NCBI RefSeq assembly: GCF_900168015.1
Contig: NZ_FUYR01000002.1
Span: 62,001 to 126,000 of the forward strand
Direction: 5' to 3'
Length of the DNA: 64,000 bases
From: Daejeonella lutea
GTDB lineage: Bacteria > Bacteroidota > Bacteroidia > Sphingobacteriales > Sphingobacteriaceae
Part shown: piece by piece, positions 1 through 64,000 of the stretch
How positions within the stretch are numbered: position 1 is the stretch's first letter
How the letters are laid out: the number at the start of each line of letters is the position of its first letter
Translations under genes and position numbers: made by a program
Notes under the pieces: generated by a model
What the model was told of the DNA's origin: nothing
Database searches by the model: none
The model's input: the letters and a program-made list of their open reading frames with translations, nothing else

Positions 1-297
1 CAGCCAAAGGAAGAATGCAGAACTAAGCGCATTGCTTATTGGGCCCATTTCAGCCACCCCAGGCACAAAGTTCCATGCTGCAATATTGTGCGCCAGAACC
101 CACGCAAAAAAGAAGTTCCCAATAACCATAAAGATCATTCCTTTCACCATCACTTTAGGATCCGGCTTGGTATTAGAATCATAACCCATCTCTCTCCCCC
201 ACACTTTCCCAAAAAGCGGCGTATACCAGATAAATCCAATAAAAAAGTTGACAACTACGGCAACCAATATTGCAGCCATGTTCAGGTTTAGTTCCAT
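1..297 (-). CDS. DUF1761-type integral membrane protein, C-terminus cut off by window edge
   Basis: The gene reads leftwards and leaves the window without a stop, so 99 N-terminal residues are visible. They begin MELNLNMAAILVAVVVNFFI and form one hydrophobic helix, a loop with the motif WYTPLFGKVWGREMGY, a second helix around residues 60-80, and the start of a third. The F-x-G-F-x-W-Y-T-P-L-F-G-K pattern after the first helix is typical of DUF1761, a family of small multi-pass membrane proteins of unknown function. The ATG at 297 is chosen because the hydrophobic helix follows directly. The function is unknown and the length cannot be judged here. Confidence 0.75.
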   Translation of the reverse strand, partial: MELNLNMAAILVAVVVNFFIGFIWYTPLFGKVWGREMGYDSNTKPDPKVMVKGMIFMVIGNFFFAWVLAHNIAAWNFVPGVAEMGPISNALSSAFFLWL

Positions 298-574
298 TGT
301 TTGGTTTTTTAAGATCCTACTCTTTTGGATTTTCGGTTCCTCCCTTTTTTTAAATGGATGCTGCTCCATTTTAACTTGCTGGTAAAAGTGTTTCGCATGG
401 GTATAATAAATATATAAAATAAATGCCCTCCAATGGAAAGCTTTTTTGCGGAAAGGAATAATTGTATTGGTCCTCAGTGGCGGGCTGCAAAGAAATGCTC
501 CTGACGCTTAGTTGCACTCAGGTCTCATCATTTTTTGTTTCTCACTCATCGAGCAAGTTTGAAACGTTCGAAAC
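298..574. other. Intergenic stretch without a recognisable gene
   Basis: Between the DUF1761 start and the tRNA terminator I see only AT-rich sequence. Short reading frames here do not resemble any protein. It presumably holds the promoter of the leftward DUF1761 gene, but no clear TAnnTTTG box was found. Confidence 0.5.
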
Positions 575-610
575 AAAAAATGCTGTCCGCCTGAGGCGAA
601 CAGCATTTTG
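575..610 (-). terminator. Intrinsic terminator after tRNA-Ser
   Basis: A 15-bp inverted repeat (577-591 with 595-609, one mismatch, 3-base loop) follows the tRNA on the minus strand and is followed there by a run of six T. Its position a few bases past the tRNA 3' end fits a rho-independent terminator. Confidence 0.75.
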
Positions 611-612
611 TT

Positions 613-700
<88 letters not shown>

Positions 701-722
701 GTGAATAGCCTTTGAAGAGGTG

Positions 723-730
723 CAAAAGTA
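723..730 (-). promoter_or_regulatory. -7 promoter box of tRNA-Ser
   Basis: The minus strand reads TACTTTTG here, matching the Bacteroidota primary-sigma -7 consensus TAnnTTTG. It lies 22 bases before the tRNA 5' end. The next four bases, CACC, make a 12-mer shared exactly with the ndk promoter. No good -33 TTTG was found at the usual spacing. Confidence 0.6.
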
Positions 731-890
731 TTAAAAAATCAGGAAATCCGGCACACCAACATAGAATTCCATGACACAATTAAATCATGGTTTTTTTCTA
801 TGCCAGGGGGAGCCTTTCCAACAGTGGCACATCAATATATTCTCTTCTTTTATTCAGAATTTTTATAATCCTTTTAACTATAATTGACTA

Positions 891-1442
891 ATGTCGGGTA
901 ACGAAGATTATAGCTTGTATTGGGAAGGGCTGCGCCGGGGTGATAAGCAGGCTTTGTTTAACCTGTACAACGACATGTATTTCCATCTCATCAGGTTTGG
1001 GCTGAAACTCACGGGCGACGATGAACTCGTCAAGGACAGTATAAATCAGCTTTTTCTAAATCTTTGGGATAAAAAAGACAAGTTAACAGACGTCAGTAAT
1101 GTAAGGTCATACCTATTTTCTGTATTAAGAAATACCATAATCGATGAACTAAAACATTCCGGGAAAGTCGATGAAGCGATTCGTCGAAGATTACTAGAAG
1201 AAGAGCTTGATGAACTGCCCTATGAAGAGATAATCATCCGAGTTCAAAATGATGAAGAACTGAAGGCAAAATTACAATTAGCGATCAAAAAGCTCACGCC
1301 GCGGCAGATCGAATTAATTCAGCTTCGTTTCTTTGAAGGAATGTCATATGAACAGATCGCAAATACTACATCACAATCAGTAAAGACAGCGTATAATACG
1401 ATTTATGATGCTGTGAAAATGTTAAGGAAGTTGTTAAAATAA
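891..1442 (+). CDS. ECF RNA polymerase sigma factor (sigma-70 family)
   Basis: The 183-residue protein has the two-domain ECF layout. Region 2 spans about residues 22-90 and includes DSINQLFLNLWDKKDKL and RSYLFSVLRNTIIDEL. Region 4 spans about 130-180, with the helix-turn-helix LTPRQIELIQLRFFEGMSYEQIA. It directs RNA polymerase to promoters of its regulon. Its neighbour 250 bp downstream is a FecR-type anti-sigma factor followed by a SusC receptor with an STN domain. This is the classic Bacteroidota cell-surface signalling arrangement, in which substrate binding outside releases the sigma factor. I infer that it activates the susCD-cyanophycinase genes downstream. Confidence 0.93.
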   Translation: MSGNEDYSLYWEGLRRGDKQALFNLYNDMYFHLIRFGLKLTGDDELVKDSINQLFLNLWDKKDKLTDVSNVRSYLFSVLRNTIIDELKHSGKVDEAIRRRLLEEELDELPYEEIIIRVQNDEELKAKLQLAIKKLTPRQIELIQLRFFEGMSYEQIANTTSQSVKTAYNTIYDAVKMLRKLLK

Positions 1443-1487
1443 AGGTTTTTATATCAGCGAACATCGCTAATTCTATTGAAGTTTCCC

Positions 1488-1570
1488 GCCTTGAGCAGGC
1501 GGAACCGCACTTACTTTTTGCTTTAGGTCAAAAAATAAGCAACCTGCCGCCCGCGGCATGAGCGGGCGAA
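1488..1570. repeat. Two GC-rich short inverted repeats between sigma factor and anti-sigma genes
   Basis: Two small palindromes stand out from AT-rich surroundings: CCGCCT-TGAGC-AGGCGG near 1489-1505, and CGCCCGC-GGCATGA-GCGGGCG near 1551-1571. They resemble other GC-rich hairpin words in this window (near 577-609, 31951 and 33615), suggesting a dispersed element. They could also attenuate transcription between the two genes. Confidence 0.45.
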
Positions 1571-1694
1571 TATGTCAAAGTGATGCGCTCATCCTAAGCC
1601 AACAAAAGACGTTCTAAAAAACCATTTTAATAAATTCTCAATTTCTCTTAGGAAAACCACTTCAATTCTCAGTCTCTATACTAAAGTCCCGGAA

Positions 1695-2804
1695 ATGACA
1701 CCTCATTCTGAAAAAATTTCTATTGAAGAACTTATTTGCGATGCCACCTTCCAGGAATTTTGTCTGGGAAGTAACCTTTCCAGCCAGGTATACTGGGAAG
1801 AGTGGATTCAAAAAAATTCGCATCGCGCATCTGATGTCAAAGAAGCGCGTGATGTCATTTATATTCTAGCAGCAAAACAAGGAAATCGCTCTGAGCAACT
1901 AAAGCAACTTCGGGCGGGTATCAACCAATCCGAAAGCTTCAAAAAACTTATTACCACGGTCGCCGTTCCGGGGTCTTTACCAGACCACCCAAAAAGCAGC
2001 TCAAGGACTTTGTACAGAATCATAGGTGCAGTTGCTGCCTCAGTACTAATTGCAATAACTGTTTACATGAATGTGCCGAAAAATGAAATCGAAGCAATAG
2101 CAGCAATCCCGCCTGAACAGGAAACCAACATTCAATCTGGACTAGACATCAGAAAAACCAGTATTCTTGCTGACGGTTCGCTAATTACGTTAAGCAAGAA
2201 CAGTTCCCTTAAATTCAAAAAGAATTTCAATGCGTCCAACCGGGAAGTTTGGTTAATCGGAGAGGCCTATTTTGATGTAAAGCCAGACAAAAAACATCCT
2301 TTTATTGTGCATTCACTAAATAACGACATCAAGGTCCTCGGAACTGTTTTTAATATAAAGGCTTATCCTGGAGAAAATTCCAGTGAAACCTTCCTAATTC
2401 ACGGAAGAGTTGAAGTGATACCCCACGATACACGTTACAAATCAATTATTCTCAGTCCAAACCAGAAGCTGATAACCTCACTAATCACCGGTAAAAGTGC
2501 CCTTTCAAATCAGGAACTCCAAAACCAGGTGGTCACAATTAGCGAGCGTAAACAAGTAATCGAAGAAGTTAAATGGGTTAGGAACCGACTGAATATTGAG
2601 AATGAACCCTTGTCCGATATCGCAGAAAAATTGGAAGACTGGTATGGTATCGAAATCGTTTTCCAGGATGAGGAAGTTAAAAACCTGAGATATTCCGGAC
2701 TTTTTGAAAGTGAAACGGTTATCAAATCATTGGAAGCCTTACAACTTTCCTACCCATTTCAATTCAAAGTAGAACAAAATAGAATTAGTATAAGCAGCAA
2801 ATAA
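1695..2804 (+). CDS. FecR-family anti-sigma factor
   Basis: The 369-residue protein has a cytoplasmic N-terminal part, one transmembrane segment at about residues 106-125 (TLYRIIGAVAASVLIAITVY), a periplasmic FecR domain at about 145-245 and a C-terminal DUF4974 domain at about 295-366. The FecR motifs DGSLITLSKNSSLKF and FIVHSLNNDIKVLGTVFNIKAY are clear. Family members hold an ECF sigma factor inactive, or assist it, and receive the signal from the N-terminal STN domain of a TonB-dependent receptor through the periplasm. The partner sigma gene is directly upstream and the receptor directly downstream. Confidence 0.93.
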   Translation: MTPHSEKISIEELICDATFQEFCLGSNLSSQVYWEEWIQKNSHRASDVKEARDVIYILAAKQGNRSEQLKQLRAGINQSESFKKLITTVAVPGSLPDHPKSSSRTLYRIIGAVAASVLIAITVYMNVPKNEIEAIAAIPPEQETNIQSGLDIRKTSILADGSLITLSKNSSLKFKKNFNASNREVWLIGEAYFDVKPDKKHPFIVHSLNNDIKVLGTVFNIKAYPGENSSETFLIHGRVEVIPHDTRYKSIILSPNQKLITSLITGKSALSNQELQNQVVTISERKQVIEEVKWVRNRLNIENEPLSDIAEKLEDWYGIEIVFQDEEVKNLRYSGLFESETVIKSLEALQLSYPFQFKVEQNRISISSK

Positions 2805-2898
2805 AAAAGAGGAAGTGCGGCAACACTCCCTCAAAGGCTCGAATCAATTAAAAATTAAAAGCAATCGAATAGTTAATCAACCAAACCAAATCAAAATT

Positions 2899-5800
2899 AT
2901 GAGAAAAAATGTGTTTTTAGAACACCTGGGCAAATATCTGCCCGGTAGATTATTGTTGGCCATGAAATTAACCACATTACTCACACTACTTATCTGCATA
3001 CAGAGCTTTGCAAGCGGTTTTGCCCAGCAAAAGATAAGTCTTAAAGGTACAGACACAAGTATAAAACACTTGTTAAAGCAGATAGAACAGCAAACTGAAT
3101 ATCGATTCGTATACAGCAACAATGCCCTGCCTGCGGACAAGAAGCTCTCTGTGAGCCTCAACGATGCGTATCTGGATGAAGCTATGAAATCTGTTCTGAA
3201 GGAGACGAGTCTAACCTACGCTCTTAAAGAAGATAATTTAGTGGTGATTTATTCGACCAAAGGCGAATACAAAGATCAGGTGATTCGGGGAAGGGTAATT
3301 GACGAAACCGGAGTACCTCTACCAGGTGTTTCTGTAAAAGCAAGCGGAACAAACATTGGTGCCGTTACTGATGCAAATGGAATGTACAGTATCAATGTAC
3401 CTGATGGAATACAGACTCTTGAATTTTCGTTCCTTGGCTTTACTAAGCAGGTAGCTTCGATAAGTGGCCGATCTGTTGTTGATATCTCGCTTCGGTCGGA
3501 CACTCGTGCTCTGGAAGAAATCACGGTAACCGGATACACAAACTATAGCCGCGAAAAATCAACAAGTGCGGCAAGTGTAGTAACTGGCGATAAAGTCGCA
3601 CAGGTGCCTAATGCTTCGCTTGATCAGATTCTTCAGGGCCGGGTCCCGGGAATGAATGTCGTGGCAAGCTCAGGGCAACCGGGTTCGAGCGCCAGCGTTA
3701 CGATCCGGGGCCTTGGAACAATTAATGGCAGCTCAGCCCCTCTTTTTGTAATGGATGGCGTACCAATTGAGTCTAACTATTTCCAAACCATTAACCCTAA
3801 CGATGTTGAAACCGTTACTGTTTTAAAAGATGCATCAGCAAAAGCGCTTTATGGTTCGCGCGGATCAAATGGAGTGATCGTAATCACAACAAAGAAGGGC
3901 GCCGCGGGCAGAGTAAAAGTTGACTATAATTCCCAATACGGATTTTCAGATCTCACCCGTCCACAGTTTGAAATGATGAATACGGAGCAACGCCTGCGTT
4001 TTGAAGAAGAGATTGGACTTGAAACCGGCAGAACGATGGGCCCCGGATGGACATACTCTAAGAAAAATCCCGCATATGCCGGTAAAACAGCTGCTGATAA
4101 AGCACGTGCAGATTTTATTATCGACAGTATAGGCAGGATCAATACCGATTGGCGCGATATCTTTTTTCAGAAAAGCCAGTTTATGGAACAGCAGGTCAGC
4201 GTAAGCGGTGGTAATGAAAATATCAGATTTTACAACTCTTTAAATTACTATTACCAGGAAGGTGTTGCAAAACGTACCGGCCTGGATAGGTATGCGTTAA
4301 GAAGTAATGTCGATTATAAATCAGGAAAGTTATCCGGCAGTGTAAATCTTAATCTGGGTTATTCCAACTCAAGCTTTACCGAAGGTGTCGAGGCGACTGC
4401 CGTAGGATCATCCATGGCATCCGTGTATTATGCCCTTCCTTACGAATATCCATATGCTCCGGATGGAACTCTTATTCACCCGGGGAACAGATCTCAGTAC
4501 TCAATTTTCGACCTTCGCGAAGGTAGCCAGGGCTTGGAAAGGCTTTTAAACTCCTCAAATAAAACCGATCAGCTAAAAAGCATAATGGGGGCATCATTTG
4601 CGTACCAGATCATCCCTGAACTTAAAGCAACCACTCGCTTCGGAGTAGACTACAGAAATTCGACAGATCAGGCCTTTATTAACCCTGATTCTTATTACGG
4701 GTCAAGAAGCAATGCCAACACATTGGGGGGCAAAGGCCGGTTCGAAGAAGGGACCAGAAGAAACTTCAATTTTATTTCCACCTCTGGCTTAACGTTTAAC
4801 AAAACTGTAGCAACAAACCATGATTTTGAAGTGTCAGGATTCTTTGAATATTTATACAACAACTTTAATTCATTCGGTTTTACCGGTTTCGGAATTGATG
4901 GACGATTACCAGAAACACCTGCAGGGGTAACATCAAACGCAACCTTCCTGCCTTCCATTTCTGGATCTAAAACACGGAATGCATTTCTTTCATTAATGGG
5001 AGTTGCCCGATATACTTTTAATGATAAGTATACCCTTACAGGAAGTTATCGTCATGACGGTTCGACAAAAGTTGCAGAGAAGAACAGATATCATGGTTTC
5101 TATTCTGCAGGAGCCAGCTGGAATGCTAAAAAAGAAGAATTCCTGCAGAACTCAGATCTGATCTCACAATTCATTGTCCGTGCAAGTTACGGAACAACTG
5201 CAAGTCCTTTTAGCGGAGACTTCACCTACCTGCCAACATTTGGAAGTACGACTTATGGTGGTGTAACCGGTATCAGGCCCTTAACCCCAGGTAACTCTGA
5301 ATATGATTGGGAATACAGCGATGAATTTAATACAGGTATCGACCTATCATTATTCAAGAGCGGAAGGCTTCGCATAGTTGCTGATTATTATAATAAGATC
5401 ACCAGGAACTTATTTATAGATCAGCCACTATCTCCTCAATCAGCTTACACTTCATTACCTCTTAGTACCGGGAAAATGAGAAACAGGGGAATTGAGCTTG
5501 ATATCAACGGTGATATCATTGCAAATCAAAACTTCTCATGGTCTATGGGGATCAATGGTGCTTACAACAGTAACAAGATCCTCTTTCTTACTGACATTTC
5601 AGACATGGTTCTTGATGGTGATACCAGGGTTTTAAAAGTTGGTATGCCTATAGGTACTTACTATGCACCGGATTGGGCTGGAGTAAACCCAACAAACGGA
5701 GATGCGCAGTATTATAATTTGGATGGTAGCATTACCACAGTGTACAATGTAAATACACAGAGCAATACCAATTCGGGAAGCCTGTATCCTAAACTGACTG

Positions 5801-6258
5801 GTGGACTTACAACCAATCTGCGCTATAAAGGATTATCGCTTGGCGCTCTGGTTTCATTTGTTTCTGATGTTAAACGTTGGAATAATGAGGATTTCTACAA
5901 CGAAAACCAGAGGTTTGCAAGCAGCAACCAAACCTTGCGAATGCTTGAAGACCGCTGGAAAAAACCAGGAGATGTTACAACTTTGCAGCGATTCGATGTC
6001 CCAAGAAACTTTACTTCTAAAGATATTCAGGATGCTTCATTCCTGCGATTGAGGAATGTAAACCTTAGCTATTCATTACCGGAAGCACTGGTTCAGAAAC
6101 TACGTGTAACCAGTGGCGTAAAATTATTTGTTCAGGCTCAGAACCTCTTCACCCTAACCAACTGGCGTGGACTGGATCCTGAAAACAATAATGTTTATGG
6201 CCGTTTCCAGTATCCTGCAGCAAGGACTTACACCGCAGGTCTAAATGTTAACTTTTAA
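2899..6258 (+). CDS. SusC/RagA-type TonB-dependent outer-membrane receptor with STN signalling domain
   Basis: I start this 1119-residue protein at the ATG at 2899. A GTG at 2815 would put 28 polar residues before the signal peptide. The layout is: signal peptide to about residue 43; STN domain at about 45-115; carboxypeptidase-regulatory-like domain at about 120-205 (RGRVIDETGVPLPGVSVKAS); plug domain at about 215-325 (TIRGLGTINGSSAPLFVMDG); and a beta-barrel to the C-terminal phenylalanine. It imports bound ligand across the outer membrane using TonB energy. The STN domain is the part that signals to FecR. The gene is followed 11 bases later by susD. Ligand class cannot be read from the sequence; the peptidases downstream suggest a peptide. 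Confidence 0.95.
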   Translation: MRKNVFLEHLGKYLPGRLLLAMKLTTLLTLLICIQSFASGFAQQKISLKGTDTSIKHLLKQIEQQTEYRFVYSNNALPADKKLSVSLNDAYLDEAMKSVLKETSLTYALKEDNLVVIYSTKGEYKDQVIRGRVIDETGVPLPGVSVKASGTNIGAVTDANGMYSINVPDGIQTLEFSFLGFTKQVASISGRSVVDISLRSDTRALEEITVTGYTNYSREKSTSAASVVTGDKVAQVPNASLDQILQGRVPGMNVVASSGQPGSSASVTIRGLGTINGSSAPLFVMDGVPIESNYFQTINPNDVETVTVLKDASAKALYGSRGSNGVIVITTKKGAAGRVKVDYNSQYGFSDLTRPQFEMMNTEQRLRFEEEIGLETGRTMGPGWTYSKKNPAYAGKTAADKARADFIIDSIGRINTDWRDIFFQKSQFMEQQVSVSGGNENIRFYNSLNYYYQEGVAKRTGLDRYALRSNVDYKSGKLSGSVNLNLGYSNSSFTEGVEATAVGSSMASVYYALPYEYPYAPDGTLIHPGNRSQYSIFDLREGSQGLERLLNSSNKTDQLKSIMGASFAYQIIPELKATTRFGVDYRNSTDQAFINPDSYYGSRSNANTLGGKGRFEEGTRRNFNFISTSGLTFNKTVATNHDFEVSGFFEYLYNNFNSFGFTGFGIDGRLPETPAGVTSNATFLPSISGSKTRNAFLSLMGVARYTFNDKYTLTGSYRHDGSTKVAEKNRYHGFYSAGASWNAKKEEFLQNSDLISQFIVRASYGTTASPFSGDFTYLPTFGSTTYGGVTGIRPLTPGNSEYDWEYSDEFNTGIDLSLFKSGRLRIVADYYNKITRNLFIDQPLSPQSAYTSLPLSTGKMRNRGIELDINGDIIANQNFSWSMGINGAYNSNKILFLTDISDMVLDGDTRVLKVGMPIGTYYAPDWAGVNPTNGDAQYYNLDGSITTVYNVNTQSNTNSGSLYPKLTGGLTTNLRYKGLSLGALVSFVSDVKRWNNEDFYNENQRFASSNQTLRMLEDRWKKPGDVTTLQRFDVPRNFTSKDIQDASFLRLRNVNLSYSLPEALVQKLRVTSGVKLFVQAQNLFTLTNWRGLDPENNNVYGRFQYPAARTYTAGLNVNF

Positions 6259-6269
6259 TATCAAATGAG

Positions 6270-7676
6270 ATGAAATTCAAACATATAAAATATTTTCTCC
6301 TACTGTCCTTTGCAATAATAATGGCATCGTGCGATAAATTAGACCTGAAGCCAACCGACAGTATTGACCCTGAAAAGGCCTTCCGGACGGTGAGCGATCT
6401 TAATCAGGGATTAATTGGTGCCTATGCAGTTTTGGACTACACCCTGATGACTACCTCTGCTATTACTTCAGACGAAGTAAATATGCCAACGGAAAATACC
6501 GTGAGTAATAATGATGCTTACCGCTGGCTTTACAATGCAACAAGTGGATCTGTAACTGGTGCATATCTTGAATATTACCGTTCGATCGATCGCGCTAATC
6601 GTGTTCTAGCGAAAGTAGATGTGGTTACAGCAACTCCAGCTGAGGCGTCTTTAAAAGAACGTTATCGTGGAGAAGCCCTGGCAATCAGAGCTTATGCTCA
6701 CTTCGAACTCCTGCGCGGGTATGCTTCTGCCTATCAGAATGGCGGCCTTGGAATAGCATATATGAAATCTGCAGAAGTTAGCTACCCTGCCAGGGATCCT
6801 TTCGAAAGTGTCGTAGCAAACGTTAAGGCTGATCTTACCGCCGCTAAGGCTTTGATCCCAACAACGTTTACGGATAAGTCCCGCATTACAAGAACAGCTA
6901 TTGCAGCAATACAGGCACGGCTTGCATTATATGAGAAAAACTGGGCAGACGCTATTACCTATTCTACCGAAGTGATCAGTGCTCTTCCTCTCGCTTCACG
7001 CGCACAATTTCCAGGTATATGGACCGACGCGAATGAAAGTGAAGTAGCTTGGAAACTAAAAAGGAATGTTAGCGGTGTAGCCGATGGCTCACTGATTGGA
7101 AGCTTCTTTTTCAGGCAAACAGGTGGTATCGTTCTTTATGCTCCGGCATTCAAGTTAATTAACACGTTCGACGCAGTAAATGACGTTCGCTTTGCTCCGT
7201 ACATTAAATTCGATGCAACCCGCGGTGCCGGAAAATCACAATACCTGATAAATAAATATATTGGCGGAACAGCGTCACAACCGGGGCTTGCTGATATTAA
7301 ACTATTCAGAACTGGTGAAATGTATCTGATTCGCGCAGAAGCCAAAGCCGAAAGTTCAGCTGCTGTTGCTGACGGTGCATCAGACTTAAACACTTTACGT
7401 ACAAACCGGATAACTGGCTATGTGAATCAAACTTTTGCAAGCAAAGCAGACTTGATTAATGCTATTTACACTGAGCGTTACAAAGAACTGGCATTTGAAG
7501 GGCATCGGTTTTTTGATTTGAAAAGGAGAAACTTAACCATAGACAGGATTCCTGCCGATGCTGTTAATACTTCAGGCGCGGTGACTCTTGCACCAACCAA
7601 GGCACAATACAATTACCCATTGCCAGCCGTTGAGATCACCGTAAACAAGAACGCAGTTCAGAATCCAAATTATTAA
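6270..7676 (+). CDS. SusD/RagB-type surface nutrient-binding lipoprotein
   Basis: The 468-residue protein has a lipoprotein signal peptide ending in the lipobox MASC (Cys at about 21), then the SusD N-terminal pattern LDLKPTDSIDPEKAFRT. The C-terminal RagB/SusD signature follows, including the segments LFRTGEMYLIRAEAKA, ERYKELAFEGHRFFDLKR and a final NPNY. SusD proteins sit as a lid on the SusC barrel and capture ligand at the cell surface. The gene lies 11 bases after susC and the pair is surely co-transcribed. An intrinsic-terminator-like hairpin follows it, so downstream enzyme genes may be expressed at a lower level. Confidence 0.95.
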   Translation: MKFKHIKYFLLLSFAIIMASCDKLDLKPTDSIDPEKAFRTVSDLNQGLIGAYAVLDYTLMTTSAITSDEVNMPTENTVSNNDAYRWLYNATSGSVTGAYLEYYRSIDRANRVLAKVDVVTATPAEASLKERYRGEALAIRAYAHFELLRGYASAYQNGGLGIAYMKSAEVSYPARDPFESVVANVKADLTAAKALIPTTFTDKSRITRTAIAAIQARLALYEKNWADAITYSTEVISALPLASRAQFPGIWTDANESEVAWKLKRNVSGVADGSLIGSFFFRQTGGIVLYAPAFKLINTFDAVNDVRFAPYIKFDATRGAGKSQYLINKYIGGTASQPGLADIKLFRTGEMYLIRAEAKAESSAAVADGASDLNTLRTNRITGYVNQTFASKADLINAIYTERYKELAFEGHRFFDLKRRNLTIDRIPADAVNTSGAVTLAPTKAQYNYPLPAVEITVNKNAVQNPNY

Positions 7677-7680
7677 AGAT

Positions 7681-7725
7681 ATCCCGGCGAAAACCTGCAT
7701 ACCACAGGCATGCCGGGATCTTTAT
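7681..7725 (+). terminator. Terminator-like hairpin between susD and the enzyme genes
   Basis: ATCCCGGC at 7681-7688 pairs with GCCGGGAT at 7712-7719, with an inner CCTG/CAGG pairing. It is followed by CTTTATTTT. It sits directly after the susD stop codon. It could terminate part of the susCD transcript, giving more receptor than enzyme, or protect its 3' end. Confidence 0.65.
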
Positions 7726-7776
7726 TTTCAACATTAGGTACGCAAATTCAGACTTCCGACCTCAGTATTCCGATTT

Positions 7777-8871
7777 ATGAAGAGACTAAATATCCATCTA
7801 TGTTTCCTATTATGCTTCTTTATCCTCGGATGTAAAAAATCATCTGTTGCCTCTCCATCAACAGCCGCACCGATAAAAACCGTAGAAATCGACGATGATG
7901 CTGGAGGTGTCACTAGAATCGCAGGAAGGCCAGCTTCAATTGGACTGATTGGAGATTCCAGTAACGTGATAACACCAGTGAATGGGGGAACTGTCCTCAT
8001 GGGCGGTGGAAAAGATGTTGAAGCTGCATTCAAATGGATGATCGAACGAAGCGGCGGAGGTGATGTCGTTGTAATCAGAGCAAGCGGAACAGATGCTTAC
8101 AATCCATTTATAAATGAAATTGGCAAGGTTAATTCGGTTGAAACCCTAAAAATCGACAATCGTGAACTCGCGAATAATGACACGGTAGCAAACATAATCC
8201 GGAATGCCGAGATGTTATTTATAGCTGGAGGCGATCAGTCCAATTACATGAAATTTTGGAGAAACACGAAGGTTAATGATGCGTTAAATTACCTGTTGAC
8301 CGTGAAAAAGGTTCCGGTAGGCGGCACGAGCGCTGGATGTGCAATCCTTAGTGGATTTTATTTCAGTGGAGAAAATGGCAGTGTCGTATCTGAGGAAGCT
8401 TTAAGCGATCCGTACACAGGCAAAGTCACGGTTTACAATAACGATTTCCTGCATGCCCCTTTCCTTCAAAACACGATTACTGATCAGCACTATTTAACCC
8501 GCACACGCGAGGGGAGGCATGTCGCATTTATCGGAAGAATATTGAATGATTATAAAACACCTGCATTAGGCATTGCCGCAGACGAAAAGACTGCGGTTTG
8601 TATCGACAAAGATGGTAAAGCTCAGGTCTTTGGTTTAAGTAAGGCATATTTCATAATGCCCGATGGCGCTAAGTTGCCAGAGCAATTCATTGCGGGGAAG
8701 CCAGTCATCTGGAAACAAAATGAACAGGCACTAAGTGTTTATGAAATTCAAGCTTCCCTAAGTGGTGCCGGTTATTATAATGTAAGTAATTTTAATTCAC
8801 CTGACGCTACCGGTGGCAAATGGTATTGGTGGTGGACGGAGAATGGAAAATTAAATAAAAAAGAAAAATAG
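7777..8871 (+). CDS. Cyanophycinase-like peptidase (family S51), lipoprotein
   Basis: This is a 364-residue protein with a lipoprotein signal peptide (lipobox ILGC). The S51 features are clear. A glycine-rich strand GGTVLMGGGKDVEAAF comes first. The motif IAGGDQSNYMKFW follows; GGDQ is typical of cyanophycinases. The nucleophile elbow is GGTSAGCAIL with Ser185, and TDQHYLTR carries the likely catalytic His238. Cyanophycinases cleave the Asp-Arg polymer cyanophycin to beta-Asp-Arg dipeptides; relatives cleave Asp-X dipeptides. Lipidation would place it in the periplasm or on the surface. It is followed 4 bases later by an isoaspartyl peptidase gene, the next step of the same pathway. The exact substrate is inferred. 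Confidence 0.85.
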   Translation: MKRLNIHLCFLLCFFILGCKKSSVASPSTAAPIKTVEIDDDAGGVTRIAGRPASIGLIGDSSNVITPVNGGTVLMGGGKDVEAAFKWMIERSGGGDVVVIRASGTDAYNPFINEIGKVNSVETLKIDNRELANNDTVANIIRNAEMLFIAGGDQSNYMKFWRNTKVNDALNYLLTVKKVPVGGTSAGCAILSGFYFSGENGSVVSEEALSDPYTGKVTVYNNDFLHAPFLQNTITDQHYLTRTREGRHVAFIGRILNDYKTPALGIAADEKTAVCIDKDGKAQVFGLSKAYFIMPDGAKLPEQFIAGKPVIWKQNEQALSVYEIQASLSGAGYYNVSNFNSPDATGGKWYWWWTENGKLNKKEK

Positions 8872-8875
8872 CTAT

Positions 8876-9934
8876 ATGTTCAAAAACCTTCACATCCTCG
8901 GCCTGACTTTGCTCTGTGCAATGTTAGCCTCATGTTCGCAAACAGACTCATCAAATACAAGCTCAGCCGACTCCGGCACGAAATACGTAATGGTGATTCA
9001 CGGCGGAGCGGGTACCATTCTAAAAAGCACCATGACACCTGAGAAAGAAGCAGCCTACAAAGCAGCGCTTACCAAGGCATTGGAAACCGGCTATGCTGCG
9101 ATAAAGAATGGAAAAACCAGCCTGGATGCTGTAGAAGCAACAATCCATGTGCTGGAAGATTCTCCTCTTTTCAATGCCGGAAAAGGTGCTGTTTTTACGC
9201 ACGATGGCAAGAATGAAATGGATGCAGCCATAATGGATGGCAGTAATCTCAAAGCCGGATCGGTTGCTGGTGTCACCGTGATTAAAAATCCTATTAGCGC
9301 TGCCCGCGCGGTAATGGAAAAGTCTGAACACGTGATGATGGCTGGTGCGGGTGCTGATAAATTTGCAAAGCAGGCGGGCCTTGAAATAGTTGACCCTTCG
9401 TATTTCTTCACTCAGGAAAGATGGGATGGCCTACAAAAGGCGATCAAAGAAGATTCTACCAAGAGTGTACTGGACCATGGCAATAAGAAAACATATAAGC
9501 TGGGTACAGAAAACAAAGACTATAAGTTTGGTACTGTTGGATGCGTGGCACTTGATAATAAAGGGAATCTTGCTGCCGGTACCTCCACCGGAGGAATGAC
9601 GAATAAAAAGTTTGGCCGTATCGGCGATGCTCCCATTATAGGATCCGGAACATATGCCAACAACGCTACTGCAGCAATTTCATGTACAGGATGGGGTGAA
9701 TTCTATATACGCTCGGTTGTTGCCCATGACATCTCGGCACTTATGGAATACAAAGGCCTTGGCGTAGCCGAAGCCTCCAAAATGGTGCTTGATAAAATGG
9801 CTAAGCTTGGTGGTGATGGCGGGCTAATCGCACTCGACAAAAAGGGAAATATAGCAATGCCGTTTAACACAGAAGGAATGTACCGGGGAACCATCACAGC
9901 TGATGGGAAAATTGATGTTCAAATTTATAAATAA
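8876..9934 (+). CDS. Isoaspartyl peptidase / plant-type L-asparaginase (Ntn hydrolase), lipoprotein
   Basis: This is a 352-residue precursor with a lipoprotein signal peptide (lipobox LASC, Cys20). The N-terminal motif VMVIHGGAGT and the autocleavage site FGTVGCVALDNKGNLAAGTS are diagnostic of the plant-type asparaginase family; Thr220 is the predicted nucleophile freed by self-cleavage into alpha and beta chains. Family members hydrolyse beta-aspartyl dipeptides and asparagine. In cyanophycin breakdown this activity splits beta-Asp-Arg into aspartate and arginine. The gene lies between two cyanophycinase-like genes, and its stop overlaps the next start (TAATG). Both the context and the lipid anchor point to action outside the cytoplasm. 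Confidence 0.92.
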   Translation: MFKNLHILGLTLLCAMLASCSQTDSSNTSSADSGTKYVMVIHGGAGTILKSTMTPEKEAAYKAALTKALETGYAAIKNGKTSLDAVEATIHVLEDSPLFNAGKGAVFTHDGKNEMDAAIMDGSNLKAGSVAGVTVIKNPISAARAVMEKSEHVMMAGAGADKFAKQAGLEIVDPSYFFTQERWDGLQKAIKEDSTKSVLDHGNKKTYKLGTENKDYKFGTVGCVALDNKGNLAAGTSTGGMTNKKFGRIGDAPIIGSGTYANNATAAISCTGWGEFYIRSVVAHDISALMEYKGLGVAEASKMVLDKMAKLGGDGGLIALDKKGNIAMPFNTEGMYRGTITADGKIDVQIYK

Positions 9935-10788
9935 TGCTATTTCGTAAGTCTCTTGTCTGCTTCATAACAGGCTTTCTTTTTATAACAGGTGCATATTCGC
10001 AATCGAAAACGCCAAAGGGTAGTCTTTTTATAATTGGCGGAGGTACAAGATCTGAAGCACTTATAGCAGATCTGATTAAAACCGCAAACCTTGGCCCGAA
10101 AGACCACATTATAGTTCTGCCAATGTCGAGTGCCGAACCCGACACATCCTTTAAATACATTGCTGTTCAGCTCTCAAAAGCTTCAGGAAATCCCATTGGG
10201 AATCTAAATTTTGATAAAAGTACCGTCAACAACTCAAAATGGCTGGATTCTTTGCGGACAGCGAAACTGATATTCATCACCGGTGGTGATCAAAATCGTT
10301 TTATGAAAAGTGTGCTCAATACACCCGTCTATCAAGTAATTCATGAAGCCTACCAGAATGGGAGCACAATTGCCGGCACCAGTGCGGGAGCAGCTGTTAT
10401 GAGCCGCTATATGATCACGGGACAACAAGCGCTTGGCGACACTGTATATAAAGAAACTTTTGATAAGCTGTGGGATAAAAATATTGTTTTCGAGGAAGGT
10501 TTAGGGCTTCTTAATTCCGTCATAATCGATCAGCACTTTATAAAACGCAGCCGCTACAACAGGCTGTTCTCAGCCCTCAACGCCTACCCCAGCTTCGATT
10601 GTATCGGAATTGATGAAGGAACGGCAATTGTTGTTCATAATAACATCGCCACCGTATCCGGAGTAAGCCAGGTGCTGAAATTTTCAAATCCTAAGAAGCT
10701 TAATACAACTTCAAAAGGTCTGATAGAAATGGAGGACCTAAGGTTGGGGATCTACAGTAATGGTGACAAATTCCGCCTAAAAAAATAG
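9934..10788 (+). CDS. Second cyanophycinase-like peptidase (family S51), secreted
   Basis: This 284-residue protein has a Sec signal peptide (to about GAYSQ) and no lipobox cysteine, so it is probably soluble in the periplasm or exported. The S51 motifs are KGSLFIIGGGTRSEAL, FITGGDQNRFMKSV, the nucleophile elbow AGTSAGAAVMS with Ser150, and IDQHFIKRSRYNRL with His201. It is close to the usual cyanophycinase length. Its start codon overlaps the stop of the isoaspartyl peptidase gene by one base, indicating translational coupling. It differs clearly from the 364-residue S51 protein two genes upstream, so the pair may divide the work, for example between polymer and oligomers. Confidence 0.88.
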   Translation: MLFRKSLVCFITGFLFITGAYSQSKTPKGSLFIIGGGTRSEALIADLIKTANLGPKDHIIVLPMSSAEPDTSFKYIAVQLSKASGNPIGNLNFDKSTVNNSKWLDSLRTAKLIFITGGDQNRFMKSVLNTPVYQVIHEAYQNGSTIAGTSAGAAVMSRYMITGQQALGDTVYKETFDKLWDKNIVFEEGLGLLNSVIIDQHFIKRSRYNRLFSALNAYPSFDCIGIDEGTAIVVHNNIATVSGVSQVLKFSNPKKLNTTSKGLIEMEDLRLGIYSNGDKFRLKK

Positions 10789-10821
10789 GTTTGATTTGGA
10801 TCTTACAATCCAAAAACCTAT
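10785..10821 (+). terminator. Hairpin at the end of the cyanophycinase locus
   Basis: ATAGGTT at 10785-10791 plus TTTGGAT pair with ATCCAAA plus AACCTAT ending at 10821, giving a 14-bp stem with a 3-base bulge and 6-base loop. It starts inside the stop codon of the last gene. The T-run is poor (ATTGTATT), so terminator function is likely but not certain. Confidence 0.5.
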
Positions 10822-11007
10822 ATTGTATTAAGCATTACAACAGCTATGGATAAGCATAAAGCATGATCCTACCCAGCTGTTCGTTATGATCCAAAAACAC
10901 AGGATTTCTCTCTTGATTTTTTGAAGATTTCTTGAAGTAATTTAACTTTAAAGAAATAGATCCCTTGCCCCTATTTCTCCCCTTTTAAAATTCTTAAACT
11001 AACAAGC
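10822..11007. other. Intergenic stretch, nothing recognised
   Basis: AT-rich sequence between the locus-ending hairpin and the 11-bp repeat array. I found no gene or clear promoter. Confidence 0.5.
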
Positions 11008-11139
11008 CCGGGTTCGGGAACGATAGGAGAATTGTTCGTAGATGGTTCGATACACTTCCGGTACAGTTCCGGGATGGTTCCGAGACAGCTTCGGGACAGC
11101 TTCGGGAAATTCCCGAATGCGTCCCGGATGTTTGCCGCA
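11008..11139. repeat. Degenerate 11-bp tandem repeat array upstream of the DUF6266 gene
   Basis: From about 11041 the sequence falls into consecutive 11-base units: gatggttcgat, acacttccggt, acagttccggg, atggttccgag, acagcttcggg (twice, identical), aaattcccgaa, tgcgtcccgga and tgtttgccgca. Less exact units extend back to about 11008. The core is (a)cagcTTCGGG. The period is close to one helical turn of DNA. A 130-residue frame crosses the array but overlaps the DUF6266 start and looks non-coding. Confidence 0.75.
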
Positions 11140-11311
11140 TCTTTCTCCCATCTGGTACGAAGCAGGTATATACTATTTCCCTACGACTTTAGGCCGATAG
11201 TCGGTTGTGGCATGAAGAAGTTTGATAAGGGGAAATGTAACTTTTTTGGCGGGACTTTCGTTAAAGTGAAAATAGGCATTTTTTATTTTTTCACCAAAAA
11301 AAGTATAAGAT

Positions 11312-11962
11312 ATGGGACGACTAAACCGAGGCCCAAACGGCCCTGTATCCGGCAAGTTCGGAAGCGTTATTGGCAGCAGCTGGAGAGGAATCTACTACAT
11401 CAAAGGGTTGCAGAAAAAGATTAAGAAAGCACGAAGCCCGCTCCAGATCGCCCAGCAGAATAAGTTTGCATTTGCAGTTAATTTCTTAAAGCCTGTTAAG
11501 CTTCTTCTGGATATGGGATTCAGCAGGATTAACCCGGGCGGAGCTACGGGATATAATATGGCCATTAGTCATACAGTTCAGCATTGCATTAAGGGAGCAG
11601 ACCCAAATTACGAGATGGATTATGCCTCAATCCTTTTTTGCACAAAGGGTAAGCTTGTGATTCCTGAAAATATTAAAATGGAAACAGCAGGGATGCATTT
11701 AAAGGTGAGCTGGGACGTGAAAACGGGGAAATACTCCTCTCCAGACGATGCTTTAGAACTTCTTCTCTACCAGCATGGAACGAGAGAATTATATATACCA
11801 CCCGGAACCGCACGAAACAAAGGCGAACTGGTGTTTGAGCTAAGCCAACACTATAAGGGCGAAACGATGCACGTGTATATGTACCTGGTTACCTCATCAA
11901 TATTTCAGGCCAGAGAATGGTCGGACAGTGTTTACCTGGGCGAGGTAACATTCAGGGAATAA
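11312..11962 (+). CDS. DUF6266 family protein
   Basis: The 216-residue protein starts MGRLNRGPNGPVSGKFGSVI and continues with GSSWRGIYYIKGL and RSPLQIAQQNKFAFAVNFLKP. I recognise these as marks of DUF6266, a family abundant in Sphingobacteriaceae, often in several copies per genome, and of unknown function. No signal peptide or membrane segment is visible. The C-terminal half is beta-rich with alternating hydrophobic residues. The N-terminal region resembles phage or mobile-element structural proteins only loosely, and I would not assign a role. An 11-bp tandem array and an AT-rich imperfect palindrome lie upstream. A bidirectional terminator follows. Confidence 0.8.
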   Translation: MGRLNRGPNGPVSGKFGSVIGSSWRGIYYIKGLQKKIKKARSPLQIAQQNKFAFAVNFLKPVKLLLDMGFSRINPGGATGYNMAISHTVQHCIKGADPNYEMDYASILFCTKGKLVIPENIKMETAGMHLKVSWDVKTGKYSSPDDALELLLYQHGTRELYIPPGTARNKGELVFELSQHYKGETMHVYMYLVTSSIFQAREWSDSVYLGEVTFRE

Positions 11963-11998
11963 AAAAAAGGAGCAGAAAATTAATTCTGCTCCCTTTTA
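11961..11998. terminator. Bidirectional terminator between DUF6266 and DUF4382 genes
   Basis: GGAGCAGAA at 11969-11977 pairs with TTCTGCTCC at 11984-11992. An A-run lies before the stem and a T-run after it, so it can end both converging transcripts. Confidence 0.85.
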
Positions 11999-12015
11999 AA
12001 TACTGTGAAAGGAAA

Positions 12016-12777
12016 TTAGTTGATCGTAATTGTACCAAGATCTTTGGTAGAACCAGTGACCACAACGACATCATTAATCGTTTTTGGAACATACGGGCTA
12101 ACCGGCATAATTTCCACTTTGTAGCTTCCGGCAGCAACTCCCGGAAACCAGAATTTTCCGGTTGCGTCTGAAATCGTACCAAGTGTATCCGTTCCAGCGA
12201 TAGCATAAATTTTCGGACTGGATGCAGCGGGGCTTATTGTTCCGGTGATTGATCCTGATACAGCATTCGGTATCGCACGGATAACAGGTTTTAAGATATA
12301 TTTTCCATTACCTGTTTGAACGATTGACTTGGCTGCGTCAAAATCAAGCAGCATGGTGTACGCAACGCCTGCTTCCAGTGTCTCGTTAACCTTCAGCTTT
12401 ACACCTGATGACTGGCCACTGGGAGTTGTTAGAGGATAACTCACCCCATTAACCACGACGCTATTTCCGGTATCGTTTAGAACAAGTCTTACTTCCTTTA
12501 ACTGGCCGGAAGGAATATCCTGGGAAGCTATTAGAGTATCCTTTCCCATTCTAAATTTTAGTACATTAAATGGGTTAGCATTAACAGCTAACGTTGACTG
12601 CCCTTCGGATGAGATAATCTGAACTTCTTTCACACTCAAAAAAAGTGCATCATAAGCGCCCGGGCCATCAGTAAGCTTAACACTTACTTTAGTCATTCCA
12701 CTTCCGTCTTCATTCTTGTTGCAAGCACTAAGTCCGATTCCCAGACCTAAAAATGCTACAATTAGTAATTTTTTCAT
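12016..12777 (-). CDS. DUF4382 domain lipoprotein
   Basis: I start at the ATG at 12777, which gives a 253-residue protein beginning MKKLLIVAFLGLGIGLSAC with a lipobox cysteine at 19. Longer frames add 40 residues unlike a signal peptide. Residues of about 30-170 match DUF4382: VSVKLTDGPGAYDALFLSVKEVQI, where the D-G-P-x-x-Y-D-A pattern is characteristic. They are followed by a small beta-sandwich like carboxypeptidase-regulatory or SpaA folds at about 175-250 (GSITGTISP, GKFWFPGVAAGSYKVEI). It is probably a surface or periplasmic structural or binding protein of unknown ligand. It is transcribed away from the small lipoprotein gene at 12907. Confidence 0.82.
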   Translation of the reverse strand: MKKLLIVAFLGLGIGLSACNKNEDGSGMTKVSVKLTDGPGAYDALFLSVKEVQIISSEGQSTLAVNANPFNVLKFRMGKDTLIASQDIPSGQLKEVRLVLNDTGNSVVVNGVSYPLTTPSGQSSGVKLKVNETLEAGVAYTMLLDFDAAKSIVQTGNGKYILKPVIRAIPNAVSGSITGTISPAASSPKIYAIAGTDTLGTISDATGKFWFPGVAAGSYKVEIMPVSPYVPKTINDVVVVTGSTKDLGTITIN

Positions 12778-12906
12778 TTCATGTTTTTTTAAGGATGTAC
12801 CTGCATTGTCCAAAAACCTTGCCTTTCTTCGGGATATACATGCTATCTTTTGTTTGGCACGTATAATGCTCATTATGAACTTATAAACTAAACCCATTAA
12901 AATTTT

Positions 12907-13131
12907 ATGAAACGTTTAAAATTGTACTCTTATGTAGTCATAATGACTATCATCGGAATCACGACCAGCTGCACATCCAGCAGCACGACAGACGAGAGCA
13001 AGCAGGAAGTAACTGCAATGGACTCTGTATCAAAAGATCTGGAGAAAACAAATAAAGAACTTGAAGATGAGGCAAAGAAGGTTGAAGAGTCTCTCGATAA
13101 AATAGACAAGGAATTTAACGCGAAAAAATAA
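12907..13131 (+). CDS. Small coiled-coil lipoprotein (74 aa), unknown function
   Basis: The protein has a short signal peptide with lipobox TTSC (Cys at about 22), then a Ser/Thr-rich linker, then a charged helix of about 40 residues rich in Lys and Glu (KDLEKTNKELEDEAKKVEES) that should form a coiled coil. It recalls small Lpp-like lipoproteins by architecture only, not by sequence. The next gene starts 5 bases later, so the two are co-transcribed. Confidence 0.7.
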   Translation: MKRLKLYSYVVIMTIIGITTSCTSSSTTDESKQEVTAMDSVSKDLEKTNKELEDEAKKVEESLDKIDKEFNAKK

Positions 13132-13136
13132 TTCAG

Positions 13137-14084
13137 ATGAAAACAAATATTTTAAAGGTCAGCATTTTCCCACTGATAGTGGTAGCGGGACTAACATTAA
13201 CAGAGTTTCAGCCAGGTAAAGAAAATAAGGGTAATGGAAATAAAGGTCCGGAGCAAAAAGGCAATCAGGATCGTGGGCAATCTAATAAAGGGAACAGTGG
13301 TTCCGACAATTCCGGCAGGGGAAACCAGAACTGGCAAGGGAAGGCGGATAATGGTCAACCTAAAGGCAGGAGTGATCAGGGCAACGGCAGGAACGATGAT
13401 CAGTCAGATCGGGGAAACGGTAATGAAGGCAAAAACAAAGGAAATTCCCAGGGCCGGTCGGACGATAACGGAAAATTTGATAACGACAAAGGCAGAGGGA
13501 ATGACAACAAAAACATGAACGCCAATAACGGGAACGGCAACAACGACAACGGAAAAGGTGCGAATGGCAAAGGAAAATGGCGTAAAGAGAACATTTCCTG
13601 GGACAGAGATGAGAATGTACTATGGGGTTTTGACAACTATTCAAGCCGCAAACGTCCGAAGGATTTCAAAAAGGTTACTGTATGTCATAATACCGGTGAT
13701 AGTAATTACCCGGTTACGATTACGGTTTCGGAGAATGCGTTAAAGGCCCACTTAAATCACGGAGATCAGGTTGGTGATTGTACAGTGGATTATTCTGATC
13801 GCTGGCCGGCAAACTTTATCAGAACCCGTGAGAATGTATATAACAACTACCAGACAACCTGGGAAACTATGTCATATAGTGAAGCTCTGCTTCGCTTCGC
13901 TGCCGAAAAGTTGTTAGGCATAAAAAGCACGTTCCAAACGCAAAGGGCTACTTTGGCTCCGGATGAGATCCAGCGACGTGAGATGCTGATCATGGATCTG
14001 CAGAACAACGTAAATTCATTGGAGAATCAGTTGGCTATTAGCAGACAAAGGACGGCGGGGTTGAATATTAATATTAATCTGTAA
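13137..14084 (+). CDS. Exported Gly/Asn/Lys-rich low-complexity protein with CHNTGD-type motif
   Basis: This 315-residue protein has a signal-like N-terminus, then about 130 residues of low complexity (G, N, K, D, R, Q repeats such as NKGNGNKGPEQKGNQDRG), expected to be disordered. At about 178-216 comes a compact segment, KVTVCHNTGD ... VTITVSENALKAHLNHGD ... GDC. This Cys-His/His-x-x-His-Gly-Asp pattern recurs in secreted bacterial proteins, and I suspect it binds a metal or forms a disulphide. The last 70 residues look like a coiled coil. It may be a matrix or surface protein. It sits between a small lipoprotein and a giant adhesin. The disordered region makes homology searches unreliable. 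Confidence 0.7.
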   Translation: MKTNILKVSIFPLIVVAGLTLTEFQPGKENKGNGNKGPEQKGNQDRGQSNKGNSGSDNSGRGNQNWQGKADNGQPKGRSDQGNGRNDDQSDRGNGNEGKNKGNSQGRSDDNGKFDNDKGRGNDNKNMNANNGNGNNDNGKGANGKGKWRKENISWDRDENVLWGFDNYSSRKRPKDFKKVTVCHNTGDSNYPVTITVSENALKAHLNHGDQVGDCTVDYSDRWPANFIRTRENVYNNYQTTWETMSYSEALLRFAAEKLLGIKSTFQTQRATLAPDEIQRREMLIMDLQNNVNSLENQLAISRQRTAGLNININL

Positions 14085-14096
14085 GAATAGATGGTG

Positions 14097-14125
14097 CCTA
14101 CGACCTTTAAAAGGTTGTGGGTTTT
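14097..14125 (+). terminator. Intrinsic terminator after the low-complexity protein gene
   Basis: CCTACGACCTT pairs with AAGGTTGTGGG (two G-T wobbles, 3-base loop), followed by TTTT. It begins 12 bases after the stop codon. Confidence 0.75.
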
Positions 14126-14131
14126 AAGATT

Positions 14132-14162
14132 AAATGGCCGCTGCTGATGCACGCGGCCATTT
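14132..14162 (+). terminator. Second hairpin before the adhesin gene
   Basis: AAATGGCCGC at 14132-14141 pairs perfectly with GCGGCCATTT at 14153-14162 around an 11-base loop. It may back up the terminator just upstream or sit in the leader of the adhesin mRNA. Confidence 0.6.
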
Positions 14163-14223
14163 CTCGTTTAAAAAAAAAGAGAATTTATGTAGCTTTATTT
14201 CTTCTCCTGCGTATACCTGTAAA

Positions 14224-17200
14224 ATGCCAAAGAATTTACGCCTCTTTTTTCTTGTCATAACTCTTTTGAGCGCTACTTATTCAGCGTTTGGGCAGACGCC
14301 TCCAACTTTCAATGTCGACTTATCTGGCTCTACCGACACAACGGTTACGGTCCTAAACAAAAAGCGTGATGGAAACTGGTGCGGCGATAATAATTGTATC
14401 GTTTTCAACATCAAAGTTAACCCTGGCTCCGATTTAATAAATTTTACTGCGAACCAGATTACTGGTGCGAGTTTCTATACTGTGAATTGCGGCCCTCAAA
14501 TACCAATTGGAACCCCTGCCTGTATAACAGGATTGAGTACAGTTTCAATTTCATTTTGTAAACCAGGGAATAACGGGGTAGATTATTTTATTACGGCAAC
14601 CCGAACTGTGAAAGCATCAGGTGATCTTAATCTCAGACAGACCTGTTCCGGTTCGATGAGCGTTACAGGATTACAGGCATCTTCTGTTACCTGGACATCG
14701 ATCTTCCCAGGTGCTGCAGGGACTTACAACTCTTACTTGAGCAACCCTAGCGGATCCTTGACTACATCAGTAACACCTGCAGTAGGAGCGCCAACCTACA
14801 TTGATTATCGTGTTTCCGGTGCTCCAACTACAAATTGCCCAAGTGGCTTAAGTGATACAGTACGCGTCTACACGTCACCGCCACTTACCGTGGCGATAAG
14901 CCCCTCAAGTCCCATGATTTGCTCAGGTGCAAGTGTAACCATTACTGCCACACCATCGGGAGGATTGCCGGGCTATACGTATGCTTGGAATACTGGCGCA
15001 ACAACGCCCTCAATAACCGTTTCCACTCCAGGCACGTACACTGTCTCAGTGATGGACCAGTTGAGTGGTTGCCCTCCTTCAACCCAGCAGGTTATTGTGG
15101 GAGCATCTCCCACGCCCACGGCCCCCACCGCATCAGGAACGACCATCTGTTCGGGGGCAACAGCAACGTTGACGGCAACAGGCCCCGGAGGGACCTACAG
15201 CTGGTATACGGCATCGACGGGAGGAACACTGCTCGGAACAGGAGCCAGCTTTACTACACCCGCTTTAACAGCCACCACCACCTACTATGTGGAAACGCTG
15301 CTCGGCTGTGTCAGTGCACGGACCCCCGTAACAGTAAGTGTGACGGCACTTCCTGCTGCACCCACTGCTGCAGGAACGACAATTTGTGCGGGAAATACTG
15401 CTACACTGACAGCAACGGCACCGGGAGGAACTTATCAATGGTATGACGTTGCAGTAGGAGGAACATCTTTATTTACTGGGTCATCGTATACAAGTCCTGC
15501 ATTATCCGCTAATACGACATACTATGTACAGACGACTGTGAACGGCTGTCCTGGGCCCAGAACAGCTGTTATCGTAACGGTTACTCCATTACCCGCTGCA
15601 CCAACCGCACCGGGAGTGACAATTTGCACCGGCAGCACCGCAACACTCACCGCAACCGGTCCCGGAGGAACTTATCAATGGTTTGACGCAGCGAGCGGCG
15701 GCAACCTGCTGGCTAGTTCTGCTTCGTACAACACTCCTGTACTGAATGCTACTACACCATATTATGTACAGACCACTGTTAATGGATGTACCGGACCCAG
15801 GACAGCGGTCGTTGTAACCGTAAATCCGCCGCCAGCAGCACCAACGGCCTCAGGGACAACTATTTGTTCCGGAAGTACAGCTACATTGAGTGCAACCGCC
15901 CCGGGAGGGACGTATAGCTGGTACACGACTGCTTCCGGAGGGACAGCAGTTGGAACGGGAGCAAATTTCACTACTCCGGTATTAACTGCAACCACCACGT
16001 ATTATGTGGAAACCTTGTTGGGATGTGTAAGTCCAAGGACTGCAGTGACAGTTAGCGTTACTCCCTTACCTGCCGCACCTACCGTTGCAGGCACTACGAT
16101 TTGTTCGGGCAGCACAGCAACCCTGGCGGCAAGTGCACCCGGAGGAATTTACGAATGGTATACTGCTGCTTCGGGTGGAACGTTGCTTGGTACAGGAGTG
16201 ACTTTTACAACGCCCGCATTAATTAGTACGACAACCTATTACGTTCAGACTACCGTAAATGGCTGCCCTGGTCCACGAACCGCGGCAACCGTAACTGTTA
16301 CACCCATCCCTGCCGCACCTTCTTTTGCTGCAGTGTCTACTATTTGTGCAGGTAGCTCAGCAACACTCACTGCGACAGGGCCTGGTGGATCTTACCAGTG
16401 GTATAGTGCCGCGTCAGGTGGTGCTTTGCTTGGGACAGGCGCATCGTATAACACGCCAGCGTTGAATGCAACGACTACTTTTTATGTACAGACTACAGAT
16501 AATGGCTGCACAAGTGCAAGAACAGCGGTTGAAGTAACAGTTATTCCACAGGTTAATCCTGAATTCAAGTATGCATCAGGAACGTTTTGCTTAACAGGTG
16601 CTCCTAAACAGGCACCCCAAATCTTCAACGGCCCGGGGACTTTCAGCGGTTCCGGGGGATTGGTAATAAACCCTACCACTGGTGAAATTGATGTGCTCGC
16701 GAGTGGTCTGGGCGTTTACACTGTTTCCTATACCAGTACTTCACAGTGTCCACGCACAACGTCTACTACAATTACCATTACCGACACCCCAAATGCTACT
16801 TTCACATACAGCGGCCCTTTTTGCGTTGGTGGACCCAATCCACTCCCTAACTTCGGAGCTACAGGAAGTGCGGGTATTTTCAGTTCTACCTCAGGGCTCA
16901 ATTTTGTAAACACAAGCACCGGGGAAATTAATCTGGCCACAAGTACTCCAGGGGATTATACAATTACCAATACAATTTCCGGGGGCGTCGGCTGCTCCGA
17001 TGCCAAAAGTTTTGTAGTAACGATCACTGCTTCCCCCTCGGCTCCGACTGCTGCAGGTATGACTATCTGTGCTAATAACAGCGCCACTCTTACTGCTTCG
17101 GGATCAACTGGAACATACGCTTGGTTCAATAGCCCAAGTGGGGGGACTTCACTCGGGTCCGGAGCGTTTTACACAACCGCATCATTAAGTACCACCACAA

Positions 17201-20200
17201 CCTTTTATGTAGAAACTACAGTTGGAGGTTGTACAAGCCCCCGAACTGCAGTTACTGTTTTTGTTAACCCCATACCTGTTTCTCCAACCATTTCAGGAGT
17301 TACAATATGCGCTGGGAATACCGCTACCTTAGTGGCAACGGCACCCGGAGGAACATACACCTGGTACACCGATCCAAGCGGGGGAGTACCCCTGGGAACA
17401 GGGATTGCCTACACAACCCCAGCATTATCAGCAACCACTACGTATTATGTTACCACCAGAGTGAATGGTTGCGAAAGTCTGCGTACGCCTGTAACCGTAA
17501 CTGTTACAGCCCTCCCACCGGCTCCCACTGTTACGGGCGCGAATATTTGTGTGGGTGAAGCTGCAACTCTTTTAGCGAGCGGTTCGGGAGGCACTTACGA
17601 TTGGTTTGATGCCCCTGTTGGCGGCAACCTGGTTATGACAGGTGCAAGTTTTACAACCCCGGTATTAACCTCTAACAGGATTTATTACGTACAGGCCTCG
17701 GCAGGAGGATGCCCTGGCCCGAGGACAACCGTTGAAGTTACGGTCACCCCTCGTCCGGTGGCTCCAACAGTGGCACCACTCACAATATGTGCTGGGTCTG
17801 GTGCAACACTAACCGCAACTGCCCCTGGTGGGACTTACCAATGGTACGATTCTCCAGCTGGAGGCTCACTGCTTTTCACTGGTGCAAGCTATAATACCCC
17901 GGCCCTGTTTACCAATACAACCTATTATGTACAATCTATCGTAAATGGTTGCACAGGTGCCCGTGCAGCAGTAACAGTCACAGTTACACCCCTTCCCGCT
18001 GCACCAACTGCCATTAATCCAACAATATGCTTTGGTACAAACGCGATTCTGAGCGCCACCGCACCGGCTGGAACTTTTCAATGGTACGATTCGCCAACCG
18101 GAGGAACGTTGCTTGCAAATAGCCAGACCTATACCACACCAGTTTTGACGGCAAACACCATTTACTACGTTCAAACTACCGTTAACGGCTGCCCGGGACC
18201 ACGAACTGGTGTTACAGTAACCGTTACGCCTCTGCCCGTTGCCCCTACCGCTCCAGGCGTGATAGTTTGTTCCGGCAACTCTGCACTGCTCACGGCAACC
18301 GCTCCGGGAGGTGTTTATCAATGGTTTGATGCACCATCCGGGGGAAACCTGCTGGCTACTGGTGCTACCTATTCCACCCCCGCTTTGACGACAAATACCA
18401 CATATTATGTGCAGTCTGTTGTCAATGGTTGCGCGGGGCCCAGAAGATCAGTCAACGTAACCCTTACTTCTATTCCACCTGCACCAACCGCCGCTGGTAC
18501 GACCATTTGTTCGGGAACTACCACCACATTAACAGCTACTGCACCGGGAGGAGTATATCAATGGTATGATGCGGCCACAGGAGGAAGCCTTCTTGCTACA
18601 TCTCCATCTTATACAACCGGAGTTTTAACAGCAAATACGACATTTTATGTACAGACAACCGTAGATGGTTGCGCAGGACCCCGGACTCCGGTTACCGTTA
18701 CCATCACCCCGATCCCGGCTGCGCCGACAGTTAACGCACCGGCAATATGTGTGGGAAACAGCACTACGCTGACAGCAAGTGCTCCGGGAGGAAATTATCA
18801 ATGGTTCGATGCTGCGTCTGGGGGCAATCTGCTCCAATCTGGAAACAGTTTCACAACACCAGCATTAACCTTAACCACCACCTATTATGTACAAACAACT
18901 ATAAACGGATGTACCAGCCCCAGAACAGCAGTGAGAGTAACTACAATTCCGATTATAAATCCGGAGTTCGAATATTCATCAGGAACGTACTGCAAGTCGG
19001 GGCCAGCAGTAAGTCCAGCTCCGGTAATTCATACACCGGGGGGAGGAACCTTCACCGCAACTCCAGGTCTTATATTCGCCAACACAAGCACCGGCGAGAT
19101 CAATGTGGCGGCCACCCCGATTGGTACATACACTATCACGTTCACGAATGCCTCGCAATGTCCGAGAAGCAGCACAGTAAACATAACGATTACCAATGCA
19201 CCTGATGCCCGGTTTAGCTATGCTGCCACTTCATTTTGTACGGGATCAGACGACTCGCCGGCTATATTCGTTCCTGGAGCAAGTGCGGGAATATTCAGCG
19301 CTACTCCTGGAGGCCTGGTTTTCAGAAGTATTTCAACTGGCGAAATCAATTTAAGCGCAAGTGTTCCAGGCGTTTATCAGGTAACTAACACAATTGCTGC
19401 AACTGGGGGTTGTGCTGCTGCCAGTCATACCGTCACTGTTCAAATTAACGCTGCACCGGCGGCACCTTCAGTGTCAGGAGCCACGATCTGTGCTGACAAC
19501 AGTACCACACTGAGTGCTACCGGATCGAGCGGTACATACGAATGGTATGATGCGGCTGTAGGGGGGCGACTTCTAGCTACGGGATCAGTATTTAGCACTG
19601 GAATTTTGAAGACGACTACTTCCTACTACGTTCAAGCCACTTCGAATGGGTGTACTGGCCCAAGGGCTGCTGTCACTGTCCAGGTTGTACCTGTAGTCGA
19701 CCCAGAATTCGAGTATTCCTCGGGAACCTATTGTAAATCGGGAATATCTGTAACACCTCCTCCAGGGATTTACACTGTTGGTGGAGGCGTTTTTAGTTCG
19801 AGCAGCGGACTTGTTTTTGTAAATAAGAATACGGGAGAAATTGATGTGCTGGCCAGTACCATTGGAACGTACACTGTTAGTTTCACAAATAACTCGCCAT
19901 GTCCGCGAGTTACGTATGCAAAGGTGACAATCACCAATTTTCCAAATGCAAGTTTCTCATATAGCGGGCCATTTTGCCCTGGGGACACAAACCCGCTTCC
20001 TATTTTCCCTGCGGGAGCCAGTGCGGGCATTTTTACCTCATCCTCGCCGGCCCTTGTCTTTGTAAGCACAAGAACGGGCGAAATAGACCTAAAAGCAAGC
20101 AGTCCAGGTATATACATTATCACTAATACGATCTCTGCAAATGGCGGTTGCGCAACAGCAACATTTACATCGACTGTTACGATCAATCCAATTCCATTAA

Positions 20201-21708
20201 CCCCCGATGCCCGGAACGCTTCGATTTGCAGGGGAACCAGCACTGTACTAGCAGTTGGTGACGATTCAGGAGTTTATCAATGGTTTGACCAGGCAACGGG
20301 AGGCACAATGTTAGGTACCGGTACAAATTTCACCACACCAATTCTAAATTCCACTACGAGATATTACGTGCAAGCAATTAGCAATAACTGTGTCAGCCCC
20401 CGAAAGGAGATCATCGTTACTGTTAATGCGATTCCTGCAGCGCCTGTTGTTATTTCAAATTCCCCGGTGTGTGCGGGTAACTCGATCGTTATGGGAGCAA
20501 CCTATATTCCAGGAGCAATCTACACCTGGGAGGGACCCAACAATTTCAGTTCAAATCTTCAAAACCCAATTATAAATGGAGCTACTGCCAGTCATGCTGG
20601 AAAGTACACCGTATTCGTCACAGTAAACGGTTGTGTAAGCGCGGTGTCTTCAGTGGACGTTAAAGTTAATGAAGTCCCTATTTCTGAAGCTGGCCAGGAT
20701 CAAACCTTATGTGTAAGTACTAATGCTGTAAACCTCAAAGGCTCAGTTAAAGGTTTAAGCACCACCGGAATCTGGAGCAGCAGCGGCACAGGAACTTTTT
20801 CTCCATCAAACACAAGTTTGAATGCAACATATATTCCATCAGCGGCAGACAAGGCAGCACTTAAAGTAGTTTTAACGTTAACATCGACAAATAATATTAG
20901 CTGCGCACCCGCCACGTCGTCTATGGCAGTAACATTAGTGCCGCTACCTGTTGTTAACGCTGGAACTGATCAGGCCGTTTGTGCAGATGCAACAGAAATT
21001 AATTTATCCGGAGCGGTAGTTGGGGCTTCAGGCGGCATTTGGGTAAGTGAAGGCGATGGTCAGTTTCTGCCATCAAACACCGCTCTCAAGGCTACCTATA
21101 TTCCGGGTCCGAAGGATGTAAAAATTGGTTGGGCAATGCTGACACTCTCATCAACGGGGAATGGGTTGTGTAGCTCAGTATCCGATGATGTTTTGATTAC
21201 CATAAACCCGCTTCCGAGAGTATCAGCAGGTAAAGACAAAGTTATCAGGCTGGACGAGTCTATTACTTTGAACGACGTTGACACTGATCCGGATGTACAA
21301 TATCAATGGTCGCCCGCCATTGGCCTCAACGATTATTCTATTAAGAATCCAGTGTTTAGCGGCACGGCTAGCCAGACTTATACGCTAACTGTAACAAACA
21401 AACGGGGTTGTGTATCAAGCGATCAGGTTTTCGTGAAAGTACTGGAACCTATTGTTATACCGAATACATTCACGCCTAATGGCGATGGCTCGAACGATCT
21501 TTGGAATATCGCGCAGTTGAAGAACTACACCGAAGCAACAGTCTTTGTTTACAACCGGTATGGGGTGAAGCTTTTTTACTCACAGGGCTATGAACAACCC
21601 TGGGACGGCACCTATCAGGGAGTAGAGGTACCAGCGGGAACCTATTACTATGTTATAGATACAAAAATGGGGGAGAAATTTTCAGGCTGGATACTTATCG
21701 TTAAATAA
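14224..21708 (+). CDS. Giant repeat adhesin with T9SS type B (CHU_C) C-terminal domain
   Basis: This 2494-residue protein starts at the ATG at 14224, directly before a signal peptide (MPKNLRLFFLVITLLSATYS). From about residue 297 I count 16 Ig-like modules of about 78 residues. Each has the pattern APT..G.TIC.G..ATL.A..PGGTYQWYD..SGG..L.TG..Y.TP.L...TTYYVQT..NGC.GPRT.V.VTV. Two other module types (NPEF.YSSGTYC and FSYSGPFC) occur as three pairs, after modules 6, 14 and 15. Four further Ig/PKD-like domains follow. The last 85 residues are the CHU_C/gliding-motility domain (PNTFTPNGDGSNDLWNI), a type IX secretion signal. It is expected on the cell surface or secreted, in adhesion or gliding. 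Cysteines are regular, about two per module. Confidence 0.92.
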   Translation: MPKNLRLFFLVITLLSATYSAFGQTPPTFNVDLSGSTDTTVTVLNKKRDGNWCGDNNCIVFNIKVNPGSDLINFTANQITGASFYTVNCGPQIPIGTPACITGLSTVSISFCKPGNNGVDYFITATRTVKASGDLNLRQTCSGSMSVTGLQASSVTWTSIFPGAAGTYNSYLSNPSGSLTTSVTPAVGAPTYIDYRVSGAPTTNCPSGLSDTVRVYTSPPLTVAISPSSPMICSGASVTITATPSGGLPGYTYAWNTGATTPSITVSTPGTYTVSVMDQLSGCPPSTQQVIVGASPTPTAPTASGTTICSGATATLTATGPGGTYSWYTASTGGTLLGTGASFTTPALTATTTYYVETLLGCVSARTPVTVSVTALPAAPTAAGTTICAGNTATLTATAPGGTYQWYDVAVGGTSLFTGSSYTSPALSANTTYYVQTTVNGCPGPRTAVIVTVTPLPAAPTAPGVTICTGSTATLTATGPGGTYQWFDAASGGNLLASSASYNTPVLNATTPYYVQTTVNGCTGPRTAVVVTVNPPPAAPTASGTTICSGSTATLSATAPGGTYSWYTTASGGTAVGTGANFTTPVLTATTTYYVETLLGCVSPRTAVTVSVTPLPAAPTVAGTTICSGSTATLAASAPGGIYEWYTAASGGTLLGTGVTFTTPALISTTTYYVQTTVNGCPGPRTAATVTVTPIPAAPSFAAVSTICAGSSATLTATGPGGSYQWYSAASGGALLGTGASYNTPALNATTTFYVQTTDNGCTSARTAVEVTVIPQVNPEFKYASGTFCLTGAPKQAPQIFNGPGTFSGSGGLVINPTTGEIDVLASGLGVYTVSYTSTSQCPRTTSTTITITDTPNATFTYSGPFCVGGPNPLPNFGATGSAGIFSSTSGLNFVNTSTGEINLATSTPGDYTITNTISGGVGCSDAKSFVVTITASPSAPTAAGMTICANNSATLTASGSTGTYAWFNSPSGGTSLGSGAFYTTASLSTTTTFYVETTVGGCTSPRTAVTVFVNPIPVSPTISGVTICAGNTATLVATAPGGTYTWYTDPSGGVPLGTGIAYTTPALSATTTYYVTTRVNGCESLRTPVTVTVTALPPAPTVTGANICVGEAATLLASGSGGTYDWFDAPVGGNLVMTGASFTTPVLTSNRIYYVQASAGGCPGPRTTVEVTVTPRPVAPTVAPLTICAGSGATLTATAPGGTYQWYDSPAGGSLLFTGASYNTPALFTNTTYYVQSIVNGCTGARAAVTVTVTPLPAAPTAINPTICFGTNAILSATAPAGTFQWYDSPTGGTLLANSQTYTTPVLTANTIYYVQTTVNGCPGPRTGVTVTVTPLPVAPTAPGVIVCSGNSALLTATAPGGVYQWFDAPSGGNLLATGATYSTPALTTNTTYYVQSVVNGCAGPRRSVNVTLTSIPPAPTAAGTTICSGTTTTLTATAPGGVYQWYDAATGGSLLATSPSYTTGVLTANTTFYVQTTVDGCAGPRTPVTVTITPIPAAPTVNAPAICVGNSTTLTASAPGGNYQWFDAASGGNLLQSGNSFTTPALTLTTTYYVQTTINGCTSPRTAVRVTTIPIINPEFEYSSGTYCKSGPAVSPAPVIHTPGGGTFTATPGLIFANTSTGEINVAATPIGTYTITFTNASQCPRSSTVNITITNAPDARFSYAATSFCTGSDDSPAIFVPGASAGIFSATPGGLVFRSISTGEINLSASVPGVYQVTNTIAATGGCAAASHTVTVQINAAPAAPSVSGATICADNSTTLSATGSSGTYEWYDAAVGGRLLATGSVFSTGILKTTTSYYVQATSNGCTGPRAAVTVQVVPVVDPEFEYSSGTYCKSGISVTPPPGIYTVGGGVFSSSSGLVFVNKNTGEIDVLASTIGTYTVSFTNNSPCPRVTYAKVTITNFPNASFSYSGPFCPGDTNPLPIFPAGASAGIFTSSSPALVFVSTRTGEIDLKASSPGIYIITNTISANGGCATATFTSTVTINPIPLTPDARNASICRGTSTVLAVGDDSGVYQWFDQATGGTMLGTGTNFTTPILNSTTRYYVQAISNNCVSPRKEIIVTVNAIPAAPVVISNSPVCAGNSIVMGATYIPGAIYTWEGPNNFSSNLQNPIINGATASHAGKYTVFVTVNGCVSAVSSVDVKVNEVPISEAGQDQTLCVSTNAVNLKGSVKGLSTTGIWSSSGTGTFSPSNTSLNATYIPSAADKAALKVVLTLTSTNNISCAPATSSMAVTLVPLPVVNAGTDQAVCADATEINLSGAVVGASGGIWVSEGDGQFLPSNTALKATYIPGPKDVKIGWAMLTLSSTGNGLCSSVSDDVLITINPLPRVSAGKDKVIRLDESITLNDVDTDPDVQYQWSPAIGLNDYSIKNPVFSGTASQTYTLTVTNKRGCVSSDQVFVKVLEPIVIPNTFTPNGDGSNDLWNIAQLKNYTEATVFVYNRYGVKLFYSQGYEQPWDGTYQGVEVPAGTYYYVIDTKMGEKFSGWILIVK

Positions 21709-21737
21709 TACGGTAAGTACCCAGGGCTGAAAAGCTT

Positions 21738-22088
21738 TTACTCTGCAACTCTCTTAAATGTATTCTTCACTTCCATCCCGCCAAAGTTCGAAGTGATCAC
21801 AATTGAGTCGCCCATAAATTTTCCTTTAGATTCCATTGGACCGTTGCCAACGTCGATTTTATAGCTGAAATCTGTCCCTGCGATCTTGCCGTCACTCAAA
21901 GGTAGTTCGCCGTATTCAGAAATGATTGAGCCAGTAAGCTTTTCGCCGTCAGCTTTAAGCTTATAAGTTAAATCGAGTTTCCGGTCCTGGAAAGACACAG
22001 AGCCTTTGTAAGTGCCGGTAAGATCTGCCGCAAGGCACACTAAAACGAACAGGAAGAGTGAAGCAATTGATAATGTTATTTTTCTCAT
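21738..22088 (-). CDS. Small exported beta-rich protein, unknown function
   Basis: This 116-residue protein has a clear signal peptide (MRKITLSIASLFLFVLVCLA). The mature part is about 95 residues of alternating strands: DLTGTYKGSVSF, KLTGSIISEYGELPLSDGKI and SKGKFMGDSIVITSNFGG. The pattern resembles small beta-barrel domains found in Bacteroidota secreted hydrolases and their partners. I do not recognise a named family. It lies 41 bases downstream of a sodium:solute symporter gene on the same strand and is probably co-transcribed with it. Confidence 0.7.
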   Translation of the reverse strand: MRKITLSIASLFLFVLVCLAADLTGTYKGSVSFQDRKLDLTYKLKADGEKLTGSIISEYGELPLSDGKIAGTDFSYKIDVGNGPMESKGKFMGDSIVITSNFGGMEVKNTFKRVAE

Positions 22089-22129
22089 GGTTTGGGGTTA
22101 TTAGGTTTTTTAATTTATTCCGACAATGA

Positions 22130-23785
22130 TTACCAGTAGATACTATATAGCGCCACAATTATTCCGATCACGATAAGCGCCCCAACTGTAAAGGATGGCG
22201 CTGTTTTAAACATGCTGCTATCAACTTCCAGGCCGTTAGGTTTAACTCCATTTCGGGTTTCATACATACTGATGAAGTACATCACGATCACGCAGATCAG
22301 GAATACAAATCCCATACGGTCAATAAAAGGAATCTCATACACACCATCGGCATTTAATACCGCGAATCCGGATGAATGCAGGAATTCAAGATTTATATAA
22401 TCCGGAGAGACCTTAAACAGGCAGGACAGGATAAAGCCACCTATTGTAGCGAATAAGGCAGCATTAGAAGTAGTTTTCTTCCAAAAGAAACCAAGGATGA
22501 ACATGGCAAAAATTCCGGGTGATACGAATCCTGTATATTCCTGGATATATTGAAATCCTCCCTTTTTATCTATTCCCAGATATGGCGCGATAGCTACTGC
22601 CAGGATCATAGAAATGATAATAACCCAACGTCCAACCTGCACCTGTTTCTTTTCGTCAGCTTCAGGATTCAGTTTCTTTTTATAAATATCCAGAGTAAAT
22701 ATCGTAGCAATACTGTTTGCCTTTCCGGCGAGTGATGCAACTACAGCAGCTGTAAGGGCAGCAAAGGATAAACCTTTTAGACCTACAGGTAACAAATTAA
22801 GAAGTACAGGATAGGCCCTGTCAGCAACCACTTCCCCGTTGAGCATCATTTCTGATTCGAACACACCTTCTTTGTAAAGAACGAATGCTGCGATACCCGG
22901 CAAGACGACGATAACTGGCATCAGCAATTTTAAGAATGCAGCAAACAGGATCCCGCTTCTGGCAGTTTTGAGATCCGCTCCTAGCGCCCTCTGGGTGATA
23001 TACTGATTACAACCCCAGTAGTTAAGGTTCACGATCCACATACCGCCGACTAAAATGGCGAGTCCCGGAAGGTCGATAAAGTGAGGGTCTTCTTTTTTGA
23101 AGATCATCTTAAAATGGTCTGCGGAATTTTCAGTCATCAGATTAAAGCCATTGATCGGACCGCTTGAGCCGTAGTGCTGCGCCACAAGATCCAATGCAAG
23201 GTAAGTAGTTACCAATCCTCCCAGGATCAGAAATACTACTTGTATCACATCGGTATAGCCGATCACGTTCATCCCGCCAAGGGTAATAACAATGGCAAAA
23301 ACAGCCAGCGCGACCATACATAAACCCAGATCGAGGCCGGAAATACTGCTGATAGCCAGGGCACCCAGGTATAAGATGGAAGTCAGGTTGACCACCACAT
23401 AAAGTAACAACCAGAATACCGCCATGATCATGGCTACAGTTTCGTTATACCTCGTTTTCAAAAACTGAGGCATTGTATAAATTTTGTTCTTTAGATAAAT
23501 AGGAATGAAGAAAACAGCGACGATAATTAGGGTTGCTGCAGCCAGCCACTCGTAAGCAGCAATTGCAAGCCCCATAGTGAAGCCAGAACCGCTCATACCA
23601 ATAAATTGCTCGGCAGAAATATTAGATGCAATCAGAGAGGCTCCGATGGCCCACCAGGTTAGCGAATCTTTTGCAAGAAAGTAATCTTTGGAGTCTTCGT
23701 GCTTTTTGCGATTATAAACATAAAGGCCGTACGCGCTCACAATGATAAAGTAGATAAGGAAGACGATGTAATCAGGTGTTTGCAT
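22130..23785 (-). CDS. Sodium:solute symporter (SSS family, SGLT-like)
   Basis: The 551-residue protein is hydrophobic throughout, with 13-14 predicted membrane helices. The SSS signatures are visible: SKDYFLAKDSLTWWAIGASLIASNISAEQFIGMSGSGF near residues 33-70, and GLSFAALTAAVVASLAGKANSIATIFTLDIYKK near residues 320-360. Family members import sugars, amino acids or other solutes with sodium. The closest resemblance by eye is to the sugar-type (SGLT) branch, but substrate cannot be fixed. The neighbour on the far side is a cytoplasmic asparaginase. An imperfect inverted repeat of AG-rich words separates the two genes. Confidence 0.9.
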   Translation of the reverse strand: MQTPDYIVFLIYFIIVSAYGLYVYNRKKHEDSKDYFLAKDSLTWWAIGASLIASNISAEQFIGMSGSGFTMGLAIAAYEWLAAATLIIVAVFFIPIYLKNKIYTMPQFLKTRYNETVAMIMAVFWLLLYVVVNLTSILYLGALAISSISGLDLGLCMVALAVFAIVITLGGMNVIGYTDVIQVVFLILGGLVTTYLALDLVAQHYGSSGPINGFNLMTENSADHFKMIFKKEDPHFIDLPGLAILVGGMWIVNLNYWGCNQYITQRALGADLKTARSGILFAAFLKLLMPVIVVLPGIAAFVLYKEGVFESEMMLNGEVVADRAYPVLLNLLPVGLKGLSFAALTAAVVASLAGKANSIATIFTLDIYKKKLNPEADEKKQVQVGRWVIIISMILAVAIAPYLGIDKKGGFQYIQEYTGFVSPGIFAMFILGFFWKKTTSNAALFATIGGFILSCLFKVSPDYINLEFLHSSGFAVLNADGVYEIPFIDRMGFVFLICVIVMYFISMYETRNGVKPNGLEVDSSMFKTAPSFTVGALIVIGIIVALYSIYW

Positions 23786-23838
23786 TTTTTTTTATTAGGT
23801 TGGTTAGATAAACCTAATAAAAAAGATGGAATAAAAGA

Positions 23839-23956
23839 GGAGCAAAGAATAAAGAGCACAGAACAAAGATTGAGCCTAAAGAAGAGTGTATTCGAGCAAG
23901 CTTGAGCATTCGTTGTGCTTCCAGCCCTTGTTCTTTGTTCCTTGCTCTTTGCTCCT
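23839..23956. repeat. Imperfect inverted repeat of AG-rich short words
   Basis: GGAGCAAAGAATAAAGAGCA... at 23839-23868 faces TTGTTCTTTGTTCCTTGCTC... at about 23929-23955, whose complement reads GGAGCAAAGAGCAAGGAACA. Both arms are built of AAAGA/AACAAAG words. It may form a long hairpin between ansA and the symporter gene. Confidence 0.55.
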
Positions 23957-23965
23957 TACTCCCAC

Positions 23966-24985
23966 CTAGGAGAGTGTCATCTCGCCTCTTAAATTCGTCT
24001 CCAGCAGTTCCGCAATCTTTTTCTTGCTTTTAACCGTTCCGAAAAGGTACATCAGCTTAGTCACGGCTGCTTCGAAGGTCATATCATAACCGCTTACGAC
24101 TCCCATTTCCTTCAGTTCGCGACTGGTTTCATATCGGCCGAGCTCAACTGTACCAACCTTACACTGAGAAATGTTAAGGATCAGCATGCCATCTTTTATT
24201 GACTGCCGGAGCAGGTCGAGAAACCATTTTTGTGTAGACGTATTTCCTGAGCCGAAGGTTTCCATGATAATAGCCTTGCAGTCAGCGCATAAAGCTGCCT
24301 TCACAATATGCGGACTAATTCCCGGGTATAACTTCAATACACCAATTGCACTATCCAGTTTCTTATGGAATTTCACAGGTCCTTCCCCAGGCTTCAGAAT
24401 GTTATGACGGTCGAATTCAAGATAAACTCCCGCTTCGGCAAGCACCGGGTAATTAGGTGAGCGGAAGGCTTCAAATTTATCTGAGTTATATTTGAATGAT
24501 CGGTTACCTCGAAATAATTTATAATCAAAATAGATACATACTTCCGGAACCATGGCTTTCCCCCGGTTTTTCGCCGCTGCGATTTCCAGTGAAGTTATCA
24601 GGTTCTCCTTTGCATCGGTCCTGATTCCGTTTACGGGAAGCTGCGACCCGGTTAGGATGATCGGCTTATCCAGGCTTTCAATCATAAAACTTAAAGCCGA
24701 TGCTGTAAATGACATTGTATCCGATCCATGTAGTATCACAAACCCATCGTACCTCTCGTAATTTTTTTCAATTAATGAAACCAGTTCCTTATAAATCTCC
24801 GGGCTCATATTCGAAGAATCTATAAGCGGGTCAAACGAATGTACCGTGAAATTGTAATCCAGCCTTTTAAGTTCCGGAACATTGTCAGTTATCTGATCGA
24901 AATTGAATGGAACTAGCACGCCAGTTTTAGGGTCGGTGACCATGCCGATCGTTCCGCCGGTGTATATAATCAGTACGTTGGTCAT
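23966..24985 (-). CDS. ansA: Type I (cytoplasmic) L-asparaginase
   Basis: The 339-residue protein has no signal peptide and begins MTNVLIIYTGGTIGM, in which the Thr of TGGT is the first catalytic threonine. The second active-site motif, ILHGSDTMSFTASALSFM, lies at about residues 84-101 and carries the conserved Asp-Thr pair. Length and the C-terminal small domain match bacterial type I asparaginases, which convert asparagine to aspartate and ammonia. It is a different fold from the Ntn-type enzyme at 8876. It may feed the same aspartate pool, but nothing ties the two in regulation. Confidence 0.92.
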   Translation of the reverse strand: MTNVLIIYTGGTIGMVTDPKTGVLVPFNFDQITDNVPELKRLDYNFTVHSFDPLIDSSNMSPEIYKELVSLIEKNYERYDGFVILHGSDTMSFTASALSFMIESLDKPIILTGSQLPVNGIRTDAKENLITSLEIAAAKNRGKAMVPEVCIYFDYKLFRGNRSFKYNSDKFEAFRSPNYPVLAEAGVYLEFDRHNILKPGEGPVKFHKKLDSAIGVLKLYPGISPHIVKAALCADCKAIIMETFGSGNTSTQKWFLDLLRQSIKDGMLILNISQCKVGTVELGRYETSRELKEMGVVSGYDMTFEAAVTKLMYLFGTVKSKKKIAELLETNLRGEMTLS

Positions 24986-25017
24986 TTAATTGGTTGAGGG
25001 ATTGTAAATATAACAGA

Positions 25018-25131
25018 TAATTGAGAATTGCGAGTGGGGAATTGATAACAGCAGCGAGGATCGAGAAGCGAGGATCGAGAAACGAGAAGCGAGAATCGAG
25101 TGCCGGGTGACGAGAAGCGAGAATCGAGAAC
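25018..25131. repeat. Degenerate AG-rich word repeat (cgagaagcgag / gaggatcgag type)
   Basis: This stretch consists of loosely tandem words such as GAGAATCGAG, GAGAAGCGAG and GAGGATCGAG. It fills the gap between ansA and the tatD-like gene. Similar but differently worded tracts occur on the other side of tatD and elsewhere in the window. Confidence 0.75.
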
Positions 25132-25138
25132 AGGACAC

Positions 25139-25906
25139 CTAGACGCCGAATATTGTCTTCGAATTTAGTGTGGTTACTCTTGCCACTTCTTCAATTGAAA
25201 CCTGCTTGAGGTCAGCAAGCTTCTGAGCAATATAGACCAAATAACTGCTTTCGTTAGGCTTACCCCGAAACGGTACCGGTGTGAGGTATGGCGAGTCTGT
25301 TTCAAGGACCAGGTGGTCAAGGCTGACGTCAGCCAAAGCTTTGTCCAGCCCTGAATTTTTATATGTTAGTACTCCGCCAATGCCCAGATAAAAATCCAGT
25401 TCGATTGCCCGCTCGGCTTGTTCGGCAGTTCCTGTAAAACAATGAAATATCCCCCGCAATTTATCATCTTTTACTTCGTCAAGAATTTCAAATATTTCAT
25501 CGAATGCTTCCCTGCAGTGTATCACTATAGGAAGGCTTAGTTCCTTAGCCCAGGCTATCTGCTTCCGGAACGCCTGCTGCTGGAAAGGCAATGTGGCTTT
25601 ATCCCAGTAAAGGTCAATTCCAATCTCCCCAATTGCATATATTTTCGCCTGACCAGATGCTTGCTTGATAAGGTCCAGCTCCTCCTGGTAGTTTTCCTTC
25701 ACATCGCATGGATGTAAGCCCAGCATGGGAAAGCAGTTATCTGGATAACGGCTAACCAGGTTAAATACTTGAGGGACCGAAGATGAGTCTACATTGGGGA
25801 GAAATAAACGGCTTATCTCGTTATCAAAGCATCGCTGCATCAACTGAGTAAGTTTTTCAGGATCGGCTTCGTAATATAAGTGAGTGTGGGTATCAGTAAG
25901 GATCAT
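25139..25906 (-). CDS. TatD-family metal-dependent deoxyribonuclease
   Basis: This 255-residue protein starts at the ATG at 25906, giving MILTDTHTHLYYEADPEKL. A longer frame adds 23 residues encoded partly by a repeat tract. Metal-binding motifs of the family are present: THTHLY at the N-terminus, AIGEIGIDLYW, LPIVIHCREAF, GIFHCFTGTAEQA and VLETDSPYLTPVP. TatD proteins are TIM-barrel 3'-5' exonucleases acting on DNA/RNA ends and are cytoplasmic. A TATTTTG box ends 4 bases before the ATG, suggesting a leaderless transcript. The gene is flanked on both sides by AG-rich repeat tracts. Confidence 0.93.
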   Translation of the reverse strand: MILTDTHTHLYYEADPEKLTQLMQRCFDNEISRLFLPNVDSSSVPQVFNLVSRYPDNCFPMLGLHPCDVKENYQEELDLIKQASGQAKIYAIGEIGIDLYWDKATLPFQQQAFRKQIAWAKELSLPIVIHCREAFDEIFEILDEVKDDKLRGIFHCFTGTAEQAERAIELDFYLGIGGVLTYKNSGLDKALADVSLDHLVLETDSPYLTPVPFRGKPNESSYLVYIAQKLADLKQVSIEEVARVTTLNSKTIFGV

Positions 25907-25910
25907 GGGG

Positions 25911-25917
25911 CAAAATA
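25911..25917 (-). promoter_or_regulatory. Candidate -7 box of tatD (TATTTTG)
   Basis: The minus strand reads TATTTTG-CCCC-ATG. The box is one base shorter than TAnnTTTG, but its spacing to the ATG equals that seen at cysS, lipA and the OstA-like gene. Confidence 0.4.
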
Positions 25918-25932
25918 CGAAAAGGGTTGATA

Positions 25933-26045
25933 GGAGGCAAGAAGCAGGTGGCAGGAGGAAGGAAGCAAGAGTCAAGAACCAAGAGCCAGGAACAAAGAAC
26001 CAAGAACAAAGATCAAAGAGTCAGGACCCAGGAGCCAAGAAACAG
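25933..26045. repeat. Degenerate AG-rich word repeat (caagaaccaagagc type), with inverted partner near 26164-26203
   Basis: Words such as CAAGAACC, AAGAGCCAGG and AACAAAGAACC repeat loosely. The segment at 26164-26203 on the plus strand (TCTTGATTCCTGACTCTTGA...) is complementary to the same words, so the gap between rluB-like and tatD genes could form a long imperfect hairpin. Confidence 0.65.
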
Positions 26046-26202
26046 AAGATCTTAAATCAATATCGAAACTTCACTATATAACATACCCGTGAGCTCTTAA
26101 TCTTCCCAGGGTGGAGCATCATATTGTGTACTTCAAACTATTAAAAGAAATTTAAAAGCGAGGTGCCAAAGTCTTGATTCCTGACTCTTGATTCTTGGCT
26201 CC

Positions 26203-27549
26203 CTATTTGATCAGATGTTTCAACTGAATAATTTCCTTCTCTTCCAGATATCTCCAGCGACCTCTTGGAAGGTCTTTCTTTGTGAGATTTGAATAGACTA
26301 CGCGATCAAGCTTTACCACTTCGTAGCCCAGGCTTTCAAATATTCGGCGAACGATCCTGTTCTTTCCGCTATGGATTTGAATCCCAACTTCTTTCTTGCT
26401 ACCGCCGGCAACATAACTTACCTGATCAGGTTTGATCAGGCCGTCCTCAAGCTCAAGTCCGAAAGATATCTTATTCAAATCACCTTGAGAAAGGCTTTTG
26501 TTTAGCTCAACATTATAAAGCTTTGTAATATTATTTTTCGGATGCGACAGCTTGTCGGCAAGATCACCATCATTCGTCATCAGCAATAGCCCCGTCGTAT
26601 TCCGGTCCAAACGCCCTACTGGATAAATACGTTCTTTCGAAGCTTTTTCCACCAGACTCATCACGGTCTTGCGTTCCTGCGGATCCTCGGTTGTGGTGAT
26701 ATAATCTTTCGGTTTATTAAGGAGCACATAGACCATTTTTTCACGTCTCAGGCTTTCTCCGTTATAACGGATCTGATCCTTGGCAGGATCTACCTTGAAG
26801 CCAAGTTCAGTTACCGGAACGCCATTAACCGAAACAACTCCAGCCGCTATAAGCTCATCTGCCTTACGCCGGGAACAAATCCCAGCATTAGCAATGAAAC
26901 GGTTCAATCGGATCAGTCCGTCGTCTTTTACTACGGTCGGCTTTTTACTTCTTTTATTGTCAAACCGCTCCTCTGAACTCCATTTCTTCTCGTCGCTTCT
27001 AAATTTAGGGCGCTCAAAGGGTGCTGATGGCTCGGTAGAACGTGATCTGAAGGGTTTATCGCTGAATCTCTTGACGGGAGCATTCTTATCAAACTTTTCA
27101 CGGCCGGCAAATGGTTTCCCAGCAGATCCGCTTCTATCTGAATTGGGCTTCCTCTCTGTTTGTGACCTGTCGCCGTATGCTTTTCTGTCGCTGAAAGACC
27201 TGTCGCCATAAGGCTTTTTATCGCCGAATGATTTCCGGTCGCCCTCATTTCTATCAGAATACGGCTTTCTTTCGGAACGATCGCTGCCGGGAGATTTGCT
27301 GAAGCTTTTCGGACTTCTTCTATCGCCTGTAAAGCCTGTTCCAGATTTATCGCCAGGTTTTCCCGTACCCCCTTTAAAAGGCTTTTTTACGTCATCCCCA
27401 AACAATTTCTTCTTGGTACTGTTGCTACCTTCGGTTCTGTCTGGTTTGTAAGAATTACTTTTCGAGGCGGAACCCGGTGAAGATTTAAACGACCGGTTAG
27501 ATTTTTCGGACTTGTCGTCACGACTGTTCCTTTTGTTTTTGAATGGCAT
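26203..27549 (-). CDS. 23S rRNA pseudouridine synthase (RluB/RsuA family) with long disordered N-terminal extension
   Basis: The 448-residue protein has two parts. Residues 1 to about 212 are extremely rich in Arg, Ser, Lys, Asp and Gly (repeats such as SDRNEGDRKSFGDKKPYGDR) and must be disordered. From about 213 comes an S4 RNA-binding domain (IRLNRFIANAGICSRRKADE), then the pseudouridine synthase domain with the catalytic motif GRLDRNTTGLLLMTNDG and KNRIVRRIFESLGY. The enzyme converts uridine in large-subunit rRNA to pseudouridine. Enterobacterial RluB has a basic C-terminal tail instead. The extension probably adds RNA affinity. A TATCTTTG box lies about 30 bases before the start. Confidence 0.9.
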   Translation of the reverse strand: MPFKNKRNSRDDKSEKSNRSFKSSPGSASKSNSYKPDRTEGSNSTKKKLFGDDVKKPFKGGTGKPGDKSGTGFTGDRRSPKSFSKSPGSDRSERKPYSDRNEGDRKSFGDKKPYGDRSFSDRKAYGDRSQTERKPNSDRSGSAGKPFAGREKFDKNAPVKRFSDKPFRSRSTEPSAPFERPKFRSDEKKWSSEERFDNKRSKKPTVVKDDGLIRLNRFIANAGICSRRKADELIAAGVVSVNGVPVTELGFKVDPAKDQIRYNGESLRREKMVYVLLNKPKDYITTTEDPQERKTVMSLVEKASKERIYPVGRLDRNTTGLLLMTNDGDLADKLSHPKNNITKLYNVELNKSLSQGDLNKISFGLELEDGLIKPDQVSYVAGGSKKEVGIQIHSGKNRIVRRIFESLGYEVVKLDRVVYSNLTKKDLPRGRWRYLEEKEIIQLKHLIK

Positions 27550-27579
27550 GGTTAAATTTTAGCTCTTAAAAGAGGACCA

Positions 27580-27587
27580 CAAAGATA
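27580..27587 (-). promoter_or_regulatory. -7 promoter box of the pseudouridine synthase gene
   Basis: The minus strand reads TATCTTTG, an exact TAnnTTTG match, 30 bases before the ATG. No TTTG was found at the right -33 distance. Confidence 0.5.
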
Positions 27588-27693
27588 GGTAAAAATACGG
27601 AATCAGAGCGTGGAAGGCAAAAAATAAGGGCGGCAAAAGGACTAGGAAAACTAGGATTAAAAGTAGTGTTTCACAAGGGCAAAATTATAACTA

Positions 27694-27725
27694 TTTGATA
27701 ATTAGATATATATTTTGTACCTTTG
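27694..27725 (+). promoter_or_regulatory. Complete Bacteroidota promoter of the lytic transglycosylase gene
   Basis: TTTG at 27694-27697 and TACCTTTG at 27718-27725 are separated by 20 bases. This matches the primary-sigma consensus TTTG-N19-21-TAnnTTTG. Transcription should begin near 27731, so the ATG at 27766 and not an upstream in-frame codon at 27715 is the start. Confidence 0.8.
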
Positions 27726-27765
27726 TCGGAAATATTCGTATTTGGAACTAAAAAGAGAGGTAAAA

Positions 27766-28593
27766 ATGATAAAAAAACACTTGATAATGTGTTCAGTGAT
27801 GTTAGGTATATTTCTGACCGCCAAGATGTTTATTTACAGTGCTCCATCTTCATTCGCGACATTGATCCACGGTAGCGAAGAGCCTAAAAAAGTTGAAAAT
27901 TCAGTTGATCCCTACTTTAATTCTTTGAGTTTTGCCGACGAAATAATCCCACTGGGAGATTCGCGTATAACATCAAAAATGAAGAAATCGCTCAATGCGC
28001 ATTCTCATAAAAAGCTTCAGACATCTCGGTTACATACCCAAGCCTCGAAATGGTTCCCTATTATCGAACCAATTCTGGCAAAATATGGTATACCAGAAGA
28101 CTTTAAATACATGCCGCTTGTTGAAAGTGGATTGAAAGCTGGGATATCGCCTAAGGGTGCAGCTGGCTTCTGGCAGTTCATGCCACAAACGGCCCGTGAT
28201 TTCGGCTTGCGTGTGAATGGTGATATTGATGATCGCAACAACATCCAAAAGTCGACCGTTGCAGCCGCGAAATACATCAAATCATTGTATAAAGAATTTA
28301 ACAGCTGGACCCTTGCGGCCGCTGCATATAATGTTGGCGAAGGACGATTGAAGAGACAAATAAATCGTCAGAATCAGGACAATTACTTTAAAATGGACCT
28401 GAACAGAGAAACTGCTTCCTATGTTTACAAATTGATTTCCATGAAGGAAATTATTGAAAACCCAACCCGCTATGGATATAGCGGTCGTGTGAACAGGCTT
28501 CTTGCCAAAAGCGGGAACCGCCAGCAACCCGGCTTTCCTTACCCGGTTGCAAAGGGAAAACCACTAGGGAATAGCGCAATGCTTATCAACTAA
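27766..28593 (+). CDS. Lytic transglycosylase (GH23, MltD-like catalytic domain)
   Basis: The 275-residue protein starts at 27766, after a full promoter. It has an N-terminal hydrophobic segment (MCSVMLGIFLTAKMFIYS) as signal peptide or anchor, a linker, then the SLT domain. The catalytic glutamate is Glu120 in PLVESGLKAGISPKGAAGFW, followed by FMPQTARDFGL and TLAAAAYNVGEGRL. These enzymes cut the glycan strands of peptidoglycan with formation of 1,6-anhydro ends. LysM repeats, common in MltD, are absent. It is a single-gene unit closed by a strong terminator. Confidence 0.92.
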   Translation: MIKKHLIMCSVMLGIFLTAKMFIYSAPSSFATLIHGSEEPKKVENSVDPYFNSLSFADEIIPLGDSRITSKMKKSLNAHSHKKLQTSRLHTQASKWFPIIEPILAKYGIPEDFKYMPLVESGLKAGISPKGAAGFWQFMPQTARDFGLRVNGDIDDRNNIQKSTVAAAKYIKSLYKEFNSWTLAAAAYNVGEGRLKRQINRQNQDNYFKMDLNRETASYVYKLISMKEIIENPTRYGYSGRVNRLLAKSGNRQQPGFPYPVAKGKPLGNSAMLIN

Positions 28594-28613
28594 CCTTTTT
28601 ATAGACTCAACAG

Positions 28614-28643
28614 AAAGGACCGGGGTAATTCGGTCCTTTTTTT
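28614..28643 (+). terminator. Intrinsic terminator of the lytic transglycosylase gene
   Basis: AAAGGACCG at 28614-28622 pairs with CGGTCCTTT at 28631-28639 around an 8-base loop, followed by a T-run. Confidence 0.9.
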
Positions 28644-28912
28644 GTTTTTTTGCCTGCCATTAAAGCAATTGTGATTTCCAACGTGTAACTGGTTTTCCCA
28701 CATTCTTTGTCATTTTCTGGGAGTTCCTGATACCTCGCCTGCCTTCTGGCATTTGATTCTTTGCTCGAAATATATCCAGCTGATATCTAAGTTTCCGTGT
28801 ATAATTATTTTTTATCGCTATGATGCTATCATGGGCAAATTTATTTCAATCTATAGCGGCTGCCCATGATGGTTTCTGACCTTCAGTAAATAATTGATGG
28901 CGGAAAAAATCG
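28644..28912. other. Intergenic stretch, nothing recognised
   Basis: There is no gene-like frame on either strand between the terminator and the uvrA promoter region. Confidence 0.5.
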
Positions 28913-28920
28913 CATCTTTG
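28913..28920 (+). promoter_or_regulatory. Candidate -7 box of uvrA (CATCTTTG)
   Basis: CATCTTTGCA differs from TAnnTTTG by one base and lies 27 bases before the uvrA ATG. A TTG upstream has a short 16-base spacer. Confidence 0.4.
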
Positions 28921-28947
28921 CATAAATTTTGAGCGAGTATTTCTTTT

Positions 28948-31794
28948 ATGAATAAATCTAACCCAGACCTTGGTGAGCAAAGTGAAGTTGAAGTTTTTGG
29001 TGCCAGGGTTCACAATCTAAAAAACATAGACGTTTCGTTTCCACGCAATAAACTCGTTGTAATAACCGGGCTAAGCGGCAGCGGAAAATCATCTCTCGCT
29101 TTTGATACTATTTATGCGGAGGGACAACGCCGTTACATGGAAACATTTAGTGCTTATTCACGTCAGTTCCTTGGCGGTATGGAGCGTCCCGACGTCGATA
29201 AAATATCTGGTCTGAGCCCTGTTATCGCGATCGAGCAAAAGACAACCAGCAAAAATCCCCGTTCTACGGTAGGTACCATCACTGAAATTTATGATTTCAT
29301 GCGCCTGCTTTTTGCAAGAACAGGCGAAGCATATTCATATGTAAGCGGGGAAAAAATGGAGCGAATGACTGAAGATCAGATCCTGAGAAGTATTCAGGAT
29401 AAATTTGATGGTCAGGCAATAAATATTCTTGCGCCGGTTGTTAAAGGCCGGAAAGGTCATTATCGTGAATTATTCGAACAGATCCGCAAACAGGGTTATC
29501 TGAAAGTGCGTGTTGACGGAGAAATCTTGGATATCACTCCAAAAATGCAGCTTGACCGCTATAAGATACATGATATAGAAATGGTCATCGATCGGCTGCT
29601 GGTTAGTGAAAACGACAAGAAACGCTTATACGATTCCATCCAGTCGGCTCTTAAAGTTTCAAAAGGTATTATCAAGATCAGTGATAAAGAGAACAAAGAA
29701 TATTTCTACAGCAAGTATTTAATGGACCCGATCTCCGGGATCTCTTACGACGAGCCGCAGCCAAATACATTTTCATTTAACTCGCCCTATGGAGCATGTG
29801 AACGTTGCAGCGGGCTAGGCTATATTTTTGAGGTTGACCGCAATTCCGTAATCCCGAATCCCAAACTGAGCATCATGCAGGGAGGCCTTGCACCTTTAGG
29901 AGAATATCGGGAAACCTGGGTATTCCAAATCTTAAAGGCACTTGCTAAAAAATACAACTTCTCCCTTTCGACTCCCCTTGAGAAGATCCCGGAAGACCTG
30001 ATTGACATCATCTTGAATGGGTCGCATGATATCGTAACCGTTCCCGTCGAATACAACAAATGGAATGTTCAAAATTACCAGATCTCTTTTGACGGCATAA
30101 TTAAAATGCTCGAAGAGCAAACTGAGCGACGTGGCGATGATGTTGGTGAAGATCTTGAAAATTACCGGGCTTTAAAAAAATGCCCTGAGTGCGGCGGCGC
30201 AAGGCTCAAAAAGGAATCGCTCCATATCAAAGTAGATCAGAAGAATATTTATGAGCTTGCCTGTATGGATATTGCAAACCTTTATAACTGGTTTGAGCAT
30301 CTGGAGGCAAGACTCAGTGAACGACAAAATACTATTGCCAAAGAAATCCTAAAGGAAATTCGCTCAAGGATTGGCTTCCTGCTCGACGTAGGATTAAACT
30401 ATTTGACCTTAGACCGGACTGCCAAAACCTTATCGGGAGGAGAAGCCCAACGGATCAGGCTGGCCACTCAGATTGGATCGCAGCTTGTAAACGTACTGTA
30501 TATATTGGATGAGCCAAGTATTGGCTTACATCAGCGAGATAATGCCCGTCTTATATCAGCATTGAAAAATCTGCGGGATATTGGCAATACTGTTCTTGTA
30601 GTGGAACACGACAAAGACATGATTATGGAAGCCGACCATGTCATTGATATGGGACCGGCGGCCGGCGAACATGGTGGTGAAGTAGTTGGTGAGGGTACCC
30701 CGCAGCAATTCTCTAAAGCGAAGACATTAACCAATGACTATATAAGCGGTAAAAAAGAGATCGCTGTACCTAAGACACGCAGACAGGGTAATGGAAAATC
30801 TCTGGTCCTCAAAAATGTGAGCGGCAATAATCTAAAGAATGTATCAGTCGAGTTTCCTTTAGGAAAGCTAATATGTGTAAGTGGGGTTTCAGGAAGCGGT
30901 AAATCAACACTGATTGCCGAGACCCTATATCCAATTTTAAATCATCATTTCTTCAGGGCAAAGAAAAAACCGATGCCCTTTAAAAAGATAGAAGGTCTGG
31001 AGCACATCGACAAGGTAATCGAGATCGATCAAACTCCTATAGGAAGAACGCCGCGTTCGAATCCATCGACTTACACCGGGGTTTTTTCTGATATCCGAAA
31101 TTTGTATGTCATGCTGCCTGAAGCGAAGATACGAGGATATAAGCCCGGGCGTTTTTCATTTAATGTAAAGGGCGGGCGCTGCGAGACATGCCAGGGGGCA
31201 GGTATGAAATTGATAGAAATGAATTTCCTGCCGGATGTGCAAGTTCCCTGTGAGGAGTGCGGAGGAAAACGGTACAATCGCGAGACACTGGAAGTCCGCT
31301 ATCGCGGGAAGTCGATCAGCGATGTACTTGATATGAGTATAGAGGATGCAGTCGCGTTTTTCGAGCCTATCCCATCAATTTATCGTAAGATTAAAACGCT
31401 TGCCGAAGTTGGCTTGGGGTATATTCGTCTCGGACAATCATCTACCACCCTATCCGGTGGTGAGGCGCAGCGGGTTAAGCTGGCTACCGAGCTTTCCAAA
31501 AAAGACACTGGGAACACTTTTTATATTCTTGATGAGCCAACAACAGGTCTGCACTTCGAAGACATCAGCGTTCTTCTTGGAGTTATGAACAGACTGGTGG
31601 ATCACGGAAATACGATCCTTGTAATAGAACATAACCTGGATGTTATCAAGGTTGCGGATTGGGTAATTGACCTTGGACCTGAGGGCGGCTCAGGTGGAGG
31701 AGAAATTCTTTTTGAAGGATTACCAGAGGACCTAGTTAAAGTGAAGAAGAGCCATACCGGGAAGTATCTGGGAATTGAAATGGGTATTAAGTAA
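28948..31794 (+). CDS. uvrA: UvrA, excinuclease ABC subunit A
   Basis: The 948-residue protein is of normal UvrA length. It has the two ABC ATPase modules: Walker [14 protein letters not shown] at about residue 43 and [13 protein letters not shown] at about 650. Signatures are [14 protein letters not shown] and [14 protein letters not shown], and Walker B motifs [10 protein letters not shown] and [10 protein letters not shown]. The zinc-binding cysteine motifs CPECGG and CETCQGAG...CEECGG are complete. UvrA with UvrB recognises bulky DNA lesions in nucleotide-excision repair and is cytoplasmic. The gene stands alone, with intergenic repeats on its downstream side. Confidence 0.98.
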
Positions 31795-31804
31795 TTACAG
31801 CTCA

Positions 31805-31935
31805 TCGATTCTAACGCAGAGAAAGGAAATTTCTTTCGCAGAGAGCGCAGAGTGATAATCGAAAAGAAATACAAAGCACCCAAAGCATAGTCGTTCAGCT
31901 CTGCGTTCTTCGCGTATTTCTTTGTGTCCTTTTCG
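31805..31935. repeat. Intergenic acgcagag-type word repeat with inverted arms
   Basis: Words such as AACGCAGAG, GCAGAGAGCGCAGAG on the left face CTCTGCGTTCTTCGCG and TTTCTTTGTGTCC on the right. The right arm's complement contains GGACACAAAGAAATACGCG and AACGCAGAG. This resembles the degenerate 'cgcagag' intergenic repeats that I recall from several bacterial genomes; no coding function. Confidence 0.5.
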
Positions 31936-31980
31936 GTAAAAACAACTTGCCGAAGGCAAGCAGTTTGCTATATTAGTTAT

Positions 31981-33479
31981 ATGCAGAACCTTCTCACTTC
32001 CGCTCAGATTCGAGATGCAGACGCTCACACCATCTCCATCAAATCCATCAGCTCCCTTGACCTCATGGAATCGGCCTCTCTTGCATTTGTTAAAGAATTT
32101 GAACAACACATTCGAGACAAGAACATACTAATTAGTATATATTGTGGAAATGGAAATAATGGTGGCGACGGATTAGCAATCGCCCGCATTCTTAGCGGAA
32201 AAGGTTATAAGAATATAGCTGTGAAAGTTTTCCGTTTCGCTAAAAAATCTACAGCTGATTTTGAGGCAAATCGTGCACGACTGATAGACTCCGGGATCAG
32301 CTTAACGGATCTTTCAGAAGCTAGTCAATTCCCCGAAGAAAAATCTGACCTTATCATTGACGGTCTTCCGGCTCCGGGCTAAACAGGCCAATTGACGGAA
32401 AACTAGGTGAATTAATTGCTCACATTAATGCTTCCAATAAGCTGGTAATTTCTATTGACGTTCCAAGTGGCTTCCCGTCCGAAGGCATTTTTAATATCAA
32501 GTCTGCAGTAATAAAAGCTGACCTGGTAATATCCTTCGAGCGCCCTAAGATCAATTTCTTTTTCCCTGAATCGAATGAAGCTATTGGCGCTTTTAGAGTT
32601 GTGCCTATAGGGCTTGATGAAGATTACATCCAAGCACTTAAAAGTAATTGGAAATTTGTTGAAGAGCAGGATATAAGAAACATAATAAAAGAACGGAAGG
32701 CGTTCAGCCATAAAGGCACCTACGGACATGCCCTTATAATCGCAGGAAGCCAGGAAACCATGGGTGCAGCGTTGCTTTGTGCAGACGCCTGCCTGCATTC
32801 CGGAATCGGCTTAATTACTGCCTGTATTCCTGAGAGCGGCCTCACAGCATTAAATACCCGATCTCCCGAAATCATGGCACGTGCCCGGGGTGAAAACTTT
32901 AAGACGGAAGAGCTTAACAATTATTCGTCGATTGCACTGGGCCCAGGAATTGGCACTCAGGAAGAAACGGTGCTGATACTAAAGGCAGTTCTTGCCAACT
33001 ATCACGCTCCAATGGTATTTGACGCCGATGCATTAACCCTTCTTTCAACGCTGCCTGATCTATTAGAAAAACTTCCTGCATTAAGTATACTTACACCCCA
33101 TATGAAAGAATTTGACCGCATGTTTGGCGATCATAAATCCTGGTGGGATCGAATCGAAACTGCACGACAAAAAGCAACGGTACTAAACGTCATCATTGTT
33201 CTGAAAAACCAATATTCTTTTATTGTGATGCCTGATGGAGCAGTGTTCGTCAACCCGACCGGCAATCCGGCAATGGCAGTAGGTGGGACGGGCGACGTGC
33301 TGACGGGGATGATAACCGGTTTCATGGCTCAGGGATATAGCCCATCAGATGCCGCAGTAGTCGGCTGTTACTTACACGGCAAAGCCGGTGACGATTTAAA
33401 AAATGCTGGGATGAATAGCATTCCCCCGAGGTATTTAATTGAGAAATTACCTTTTGTAATTAATGATGTCTTAGTTTAA
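31981..33479 (+). pseudogene. nnr: Bifunctional NAD(P)H-hydrate epimerase/dehydratase (Nnr, YjeF type) with a frameshift
   Basis: The N-terminal epimerase (YjeF_N: LTSAQIRDADAHTI, CGNGNNGGDGLAIARIL) is read in one frame from the ATG at 31981. It stops at TAA 32380-32382, just after IIDGL. The sequence continues in the -1 frame from about 32367 as SGSGLNRPIDGKLGELIAHI, VISIDVPSGFPSEG and the complete ADP-dependent dehydratase (ALGPGIGTQEE, GNPAMAVGGTGDVLTGMI) to 33479. A single missing base at about 32366-32370 explains it, since a phenylalanine or similar residue is expected before GSGL. Everything else looks intact. The enzyme repairs hydrated NAD(P)H. It could be a sequencing error, a recent mutation, or a split gene; the dehydratase part has an in-frame ATG at 32601. 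Confidence 0.85.
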
Positions 33480-33604
33480 TAAACGGGACGCACTTGCATC
33501 TGCGCAACCCAATTGCTCTTGTAATCAGCTAATTAGATCCATCACCCTGCCAGCGGCCATCCTCAAGAAGGCATAAACCTTGATAGTCCGGAAGACATTC
33601 GTAA

Positions 33605-33645
33605 TTTTTACCTGCCGGCAGGCAGGCATGTTCGTAATTCGTAAT
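33605..33645. repeat. GC-rich palindrome within attcgtaatt repeats
   Basis: A CCTGCCGGCAGG palindrome, extended to CCTGCCGGCAGGCAGGCATG, sits between copies of ATTCGTAATT. It looks like a small dispersed element inserted in a simple repeat and may also act as terminator of lipA. Confidence 0.5.
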
Positions 33646-33648
33646 TGA

Positions 33649-34521
33649 CTAAAAAAGGTGTTTTTCCGCGTGATATGAAGAACGGACAAGGGGACCGCTT
33701 TCTACATACTTGAATCCCATCTCCAATCCAACTGCCTTATATTTGTCAAATTGCTCTGGTGTTATCCAGTCTATAACGGGATGATGGTTTCTTGTAGGCT
33801 GCAAATATTGACCGAGGGTTAAAATATGGACTCCGGCTGCGAGCAAGTCAGTCATCGCCTCAAGCACATCCTCTTCTGTTTCTCCAAGACCCAACATAAT
33901 GCCAGATTTAGTTCTCAATCCAGCTTGATTTATTCTGCGCAGGCATTCAAGGCTTCTATCATATTTGGCCTGGATCCGAACTTCTTTGGTAAGACGACGA
34001 ACAGTTTCCAGATTATGAGAGACGACCTCCGGACGGACAGCAAGTATGCGGTCAAGATTATCCCAAATACCTCTGAAATCGGGAAGTAAAGTTTCAAGTG
34101 TTGTATCAGGACTTTCGCGTCGAATAGCATTGATCGTTTCAGCCCAAATCGTTGATCCCCCGTCCTTCAAATCATCGCGGTCGACGGAAGTGATCACGCA
34201 ATGTTTAACCTGCATCAGCTTGACGGAGTTGGCAACACGGTTTGGTTCATCAACATCGACAGCCAGGGGCCTACCAGTTGCTACAGCACAGAAGGAGCAT
34301 GATCGGGTGCAGATATTACCCAGGATCATAAAAGTGGCAGTTCCGGCACCCCAGCATTCACCCATATTCGGACAGTTTCCGCTTTCGCAGATAGTATGTA
34401 GTTTATGGGTATCAACCAGGCTTCTTACGTGTGCATATTCCTTCCCCACAGGAAGCTTAACACGCAGCCAGTTTGGCTTGCGCTGCATTTGATTGGCGGG
34501 AATAACCGGCAGATCGATCAT
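33649..34521 (-). CDS. lipA: Lipoyl synthase
   Basis: The 290-residue radical-SAM enzyme inserts two sulphurs into octanoyl-E2 or GcvH to make lipoyl cofactor. Both cluster motifs are complete. The auxiliary cluster is bound by [13 protein letters not shown] and the SAM cluster by [10 protein letters not shown]; the C-terminal serine ligand is in [12 protein letters not shown]. Length is typical. TAACTTTG lies 4 bases before the ATG on the minus strand, suggesting a leaderless mRNA. The gene is divergent from the OsmC-family gene; the gap between holds an inverted repeat of tacaacgt words. Confidence 0.97.
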
Positions 34522-34525
34522 GATA

Positions 34526-34533
34526 CAAAGTTA
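34526..34533 (-). promoter_or_regulatory. -7 promoter box of lipA, 4 bases from the start codon
   Basis: The minus strand reads TAACTTTG-TATC-ATG, an exact TAnnTTTG match. Transcription should start at or within a base or two of the ATG. Confidence 0.55.
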
Positions 34534-34559
34534 AGGAAAAGTTGAATGTTATACGTGCT

Positions 34560-34681
34560 ACGTTGTATGTTTTAGTTGTAAGTTGTAAGTCATAAGTTAT
34601 GATTGCGGGTATTAGGTTTCTTTAATCTTTAAAAAAAGTAATTGTTCTCCGTCCAGACGTATAACGTAAAACCTACAACGT
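34560..34681. repeat. Inverted repeat of acgttgtaggtttta words between lipA and osmC-like genes
   Basis: ACGTTGTATGTTTTA at 34560-34574 matches the complement of TAAAACCTACAACGT at 34667-34681 with one mismatch. Between them are loose TTGTAAG repeats. Confidence 0.6.
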
Positions 34682-34696
34682 TTAAGTCCTTTTTTA

Positions 34697-34704
34697 TAAA
34701 TTTG
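34697..34704 (+). promoter_or_regulatory. -7 promoter box of the OsmC-family gene
   Basis: TAAATTTG at 34697-34704 matches TAnnTTTG and lies 24 bases before the ATG at 34729. No clear -33 element was found. Confidence 0.5.
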
Positions 34705-34728
34705 ATTCTGATAAATAACAACCACAAA

Positions 34729-35133
34729 ATGGCAACTATCGAAACAACGTATCTCGGCGAACTTAGAACTGAAGCAACTCATGTTTATTCAGGAAATAAG
34801 ACCATCACTGACGCTCCTTTAGACAATAAGGGAAAAGCGGAGTCTTTCTCTCCTACAGATCTTTTAACCGCGTCGCTGGGCAGTTGCATGATGACAATCA
34901 TGGGAATCGCTGCACGTGAGCACGGTATAAATATAGACGGCACGACCTGTTCTCTTACAAAAGTTATGGCATCCGACCCGCGTCGGGTTAGTGAAATACA
35001 GGTGGTATTGAATTTTCCGAAAGGAAATTACACTGAAAAAGAAAAAGCTATTCTGGAGAGATCAGCCCTGACATGCCCGGTAGCGAAAAGTTTGCATCCG
35101 GATTTGGTGCAGAATGTTACGTTTAATTATTGA
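34729..35133 (+). CDS. OsmC/Ohr-family peroxiredoxin-like protein
   Basis: This 134-residue protein starts at 34729; the promoter lies between this ATG and a longer in-frame start. It shows the OsmC fold motifs SFSPTDLLTASLGSCMMTIM with the first redox cysteine, and the second cysteine in ALTCPVAKSLHPDL. Proteins of this family reduce organic hydroperoxides with thiols or lipoyl proteins. It sits next to lipA, divergently, which may be only coincidence. It is cytoplasmic. Confidence 0.9.
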   Translation: MATIETTYLGELRTEATHVYSGNKTITDAPLDNKGKAESFSPTDLLTASLGSCMMTIMGIAAREHGINIDGTTCSLTKVMASDPRRVSEIQVVLNFPKGNYTEKEKAILERSALTCPVAKSLHPDLVQNVTFNY

Positions 35134-35143
35134 GTTACAGGTG

Positions 35144-35192
35144 GAGAATGGAGAATTGAGAGTGAGGCCTAGGTAATTCATTCTCCATTCTC
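35144..35192. terminator. Hairpin made of gagaatggagaat words between converging genes
   Basis: GAGAATGGAGAAT at 35144-35156 is perfectly complementary to ATTCTCCATTCTC at 35180-35192. It lies between the ends of the OsmC-family gene and ytxJ, so it can serve both as terminator although its loop is long (23 bases). Confidence 0.55.
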
Positions 35193-35197
35193 AATTC

Positions 35198-35527
35198 TCA
35201 ATTGATCTGCTCCGCCATCTCTTCCGCAGAAATTTCCCCGTGAGAAGTCTCATAGATACATTCACCGTCCTTAATCAGCAATAGCTGGGGAGATTCGTGA
35301 TGCACCTGAAATATTTCTGCTATGGTATTAGATACTTCACGATGAGCGATCAAATCCAGGAAGTACAGTGGTGTTCCTTCAGGAATAGCTGACCAGTCGA
35401 TTTCAAACCTCTTTCTCGCCATCATGCTGATTGAGCAGCGGGTGCTGTGTTTAAAAATTGCTGAATATCCGGAAGCAGCCTTAATTTCCTGCAATTGATC
35501 AAGGGTGGTTAGTTGAATCCAATTCAT
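35198..35527 (-). CDS. ytxJ: YtxJ-type bacillithiol system protein
   Basis: This 109-residue thioredoxin-like protein begins MNWIQLTTLDQLQEIKAASG and carries FKHSTRCSISMMARKRFE with a single active-site cysteine (monothiol, TRCSIS motif). The family is named from Bacillus YtxJ and is assigned to bacillithiol-dependent redox control, likely removing bacillithiol from mixed disulphides. The bacillithiol glycosyltransferase gene bshA at 42226 in this window supports that the cell makes the cofactor. No signal peptide. Confidence 0.9.
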   Translation of the reverse strand: MNWIQLTTLDQLQEIKAASGYSAIFKHSTRCSISMMARKRFEIDWSAIPEGTPLYFLDLIAHREVSNTIAEIFQVHHESPQLLLIKDGECIYETSHGEISAEEMAEQIN

Positions 35528-35645
35528 TATAATACAAACATTTTTATCCTAAATAATAAGCTAAATTGAGGATACAAATTTACGAACCGCTATTCGAAAG
35601 GATATAACGCGGATGTCAAATAAAGGAAAGTAGTAGGAATTTGTT

Positions 35646-35759
35646 TTAGCGCCTGGATTTCGGGTAGGTGCCGTAGGCAGGACAAAGTTTAGAAGAACAT
35701 GCCTGCAAAAGGGTTGTGGCTAAAAATAAAGCGAGAACGCCAACGACTAATTTTTTCAT
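35646..35759 (-). CDS. Very small lipoprotein (37 aa)
   Basis: This reading frame encodes MKKLVVGVLALFLATTLLQA, then a lipobox cysteine at 21, then SSKLCPAYGTYPKSRR. The signal peptide is complete with lipobox LQAC. The mature peptide would be only 17 residues. I recall very short Bacteroidota lipoproteins with the same SSKLCPAYGTYPK ending, which supports a real gene. It is monocistronic by position, between ribH and ytxJ. Function unknown. Confidence 0.7.
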   Translation of the reverse strand: MKKLVVGVLALFLATTLLQACSSKLCPAYGTYPKSRR

Positions 35760-35904
35760 TAATTATAGTTTGTATTTTATCTGCTATGAATCTTGCACGT
35801 GCTTATTTCAGTAATTTTATGGAGCTCCTGCAGGTTTCATCTTTTTGAAACGTACGGTTTTATGAATATACGAAATTCAGTTCAATAAGTTGTAAATAAA
35901 TTTT

Positions 35905-36396
35905 TTAAACCAGTGACGACTTGATCTGCGCCATCATGATAGCCGTAACTGCGGCCTCTTCTCCTTTATTCCCGTGCTTTCCACCAGCCCGGTCTTTCGC
36001 CTGCTCCAGATTGTCGGTTGTAAGAACACCAAATATAACAGGCTTATTGTGCTTAATAGAAACATTAGTAACGCCATTTGCCACAGCGTTGCATATAAAG
36101 TCAAAGTGTCGTGTTTCTCCCTGAATAACACAGCCCAGGCAAATAACTGCATCGAGATCCTTAGCTGCCAGTAAAATGTCCGCGCCTGAAGTCAACTCGA
36201 AGCTTCCAGGCACCTGCAACTCTGTAATATTTTCAGACAATGCGCCGTGCTTTATTAAAGCCGTATACGCCCCATTATACAAAGCCCCGGTAACTTCTGC
36301 ATTCCATTGAGATACTACTATTCCGAACCGGTAAGCTTTTGCCGATGGTATTTCAATATGAGAGAAATCTGAAAGTCCTTTTAAGTGTGTTGCCAT
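35905..36396 (-). CDS. ribH: 6,7-dimethyl-8-ribityllumazine synthase
   Basis: This 163-residue protein starts at the ATG at 36396. An upstream ATG at 36438 would lie in a hairpin arm. It shows GIVVSQWNAEVTGALYNGA, the motif VPGSFELTSGAD, VICLGCVIQGETRHFDFICN with the catalytic His, and PVIFGVLTTDNLEQAKDRAGG. It condenses the ribityl uracil with dihydroxybutanone phosphate in the penultimate step of riboflavin synthesis and forms a hollow capsid-like or pentameric assembly. It follows a TPR protein gene on the same strand, with a hairpin and T-run in the 62-base gap. Confidence 0.96.
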   Translation of the reverse strand: MATHLKGLSDFSHIEIPSAKAYRFGIVVSQWNAEVTGALYNGAYTALIKHGALSENITELQVPGSFELTSGADILLAAKDLDAVICLGCVIQGETRHFDFICNAVANGVTNVSIKHNKPVIFGVLTTDNLEQAKDRAGGKHGNKGEEAAVTAIMMAQIKSSLV

Positions 36397-36401
36397 GCCC
36401 T

Positions 36402-36440
36402 GAAAAAAGAAATGGTTGTCAGCCGAGCTAACAACCATTT
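36402..36440 (-). terminator. Terminator-like hairpin in the ribH leader
   Basis: AAATGGTTGT at 36410-36419 pairs with ACAACCATTT at 36431-36440. On the minus strand the stem is followed by CTTTTTT, ending a few bases before the ribH ATG. It could end the TPR transcript or act as an attenuator for ribH. Confidence 0.55.
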
Positions 36441-36458
36441 TACATATATATTATTTAA

Positions 36459-37142
36459 CTACTTCACTTGCGTTTCAGCACGTGCGATATAAGAATCAAT
36501 CGTTGAAGCTTCAAAGCTCTCAGGAAAATCAGTTTTGATCTTATTGTAAGCATCAGCTGCAGCACTGAAATCCTTTTGTTCCTCGTAAACCAAGCCTAGC
36601 TTTTTAAGAAATAAGGGGCTGGTAAATGCATTTTTGCTTTTATCGGCAGCTTTCTTGTAATAAGTAACTGCCCTGTCGTAATCTTTCAATTCGCTGTAAG
36701 CATCTCCAAGCATCCCTAAAACTAATGGATCAACTATTGGGCTGCCAGTGCTGCTGTATTTTCCAAGCGCATCAACTGCTTTTTGGAATTCACCTTTTTT
36801 AAGGTACAAGCCACCGAGGTAGGCGTTAGCAATGTTAGCGGATTTTGTATTTGAATACTCTTCAGCAATTTTTTCAAAACCCGGATATGAACCGTCACCA
36901 GAAATTGCCTTGTCACTCAGCGAATCGACAGCTACATATTCTTCAGCCCTAAACATCTCGTTAGCTGCTTTTTCTGCCCTAGGTTTAAGATAGAAATTCT
37001 GATATCCAACATACAATAATATTAGTGCAACTATGGCTATTCCTATTACGGCTAAGCTTTTTGAGTTTTCCTGAACAAACTTACCGGTATTCCCAAGCGG
37101 GTTTTCAACTTCTGGTAAATCTTCTTTTTGAGTTTTTGACAT
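36459..37142 (-). CDS. Membrane-anchored tetratricopeptide-repeat protein
   Basis: This 227-residue protein has a cytoplasmic N-terminus, one transmembrane helix at about residues 30-48 (LAVIGIAIVALILLYVGYQNF) and a periplasmic TPR region at about 100-225. Repeats such as ANAYLGGLYLKKGEFQKAVDAL and AYSELKDYDRAVTYYKKAADKS are clear. The layout recalls YfgM-type proteins that work with the SecYEG/PpiD chaperone system, but sequence identity cannot be judged. It precedes ribH, which is probably only a neighbour. Confidence 0.85.
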   Translation of the reverse strand: MSKTQKEDLPEVENPLGNTGKFVQENSKSLAVIGIAIVALILLYVGYQNFYLKPRAEKAANEMFRAEEYVAVDSLSDKAISGDGSYPGFEKIAEEYSNTKSANIANAYLGGLYLKKGEFQKAVDALGKYSSTGSPIVDPLVLGMLGDAYSELKDYDRAVTYYKKAADKSKNAFTSPLFLKKLGLVYEEQKDFSAAADAYNKIKTDFPESFEASTIDSYIARAETQVK

Positions 37143-37277
37143 TTGCCTTTAAAAATAAAAATCCGTCCCACCGAAACGAATTATCCGCAAAAATACATTT
37201 TTCGCAGTAAGTATCAACTTTTAAATCAGAGAGATTCTATTTTTTTTGCTGGCCGGATTAAAACACACCGAAAAGAG

Positions 37278-37285
37278 TAAATTTG
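37278..37285 (+). promoter_or_regulatory. -7 promoter box of recF
   Basis: TAAATTTG matches TAnnTTTG and lies 26 bases before the recF ATG at 37312. It excludes the longer in-frame start at 37246. Confidence 0.55.
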
Positions 37286-37311
37286 CGGAATCGCCTTCAG
37301 CTTGCGAATCT

Positions 37312-38409
37312 ATGTGGCTCCAAAAATTATCCGTTATAAATTTCAAAAATTACTCTGAAGCTGAACTTGGCTTTTCTGAGACAGTAAATGCGTTTACGGG
37401 CAACAATGGGGCTGGGAAAACCAACCTTTTAGACGCGATACATTATCTGTCCCTCTGTAAAAGTTATTTTAACCCAATTGATAGCCAGCAGATCAGGCAG
37501 GGCGAGGATCTTTTCATGATCCAGGGAACGTTCAAAAAGGAAGAGAAAAATGAAACAATCTATTGCGGTTTAAAAAAGGCACAGAAAAAGGTATTTAAGC
37601 GAAATAAAAAAGAATACCAGCGCCTGGCTGATCATATCGGTTCCTTTCCGCTGGTGATGATTTCCCCGAACGACATCAGCCTCATCATCGAAGGAAGCGA
37701 AGAAAGAAGGAAGTTCGTCGACAATGTAATTTCGCAAACTGATAGTTCCTACCTGGATGAACTGATCGTTTACAATAAAAATTTGCTTAACAGGAATGCA
37801 TTGTTAAGGCAGATAGCAGTCTCTGGAAGGTACGATCCAGCTCTAATGGATATTTATGATCAGCAACTGATACTTTCAGGCACCAATATCTTCGAAAAGC
37901 GAAAATCTTTTATGCTTGAGTTCAGGGATATTTTCAACAAGCACTACCGTTACCTGAGTGAGGAAGCCGAAGAAGTTGAACTTGTTTATGATTCGCCGCT
38001 TCTGCAAAATGACTTCGCAAGTTTGCTGAAAAGAAATCTGGAGCGCGACCGGCTGCTGGAGAGAACCACAGCAGGTATACATAAGGATGAGCTTAGTTTC
38101 ACGATTCATGGCATGCCGATGAAAAAATTCGGCTCCCAGGGCCAGCAAAAATCCTTTTTGATTGCACTTAAACTAGCACAATACTCATTCTTGCATCAGC
38201 AAAAAGGATTTGAGCCCCTTCTGCTGCTCGACGACATTTTCGATAAGCTTGATAATAAAAGGACTACTAAATTGATGAAAATGGTTTCTGACAAAGATTT
38301 CGGTCAGATTTTCATAACGGATACGAGCAGAGACCGGGTTGAGAGTATTTTTAATGAATTAGGAGTGGAGATAAAAGTGTTTGAAGTGGAGAAAGGGCAG
38401 GTTAGTTGA
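37312..38409 (+). CDS. recF: RecF, DNA replication/repair ATPase
   Basis: This 365-residue protein starts at 37312 (MWLQKLSVINFKNYSEAEL). Walker A is FTGNNGAGKTNLLDAIHYLSL, the signature region SQGQQKSFLIALKLAQ is RecF-specific, and Walker B is LLLLDDIFDKLDNKR. RecF loads RecA at single-strand gaps together with RecO and RecR. The next gene, after a long repeat tract, encodes a DUF721 protein, a common neighbour of recF in Bacteroidota. Its promoter stands alone. Confidence 0.97.
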   Translation: MWLQKLSVINFKNYSEAELGFSETVNAFTGNNGAGKTNLLDAIHYLSLCKSYFNPIDSQQIRQGEDLFMIQGTFKKEEKNETIYCGLKKAQKKVFKRNKKEYQRLADHIGSFPLVMISPNDISLIIEGSEERRKFVDNVISQTDSSYLDELIVYNKNLLNRNALLRQIAVSGRYDPALMDIYDQQLILSGTNIFEKRKSFMLEFRDIFNKHYRYLSEEAEEVELVYDSPLLQNDFASLLKRNLERDRLLERTTAGIHKDELSFTIHGMPMKKFGSQGQQKSFLIALKLAQYSFLHQQKGFEPLLLLDDIFDKLDNKRTTKLMKMVSDKDFGQIFITDTSRDRVESIFNELGVEIKVFEVEKGQVS

Positions 38410-38868
38410 GAGTGGAGAGTTGACAGTGGACAGTTGACAGTTGACAGTTGACAGTTGACAGTTGACAGTTGACAGTTGGAGACGTACCTTATTGGAAATA
38501 TTCGTAACTTAATACCCCACTGATTACTGATTACTGATTACTGATTACTGATTACTGATTACTGATTACTGATTACTGATTACTGATTACTGATAACTGA
38601 TAACTGATTACTGATTTCTGATTTCTGATTACTGACACTGATTACCGATCACTGATTACCGATCACTGATTACCGATCACTGATTACCGATCACTGATTA
38701 CTGATCACTGATTACCGATCACTGATTACTGATTACTGATTACTGATTACTGACACTGATTACCGATCACTGATTACCGATCACTGATTACTGATCACTG
38801 ATTACCGATCACTGATTACCGATTACTGATAACTGATTACTGATTACCGAACACCGATTACCCAATAC
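38404..38868. repeat. Long 7-bp-period tandem repeat tract between recF and DUF721 gene
   Basis: The first part (about 38404-38478) repeats ACAGTTG in near-perfect 7-base steps. From about 38518 the unit is ACTGATT(A), again period 7. In the middle it becomes a 14-base unit, ACTGATTACCGATC, with TAACTGAT variants. It ends near 38868. There is no open frame through it. It differs from a CRISPR in having no unique spacers. The same ATTACCGAT words reappear at 39278-39322, after the DUF721 gene. Confidence 0.93.
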
Positions 38869-38932
38869 ACGCTGTATATTTATGATTTGTCCATTCGTAG
38901 TTCTAAACTTCTAATTCGTTATTCTCTTTCAC

Positions 38933-39223
38933 ATGGGCCGTACAAACGATAAACCGCTAAAAGAAGCGATAGAACAAATGCTTCACGTCTACAAACTGAG
39001 GCGGAAGTTTGATGAAACGGCATTAATTGTAGCCTGGCCGGAGATGATGGGCACGGCTGTGGCAAATCGCACGAAGGATATTTTTATCCGGGACCGGAAA
39101 TTATTCATTCGACTCGAATCCGCTGTGATAAAAAACGACCTGATGATGATGAGGTCTAATATTATTGAGAAGATGAATGAGATGGCAGGAAGCAGTGTTA
39201 TTGATGAGATTATCTTTTTATGA
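38933..39223 (+). CDS. DUF721 (DciA-like) protein
   Basis: The 96-residue protein is a complete DUF721 domain: LKEAIEQMLHVYKLRRKFDETALIVAWPEMMG, then IRDRKLFIRLESAVIKNDLMMM and a final IDEIIFL. The domain is the core of DciA, which helps load the replicative helicase DnaB in most bacteria lacking DnaC. Position after recF is common in this phylum. It lacks the extra regions of longer DciA proteins. The gene is bracketed by ctgattac-type repeats. Confidence 0.85.
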   Translation: MGRTNDKPLKEAIEQMLHVYKLRRKFDETALIVAWPEMMGTAVANRTKDIFIRDRKLFIRLESAVIKNDLMMMRSNIIEKMNEMAGSSVIDEIIFL

Positions 39224-39277
39224 GGACTGAAGTCGGAGGTGGATCTTGAAAGCAAAAGGCCTTTTATGGGTCTAGAC

Positions 39278-39322
39278 CTGATCACCGATTACTAATTACC
39301 GATACTGGCCACTAATTACTTA
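39278..39322. repeat. Short copy of the gattaccgatta repeat
   Basis: GATCACCGATTACTAATTACCGATACTGG uses the same words, in the same orientation, as the long tract at 38518-38868 on the other side of the DUF721 gene. Confidence 0.6.
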
Positions 39323-39507
39323 CTCCTCCCCAATCCATTCTTCAGCAACAGATAATACAAAACTGTCATAAAGCATGCAATAGAGAAAGCTTTAAGAACG
39401 AAGAGTCCGTCGAGTTTTGTGTCCCACCCGCCTGCATATGAAATTGCACCGGGTACAATCAGCATCACGATAAAAAAAATCAGGAATCGGGTTTGATAGA
39501 TCTTCAT
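39316..39507 (-). CDS. Small two-helix membrane protein (63 aa)
   Basis: The protein has two hydrophobic helices (FLIFFIVMLIVPGAISYAG and FVLKAFSIACFMTVLYYLLL) joined by a short polar loop, and a basic C-terminus NGLGRSK. It follows ndk on the same strand, behind a terminator hairpin. No family recognised. Its composition and the proper start next to the first helix favour a real gene. Confidence 0.6.
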   Translation of the reverse strand: MKIYQTRFLIFFIVMLIVPGAISYAGGWDTKLDGLFVLKAFSIACFMTVLYYLLLKNGLGRSK

Positions 39508-39511
39508 AAGG

Positions 39512-39559
39512 TCGAAAATACAAATCGCCCTGGAGTAAATTGATTATTCCAGGGCGATT
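39512..39559 (-). terminator. Terminator of ndk
   Basis: AATCGCCCTGGA at 39523-39534 pairs perfectly with TCCAGGGCGATT at 39548-39559. On the minus strand it is followed by TTTGTATTTT. It ends the ndk transcript before the small membrane protein gene. Confidence 0.8.
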
Positions 39560-39572
39560 CAACTGGTAATGT

Positions 39573-39992
39573 TTAGAAACGCTCGAATGCAGTAAAGAAA
39601 AAGCTTCCTTCGATCTCTGCGTTCTCATCAGAATCAGATCCGTGAACAGCATTGGCGTCGATTGACTTCGCATACTTGTTACGGATAGTTCCGGGCTCTG
39701 CTTTTGAAGGATCAGTAGCGCCAATTAACTTACGGAAATCTTCAACCGCATTGTCTTTTTCAAGAATTGCAGCTACTATTGGCCCTGAAGACATGAAGCT
39801 AACCAGATCTTTAAAGAAAGGACGCTCTCTGTGGATACCATAAAATTGACCTGCAATATCTTCGCTTAAGCGTGTGTATTTCAAAGCTATCACCTTGAAA
39901 CCCCCTTTGATAATATCATCTAAAATAGCTCCGGTGTGGCCATTGGCTACAGCATCGGGCTTAATCATTGTAAAAGTTCTGTTCGTTGCCAT
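39573..39992 (-). CDS. ndk: Nucleoside diphosphate kinase
   Basis: This 139-residue enzyme transfers the gamma-phosphate of ATP to NDPs through a phosphohistidine. It shows the N-terminal [17 protein letters not shown] and the active-site motif [20 protein letters not shown] with His117. Length is typical. It has its own promoter (TACTTTTG) and terminator and so forms a single-gene unit, divergent from the nrnA-like gene. Confidence 0.97.
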
Positions 39993-40013
39993 GTTGGTAT
40001 TTCAAATTTGGTG

Positions 40014-40021
40014 CAAAAGTA
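40014..40021 (-). promoter_or_regulatory. -7 promoter box of ndk
   Basis: The minus strand reads TACTTTTGCACC. The first eight bases match TAnnTTTG and the whole 12-mer is identical to that before tRNA-Ser. It lies 22 bases before the ATG. Confidence 0.6.
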
Positions 40022-40085
40022 CGGCTAATAAATCAAAGGGTAAAGGATTTTCAAAAAATGACATCCTGTGAATCAGTAATTTTGA

Positions 40086-40093
40086 TAGCTTTG
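40086..40093 (+). promoter_or_regulatory. -7 promoter box of the nrnA-like gene
   Basis: TAGCTTTG, followed by CA, matches the TAnnTTTGCA form seen at several promoters here. It lies 17 bases before the ATG. Confidence 0.55.
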
Positions 40094-40110
40094 CATTTCT
40101 TTTTATTTAC

Positions 40111-41121
40111 ATGTCAGATTTAGCGCCCCTTAAAGAGTTACTGGTTGAGCCAAAGCACATTGTGATCACAACACATCACAAGCCTGATGGCGATGCTATG
40201 GGGTCGTCGCTTGGATTATTCAACTACCTGATCCAAAAGGGCCATCATGTACGTGTGATTACTCCGACTGACTATCCATTTTTTCTACAATGGCTGCCGA
40301 ATAACCCGGAGGTTATCATTTATACTGAAAAACCGGAGGAGTCGAAAGAGTTGGTCGCCAATGCTGACATAATATTTTGTCTGGACTTTAATGCCTTATC
40401 ACGGATTAACGAATTAGGTGAATTTGTACGTGAAGCAAAAGGCAAAAAAGTAATGATCGATCATCATCTGGAACCCGAGGGTTTTGATGATTTTCGTCAC
40501 TGGACAATAAACGCCTGCGCAACTGCGCAACTGATTTACGATTTTATCGTGACGGTTATGGGTGAGAAACATTTAATCAACAAGGATGTTGCCACATGTC
40601 TCTATACAGGCATCATGACCGATTCAGGTTCGTTCCGCTTTCCGACAACTACTTCAGAAGTTCACCATATTGTAGCTGATCTTATCGACCATGGTGCTGA
40701 AAACTCAAAAATTCATCAGCTTGTTTATGATAATTTTGCTGAGAACCGGCTTCGTTTCCTGGGCCATGTGCTTTTAAATAAACTTGAAGTTTTTCCAGAA
40801 TACAACGCTGCCATTATAGTTATACATAAAGAAGAGCTGGAAAAATTCGAAATCACTACCGGCGACACTGAAGGAATTGTGAACTACGCCCTTTCAATTA
40901 ACGGAATCCGGCTGGCGGCTTTAATTATTGAACGCAAAGACAAAGTTAAATTGTCACTTCGCTCGACCGGTGAATTTCCCGCGAATGAGATCTGTAAAAA
41001 ATATTTTAATGGCGGCGGTCATAGAAATGCAGCAGGTGGCGCATCCGATGATCCCATTGATGTTGTAAGAGAAAAATTTAACGCTATCTTACCCGAGTAT
41101 AAAGCATTATTAATACAATAA
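40111..41121 (+). CDS. DHH/DHHA1 phosphoesterase (NrnA-like oligoribonuclease / pAp phosphatase)
   Basis: The 336-residue protein has the DHH motifs in order: VITTHHKPDGDAMGSSLGLF, IIFCLDFNALSRI, KVMIDHHLEP with the His-His pair, and YTGIMTDSGSFRF. A C-terminal DHHA1 domain ends FNGGGHRNAAGGAS. Proteins of this build (NrnA) degrade nano-RNAs and 3'-phosphoadenosine 5'-phosphate; some act on cyclic dinucleotide products. Nothing in the context selects among these. It is followed 58 bases later by an FKBP gene, possibly in the same transcript. Confidence 0.92.
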   Translation: MSDLAPLKELLVEPKHIVITTHHKPDGDAMGSSLGLFNYLIQKGHHVRVITPTDYPFFLQWLPNNPEVIIYTEKPEESKELVANADIIFCLDFNALSRINELGEFVREAKGKKVMIDHHLEPEGFDDFRHWTINACATAQLIYDFIVTVMGEKHLINKDVATCLYTGIMTDSGSFRFPTTTSEVHHIVADLIDHGAENSKIHQLVYDNFAENRLRFLGHVLLNKLEVFPEYNAAIIVIHKEELEKFEITTGDTEGIVNYALSINGIRLAALIIERKDKVKLSLRSTGEFPANEICKKYFNGGGHRNAAGGASDDPIDVVREKFNAILPEYKALLIQ

Positions 41122-41179
41122 TATATCCGCTGCAAGCAGCAATTAAAACCAGAAATAATCAATAACGAATAAAAAGACA

Positions 41180-42136
41180 ATGAAGAAATTAGTAATCGTG
41201 TTAGGTATTGCAGTAACAGCATTTACCGGATGTAACAAGTTTGAAAAGGGTGAAGGGGATATGATGTACAAGATCCACACCGACAAAGATGGTGAAACCA
41301 TCAAAGAGGGTGATTTTGTGGCATTTAAAGCAATTGAAAAAACTGAAGGTGATTCTGTTTTATACAGTTCTTACGATTACGATCGTCCTTCTTTGCTTGT
41401 GAAGGAAAAATCTGTATTCAAGGGCGACCTTTTCGCTGCATTAGGACTTCTTAGCGAAGGCGACAGCGCAACCTTTAAAATCAATATTGATTCAATGGTG
41501 ATGAAGATGGGCCGTCCGCAGCCAGCTGATACTACAGCAAAATACCTGGTCTATACTATCAAGATTGATAAAGTTATCCCGAAAGGAAAGCTCACTGACA
41601 GCTTATTCCGTGGCAAGATCGACGAGTTTCTGAAAGCTGAAATGGATCTGGCTAAATCTGGTGAGACTGCGAAAATCAAAAGCTATGTTGCTTCTAAAAG
41701 CCTTAAACCAACAGTTACACCATCTGGATTGAACTATGTAATTTCCAAGGAAGGAAGCGGTCCTAAAGCAAACCCTGGCGATACCATCATGGTGCATTAC
41801 ACCGGATCATTCCTTAGCGGAAAAGTGTTTGACAGCAGTCTGCCTGATGTAGCTAAAAAGAACGGAACATTCAATCCTGGCCGCAAGTATGAGCCTCTAA
41901 AAATGCCTGTAGGTATGCAGGGTTCTATTCCTGGATTTGAAGAAGCCTTATTCCTGCTTCCAAAAGGTGCAAAAGCCACAGTCGTTCTTCCATCAAGCTT
42001 AGCTTATGGAGAACAAGGAAACCAGGGAATTCCGCCATTCACACCGCTGGTATTTGAACTGGAAATGATCAATATCATCCCTGCCAAAGCAGGATCGGTT
42101 GTAGCTCCGCCGCCGCCACCGGTAGCGCCGAGATAA
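41180..42136 (+). CDS. FKBP-type peptidyl-prolyl isomerase lipoprotein with two FKBP-like domains
   Basis: This 318-residue protein has a signal peptide with lipobox FTGC (Cys at about 18). The N-terminal half (about 30-130) is a degenerate FKBP-like domain (TIKEGDFVAFKAIEK, GLLSEGDSATFKI). The C-terminal half (about 175-300) is canonical: SGLNYVISKEGSGPKANPGDT, VHYTGSFLSGKVFDSS, IPGFEEALFLLPKGAKATVVLPSSLAYG and FELEMINI. It accelerates proline isomerisation during envelope protein folding. It ends with a Pro-rich tail. A strong terminator follows. Confidence 0.93.
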   Translation: MKKLVIVLGIAVTAFTGCNKFEKGEGDMMYKIHTDKDGETIKEGDFVAFKAIEKTEGDSVLYSSYDYDRPSLLVKEKSVFKGDLFAALGLLSEGDSATFKINIDSMVMKMGRPQPADTTAKYLVYTIKIDKVIPKGKLTDSLFRGKIDEFLKAEMDLAKSGETAKIKSYVASKSLKPTVTPSGLNYVISKEGSGPKANPGDTIMVHYTGSFLSGKVFDSSLPDVAKKNGTFNPGRKYEPLKMPVGMQGSIPGFEEALFLLPKGAKATVVLPSSLAYGEQGNQGIPPFTPLVFELEMINIIPAKAGSVVAPPPPPVAPR

Positions 42137-42159
42137 GTTGCGATAATCTTAATAAAATA

Positions 42160-42190
42160 AGCCCTCTCGAAAATCGAGAGGGCTTTTTTA
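42160..42190. terminator. Strong terminator between FKBP gene and bshA
   Basis: AGCCCTCTCGA pairs with TCGAGAGGGCT over an 11-bp stem with 3-base loop, followed by TTTTTTA. It is flanked by A-rich sequence on the other side and may serve both converging genes. Confidence 0.92.
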
Positions 42191-42225
42191 TTAAAGGTGG
42201 TTTTAAAACCGGGATTGACCAGCAG

Positions 42226-43365
42226 TTAAGGCTGGACTTTGGAACCGTCAATCACTTCACGGTAATATTCCTCGTAAATTGGTAAGATAAGACCTAAATC
42301 GAATTCATGCGCCCGTTTTAAAGCGCCTTCCTTGAACTGAGCCAGACGCTCATCATCTTTCAGGATGTAAATGGAATGCTCTGCCATCGCGTCTATATCG
42401 CCAACATTATCCATATAGCCGGTAACGCCGTTTACATTCAATTCCGGCAATCCACCAGCGTTAGAAGTGATAACTGGCACTTTGCAGGCCATAGCTTCCA
42501 GCGCCGCCAGACCAAAGCTCTCTGATTCAGAAGGCATTATGAACAAGTCGGAGACGGAAAGAATCTCTTCAACCGCATCCTGCTTGCCAAGGAAGCGGAC
42601 GTTTTCTGAGATCTCGAGATCACGGCATAACTGCTCACAATAAACCCTGTCAGGTCCGTCGCCCACCATTAATAATTTGGAAGGTATTTCCTGCTGGATC
42701 TTTTTGAAAATATGGATGACGTCCTGTGTTCTCTTTACCTTTCTAAAATTCGAAGTATGGATAATGATACGCTCGTTGTTTGGAGCTATTGCTATTTTAA
42801 AATGGTCCTTCGCCTTCAGGCTGAACCTGCTCATATCAATAAAGTTTGGGATAACTTTAATATCCTTACATATATCGAAATGCTTGTAGGTATCTTCTTT
42901 CAGATTCTCGGAAACAGCTGTTACACCGTCAGATTGATTAATAGAAAAAGTAACTACTGGCTTGTATGTTGGATCTTTTCCTACAAGCGTTATATCAGTT
43001 CCGTGCAAGGTTGTAACAACAGGAACGTGAATTCCGTAAGTAGCAAGGATCTGCTTCGCCATAAAGGCCGCAGAAGCGTGAGGGATTGCGTAATGCACAT
43101 GCAGCAAATCCAGCTTTTCAAATCTCACCACATCTACCAGCTTACTAGCCAGGGCCAGCTCATAGGGCGGATAGTCAAAGAGCGGATAGTTAGATACCGA
43201 AACCTCGTGATAAAAGAGGTTAGCAGAGAAAAAATCGAGACGCGCGGGTTGTCTGTATGTTATGAAGTGAACCTGATGCCCATTATCTGCAAGCGCTTTA
43301 CCTAACTCGGTAGCCACAACCCCGCTGCCTCCAAAGGTGGGGTAACATACAATTCCTATCTTCAT
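42226..43365 (-). CDS. bshA: N-acetyl-alpha-D-glucosaminyl L-malate synthase
   Basis: This 379-residue GT4 glycosyltransferase catalyses the first step of bacillithiol synthesis, joining GlcNAc from UDP-GlcNAc to malate. The N-terminus MKIGIVCYPTFGGSGVVATE is the BshA signature. LHVHYAIPHASAAFMA, TLHGTDITLVG and the E-x7-E motif ESESFGLAALEAMACKVPVI complete it. Length is normal. It stands apart from the serine hydrolase gene upstream. With ytxJ at 35198 it indicates a bacillithiol-using cell; bshB and bshC are not in the window. Confidence 0.95.
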   Translation of the reverse strand: MKIGIVCYPTFGGSGVVATELGKALADNGHQVHFITYRQPARLDFFSANLFYHEVSVSNYPLFDYPPYELALASKLVDVVRFEKLDLLHVHYAIPHASAAFMAKQILATYGIHVPVVTTLHGTDITLVGKDPTYKPVVTFSINQSDGVTAVSENLKEDTYKHFDICKDIKVIPNFIDMSRFSLKAKDHFKIAIAPNNERIIIHTSNFRKVKRTQDVIHIFKKIQQEIPSKLLMVGDGPDRVYCEQLCRDLEISENVRFLGKQDAVEEILSVSDLFIMPSESESFGLAALEAMACKVPVITSNAGGLPELNVNGVTGYMDNVGDIDAMAEHSIYILKDDERLAQFKEGALKRAHEFDLGLILPIYEEYYREVIDGSKVQP

Positions 43366-43512
43366 TTCCGTATAAGTCTTTGCATTGAGATATGTTTTCG
43401 GCTGGTTAGTAATTCTATGGAAAACAAATTTCAGTGATGCAAAGTAAATTGATTAAAAGGATATAAATGTTATTCTTTTGTAAGAATACCGGGAGGGAGG
43501 ATAAAGGGTTAA

Positions 43513-44850
43513 CTATTGCTTGTTCTTAGCGATAGCTTCATAGATCACATCCTGGATCCTCCCACGAATATTCATCTGGATTAGTTTGTCGGACCGGTTT
43601 GGATGTACCCTGTTGGAAAGAAATATGTAAATAAGATTATATTTCGGATCTACCCAGACACAAGTCCCTGTAAATCCAGTATGCCCATAAGTTTGGGGAG
43701 AGGCTAATTTTGATGGGAATCCTGATTTACTATTAGGGTCCCAGCGATCAAACCCAAGACCTCGTCTGCTAAGGGGTGATTGTTTTGTCGTAAATAAATC
43801 CACTGTCTCTGGCTTAAAATAATTTTTACCATTATAATTGCCACGATTGATCAGCATTTGAAACAGAACTCCCAGATCACCCGCATTTGAAAATAAGCCT
43901 GCATGGCCCGAAACCCCTCCTGCCAGGGCTGCTCCTTCATCATGAACATATCCCCTCAGTAAACTTTTCCGAAAGACAACATCATTCTCGGTTGGGATGA
44001 TCTGACCCACAGTAAAACGATTCAATGGATTAAAACCTGTGTGCAACATTCCCAAAGGCTGGTAAAAATGCTCCTGAACATAATTCTCAAGTTTCTGCCC
44101 AGATTGTCTTTCAACAATTTCTTTAAGGATATACATGCTTAGGTCGCTGTAAGCATATTTTCCCTGGTCGGAAATGGGTGAATTAAGCATCCCCGGCCAC
44201 ATAACTTCCCTGAAATACCCTTTACGAAGAAAATAATTATCAGAAACCTTAGTTGGATATGCCGAGCTAGAATCTCTGCTATAATCCCTGGGTGACATCC
44301 TCAAATGAAATGGAATTTGTGGTACTAATCCAGCCTCATGCAGCAAAAGGTCCCGTACACGTATACGGTTCTTGTTCGTATTTCGTGCCTCGGTGAGGTA
44401 TAGACCGACGTTGGCGTCAAGATCTAACTTCCCCAATTCATAAAGGCGCATTGCTGCAAGAGTGGTTGCAGAGATTTTGGTTAGCGAAGCAAGATCATAA
44501 ATATCTGATGTTTGTGTAGGAGTTCGATCGGAGTAGGTATGCGTGCCATAGGCTTTATCAAAGACCACCCGGGCATCCTTTATGACCATTATTGTAATAC
44601 TCGGGGCAGCTTTCTTTCTTATTGCTTCGTTGGCTATTTTGTCGATTTGCTTAAGAACGGTACTGTTTACCCCGGCCTCCTCGGGCTGTGAACTTTTCAA
44701 TCTTGCAGCTTCTGGTTCAGGCCCTCTTCCATCCAGCGCCTGATCGTTATTTACTGGACTAGTTTCGGAGCTTTTAAAAGGCTGAACACAAGATGAACCA
44801 AATAATAGGATCAACAGGCTAACCTTGAAAAGAAATAGAATGGTCTTCAT
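43513..44850 (-). CDS. Serine hydrolase of the class C beta-lactamase/PBP family, lipoprotein
   Basis: This 445-residue protein has a lipoprotein signal (lipobox GSSC, Cys21) and a serine-hydrolase domain from about residue 70. The SxxK motif is SLTK (Ser122-Lys125), the second element is YSDLSMY (Tyr-Ser-Asp in place of Tyr-x-Asn), and the third is HTG in YGHTGFTGTCVW. Relatives include esterases, D-aminopeptidases and amide hydrolases, so true beta-lactamase action should not be assumed. Its start overlaps the stop of the amidohydrolase gene by 4 bases; the two are one operon. Confidence 0.88.
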   Translation of the reverse strand: MKTILFLFKVSLLILLFGSSCVQPFKSSETSPVNNDQALDGRGPEPEAARLKSSQPEEAGVNSTVLKQIDKIANEAIRKKAAPSITIMVIKDARVVFDKAYGTHTYSDRTPTQTSDIYDLASLTKISATTLAAMRLYELGKLDLDANVGLYLTEARNTNKNRIRVRDLLLHEAGLVPQIPFHLRMSPRDYSRDSSSAYPTKVSDNYFLRKGYFREVMWPGMLNSPISDQGKYAYSDLSMYILKEIVERQSGQKLENYVQEHFYQPLGMLHTGFNPLNRFTVGQIIPTENDVVFRKSLLRGYVHDEGAALAGGVSGHAGLFSNAGDLGVLFQMLINRGNYNGKNYFKPETVDLFTTKQSPLSRRGLGFDRWDPNSKSGFPSKLASPQTYGHTGFTGTCVWVDPKYNLIYIFLSNRVHPNRSDKLIQMNIRGRIQDVIYEAIAKNKQ

Positions 44851-46475
44851 TTCCTGGAGTAAACCCCTTCACCATTAACAAAGGTTTTAAGGACCTTCAC
44901 GTTGAAAAGTTTTTCGGCGTTTGTCTTCATAATATCCTCATCGAGGATTACAAAATCTGCAAACTTTCCTTTTTCAATGCTGCCCTTTTCCTTTTCTTCA
45001 AAATTTCCTTTTGCTGCCCAAATGGTCATTCCACGCAAAGCTTCCTCCCGGCTGAGAGCATTTTCAACCTGATAGCCTTTTGCAGGAAATCCCTTCATGT
45101 CTTTCCTAACTACCGCAGCATAAAACGTATACATCGGGTTAATATCCTCCACGGGGAAATCCGTCCCTAAAACGATCCAACCGTTCTGATCAAGCAATTG
45201 CTTAAATGCATAGGCACCTTTTACTCGGTCCGGGCCCAACCTATCGCCTGCCCAATACATATCTGATGTGGCATGAGTAGTTTGCACTGACGGAATAATA
45301 TTATTCTCGCCGAAAAGCTTAAAATCTGCCTGATCTATAACCTGTGCGTGTTCGATCCTCCAACGGCGGTCGTTCTTTCCTTTTAGAACTTTTGCATAGA
45401 CCTTCAATATTTCACGGTTGGCAGAATCTCCAATAGCGTGTGTATTCATTTGGAAACCCTGATCAGCTATTTTTTGAGCTATCTCTGCATAGTGTTGTTT
45501 ATCACTTAAAAGAAATCCTGAAGAATTCGGCTTATCACTGTAAGGTTGCAGTAGGCGGGCCCCACGAGATCCGAGTGCACCATCAGCATAAACCTTAAAT
45601 GAACTGACATTTAACCGTTCAGATTTAAAGGCTCCATTCTTGAACAAATAATCAAAATTCGCTTCATTATCATGCAGCATCCCATATATGCGCATTTTTA
45701 GCTGGTCCGATTTCTGCAATGTGTCGATTACCGGGATAAGCCGGTGATCAATGCCGCAATCTGTGACGGTTGTCAAACCGACTGCGAAACAGTTTTTCTG
45801 GGCATCCAGAAGTGATTCCTCCACTTGCTTTTGATTTGGATCAGGTATTTTAGAATAAACTAATCCTACTGCATTATCGACCAGTATCCCTGTCAGTTTC
45901 CCTCCAATAGTTTCCACCTCACCTCCGCTCACGAGTTGTCCGGGTTTAATACCGGCCAAATCTAATGCTGCCTTATTCGCTATCGCAGCATGGCCGTCTA
46001 CACGTGATAAAATTACAGGTGTGGTAGGGAAAAGCTCGTTAAGTCTTTCGTTATCCGGAAACTCCTTAACTTTCCAATCATTTTGATCCCACCCTCTCCC
46101 AACGATCCATTCACTCTTATTATTCTTTGCAAAATCCTGGAGTTTAACTAAAATATCTTCCCAGCTTTTTGTACCTGTAAGGTCCGCATTTTGCAGCCCG
46201 CTCCCGTAATTATAGAAATGAGCATGCCCATCGATAAATCCGGGATATACCGCTTTACCTTCAGCATCAATCTTTTCCCCAGAATACTTCTTTAGCAACT
46301 CAGCTGAAGTTCCTACTTCTATGATCTTCCCGTCCTTGATCGCGAAAGCTTCGGCAACGGAAAAGCTATCGTCAACGGTATAGACCAGCGCATTGTGAAC
46401 AATCAGATCAGCTTTCTGCTGAGATGCACAAGAAAACAACAAGGGAAGCAGAATAAATATTAAAGCTTTTTTCAT
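44847..46475 (-). CDS. YtcJ-like amidohydrolase, lipoprotein
   Basis: This 542-residue protein has a lipoprotein signal (LLFSC, Cys at about 16) and the amidohydrolase-3 layout: ALVYTVDDSFSVAEAFAIKDGKI, the metal motif GFIDGHAHFYNYG, WIVGRGWDQNDW, FQMNTHAIGDSANRE, WRIEHAQVI and LGTDFPVEDINP. These enzymes hydrolyse amide or ester bonds in small molecules, with unknown natural substrates. The lipid anchor puts it outside the cytoplasm. It is first in an operon with the serine hydrolase, so both may process the same scavenged compound. Confidence 0.9.
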   Translation of the reverse strand: MKKALIFILLPLLFSCASQQKADLIVHNALVYTVDDSFSVAEAFAIKDGKIIEVGTSAELLKKYSGEKIDAEGKAVYPGFIDGHAHFYNYGSGLQNADLTGTKSWEDILVKLQDFAKNNKSEWIVGRGWDQNDWKVKEFPDNERLNELFPTTPVILSRVDGHAAIANKAALDLAGIKPGQLVSGGEVETIGGKLTGILVDNAVGLVYSKIPDPNQKQVEESLLDAQKNCFAVGLTTVTDCGIDHRLIPVIDTLQKSDQLKMRIYGMLHDNEANFDYLFKNGAFKSERLNVSSFKVYADGALGSRGARLLQPYSDKPNSSGFLLSDKQHYAEIAQKIADQGFQMNTHAIGDSANREILKVYAKVLKGKNDRRWRIEHAQVIDQADFKLFGENNIIPSVQTTHATSDMYWAGDRLGPDRVKGAYAFKQLLDQNGWIVLGTDFPVEDINPMYTFYAAVVRKDMKGFPAKGYQVENALSREEALRGMTIWAAKGNFEEKEKGSIEKGKFADFVILDEDIMKTNAEKLFNVKVLKTFVNGEGVYSRK

Positions 46476-46652
46476 AGGGACGGGACAATAGACTGTTATA
46501 AAATGTAAATATAGATTAGAAAAACAGAAAATCGGAAGTAGTTAATTCAAAGCTTATTATTTATATTTATTACCATGTTTTTTGCTTAGGCAGTAACATT
46601 TAAACGAATAACCAATCTAATATTGCGTCAAAAAATAATTTATTAACTAATT

Positions 46653-47636
46653 ATGATTAAACAGAAAATAAAATCCGGGGTTAAATGCTTTGTTTTATTC
46701 CTGATTGTAGCAATTATAGGTATTCTAAGCTATGTAAGTTTTGCGCTTCCTGATGTAGGAGAACCAGAAGATATAAAAGTTGAAATCACCCCAACGCGAA
46801 TTGAACGGGGATCATACCTCGCGAACAGTGTGGCAAGTTGCACTGATTGTCATTCAGAAAGAGATTGGAATAAATTTGCAGGTCCGCTGGTGGAGGGTTC
46901 TATTGGCAAAGGTGGCGAGGAATTTAATCAGGAATTTGGATTTCCCGGAAAATTCTATGCTAAAAACATAACTCCGTTTGCATTGAAGAATTGGACTGAC
47001 GGTGAGATATTACGAGCTGTTGCCGCAGGTGTAAATAAAGACGGTAAAGCTTTATTCCCTTTGATGCCGCATCCAAATTTCGGTAAGCTGGACCGTGAAG
47101 ATCTGTATTCTATCATCGCTTACTTGAGAACCCTTGTCCCAATAGAAAATGTGGTACCTGAATCGGATCCGGATTTCCCGATGAATTTCATTATAAATAC
47201 CATCCCTCAGAAACCAGCATTTACGAAAATTCCTGACCCGGCAGACCAGGTTAAGTATGGTGCTTATATGTTCACGGCAGCATCGTGCGGAGACTGTCAT
47301 ACAAAAAAGATAGATGGGACACCCGTTGAAGGAATGCACTTAGCAGGAGGTTTTGAATTTCAAATGCCTCGTGGCGGAACAGCCCGCTCAGCCAACATCA
47401 CACCGGATAAAGAAACCGGCATTGGAAGCTGGACCGAAGAAGCTTTCGTGCAACGGTTTAAAATATACTCTGACAGTGCTTACAAACCTATAGAAGTTAA
47501 GGATGGAGAGTTCAATACTATAATGCCCTGGACCCGTTATACAACAATGAAAACTGAGGATCTGAAAGCAATCTATGCTTATTTGAGAACTGTAAAACCA
47601 GTAAAAAACCAGGTTACAAAGTTTAGTGGGGAGTGA
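46653..47636 (+). CDS. Membrane-anchored dihaem cytochrome c
   Basis: This 327-residue protein has an N-terminal membrane helix (CFVLFLIVAIIGILSYVSFA) and two class I cytochrome c domains. Haem motifs are CTDCH (about residue 63) and CGDCH (about 213). Likely axial methionines are in FPLMPHPNF and TIMPWTRY. Such proteins carry electrons from periplasmic dehydrogenases to the respiratory chain. No partner dehydrogenase lies nearby, so the donor is unknown. The gene is monocistronic by position. Confidence 0.92.
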   Translation: MIKQKIKSGVKCFVLFLIVAIIGILSYVSFALPDVGEPEDIKVEITPTRIERGSYLANSVASCTDCHSERDWNKFAGPLVEGSIGKGGEEFNQEFGFPGKFYAKNITPFALKNWTDGEILRAVAAGVNKDGKALFPLMPHPNFGKLDREDLYSIIAYLRTLVPIENVVPESDPDFPMNFIINTIPQKPAFTKIPDPADQVKYGAYMFTAASCGDCHTKKIDGTPVEGMHLAGGFEFQMPRGGTARSANITPDKETGIGSWTEEAFVQRFKIYSDSAYKPIEVKDGEFNTIMPWTRYTTMKTEDLKAIYAYLRTVKPVKNQVTKFSGE

Positions 47637-47797
47637 TAATTGTTGAAAATCCCTGTCCAGTTACACCGTACGAAAGATTAAAACACCTTATCTTTAGACT
47701 TTGAAAAAATGTAAGCAATTGGTGATTGAGAAATCGGGGCCTGGCCTACATCAATATGCTTAGTTTTCATTGATCAATCATAAAGAAAAGGAACAGT

Positions 47798-49651
47798 TTG
47801 TCTGATATTATACAGCTTTTACCTGATTCAGTAGCGAATCAGATCGCTGCCGGAGAAGTAGTTCAAAGACCAGCGTCGGCTTTGAAGGAGCTGATTGAAA
47901 ATGCAATTGATTCGGGTGCTGATAAGATACAGATCATCATCAAAGATGCCGGCAAATCTCTCATCCAGGTAATTGACAATGGTTGTGGGATGAGCATGAC
48001 TGATGCACGCATGTGCTTCGAACGACACGCAACTTCAAAGATCCGTAAGGCAGAAGACCTCTTTGCTATCAGGACAATGGGATTCCGGGGTGAAGCAATG
48101 GCGTCGATCGCTGCTATTGCACAAGTAGAACTGAAAAGCCGGCGGTATGAAGATGAGCTTGGAACCTGCATAAGAATAGAAGGATCCGAGATCATTAGCC
48201 AGGAGCCTGTCTCTGCTATGCCTGGAACCAGTATAAGTGTCAAAAATTTATTTTATAATACACCAGCCAGGAGGAATTTCCTGAAAGGAAATCCCGTGGA
48301 AATGCGCCATATTAACGACGAGTTTCAGCGCGTCGCATTAGCAAATCCTGAAGTGTTCTTTACTCTTCACCACGATGGTAACGAAGTCTATCATTTACCT
48401 GCAGGAAGTTTAAAACAACGTCTGATTCATCTGTTTGGAAATGCTTATAACCAGAAGCTGGTGCCCGTTGAGGAGACCACGAGCATTATAGGATTAAAGG
48501 GGTACATTGGTAAACCCGAATTCGCGAAGAAAACACGCGGAGAACAATTCTTCTTCGTCAATAACCGGTATATCCGAGATCCCTACCTTAACCACGCCGT
48601 GCTCAATGCATATGAGGAAGTTTTATCACCCGACAGTTTTCCCCTATATGTACTTTTCATTGATATAGATCCTTCCAAAATAGATATCAATGTTCATCCT
48701 ACAAAAACAGAAATTAAATACCAGGATGAGAAGGCTATTTATGCAATTATTCGTTCTGCTGTAAAGCGTTCATTAGGCAAATATAATATCAGTCCAACCC
48801 TGGATTTTAATCAGGAGACTGGGTTTAGTCAAATGATCACACAAAAAGCACATGAGGATATCATTCCGCCGCAGATTGCCTTTAATCCTGATTTTAACCC
48901 CTTCACGGCAGCGAAAAACGAACGGGAGTTACCCTTTCTAAGAAATTCAGGAGAGGAACGAAAAAGCGTCACCAAAAATTGGGGATCTTTATATGAGATC
49001 GTTCAGCCTGATCCAAAACAGAAGACCTTTGAACTTCCGGGAAATCGTAACATTGAAATTGGCGATCAGAATATCCAAGCGACAAGCAAACAAATATTTC
49101 AACTGCATAATCGTTTTATTATATCTCAGATCAAATCTGGATTTATGCTGATAGACCAGCAGTCGGCGCACGAACGCATTCTTTATGAACGCTTTGCACA
49201 GCAACTGGAAAGCAGGCAGGGCGCCAGCCAGCAGAGCTTATTTCCGCAGACGGTAACTTTAAATGGATCAGACTTTGAACTGGTGAAAGATCTTTTACCC
49301 GATATACAGTCGCTAGGATTCCAGATCAGGGAGTTTGGCAAAAATACGCTGATCATTGAAGGTATTCCCGCCGATATCGGGCCCAATATTAGTGAACTGG
49401 CGATGCTGGAACACCTGATTGAAGGTTTCAAAAATAATCAGAGTGCATTAAAGTTAAATAAGCGGGACAGTCTTGCCCGTGCATTGGCCAGGAACACATC
49501 GATAAAATCAGGTGTTGCACTTTCTTCTGACGAAATGAACACGCTGATTGACGAACTTTTTGCATGTGAAATGCCAAATATATCACTTAGCGGACGGCCC
49601 ATAATAAGTACATTTACACTAGAAGAATTAATACAAAGATTTGAGAAATAG
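47798..49651 (+). CDS. mutL: MutL, DNA mismatch repair protein
   Basis: The 617-residue protein has the GHKL ATPase N-terminus: IIQLLPDSVANQIAAGEVVQRPASALKELIENAIDSGA, the DNGCGM motif and the FRGEAMASIAA loop. The C-terminal dimerisation/endonuclease-type domain starts at about 425 (DQQSAHERILYERF). It links MutS lesion recognition to downstream repair. The start is TTG at 47798; no in-frame ATG or GTG lies nearby, and the translated N-terminus is canonical. It leads a tight cluster with two rhomboid genes and an EEP gene. Confidence 0.96.
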   Translation: MSDIIQLLPDSVANQIAAGEVVQRPASALKELIENAIDSGADKIQIIIKDAGKSLIQVIDNGCGMSMTDARMCFERHATSKIRKAEDLFAIRTMGFRGEAMASIAAIAQVELKSRRYEDELGTCIRIEGSEIISQEPVSAMPGTSISVKNLFYNTPARRNFLKGNPVEMRHINDEFQRVALANPEVFFTLHHDGNEVYHLPAGSLKQRLIHLFGNAYNQKLVPVEETTSIIGLKGYIGKPEFAKKTRGEQFFFVNNRYIRDPYLNHAVLNAYEEVLSPDSFPLYVLFIDIDPSKIDINVHPTKTEIKYQDEKAIYAIIRSAVKRSLGKYNISPTLDFNQETGFSQMITQKAHEDIIPPQIAFNPDFNPFTAAKNERELPFLRNSGEERKSVTKNWGSLYEIVQPDPKQKTFELPGNRNIEIGDQNIQATSKQIFQLHNRFIISQIKSGFMLIDQQSAHERILYERFAQQLESRQGASQQSLFPQTVTLNGSDFELVKDLLPDIQSLGFQIREFGKNTLIIEGIPADIGPNISELAMLEHLIEGFKNNQSALKLNKRDSLARALARNTSIKSGVALSSDEMNTLIDELFACEMPNISLSGRPIISTFTLEELIQRFEK

Positions 49652-49665
49652 CCTGAAGCTGAGTT

Positions 49666-50400
49666 ATGAATCCATTAGCTAATATCCCGCCGGTCGTCAA
49701 AAACCTGCTTATAATAAACGTCATCTTCTATATCGCTATGATGATGTTTGGTGCCCAGGGTATGACCACACTGCTTGGAGTGCACTATTTTGACAGCCCC
49801 GACTTTCGAATCTGGCAAGTGGTGACGTATATGTTTATGCATAGTTACGAATCGCTGTTTCACATTATGTTCAACATGTTCGCACTGTACTCCTTTGGAA
49901 CTGCTCTGGAGTATGTAATGGGTTCGAAACGGTTCCTGAACTTCTACCTTCTTACGGGCCTTGGTGCGCTTGCTTTACAGATGGTTGTGCAGGCTTTTGA
50001 GGTTTATAGCATTACCGGCAGTATTGTCAATGACGGATCTTTCATAATCGATAGTGCAAAAAGAACGATCAGTTTCCCTGACTCAATGGACCCTCAGCAG
50101 GCAACCAAACTTTTGGGGATATACCTCTCGTCTATGGTTGGCGCATCGGGAGCAGTATTTGGCCTACTGATTGCTTTTGTTATGCTTTTCCCGAACGTTG
50201 AGTTAATGATCATGTTTATTCCGGTTCCTGTTAAAGCTAAATACATTGTTCCAGCGTATATATTATTGGAGCTTTTCCTGGGGGTAAAGCAAATCGAAGG
50301 CGACTCAGTAGCGCACTACGCGCATTTGGGGGGAGCTTTATTTGGTTTTATCTTAGTAAAATTATGGGGCCTGCGCCGCAACGATCGTTTTTATGAATAG
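49666..50400 (+). CDS. Rhomboid-family intramembrane serine protease (first of two)
   Basis: The 244-residue membrane protein has six or more helices. The catalytic serine lies in VGASGAVFGLLIAF (GxSG), and the catalytic histidine in YAHLGGALFGF. The conserved HIMFNMFALYSFG after the second helix (His-x-x-x-Asn) completes the rhomboid pattern. Rhomboids cut substrate helices within the membrane. It starts 14 bases after mutL, and the next rhomboid gene overlaps its end by 8 bases. Confidence 0.93.
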   Translation: MNPLANIPPVVKNLLIINVIFYIAMMMFGAQGMTTLLGVHYFDSPDFRIWQVVTYMFMHSYESLFHIMFNMFALYSFGTALEYVMGSKRFLNFYLLTGLGALALQMVVQAFEVYSITGSIVNDGSFIIDSAKRTISFPDSMDPQQATKLLGIYLSSMVGASGAVFGLLIAFVMLFPNVELMIMFIPVPVKAKYIVPAYILLELFLGVKQIEGDSVAHYAHLGGALFGFILVKLWGLRRNDRFYE

Positions 50401-51244
50401 ATCCGTATTTAATGAACTATATTACAAAGTATTCCAATCGGGAAGCCCTCTGTATCTTTTTATTGGGCTGAATGTTATTATTTTCCTGGCCATTAATCTG
50501 CTGGCGGTCGGCGAGTTCTTAACTAATGGAAGCGGGTCAGCAGCAAACTGGCTGCAATTACAGCTTTCAATGCCCGCAACATTTGAATTGCTGCTTTATA
50601 AATTCTGGACGATTATTACTTACATGTTTACGCAAAGTGGATTTTTCCATTTGCTATTCAATATGCTTTGGCTTTACTGGTTGGGCATTATCTTTCTGGA
50701 TTTTCTTAACAAGCGGCAATTCATCTTCACCTATCTCGCAGGCGGTATTATGGGGGCCATATTCTATCTGCTTGCCTACAATTTTATACCTGTATTTAGC
50801 GGAGCGGCTGAGCGATCAATCCTTCTGGGATCATCAGCCAGCGTAATGGCGGTTGTATTTGCGGCAGCAACACTTGTCCCGGATTTTACCATCCGATTAC
50901 TGTTCTTAGGGGGTGTAAAATTAAAATACCTTGCGCTAGCATACTTTGTGCTTAACATCATCGGTATTAGCTCCCAGGATGCAGGAGGCAGCATTGCTCA
51001 TATCGGCGGTGCTTTTATGGGTTTCATTTATATTCGGCAATTAAAGGGCGGCAGAGATCTTAGCAATGTGCTTAAGCGCAGGAGCAAGCTTAAGGTTGTG
51101 AAAAATAAAAACACGCCGCCAGCACCAGCCAACATGCCAAATCAGGAAATTATTGATGGTATCCTAGATAAGATTTCCCAGTCCGGTTATGATAGTTTAA
51201 CAAAATTGGAGAAGGAGCAATTATTTAAAGCAAGCAAAAAATAA
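50393..51244 (+). CDS. Rhomboid-family intramembrane serine protease (second of two)
   Basis: The 283-residue membrane protein shows LLFNMLWLYWLGIIFLDFL, the likely nucleophile Ser in LLGSSASVMAVVFA and the His in IAHIGGAFMGFIY. The serine context GSSA differs from the usual GASG, so activity is less certain than for the first. About 75 cytosolic residues at the C-terminus include a helix with KISQSGYDSLTKLEKEQLFKASKK, a short motif frequent at the end of Bacteroidota rhomboids. Overlaps the first rhomboid gene by 8 bases and the EEP gene by one. Confidence 0.9.
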   Translation: MNRSVFNELYYKVFQSGSPLYLFIGLNVIIFLAINLLAVGEFLTNGSGSAANWLQLQLSMPATFELLLYKFWTIITYMFTQSGFFHLLFNMLWLYWLGIIFLDFLNKRQFIFTYLAGGIMGAIFYLLAYNFIPVFSGAAERSILLGSSASVMAVVFAAATLVPDFTIRLLFLGGVKLKYLALAYFVLNIIGISSQDAGGSIAHIGGAFMGFIYIRQLKGGRDLSNVLKRRSKLKVVKNKNTPPAPANMPNQEIIDGILDKISQSGYDSLTKLEKEQLFKASKK

Positions 51245-52365
51245 TGCGCAAAATAAAGAAGCGACCAGGCCTGAACGTATTTAACAAACTCATACTTGCT
51301 GCAAATATTGTAGCTGTGATTTGCCTGCTGATCGCATACCTTTCGTCGTATATCAATCCCAATACCTTTTGGCCGGTGGCATTTTTCGGCCTCGCGTATC
51401 CGGCGATTTTACTGGTAAATATTCTTTTCATTATTTATTGGCTCGTAAGTCGCCCGATGTATGCCCTCCTTTCATTCATGAGTATTGTTATCGGATGGAA
51501 TGTTTTGACGAATTACATTGGCTTCCGCGAAAGTTCTGCCATCATGGTACCGAAGTCGTCGCAAAGCTTTATTCGCGTTTTAACGTACAACGTTCACAAC
51601 TTCAAGCAATTCGGCGACAAGAACGATAAATTCACTAAGGACCAGATCCTGGATATTATCCGGAAAGAGCAGCCTGACGTGCTGTGCTTTCAGGAATTCT
51701 TTACCCGACAACGTGGCGAATACAATTTCAAGAAGCTTATACCTGAGATTTTACAAAGCAGACATTTTTTTTTCAAACCAACCATCGATAATGGCTATGA
51801 AGCAATAGGCACAGCCATATTCTCTAAATATCCAATCGTAAATACCGGAAAAGTTCTGTTTTCAAAAACCATGACGGGCAATGAAGCGGTTTATGCAGAT
51901 ATACGAGTTGGAGAAAATATTATACGGGTTTACAATGTGCACTTTCAATCCATAAGTTTCCAGCCGGAAGATTATCAGTATCTGAAAAAGGTAAAAAAGG
52001 ATATTGACACGGATGTTGAATCTTCCGTCAAGATTGGAAGCCGTTTAAAACACGCTTTTATAAAACGCGCTAATCAGGTAAAATTACTTCGTTCACATGC
52101 CGACAGCTGTAAAACGCCATTCGTAATTGCAGGTGACTTCAACGACACCCCGATATCATATACTGCACGAACTATTTTCAAAGGCTTACAAAACGGATTC
52201 GACAAAAAGGGCAGCGGATTCGGAATAACCTACAATGGCGCATTCCCAAACTTCCAAATTGATTATATCGTCGCATCCCCCGAATTTACAGTCAAGAACT
52301 ACTTGATCGTAAAGAAAAAATTATCTGATCACTATCCGGTCAGAACTGATTTGGAATTAAAATAA
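51244..52365 (+). CDS. Membrane-anchored endonuclease/exonuclease/phosphatase (EEP) family protein
   Basis: This 373-residue protein has three N-terminal membrane helices (to about residue 95), then an EEP domain outside the membrane. Motifs are VLTYNVHNFKQFG, PDVLCFQEFF, NGYEAIGTAIFSKYPIV, RVYNVHFQS, PFVIAGDFNDTPISYTAR and a final LSDHYPVRTDLEL. These are the metal- and phosphate-binding residues of the fold. Substrate may be nucleic acid, phospholipid or inositol phosphate. Its start overlaps the second rhomboid stop (TAATG). Confidence 0.9.
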   Translation: MRKIKKRPGLNVFNKLILAANIVAVICLLIAYLSSYINPNTFWPVAFFGLAYPAILLVNILFIIYWLVSRPMYALLSFMSIVIGWNVLTNYIGFRESSAIMVPKSSQSFIRVLTYNVHNFKQFGDKNDKFTKDQILDIIRKEQPDVLCFQEFFTRQRGEYNFKKLIPEILQSRHFFFKPTIDNGYEAIGTAIFSKYPIVNTGKVLFSKTMTGNEAVYADIRVGENIIRVYNVHFQSISFQPEDYQYLKKVKKDIDTDVESSVKIGSRLKHAFIKRANQVKLLRSHADSCKTPFVIAGDFNDTPISYTARTIFKGLQNGFDKKGSGFGITYNGAFPNFQIDYIVASPEFTVKNYLIVKKKLSDHYPVRTDLELK

Positions 52366-52399
52366 GCCATCAGTATCTCAAAAATCGATTTTCAATATT

Positions 52400-52407
52400 T
52401 AAGTTTG
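52400..52407 (+). promoter_or_regulatory. -7 promoter box of cysS, 4 bases from the start codon
   Basis: The sequence reads TAAGTTTG-CACC-ATG. The box is an exact TAnnTTTG match. With normal spacing the transcript begins at the ATG, giving a leaderless mRNA. No matching -33 was found. Confidence 0.55.
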
Positions 52408-52411
52408 CACC

Positions 52412-53875
52412 ATGGATAGCAATCTGGTCATTTATAATACCCTCACACGAACTAAAGAAAAGTTCGAGCCCGTAAACCCGCCCTTAGTTGGCTTGTATGT
52501 TTGCGGGCCAACCGTTTATAGTGATGTCCATTTGGGTAATTGCCGGACCTTTGTTTCGTTTGACCTAATCTACCGCTACCTGATGCATTCGGGCTATAAA
52601 GTTCGTTATGTAAGAAACATTACCGATGCCGGTCACCTTGAGGGTGATATGGATGAGGGTGATGATAAATTTGCTAAGAAAGCGAAACTTGAGCAGTTGG
52701 AACCCATGGAAATTGTACAAAAATACACCATCGGTTTTCATGATGTGATGCGGCTTTTCAATTCTTTACCTCCGGGAATTGAACCCACCGCTACTGGTCA
52801 TATCATCGAGCAGATTGAGATGATAAAACAAATTCTTGCAAATGGATACGCTTACGAAGTAAACGGCACGGTTTATTTTGATGTCGAGAAATATTGCAAA
52901 GAATATAATTATACAATTCTGACTAACAGGCAACTTGATGATCTGCTTGAAAACACCCGTGAACTTGGCGGGCAGAATGAGAAACGCGGCAGGCTGGATT
53001 TTGCCCTTTGGATTAAAGCTAAACCCGAACATATTATGAGATGGCCTTCGCCCTGGGGAGTTGGCTTCCCGGGATGGCATATCGAATGTTCTGCAATGAG
53101 CAGTAAATATCTTGGTGATAGCTTCGATATCCACGGCGGAGGAATGGATCTGGCAGCTACGCACCACACGAATGAAATTGCACAGTCTCAAGCCTGTAAT
53201 CATGTACAGCCGGCAAAATATTGGATGCATACAAACATGCTTACCGTAAATGGTGCCAGAATGTCGAAATCGAAAGGCAACGGCTTTTTACCAGGCGAGT
53301 TATTTTCCGGCAACCACGAGTTGCTCAGCCGCGGATTCTCGCCAATGTCGGTCAGGTTCTTTATGCTTCAGGCTCACTACAGGAGTACTTTGGATTTTTC
53401 CAATGAAGCTCTTGAGGCATCTGATAAGGGTTTTAAGCGGCTTATGAATGCATATGGGCTTCTGGATAAATTGATTCCGTCAAGCCATTCGAGTATTGAG
53501 ATCGGTGAGCTTTCTAAACGTTGTTATGCTGCTATGGATGACGATTTCAACAGTCCGGTACTTATTGCAGAACTATTTGAAGCCGTCCATTTAATTAATA
53601 GCATTTATGATGGTAAAGCTTCGGCAACAAGCTCTGACATTGATGGCCTGAAAAAACTGATGAATGATTTTGTGCTGGACGTGCTTGGCTTAAAAGAGGA
53701 AAATCACCAGACGGATGATCTGGGCAAGCTCATGGATTTTATTATCGGCCTGCGCTCTGAAGCTAAGTCAAATAAGGACTACACTACATCTGATAAGATC
53801 CGGATTGGTTTGAATTCTCTTGGAATTCAATTAAAGGATAATAAGGAGAACGTGACGACCTGGAATAAAATTTAG
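52412..53875 (+). CDS. cysS: Cysteinyl-tRNA synthetase
   Basis: The 487-residue class I synthetase charges tRNA-Cys. The zinc ligand and binding site are in GLYVCGPTVYSDVHLGNCRT (HLGN is the HIGH motif). The second zinc site is WHIECSAMSSKYLG and HTNEIAQSQA. The KMSKS loop is ARMSKSKGNGF. The anticodon-binding C-terminal domain is complete. Length is normal. It appears to have its own promoter close to the start codon, and a perfect hairpin follows it. Confidence 0.98.
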   Translation: MDSNLVIYNTLTRTKEKFEPVNPPLVGLYVCGPTVYSDVHLGNCRTFVSFDLIYRYLMHSGYKVRYVRNITDAGHLEGDMDEGDDKFAKKAKLEQLEPMEIVQKYTIGFHDVMRLFNSLPPGIEPTATGHIIEQIEMIKQILANGYAYEVNGTVYFDVEKYCKEYNYTILTNRQLDDLLENTRELGGQNEKRGRLDFALWIKAKPEHIMRWPSPWGVGFPGWHIECSAMSSKYLGDSFDIHGGGMDLAATHHTNEIAQSQACNHVQPAKYWMHTNMLTVNGARMSKSKGNGFLPGELFSGNHELLSRGFSPMSVRFFMLQAHYRSTLDFSNEALEASDKGFKRLMNAYGLLDKLIPSSHSSIEIGELSKRCYAAMDDDFNSPVLIAELFEAVHLINSIYDGKASATSSDIDGLKKLMNDFVLDVLGLKEENHQTDDLGKLMDFIIGLRSEAKSNKDYTTSDKIRIGLNSLGIQLKDNKENVTTWNKI

Positions 53876-53889
53876 GTGAAAGAGGAAGG

Positions 53890-53922
53890 ATGAAAGGTGA
53901 AATATCTCCTTTCACCTTTCAT
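53890..53922. terminator. Perfect hairpin between converging cysS and hypothetical gene
   Basis: ATGAAAGGTGAAA at 53890-53902 pairs perfectly with TTTCACCTTTCAT at 53910-53922 (13 bp, 7-base loop). The arms are made of gaaaggtga words like other intergenic repeats in the window. It serves both converging genes. Confidence 0.75.
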
Positions 53923-54591
53923 TTACTTAATGCTATCATAATAAAGAACCACCTTTGCCAGATCTGTGTCGTCCTTAACATTAAGTTTATTATCCTGAAT
54001 ATATGACTCAAGCTTGTCGGAGTTTGGCAGGGCCGCTAGTAATGCTTTTTTGTCTTTCTTGAATTTTATCAACTGTCCGTTAACCACTACATAATAGGCA
54101 GGGGTTTCTACAATGGATTTGACTGCAGTTGAAGAGTTATACGCTCGGTGTTCCACGATATTCTTTTTGGGATCTTTTAATAGTATTGTACCTCCATCAT
54201 AAAGTACCTCATAAAAATATTTGTCAGAATTATTATCAGTAGCTTTAAAACCGCTTCTGAATATTCTAAAAGCATTGTTGTTGCCTATAATTTTAAACTC
54301 AGCGATCGGGTCGGCAAAACCGAGACTTTTCCCGGATTTATCCTGGAAGATCAATTCCCCGGTAACTTGATCATATTTTAAAGACATATCCTTGTAGCTG
54401 GATCCTGAAGCCATTTTTACAATTCCCAGCGACCAATTATCCAACAGATATGGGCTGCCTTTTACATCAGTATAAGTTTTTTCGAGAACCGTCTTTGCTC
54501 TGAAATCTTCAGTATACTGTGCAGACGCGAAATTTATATTTGTCGCGAAGAGGAAACAGAAAATAATGGACGAATAAAATAATTTTAACAT
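53923..54591 (-). CDS. Exported protein of unknown function
   Basis: I start at the ATG at 54591, giving a 222-residue protein with signal peptide MLKLFYSSIIFCFLFATNIN...ASA. The mature part is mostly beta strands (SYKDMSLKYDQVTGELIFQD, GFADPIAEFKIIG, YYVVVNGQLIKFKKDKKAL) and ends with a charged helix. I do not recognise the family. The DxxxSGELxFxD-like strands recall secreted Bacteroidota proteins of about 200 residues of unknown role. Confidence 0.7.
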   Translation of the reverse strand: MLKLFYSSIIFCFLFATNINFASAQYTEDFRAKTVLEKTYTDVKGSPYLLDNWSLGIVKMASGSSYKDMSLKYDQVTGELIFQDKSGKSLGFADPIAEFKIIGNNNAFRIFRSGFKATDNNSDKYFYEVLYDGGTILLKDPKKNIVEHRAYNSSTAVKSIVETPAYYVVVNGQLIKFKKDKKALLAALPNSDKLESYIQDNKLNVKDDTDLAKVVLYYDSIK

Positions 54592-54706
54592 CGAATTTTG
54601 TTTAAAAAGGTAAGTAGATAAATATACACCCACAAAGACTTAAACCCAAAAGATGACGTAATATTATGGCATCATTAATGTCTATGAGAATAAAATTTTG
54701 GAATAA

Positions 54707-55573
54707 ATGAAATCGTTCAATATTATAATTACCCTGGCGGTTATAATTACTACCAATTGTTTTGGACAAACCACTAATGGCAAGGTCAGCTCACTGGTGG
54801 CGGCAGAGAATTATTTTGCAGCAATAGTAAAGGAAGAAGGCCTGCGCGAAGGGTTTCTTAAAGTATCAGATAGAGAAACAGTCGTCTTCAGACCCAGTCC
54901 TGTAAAAGCCGAAGAGTTCTACGATAAAAAACAGATCGACCCGGGAGTACTTAGCTGGGAACCTGCTTTTGCCAGAATTTCCAGAAGTGGTACCTGGGGA
55001 TTTACCACAGGGCCATATGTGTATACGACCAATACTGATGGGTCAAAATCATACGGGCAATATTTCTCAGTCTGGCGTGCTAATAACAAAGGCGTGTGGA
55101 AACTTGCACTGGACATTGGAACCCCACATTCCAAACCTTCCAAAGAGCCAAATCTCGATTTCACTGACCCGGAGAATGTGAGATTTTTCCGTCAAATTTC
55201 ACCAACCAGGTTAAAACAGCGTGAGGATATGATTATGGCATCCGATAAACTCCTCGCAAGTGCCCTTAAAAAAAGCACTGTCCTGGGCTATGATACCTTC
55301 CTTGGCGATGATGCCCGTCTAATTTTCCCGGGTGTCGAACCGATCGTTGGAAAAGAAAATATCACCAAGTTTTTGATAGAAAAAAACGTAAATATTTTTA
55401 GTGAGCCAATTGATGCCGACCGCTCTATTGGAAGTGACCTCGCTTATAGCTATGGGTCTGCGCAGGTTACCCAGAATGATAAAACTTCTAAATATAACTA
55501 TGTAAGAGTGTGGGAGTCGCAGGAAGGATTTAAATGGAATATTATATTGGAGTTATTTTCACCGGCTGAATGA
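54707..55573 (+). CDS. Exported SnoaL/DUF4440-like (NTF2-fold) protein
   Basis: This 288-residue protein has a signal peptide (to about CFGQ) and two NTF2-like halves. The first half has AAENYFAAIVKEEGLREGFL and TWGFTTGPYVYTTNTDGSKSYGQYFSVWRANNKGVWKL. The second has RLIFPGVEPIVGKENITKFL and SDLAYSYGSAQVTQNDKTSKYNYVRVWESQEGFKWNI. The W-x2-G-WK strand pattern matches DUF4440. Such proteins may bind small ligands or act as enzymes; no catalytic residues can be named here. Confidence 0.8.
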   Translation: MKSFNIIITLAVIITTNCFGQTTNGKVSSLVAAENYFAAIVKEEGLREGFLKVSDRETVVFRPSPVKAEEFYDKKQIDPGVLSWEPAFARISRSGTWGFTTGPYVYTTNTDGSKSYGQYFSVWRANNKGVWKLALDIGTPHSKPSKEPNLDFTDPENVRFFRQISPTRLKQREDMIMASDKLLASALKKSTVLGYDTFLGDDARLIFPGVEPIVGKENITKFLIEKNVNIFSEPIDADRSIGSDLAYSYGSAQVTQNDKTSKYNYVRVWESQEGFKWNIILELFSPAE

Positions 55574-55669
55574 AACTAAGTTTTAAGTCGTAGGTTGTAA
55601 GTCTCTTTCATTGCGCCAGAAGTGTTACATTAGTACATCTCAATTCTCAACTTACAATTTGAAACTCCT

Positions 55670-55984
55670 ATGAGCAGCCCCAAAAACTACCGAAACCTCC
55701 TTGAAGCCGTCGACGGATTACGCAGCAGAGGATACGATTACGATTTTAACTATGAGAATGCCTGCCTTTTCTGCGATAAGATTGGCGAGAAATTTACTGC
55801 CAGCGATCTTAAAATAACCGAATATTACCGCTTCGAGGGAATGAGCGATCCGGAAGATAACTCAGTCATCTATGCAATTGAAAGCAAGGATGGGCACAAG
55901 GGTATTATGATCGATGCGTACGGTCCTTATGCCGACGAACATAAAAACGCTTTTATTTCGAATATAGAAGTCGTAGAAAACTAA
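55670..55984 (+). CDS. Small conserved cytoplasmic protein (104 aa), unknown function
   Basis: The protein begins MSSPKNYRNLLEAVDGLRSRGY and has an alpha-beta layout: helix, YDYDFNYENACLFC, a middle helix, RFEGMSDPEDNSVIYAIESKDGHKGIMIDAYGPYADE, ending with a strand. I have seen close relatives in Sphingobacteriaceae annotated as phosphoribosylpyrophosphate synthetase. That name cannot be right for a 104-residue protein without the PRPP motif, so I leave it unnamed. There are no signal peptide or neighbours of informative function. Confidence 0.75.
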   Translation: MSSPKNYRNLLEAVDGLRSRGYDYDFNYENACLFCDKIGEKFTASDLKITEYYRFEGMSDPEDNSVIYAIESKDGHKGIMIDAYGPYADEHKNAFISNIEVVEN

Positions 55985-56075
55985 TGGAGTTTTGATATGC
56001 GTTTGCACACCGCCTATCGCATCCTAAGCTTATCCGGTCTTTATTCGGGCGTAAGGTAACACACACTACGTATAA

Positions 56076-57041
56076 CTAAAGAAGGTTACTAATAAGCTTT
56101 TCTGTACTTATCCCTTCAGCTTCAGCTTTATAATTACGGACTATCCTGTGCCGTAGAATGGACTCTGCAACTGCCTTTACATCCTCTTTGTCCGGGGAAT
56201 ATTTACCAGTGATCGCTGCATGACATTTTGCACCAAGAACCAGGAACTGAGACGCTCTGGGACCTGCGCCCCAGCTTAAAAACTTATTTACATCATCGGT
56301 AGCTGAGCTTGTTCCGGGCCGTGTTTTTGCAGCTAGCGAGACCGCGTATTCAAGGACATGATCAGTGATTGGGATATTCCTCACCAATTGCTGGAAATAG
56401 CTTATCTCCGACGAATTCAATACTTTCTTCAATGATACATCACGGTTTGCTGTCGTATTTTTGACAACCTGTAACTCCTGCTCAAATGTAGGATATGTTA
56501 GCGATACATTAAACATAAAACGGTCCAGTTGTGCCTCAGGCAGGGGATATGTTCCTTCCTGTTCAATTGGGTTTTGTGTTGCGAGGACGAAAAATGGCTG
56601 TGGAAGTTTATGAGTTTTACCGCCTACAGTTACTACTTTCTCCTGCATGGCTTCAAGTAAAGCTGCCTGCGTTTTAGGTGGTGTACGGTTTATCTCATCA
56701 GCAAGAATAATGTTTGAAAACACCGGGCCTTTAATAAATTTGAAAGACCTGTCTTCACCGAGTATCTCAGATCCGATAATGTCTGATGGCATCAGATCGG
56801 GTGTAAACTGAATTCGATTGTAGCTTAAATCAAGCACCTGGGCAACTGTTTGCACCAGGAGTGTCTTTGCCAACCCCGGCACACCTACAAGCAGGCAGTG
56901 TCCATTGCTAAATATCGAAATTAGTACTGACTTAACAACCTCGTCCTGTCCGACAATAACCTGTGCGATTTCGTCTCTGATTTCTTTATAGGAACTATGT
57001 AATGCATCTACGGCTTCTACATCGGTTGCGTAAGTCTTCAT
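56076..57041 (-). CDS. MoxR-family AAA+ ATPase
   Basis: The 321-residue protein has Walker A GVPGLAKTLLVQT at about residues 54-66, Walker B ILADEINRTPPKTQAALLEAMQEK, sensor 1 FVLATQNPIEQEGTYPLPEAQLDRF, and a C-terminal lid with sensor 2 region GPRASQFLVLGAKCHAAITG. MoxR proteins act as chaperones for assembly of metal or complex enzymes and often pair with DUF58 and von Willebrand factor proteins. Here it lies 4 bases downstream of a SurA-like gene instead, and no DUF58 gene follows in the window. Confidence 0.94.
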   Translation of the reverse strand: MKTYATDVEAVDALHSSYKEIRDEIAQVIVGQDEVVKSVLISIFSNGHCLLVGVPGLAKTLLVQTVAQVLDLSYNRIQFTPDLMPSDIIGSEILGEDRSFKFIKGPVFSNIILADEINRTPPKTQAALLEAMQEKVVTVGGKTHKLPQPFFVLATQNPIEQEGTYPLPEAQLDRFMFNVSLTYPTFEQELQVVKNTTANRDVSLKKVLNSSEISYFQQLVRNIPITDHVLEYAVSLAAKTRPGTSSATDDVNKFLSWGAGPRASQFLVLGAKCHAAITGKYSPDKEDVKAVAESILRHRIVRNYKAEAEGISTEKLISNLL

Positions 57042-57045
57042 TCTG

Positions 57046-58422
57046 TCAATTTTGAGCTGTGGTCCATGTGGATATTTCGGGGCAGGTTTGAAACTCGGAA
57101 TCTATTTTAATATATGTGATCTTTCTCCGCTTTTCGAACCACTCGCTTATTGTACGATTTGTTTTGTCTTCAAAAGCCACCTCTTTAATTTTCGGGAAAT
57201 CCTGGTCAAGGTTTGCCTGATGCGGACCCGTTTTCGATTTTAGTAAAAGAAACCGATATCCTTGCCTTCCATCAGCGGCCGTAAATAATACGGGTTGAGA
57301 AATTGACCCGGCTTTCATTGTATCAATTGTCAGAAAAATTGCAGGATCCAGTTTATCTGTAGGTATAAAAGTTGTACGACTCTGAACATTTTCTGCGTTC
57401 AGCATCATTCCCCCATTATATTTTGTATCGTTATTGTCTGAATACAATGATGCAGCAGTACCGAAATCCACGGCCTTTTTAACTACACTATTGTAAACAC
57501 TATCGATATGAACTTTAGCACGGTCGAGACTTGCCTGAACCGGTTCAGTTTTGATCAGGATATGACGTACGCGCACCTGCTCTCCACGTCGTTCGATTAA
57601 TTGCAGAACATGGAACCCAAATTCAGTTTCAATAACCTGCGATAGTTCTCCAGGTTTTAATTTGAAAGCTGTCGCTGCAAATTCCTTTACCAAACTGCCC
57701 CTATCCATAAATCCAAGGTCGCCGCCTTCTGCTGCTGATCCCGGGTCTTGAGAATACAAACGGGCGAGCGTTGAAAAATCTTCACCACCCTTCACTCGAA
57801 GCCTCAAAGCTTCTGCTTTATCGCGAAAGGCTTCCTTCTCCAGTTTATTCATTTTTGGATACACAACAACTTCACCAATCTCAACCTCGGTATTGAAAAA
57901 GGGAAGACTGTCTTTAGGAATCGCATCAAAATAGCGCTTAACCTCCAATGGCGTTACAGCCACGTTTTCTGTGATCTTTGCCTGCATTTTGTTTGCAATA
58001 AGCATCTCCTTAATATCCGGCCTAATCTCATCTTTATATTGAATAAGCGAACGGTTCAGGAATTGCTCCAAGCGCTCCTGTCCACCAGCCCGGGCGATGC
58101 TGCTACGCAAACGGCGATCAATCTCATTATCTACATCATCTTCAGTAACGGCGATCGAGTCAATGATTGCCTGCTGACCAAGGATTTTCTGCGAAATTAA
58201 TCCCTGCAGAATTTCACATCGCACATTTGGATTGTCCGGATTTCCCTGTGACAGGTATTGGGCATATTGCATATCAATTTCTGACTGCAAAATAATTGAG
58301 CTACCGATAACAGCTACAACTTTATCTAATGATTTTTTGGTACTCGGCGAGGTGGTTTGCGCGTCAACCTGCGCGAGGCTAATAAACAGTAATCCAACTA
58401 TTATCCCTAAGGTCTTTCTCAT
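57046..58422 (-). CDS. SurA-like periplasmic peptidyl-prolyl isomerase with two parvulin domains
   Basis: This 458-residue protein starts at the ATG at 58422 (MRKTLGIIVGLLFISLAQVDAQ, a clear signal peptide); a start 15 bases upstream is possible. A SurA N-terminal region (KVVAVIGSSIILQSEIDMQYAQ, ILGQQAIIDSIAVTEDDVDNE) precedes two parvulin domains. The first includes FSTLARLYSQDPGSAAEGGDLGF and GELSQVIETEFGFHVLQLIERRGE; the second includes VRHILIKTEPVQ and FGTAASLYSDNNDTKYNGGMM. SurA chaperones outer-membrane proteins. It is the first gene of a pair with MoxR. Confidence 0.9.
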   Translation of the reverse strand: MRKTLGIIVGLLFISLAQVDAQTTSPSTKKSLDKVVAVIGSSIILQSEIDMQYAQYLSQGNPDNPNVRCEILQGLISQKILGQQAIIDSIAVTEDDVDNEIDRRLRSSIARAGGQERLEQFLNRSLIQYKDEIRPDIKEMLIANKMQAKITENVAVTPLEVKRYFDAIPKDSLPFFNTEVEIGEVVVYPKMNKLEKEAFRDKAEALRLRVKGGEDFSTLARLYSQDPGSAAEGGDLGFMDRGSLVKEFAATAFKLKPGELSQVIETEFGFHVLQLIERRGEQVRVRHILIKTEPVQASLDRAKVHIDSVYNSVVKKAVDFGTAASLYSDNNDTKYNGGMMLNAENVQSRTTFIPTDKLDPAIFLTIDTMKAGSISQPVLFTAADGRQGYRFLLLKSKTGPHQANLDQDFPKIKEVAFEDKTNRTISEWFEKRRKITYIKIDSEFQTCPEISTWTTAQN

Positions 58423-58437
58423 TTCTAGTATTCTCAT

Positions 58438-58876
58438 TCTCTTAAAGCAGAGTTATTCTGCGTATTTATTCGTTAGGTTGCCAGTTTTCCGTTGCCAGTT
58501 CAAAGTCTGAAAGACTAATCGATTAGCCTGAAAACTATTAACTGACAAGGTGCTGCCCTTGTTAACCCGTTCAAAAACAATAGCCAGCCCAGGGGACCAG
58601 CTCACGGATCAATTCCGCAAAATTATCAGATAATATTCATTAATCAATGATTTAAAAAAATAGGCCAATTTCCGGCGTATTTGATTTCATAGCTAACGTT
58701 TAATTCTGTCGAGATGATATCCCAATATAAATAATCAGAAAGGGTTTTTTAGTACCAGAACGGAATTGTTACTATGCAACGGTCACCGATTGTTTATCAT
58801 TTTACTGAATCGCCTCTAAGGTAACCTTTTCAAAAATAAGCGTGTCCCATTTAACTAATTTTAACAGATGCTTTGT
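58438..58876. other. Intergenic stretch, nothing recognised
   Basis: Between the SurA-like gene and the next promoter there is no convincing gene on either strand. TTGCCAGTTTTCCGTTGCCAGTT near 58478-58500 is a short direct repeat. Confidence 0.45.
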
Positions 58877-58884
58877 TAAGTTTG
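58877..58884 (+). promoter_or_regulatory. -7 promoter box of the hypothetical-rdgB pair
   Basis: TAAGTTTGCA matches the TAnnTTTGCA form and lies 28 bases before the ATG at 58913. Confidence 0.5.
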
Positions 58885-58912
58885 CAGCAGACCTGAAATA
58901 CGCTATAGAAAG

Positions 58913-59470
58913 ATGGGAAAGCTGATCACTCATAACGCAAATGCGCTGCGATTTCTGATGACCGAAGATATTTATGATCTCGGCGATGCTTTAGATTCTG
59001 CTACTCCACAGCCGGCTCCTATCACAATTTTAACCAATGAAGATAGAAAGTTACCTTTGGTGGAAGATATCCCGGCAGAAATGAAGCCTTTAAGCTTCGA
59101 TTATCTGGGCGAGAACAACAGGTATTTCCTCGTTATCGTTGATGATAAAACTCATCCAAGCCTCAACTCAACACACAAAGAGATGCTCATGAAGATCATG
59201 GCGGCTAAAAAGCTTGAACTTAGGGATCTTGCTATACTTAACTTCGCGAAGTACCCGAATTCAACATTCAGCGACCTCAAAGATTTTTTCAGCTGTAACA
59301 GAATTACTCTTTTTGGAATAGATCCTCAAAGGCTAGGATTACCAGCAATTGGCGCAAACCAACCCGCTAGGCATGAGGATGTTAAAGTCTTGGCGACCTT
59401 CGGACTTGAAGAGATGAGCAGTAATACGGATAAGAAAAGAGAATTCTGGAACGTAATGAAAGATTTTTGA
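58913..59470 (+). CDS. Conserved hypothetical protein upstream of rdgB (185 aa)
   Basis: The protein is cytoplasmic with an alpha-beta pattern: ANALRFLMTEDIYDLGDAL, ITILTNEDRKLPLVEDIP, YFLVIVDDKTHPSLNSTHKEMLMKIMAAKKL, LRDLAILNF, NRITLFGIDPQRLGLP and a final NVMKDF. The family is not one I can name. Size and the order of strands recall the small clamp-loader psi subunit (HolD), but no single motif proves this. Its stop codon overlaps the rdgB start (TGATG), so the two are translationally coupled. Confidence 0.75.
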   Translation: MGKLITHNANALRFLMTEDIYDLGDALDSATPQPAPITILTNEDRKLPLVEDIPAEMKPLSFDYLGENNRYFLVIVDDKTHPSLNSTHKEMLMKIMAAKKLELRDLAILNFAKYPNSTFSDLKDFFSCNRITLFGIDPQRLGLPAIGANQPARHEDVKVLATFGLEEMSSNTDKKREFWNVMKDF

Positions 59471-60039
59471 TGGAATTGGTGTTTGCAAGTAATAATCAGC
59501 ATAAAGTGGATGAGATCCAGGCAATTGCCGGGAATCAATTTATTCTAAAAAGCCTGAACGATATTTCTTGCTTCGACGATATCCCCGAAACAGGGCGGAC
59601 ATTTGAAGCTAATGCCGGGCAAAAGAGCCGCTTTATTTATAATCGTTACCATGTGAATTGTTTTGGCGATGACTCGGGACTGGAAATAGACAAACTTAAT
59701 GGCGAACCTGGTGTGGACTCAGCACACTATTCAGGAAGCCGGGATTTCGGTAAAAACATGGATCTGGTACTTTCAAAGCTAGGGAATACCCCCAATCGAA
59801 GCGCAAGATTCAGGACAGTAATATCACTGATTCTGAATGGCAAAGAACATCTTTTTGAAGGTGCAATCGAAGGCCATATCACTACCTCAATTTCCGGATC
59901 GAAGGGATTTGGTTATGACCCCATTTTTATCCCTAATAATTATGATGTCACATTTGCAGAAATGGATGCTGCAGAGAAGAATCGTATAAGCCATCGGGCG
60001 ATAGCAGTGAAGAAGATGATTGATTTTCTGAGCAGCTAA
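59470..60039 (+). CDS. rdgB: XTP/dITP diphosphatase (RdgB/HAM1 family)
   Basis: The 189-residue protein begins MELVFASNNQHKVDEIQAI at the ATG at 59470, coupled with the stop of the preceding gene; a TTG one codon earlier is not needed. Conserved motifs are FGDDSGLEIDKLNGEPGVDSAHYSG, FEGAIEGHI and GFGYDPIFIPNNYDVTFAEM. It hydrolyses ITP, XTP and their deoxy forms to keep deaminated purines out of nucleic acids. Length is normal. Confidence 0.96.
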   Translation: MELVFASNNQHKVDEIQAIAGNQFILKSLNDISCFDDIPETGRTFEANAGQKSRFIYNRYHVNCFGDDSGLEIDKLNGEPGVDSAHYSGSRDFGKNMDLVLSKLGNTPNRSARFRTVISLILNGKEHLFEGAIEGHITTSISGSKGFGYDPIFIPNNYDVTFAEMDAAEKNRISHRAIAVKKMIDFLSS

Positions 60040-60042
60040 ATG

Positions 60043-60120
60043 CCGAGATTGCTTCATCAAAGCATTTCGCAATCACATGCGGGCAAATTGTCATTGTGAA
60101 TGAACCGCGGCAATTCCCTC
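60043..60120. repeat. Decayed inverted-repeat element (gagattgcttc...gcaatcaca type)
   Basis: GAGATTGCTTC...TCGCAATCACA on the left and TTGTCATTGTGA...CGGCAATTCC on the right resemble a common non-coding dispersed element that reads GAGATTGCTTCG...CGCAATGACA in many genomes, here with many mismatches. Confidence 0.4.
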
Positions 60121-60210
60121 GAAGAATGCGTCGTAGGAATTTCATACAACAAAAATTACACACGATACAATTGCGAGGCTGCAACTCTGCAGAATAGCGA
60201 AGCGGGCAAT

Positions 60211-62208
60211 TTAGTTGCTCTTGTTTTTAGTAGCAGAAGCTACAGGAACCGGCTTCTTTACCGGCACTGTCTTAGCTGGAACTGTCTTTGACGGCGCAGT
60301 TTTAACAGGCTGAGTTTTTACGGGGCTCTTCGGACTGCTTTCCTTCTTAGCCAATTGAGGTATGATTTCCTCTTTCGACTTCGGCCGATCTTTCGGTTTC
60401 CAGATAAATCCTTTTAGAATTTTATCCTCTTCGGTAAGCTTGTCCATAGGTTTCGTTGAGGCCTGAACAGCCCGGATAAAATTTATTCCCTGGAGTTTAC
60501 CATCTGCAAAATTCATTTTTATCCGGCTACTGACCTGATGATTTAAGCCAACATAAGCTGAATCGTCCTTAACATAGTATACACTTTCAGCGTTCCCATC
60601 AACAAATAATTGGTTAAGCTTATTGTCTTTGAAATAGCCTGTAATCACCTTGCCCTTAATTTGATTAAAGGTTGTTGAATCTGCATCCTCAGAATTCACA
60701 ATGAAACTATTATGCTGTAGCAGCATATTATTCAGTTTCTTGTTCTTCATTTGAAGATAGATTGTATCACCGGTCAGCTGTGAACCCTGGGCCCATAAAA
60801 TTGGGTTAAAATAGCATCGTACGGTCGAATCTGAGTAACTGAAAAACATAGAGTCCGCCCTAGCTTGCAAATCCGACTTGAATATCTTGGCATTATGATA
60901 GGCTATCACAATCCTGTTTCTTGCCGTATCACCTGGAATAGAATCAGCCTTTGCCGTCTGGACTGGTTCTGCCGCTACTTTACCCCCCTTAATTGGCGGA
61001 ACTGGAGTTTTCTTAGCCGGCGCGGATTTAGAGTTGTTATTCTTTGATGTTAGCGTTGTAGTTTTATTTTTAGCATCAGGTGGGGGCGCTGCTTTTTTGT
61101 CAACACCTACAGGAACAACACGCTTCGAAGTATCCTGCAAAGCAGGCGGTCTTGCAAGTGTATCAGTTGACGAGGGTAAATTTGTCGCGGGCGGTTTGAC
61201 CACCGCAACCGGGTCTGGAGCCGAAAGTTCGGTGTCAGTTTTAAGCTCATCCTTTTTATAGGGTAGGACGTCCCGCGTAAAAACGACCTTGCTAAAAAGA
61301 GTATCCGCGGTATACCAGATCGAATCTACCTTTGACGAATCCGATTGTGTAATTATCACCACATACGGATTTTTTGTGACAAGTATACTTTCATCCGACT
61401 TTCGGTAAAGACCGACTCCTCCTCTCAACTCCGCCTTTTCTGCGGTATCAATGAATGTAATATTTCCAATGGCCCTGCCAAAGCCGGCTTTCCGGTCGTA
61501 AAACAAACTGTCGCCTTTTAGCGACTTGCTTCCTTGTGTATAAAGATTTTTCTTGCCAAAACGGGCCTGATCATTCGAGGTATTGTACGTTCCATTTTCC
61601 GTGTAAAGGGTGTCGTCTTTACCATAGATATTCGTTGGCCCGTAAAAATATGCAATCTTAGAACTGGCATTATAGCGTAATGTATCGGTTTTAATAAGCG
61701 CATCCGGGGAAGTCAGCACAACATTATACCTAAAGTAAGCATCGCGTGTTGACTCAAAATAATATCCGTTTTTGCTTGTCAGTACGTTGTTACCGTTAAC
61801 AATCTTACCTCCGCCAGTATAAGTGCCAACCTTGGTGCCCATATTATACGTTAACAAAGGCGTAGTTAGGACAGCGTCTTTGTCAATCATGCGAACATTA
61901 TTGGTCAGTATTGCCAGCTTCGTACCGCCATTATAATTGAGCAGGTCCGCATAAATGACTGTACCTGATGGTTGGGTGATAACAACATGCCCAAATGCGT
62001 CGAATACATTTGATTCAAAATTTACGTCAGCGCTATCCGCCGCCAGAGTTGAGCCGTCATGTTCGAAAACAGGACCAATAACCCTGGCGAAACCCTCTTT
62101 CTGAAAGCCTTTTGTTTTTAAAGAACTGCGAAGTTGAATCTTAGTACCTTGCGCTACTGCAGCTAAGGATAAAACAGAAAGCAACACAGAAAAAATGATT
62201 TTCCTCAC
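60211..62208 (-). CDS. OstA/LptA-like protein with Pro/Lys-rich regions
   Basis: This 665-residue protein has a signal peptide (MRKIIFSVLLSVLSLAAVAQG). It then has LptA/OstA-type beta-jellyroll repeats to about residue 300, each with pattern ..DSL.Y....A..F.G.V: TLAADSADVNFESNVFDAFGHV, VIYADLLNYNGGTKLAI and TLYTENGTYNTSN. Residues of about 330-430 are a Pro/Lys/Thr-rich linker, followed by more OstA-like repeats and a Lys-Pro-rich tail. OstA-like proteins bind lipopolysaccharide on its way to the outer membrane. The start is GTG, 4 bases after TATTTTTG. It is divergent from tilS. Confidence 0.87.
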   Translation of the reverse strand: MRKIIFSVLLSVLSLAAVAQGTKIQLRSSLKTKGFQKEGFARVIGPVFEHDGSTLAADSADVNFESNVFDAFGHVVITQPSGTVIYADLLNYNGGTKLAILTNNVRMIDKDAVLTTPLLTYNMGTKVGTYTGGGKIVNGNNVLTSKNGYYFESTRDAYFRYNVVLTSPDALIKTDTLRYNASSKIAYFYGPTNIYGKDDTLYTENGTYNTSNDQARFGKKNLYTQGSKSLKGDSLFYDRKAGFGRAIGNITFIDTAEKAELRGGVGLYRKSDESILVTKNPYVVIITQSDSSKVDSIWYTADTLFSKVVFTRDVLPYKKDELKTDTELSAPDPVAVVKPPATNLPSSTDTLARPPALQDTSKRVVPVGVDKKAAPPPDAKNKTTTLTSKNNNSKSAPAKKTPVPPIKGGKVAAEPVQTAKADSIPGDTARNRIVIAYHNAKIFKSDLQARADSMFFSYSDSTVRCYFNPILWAQGSQLTGDTIYLQMKNKKLNNMLLQHNSFIVNSEDADSTTFNQIKGKVITGYFKDNKLNQLFVDGNAESVYYVKDDSAYVGLNHQVSSRIKMNFADGKLQGINFIRAVQASTKPMDKLTEEDKILKGFIWKPKDRPKSKEEIIPQLAKKESSPKSPVKTQPVKTAPSKTVPAKTVPVKKPVPVASATKNKSN

Positions 62209-62212
62209 CTTA

Positions 62213-62220
62213 CAAAAATA
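62213..62220 (-). promoter_or_regulatory. -7 promoter box of the OstA-like gene, 4 bases from a GTG start
   Basis: The minus strand reads TATTTTTG-TAAG-GTG. The box is an exact TAnnTTTG match and implies a leaderless mRNA starting with GTG. Confidence 0.55.
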
Positions 62221-62224
62221 GTTT

Positions 62225-62255
62225 TTTGGCTAAGGATTTTAATTAAATAATTTTG
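62225..62255 (+). promoter_or_regulatory. Complete promoter of tilS, 5 bases from the start codon
   Basis: TTTG at 62225-62228 and TAATTTTG at 62248-62255 are 19 bases apart, a full consensus promoter. The ATG is at 62261, so transcription should begin at or next to it. Confidence 0.7.
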
Positions 62256-62260
62256 AGCTG

Positions 62261-63598
62261 ATGGATGCCCTTAACCGCCTCATTCTTTTTATCAAACAAC
62301 ATGCCCTTTTCCTTCCTGAAGACCGCATTTTGCTTGCTGTAAGCAGCGGCCGCGACTCTATAGTCATGGCACATTTGTTTAACGAAGCGGGCTTCAAGTT
62401 TGGTATTGCACATTGCAATTTCAATTTAAGGGGAAAGGAGTCCAGCAAAGATGAACAATTTACTTTCGACCTGGCGTCCACGCTAAATGTGCCATTTTTC
62501 TCCACAACTTTTGACACTGCTGAATATGCAAAGCAAAATCACATTTCTATCCAGATGGCAGCACGAGATCTGCGTTACCAATGGCTGGAAGAGATCAGGG
62601 AGGAATTTGGTTTTAATTATATTGCCATCGCTCAGCATCAGAATGACGTGATCGAGACCATGTTGCTTAACCTCACCCGTGGAACAGGCATCGCCGGTAT
62701 GCATGGTATCCTGCCCAAAAAAGTCAGGATCATCAGGCCCCTACTTTTCCTTTCCAGAGATGAGATAGATCAGATAGTTCAGGAGCAAAACCTAAAATTT
62801 CGGGAGGACAGTTCGAACAGCTCCACTAAATATGCCCGAAACAAGATACGCCTGAATGTCATTCCTGTTCTCAAAGAACTAAATCCCTCACTGGAGCAAA
62901 CTTTCGAAGCCAACAGGAAGCGATTTGAAGAATTGGAGATTATTTTCGAAAAACGAATTAATGAAATCAAAGCTGATCTGTTTAAAGAGAGCAGCAAAAA
63001 TGAATATGAAATTAGCCTGCCAGGCTTAAAGGCTCTCGATCCCGTCGATACCCTTCTCTACGGGCTCTTCCACTCCTACGGGTTTACGCAACCAGTACTC
63101 ACTGATTTCAAAAATTCATGGAATGGAGTACCAGGGAAAATATTCAGTTCAGGGTCGTATGATCTAAACCTGGACAGGAATAGAGTTCTTCTGACTAAAG
63201 CGAAAACCCGGATTCAGAATCAGATATTAATAACACACACTGATGTTTCATTTCAATGGGGCGACAAAAATTACAAAGGCAGTTCAATGTTATCAGAAAA
63301 TTATTCATTAAGAATGGATCCTCTTGTCGCGCAACTGGATTTCGAACTCCTGCAATTTCCCCTCGCTTTTCGTAATTGGCAGGATGGTGATCGCTTCCAG
63401 CCACTTGGGGTGAATGGCAAGAAGAAACTTAGTGATTTCTTCATTGAACAAAAAATTCCGTTGAGCCGTAAAAAGGAAATTGGCATACTTCAGAATGGCA
63501 ATGGCGACATCGTTTGGATTGCCGGTTTGCGTATTGATGAGCGGTATAAAATTACAGCTAAGACCAAAAAAGTTTTTATCTTCGAACAATACACCTGA
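62261..63598 (+). CDS. tilS: tRNA(Ile)-lysidine synthetase
   Basis: This 445-residue protein converts cytidine 34 of tRNA-Ile(CAU) to lysidine so that it reads AUA. The ATP pyrophosphatase loop is LLAVSSGRDSIVMAHLF at about residues 24-40. Further motifs are FGIAHCNFNLRGKESSKDEQF, ARDLRYQWLEEI, IAIAQHQNDVIETMLLNLTRGTGIAGM and SSTKYARNKIRLNVIPVL. The C-terminal TilS domain (FRNWQDGDRFQPLGVNGKKKLSDFFI) is complete. The loop reads SSGRDS where most family members have SGGxDS. It overlaps the divergent OstA-like promoter. Confidence 0.95.
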   Translation: MDALNRLILFIKQHALFLPEDRILLAVSSGRDSIVMAHLFNEAGFKFGIAHCNFNLRGKESSKDEQFTFDLASTLNVPFFSTTFDTAEYAKQNHISIQMAARDLRYQWLEEIREEFGFNYIAIAQHQNDVIETMLLNLTRGTGIAGMHGILPKKVRIIRPLLFLSRDEIDQIVQEQNLKFREDSSNSSTKYARNKIRLNVIPVLKELNPSLEQTFEANRKRFEELEIIFEKRINEIKADLFKESSKNEYEISLPGLKALDPVDTLLYGLFHSYGFTQPVLTDFKNSWNGVPGKIFSSGSYDLNLDRNRVLLTKAKTRIQNQILITHTDVSFQWGDKNYKGSSMLSENYSLRMDPLVAQLDFELLQFPLAFRNWQDGDRFQPLGVNGKKKLSDFFIEQKIPLSRKKEIGILQNGNGDIVWIAGLRIDERYKITAKTKKVFIFEQYT

Positions 63599-63600
63599 AC

Positions 63601-64000
63601 ATGCAGAATTCGCCTGTCTTTATTGAAAAGCAGTATCTCGGCCGTGATTACAGCCGGATAAGTGTCAGGCTTGTGCTTGCTCTTTTCTGTTTTGCAGCCT
63701 ATTTTATAACTGAAAGAAGGGAACAAAATGCTGCTCTTTTCCTTGTTGTAGGATGCGGCATTCTCATTGTTTCAGTGATCATGATGTTCCTGCTTCATTT
63801 CAAAACCACAGTACAAAATAAAAGCATTGTGCTGGATGGTTTGTGGACAACTAAAATGGTAAAGATAGATCTCAACGGTATCGTTAAAGTTGAACGGACC
63901 GCATATAGCTCATACATCATCAATAACCCGGTTTATAATCTGCACCAAAAAGGAACAGTCCGCTTTTACGCCGGCGGCAAGGACGCTGTCAAGCTTACCG
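63601..64000 (+). CDS. Membrane protein with PH-like domain, cut off by the window edge
   Basis: This frame starts at ATG 63601, 2 bases after the tilS stop, and runs out of the window after 133 codons. It has two membrane helices (SVRLVLALFCFAAYFITE and NAALFLVVGCGILIVSVIMMFLL) followed by a soluble beta-rich part (KSIVLDGLWTTKMVKIDLNGIVKVERTAYSS). The two-helix plus PH-like layout is common in bacterial DUF304-type membrane proteins. Co-transcription with tilS is likely. Confidence 0.75.
   Translation, partial: MQNSPVFIEKQYLGRDYSRISVRLVLALFCFAAYFITERREQNAALFLVVGCGILIVSVIMMFLLHFKTTVQNKSIVLDGLWTTKMVKIDLNGIVKVERTAYSSYIINNPVYNLHQKGTVRFYAGGKDAVKLT

Follow-up and report, generated by a model that had tools for sequence, protein, structure and literature searches.

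One-turn 11-bp repeat arrays accompany DUF6266 genes across Bacteroidota and are candidate cooperative protein-binding sites

Introduction

Short DNA repeats with a period of about one helical turn occur in several described systems. Plasmid R1 parC contains arrays of 11-bp iterons and is, in this, like the arrays described here, although ours are chromosomal and have a dyad. The phage proteins Apl (phage 186) and lambda Xis bind head-to-tail, with low specificity, to tandem direct sites one turn apart, as described in the part of PMC7498355 that deals with them. The operators of such recombination directionality factors share with our arrays the one-turn direct repeats, and an excisionase-like HTH_17 gene adjoins many of the latter; they differ in that here we saw no integrase, units are locus-specific, an inverted arm is frequent, and DUF6266 and lysis-type genes lie downstream, with the array tracking DUF6266. 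Tandem repeats of 11 bp in a promoter region are also the binding site of CarH (PMC9304148, in its account of this site). The MerR-type operators of CarH and CarA are therefore also tandem 11-bp direct repeats, but with three to five repeats and a TnnACA core in the portion of that source drawn on here, compared to up to a dozen units, many cores and an additional dyad in our arrays. RdfS and BldC form head-to-tail wHTH filaments on sites without a strict consensus, with one BldC protein per turn (PMC11963761, in the section on these filaments). One protein per turn is also what we propose for the array, a likeness by description to these proteins from Streptomyces (BldC) and Mesorhizobium (RdfS). 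Finally, REPs measure 20–40 bp according to the relevant part of PMC3733652; REPs and BIMEs resemble the repeat family reported below, element A, in their dispersed palindromic intergenic copies, whereas element A is 150–200 bp long and has an internal period of 11 bp.

Here we analyse an 11-bp array found before a DUF6266 gene in a 64-kb stretch of the Daejeonella lutea genome (the window), together with the regions around other members of this gene family. What is new is that a candidate operator of a known one-turn type goes with a gene family not described before and, among many relatives, with a lysis-type operon. Searching the literature, we found nothing on DUF6266 and no description of such arrays or cassettes.

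Results

A palindromic 11-bp array precedes a solo DUF6266 gene

An earlier note on this DNA had proposed a tandem array of 11-bp units before the DUF6266 gene, and this array is real. Self-identity at lag 11 peaks at 11024, where, in a 130-bp stretch, 74 of 119 positions carry the same base as the position 11 bp on; 11024–11153 is the top lag-11 stretch of the window (window mean 29.8, sd 5.5), and the maximum in 50 whole-window dinucleotide shuffles was 55 (mean 49.4). The units stay in register over a stretch that starts at about 11014 and reaches at least 11163, past the end at 11139 given in that note, and their proposed one-turn phasing is upheld. The degenerate 11-bp repeat also stands as described, but not its single TTCGGG core, because the units occur in two forms, TTCCGGGACAG and CTTCGGGACAG. 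This degeneracy explains why TRF reports only unit pairs (11051–11072 and 11084–11107).

The array is, moreover, palindromic, which the note had missed: direct units lead to a central dyad, the junction at which decaying inverted units begin (Table 1). The whole element spans about 11013–11185, with matches to model R1 on both strands. Its inverted arm has an inverted-repeat score of 13, with 43 of 73 positions complementary, and includes CTGGTACGAAGCAGG, the reverse complement of CCTGCTTCGTACCAG, a left-end motif seen in locus L063.

Table 1. Features around the 11-bp array in the window
Feature	Position	Strand	Evidence
S51 peptidase family gene, upstream neighbour	9934..10788	+	PF03575
Element A, dispersed palindromic, contains the 11-bp array	11013..11163	+	sequence-only model R1, E 1.9e-29; alignment A4
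Direct-array core, seven in-register 11-bp units, consensus GACAGTTCCGG (rotated)	11051..11127	+	lag-11 peak
Central dyad TTCGGGAAATTCCCGAA = TTCGGGAA-A-TTCCCGAA, 17 bp, perfect 8-bp arms	11101..11117	.	direct reading
Inverted arm, decayed opposite-orientation units, holds CTGGTACGAAGCAGG	11112..11185	-	R1 minus-strand match 11056-11185
DUF6266 gene, 216 aa, solo copy	11312..11962	+	PF19781, 110.6 bits, cut-off 23.4
DUF4382 / carboxypeptidase-regulatory-like gene, convergent, downstream	12016..12780	-	Pfam

The start codon of the DUF6266 gene lies about 130–300 bp past the array. Reading frames and three Pfam scans revealed neither an HTH_17 gene nor lysis genes next to it. The S51 peptidase gene upstream was present in only one of 20 genus genomes, that of D. 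lutea itself. This gene closes a series (2815–10788) in which SusC-like, SusD-like, S51-like (7777–8871) and isoaspartyl-peptidase-like (8876–9934) genes, these four assigned by eye, come first; the series resembles a locus for the use of cyanophycin or aspartyl peptides. Elsewhere in the window, 38404–38847 holds long heptanucleotide arrays (AGTTGAC x11 and ACTGATT x47).

Arrays are associated with the DUF6266 family

The family is present in 18 of the 60 relatives searched, and D. lutea contains eight DUF6266 genes, as expected from the multicopy character attributed to the family. Starting from 80 DUF6266 rows, we set aside two fragments of 33 aa each and a gene lying at the end of a contig, leaving 77 genes (66 first and 11 second in tandem pairs); L131, with too little upstream DNA, was then dropped from the first genes. 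Within 330 bp upstream, 39 of the 65 remaining first genes had a lag-11 score of at least 25 of 44, and 26 reached 28; among 144 control genes with an upstream gap of at least 150 bp, one scored at least 25 and none 28. None of the 11 second genes had an array. These thresholds (25 to 28 of 44), like the element A cut-outs, were chosen post hoc, with controls treated alike.

To this genome set we added 80 named loci, which are the best 80 of at least 485 confirmed relatives and lean to the subfamilies nearest the query, and one viral contig. The resulting 147 upstream stretches became 135 after removal of ten duplicates and two short ones, and 134 after exclusion of L113, which had passed through a run of N. 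Arrays were found within 650 bp upstream of 90 of these 134 first-position genes and, at the same threshold, of one of 141 genes in random stretches and six of 262 neighbouring genes of the named loci, among these six a gene that is itself DUF6266. When the DUF6266 proteins were collapsed at 50% identity, most members were array-bearing in 20 of 38 clusters, which shows that the association does not stem from repeated counting of a single clone. No array was detected by the lag-11 test in the other 44 loci. The only other lags in comparable excess were 10 bp, seen in 27 of 135 loci and mostly near −150, and 22 bp, a harmonic. For reference, lag 7 was the short period found most often upstream of control genes.

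The association is seen across Bacteroidota, and the suggestion that the array is a conserved partner of the gene holds at the scale of the DUF6266 family. The earlier note would have abandoned this suggestion if arrays were lacking before other DUF6266 genes and equally common at unrelated loci; they do precede other members, and they also occur in unrelated intergenic regions, albeit far more rarely.

The window array belongs to a dispersed element

Searching the D. lutea genome with the pattern (YCGG N7)x4, allowing one mismatch, produced 35 matches in about a dozen places, and none with the reversed control. Nine array loci of this genome, each read over 12 kb, had unrelated neighbours in mixed orientation, and a DUF6266 or HTH_17 remnant was found in none of the nine. 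Arrays without DUF6266 count against a strict pairing of the two. Model R1, built on 11 copies including that of the window, detected element A in five of 20 genus genomes, with at least five strong copies (E <1e-20) in D. lutea, four in its sister genome G003 and three in G010. The four copies in G003 are at sites orthologous to those in D. lutea, with genes in mixed orientation, whereas those of G010 have no flanks in common with the D. lutea copies compared. Alignment A4 comprises 11 element-A-like copies (seven from D. lutea and four from other lists; L066 was aligned separately and left out), which show preserved direct units and a decaying inverted arm. At the window site there was no orthologue for comparison, because the gene to its left was found only in D. 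lutea among the 20 genomes.

Several element A copies have a TTTAACTTTAAAGAAATA-like word about 60–100 bp to their left (about 10939–10960 in the window). Between divergent genes of L064 (about 6083–6409) and L070 (about 5877–6159) we also noticed two very long 11-bp arrays (more than ten units of the CTTCGGTAGCG type), which carry inverted arms and form a family distinct from element A. L133 (about 950–1080; G003:C7, about 227,200) contains an array with the units and TATGACAATTG junction of a DUF6266 subfamily, with no DUF6266 gene in the 2.5-kb stretch covered.

The multiplicity of element A, the unshared flanks in G010 and the lack of DUF6266 remnants beside the other D. lutea copies that were read would suit a dispersed repeat with no role here, a copy of which happened to land before a DUF6266 gene. 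We consider this unlikely: it leaves unexplained the arrays of other sequence at the 90 array-bearing loci, and the distance from array to gene in the window fits that of its own DUF6266 subgroup (L127, L130 and L108). The window copy, which belongs to a dispersed element and precedes a solo gene, therefore illustrates the array–DUF6266 pattern only modestly.

Period, placement and symmetry are conserved, and unit sequence is not

Unit sequence is specific to each locus (TTTACC, TTCGGGA, GTAAACGCGGA, CTAACTATATG, TCGTA and others) on a fixed period; what is kept between loci is the period, the placement and, often, the inverted arm. An inverted-repeat score of at least 11 was obtained for 58 of the 90 arrays and eight of 450 shuffles, and a score of 14 for 38 arrays and no shuffle. 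In eight Pedobacter orthologues, the copy number of the array varies by whole 11-bp units, and most retain the register, TTACC as the core and TTACCTAAAAGGTAA as the dyad at the junction. In the subfamily of alignment A6, TCGT replaces TCGG in two members, both in the inverted copy and in the majority of the direct copies; this paired change is within the range of shuffles (105 of 500).

Symmetry of this kind might reflect an RNA element, in which the transcribed array would fold into a long hairpin, with the 11-bp period of the A form, acting as a terminator, an attenuator or an antisense RNA. Indeed, many arrays fold better than their shuffles (mean z −1.94 and −2.02 for the plus and minus strands, on which 38 and 40 of the 90 arrays had z < −2), L202, L132 and L059 form near-perfect stems, and the solo arrays lie no more than 190 bp from the start codon. 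However, arm mismatches show no strand bias (126 GT and 116 AC), as expected for a site acting at the DNA level; the RNAalifold covariation term for the 11 element A copies was +0.06, with the inverted arm decaying and the direct array kept; and the one compensatory pair, that of A6, is the change just mentioned. For the window array, folding z-scores were only −1.28 and −1.70, and Rfam had nothing near gathering scores in 9900–13200. An RNA element is, in our opinion, quite unlikely. A type III toxin–antitoxin system, with a repeat RNA before the toxin, was weighed on its architecture alone and discarded; five DUF6266 proteins yielded no PADLOC match.

Arrays of solo DUF6266 genes are located at about −185 to −87 (24 loci) and those of many named loci, among the best 80 of at least 485, farther up, at about −420 to −200. 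The motif TANNTTTG, which we take to be the Bacteroidota −7 box, occurs between −130 and −35 in 65 of the 135 loci, with 7.9 expected from shuffles, which places the distal 11-bp array upstream of the core promoter in these loci. There was no excess of −7 boxes between array and gene for the 24 solo-type arrays (2 found, 1.9 expected). Two further motifs are far above shuffles, a proximal 10-bp array of the GTCAA type (18 of 135 loci) and a TACNNGTA palindrome (48 of 135). The region upstream of the window gene contains no −7 box, no TACNNGTA palindrome and no GTCAA array. The 10-bp array (GTCAA/GCTCA core) is at about −165 to −110, just 5′ of the −7 box, in L190, L229, L235 and L193; the palindrome, often ATACCGGTAT, is conserved shortly 3′ of this box, at about −70 to −40; and the GILG subclass of DUF6266 often has the 10-bp array without the 11-bp one.

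HTH_17 and lysis-type genes flank many array-bearing relatives

Among the named loci (again the best 80 of at least 485), a small HTH_17, excisionase-like gene was found upstream in 54 of the 76 with 3 kb of upstream sequence. In all, 66 loci had this gene, on the same strand in 65, and its end was most often 300–650 bp before DUF6266. Two of the encoded proteins, taken as examples, scored above the cut-off of Pfam and were similar to excisionases of phages (PHROG 4691 and 66).

Downstream, the 78 named loci with 4 kb of sequence, from the same best 80 of at least 485, contained genes for a CHAP protein (37), a small membrane protein (37), a lipoprotein (36) and a second DUF6266 (38). The first three occur together, and the order DUF6266, holin-like, CHAP endolysin, lipoprotein was seen in 37 of these 78 loci. 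The CHAP protein matches phage endolysins (PHROG 9589, 1e-17 and 3e-21); the small membrane protein and the lipoprotein matched no family, so holin-like and spanin-like are putative roles deduced from position and hydropathy. L190 (from Pedobacter suwonensis), L229, L180 and others exemplify a chromosomal operon of one or two DUF6266 genes, membrane protein, CHAP and lipoprotein, often behind HTH_17. We noticed no phage structural genes among the nearest neighbours of the DUF6266–CHAP operons, which look like a domesticated lysis module.

With excisionase-like and endolysin-like neighbours, and since excisionase sites are one-turn direct repeats (PMC7498355, in the part cited above), the array could be a recombination or integration substrate, with attachment-like direct repeats for a directionality factor, left as a relic of a phage-like cassette ancestor. 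We regard this as very improbable, because no integrase or transposase family recurs among the neighbours of 81 loci, whose recurrent clusters were read by eye, and because DUF6266 was not found in 50,697 phage records (two protein queries) or in plasmids (one query). In IMG/VR, a single contig contained DUF6266, and matches of its FN3 region in viral models span one common domain. A phage structural protein was likewise rejected as an identity for DUF6266, since five proteins gave only one weak PHROG match (E 0.031).

We also examined 17 relatives of the HTH_17 gene. The array was present in all eight with DUF6266 downstream and in none of the eight without it; the 17th also has an array, in a locus cut by a contig end. 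The array therefore tracks DUF6266 and not HTH_17. In 32 array-bearing DUF6266 loci, no HTH_17 gene was found in the upstream sequence covered.

A predicted FN3-like domain and a basic N-terminus in DUF6266

The AlphaFold2 model of the window protein, based on an alignment of 55 sequences (pLDDT 88), was used in place of a single-sequence fold, which was dropped (pLDDT 49). The predicted N-terminus is flexible, rich in Gly and includes a beta-hairpin; two helices and an FN3-like C-terminal domain complete the model. This modelled domain (residues 112–216), to which fold searches were effectively confined, aligns to FN3 with a VIA-align Z of about 10 and would be classed as an FN3 fold. The PDB held no sequence relative of DUF6266. 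Residues 1–42 have a mean net charge of +6.8 over the 55 sequences, with a minimum of +4, which is compatible with a nucleic-acid binding segment.

Discussion

One-turn spacing, short cores, changes by whole units, the dyad and placement before the first gene all fit a cooperative protein-coated operator, and the direct repeats are spaced 10–11 bp, as in one-turn tandem operators. We consider it somewhat better than an even bet that the array serves DUF6266 operons as a helically phased cis-regulatory operator, cooperatively coated by protein; by analogy with the systems above, the description as a candidate cooperative protein-binding array fits. A DNA-binding protein would take one 11-bp unit per helical turn. 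Coating would begin at the central dyad, where two protomers would meet head to head, and would then spread head-to-tail along the direct units. Occupancy would be cooperative and switch-like, and would control the adjoining DUF6266 operon.

Either DUF6266 or the wHTH protein encoded by the HTH_17 gene upstream may be the binder. The wHTH protein is a candidate because of its adjacency and of published precedent; DUF6266, because of the split among HTH_17 relatives, the 32 arrays without HTH_17 and the basic N-terminus. The window gene has no HTH_17 gene nearby, so its array would be bound by DUF6266 or by the product of a gene located elsewhere. In partial Mantel tests, unit type gave 0.10 with HTH and 0.27 with DUF6266, but distances of the two proteins correlate at 0.82, so HTH and unit types are inseparable from DUF6266 ancestry. 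In the 32 loci without a found HTH gene, unit type correlated with DUF6266 (r 0.44, a value not reached in any of 2000 permutations); inside single genomes, the correlation was not significant (r 0.33, p 0.126, 38 pairs). A more specific version would make DUF6266 paralogues locus-specific DNA-coating proteins, each polymerising on its own array through the basic N-terminus from a nucleus at the dyad, and thereby holding the lysis-type operon silent or releasing it in a single step; we think this doubtful.

For DUF6266, a family of unknown function, our results provide two strong clues: a dedicated upstream array and a lysis-type operon in about half of the named loci, which are the best 80 of at least 485. 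If the lysis reading is true, many Bacteroidota would have at least one chromosomal self-lysis switch, of which our literature search found no description. In addition, arrays that are locus-specific in sequence and constant in their one-turn period constitute a natural experiment in the co-diversification of proteins and their sites. Should DUF6266 indeed coat DNA, each copy in a genome would have a private address code, and the solo pairs and orphan arrays would take this system beyond lysis operons.
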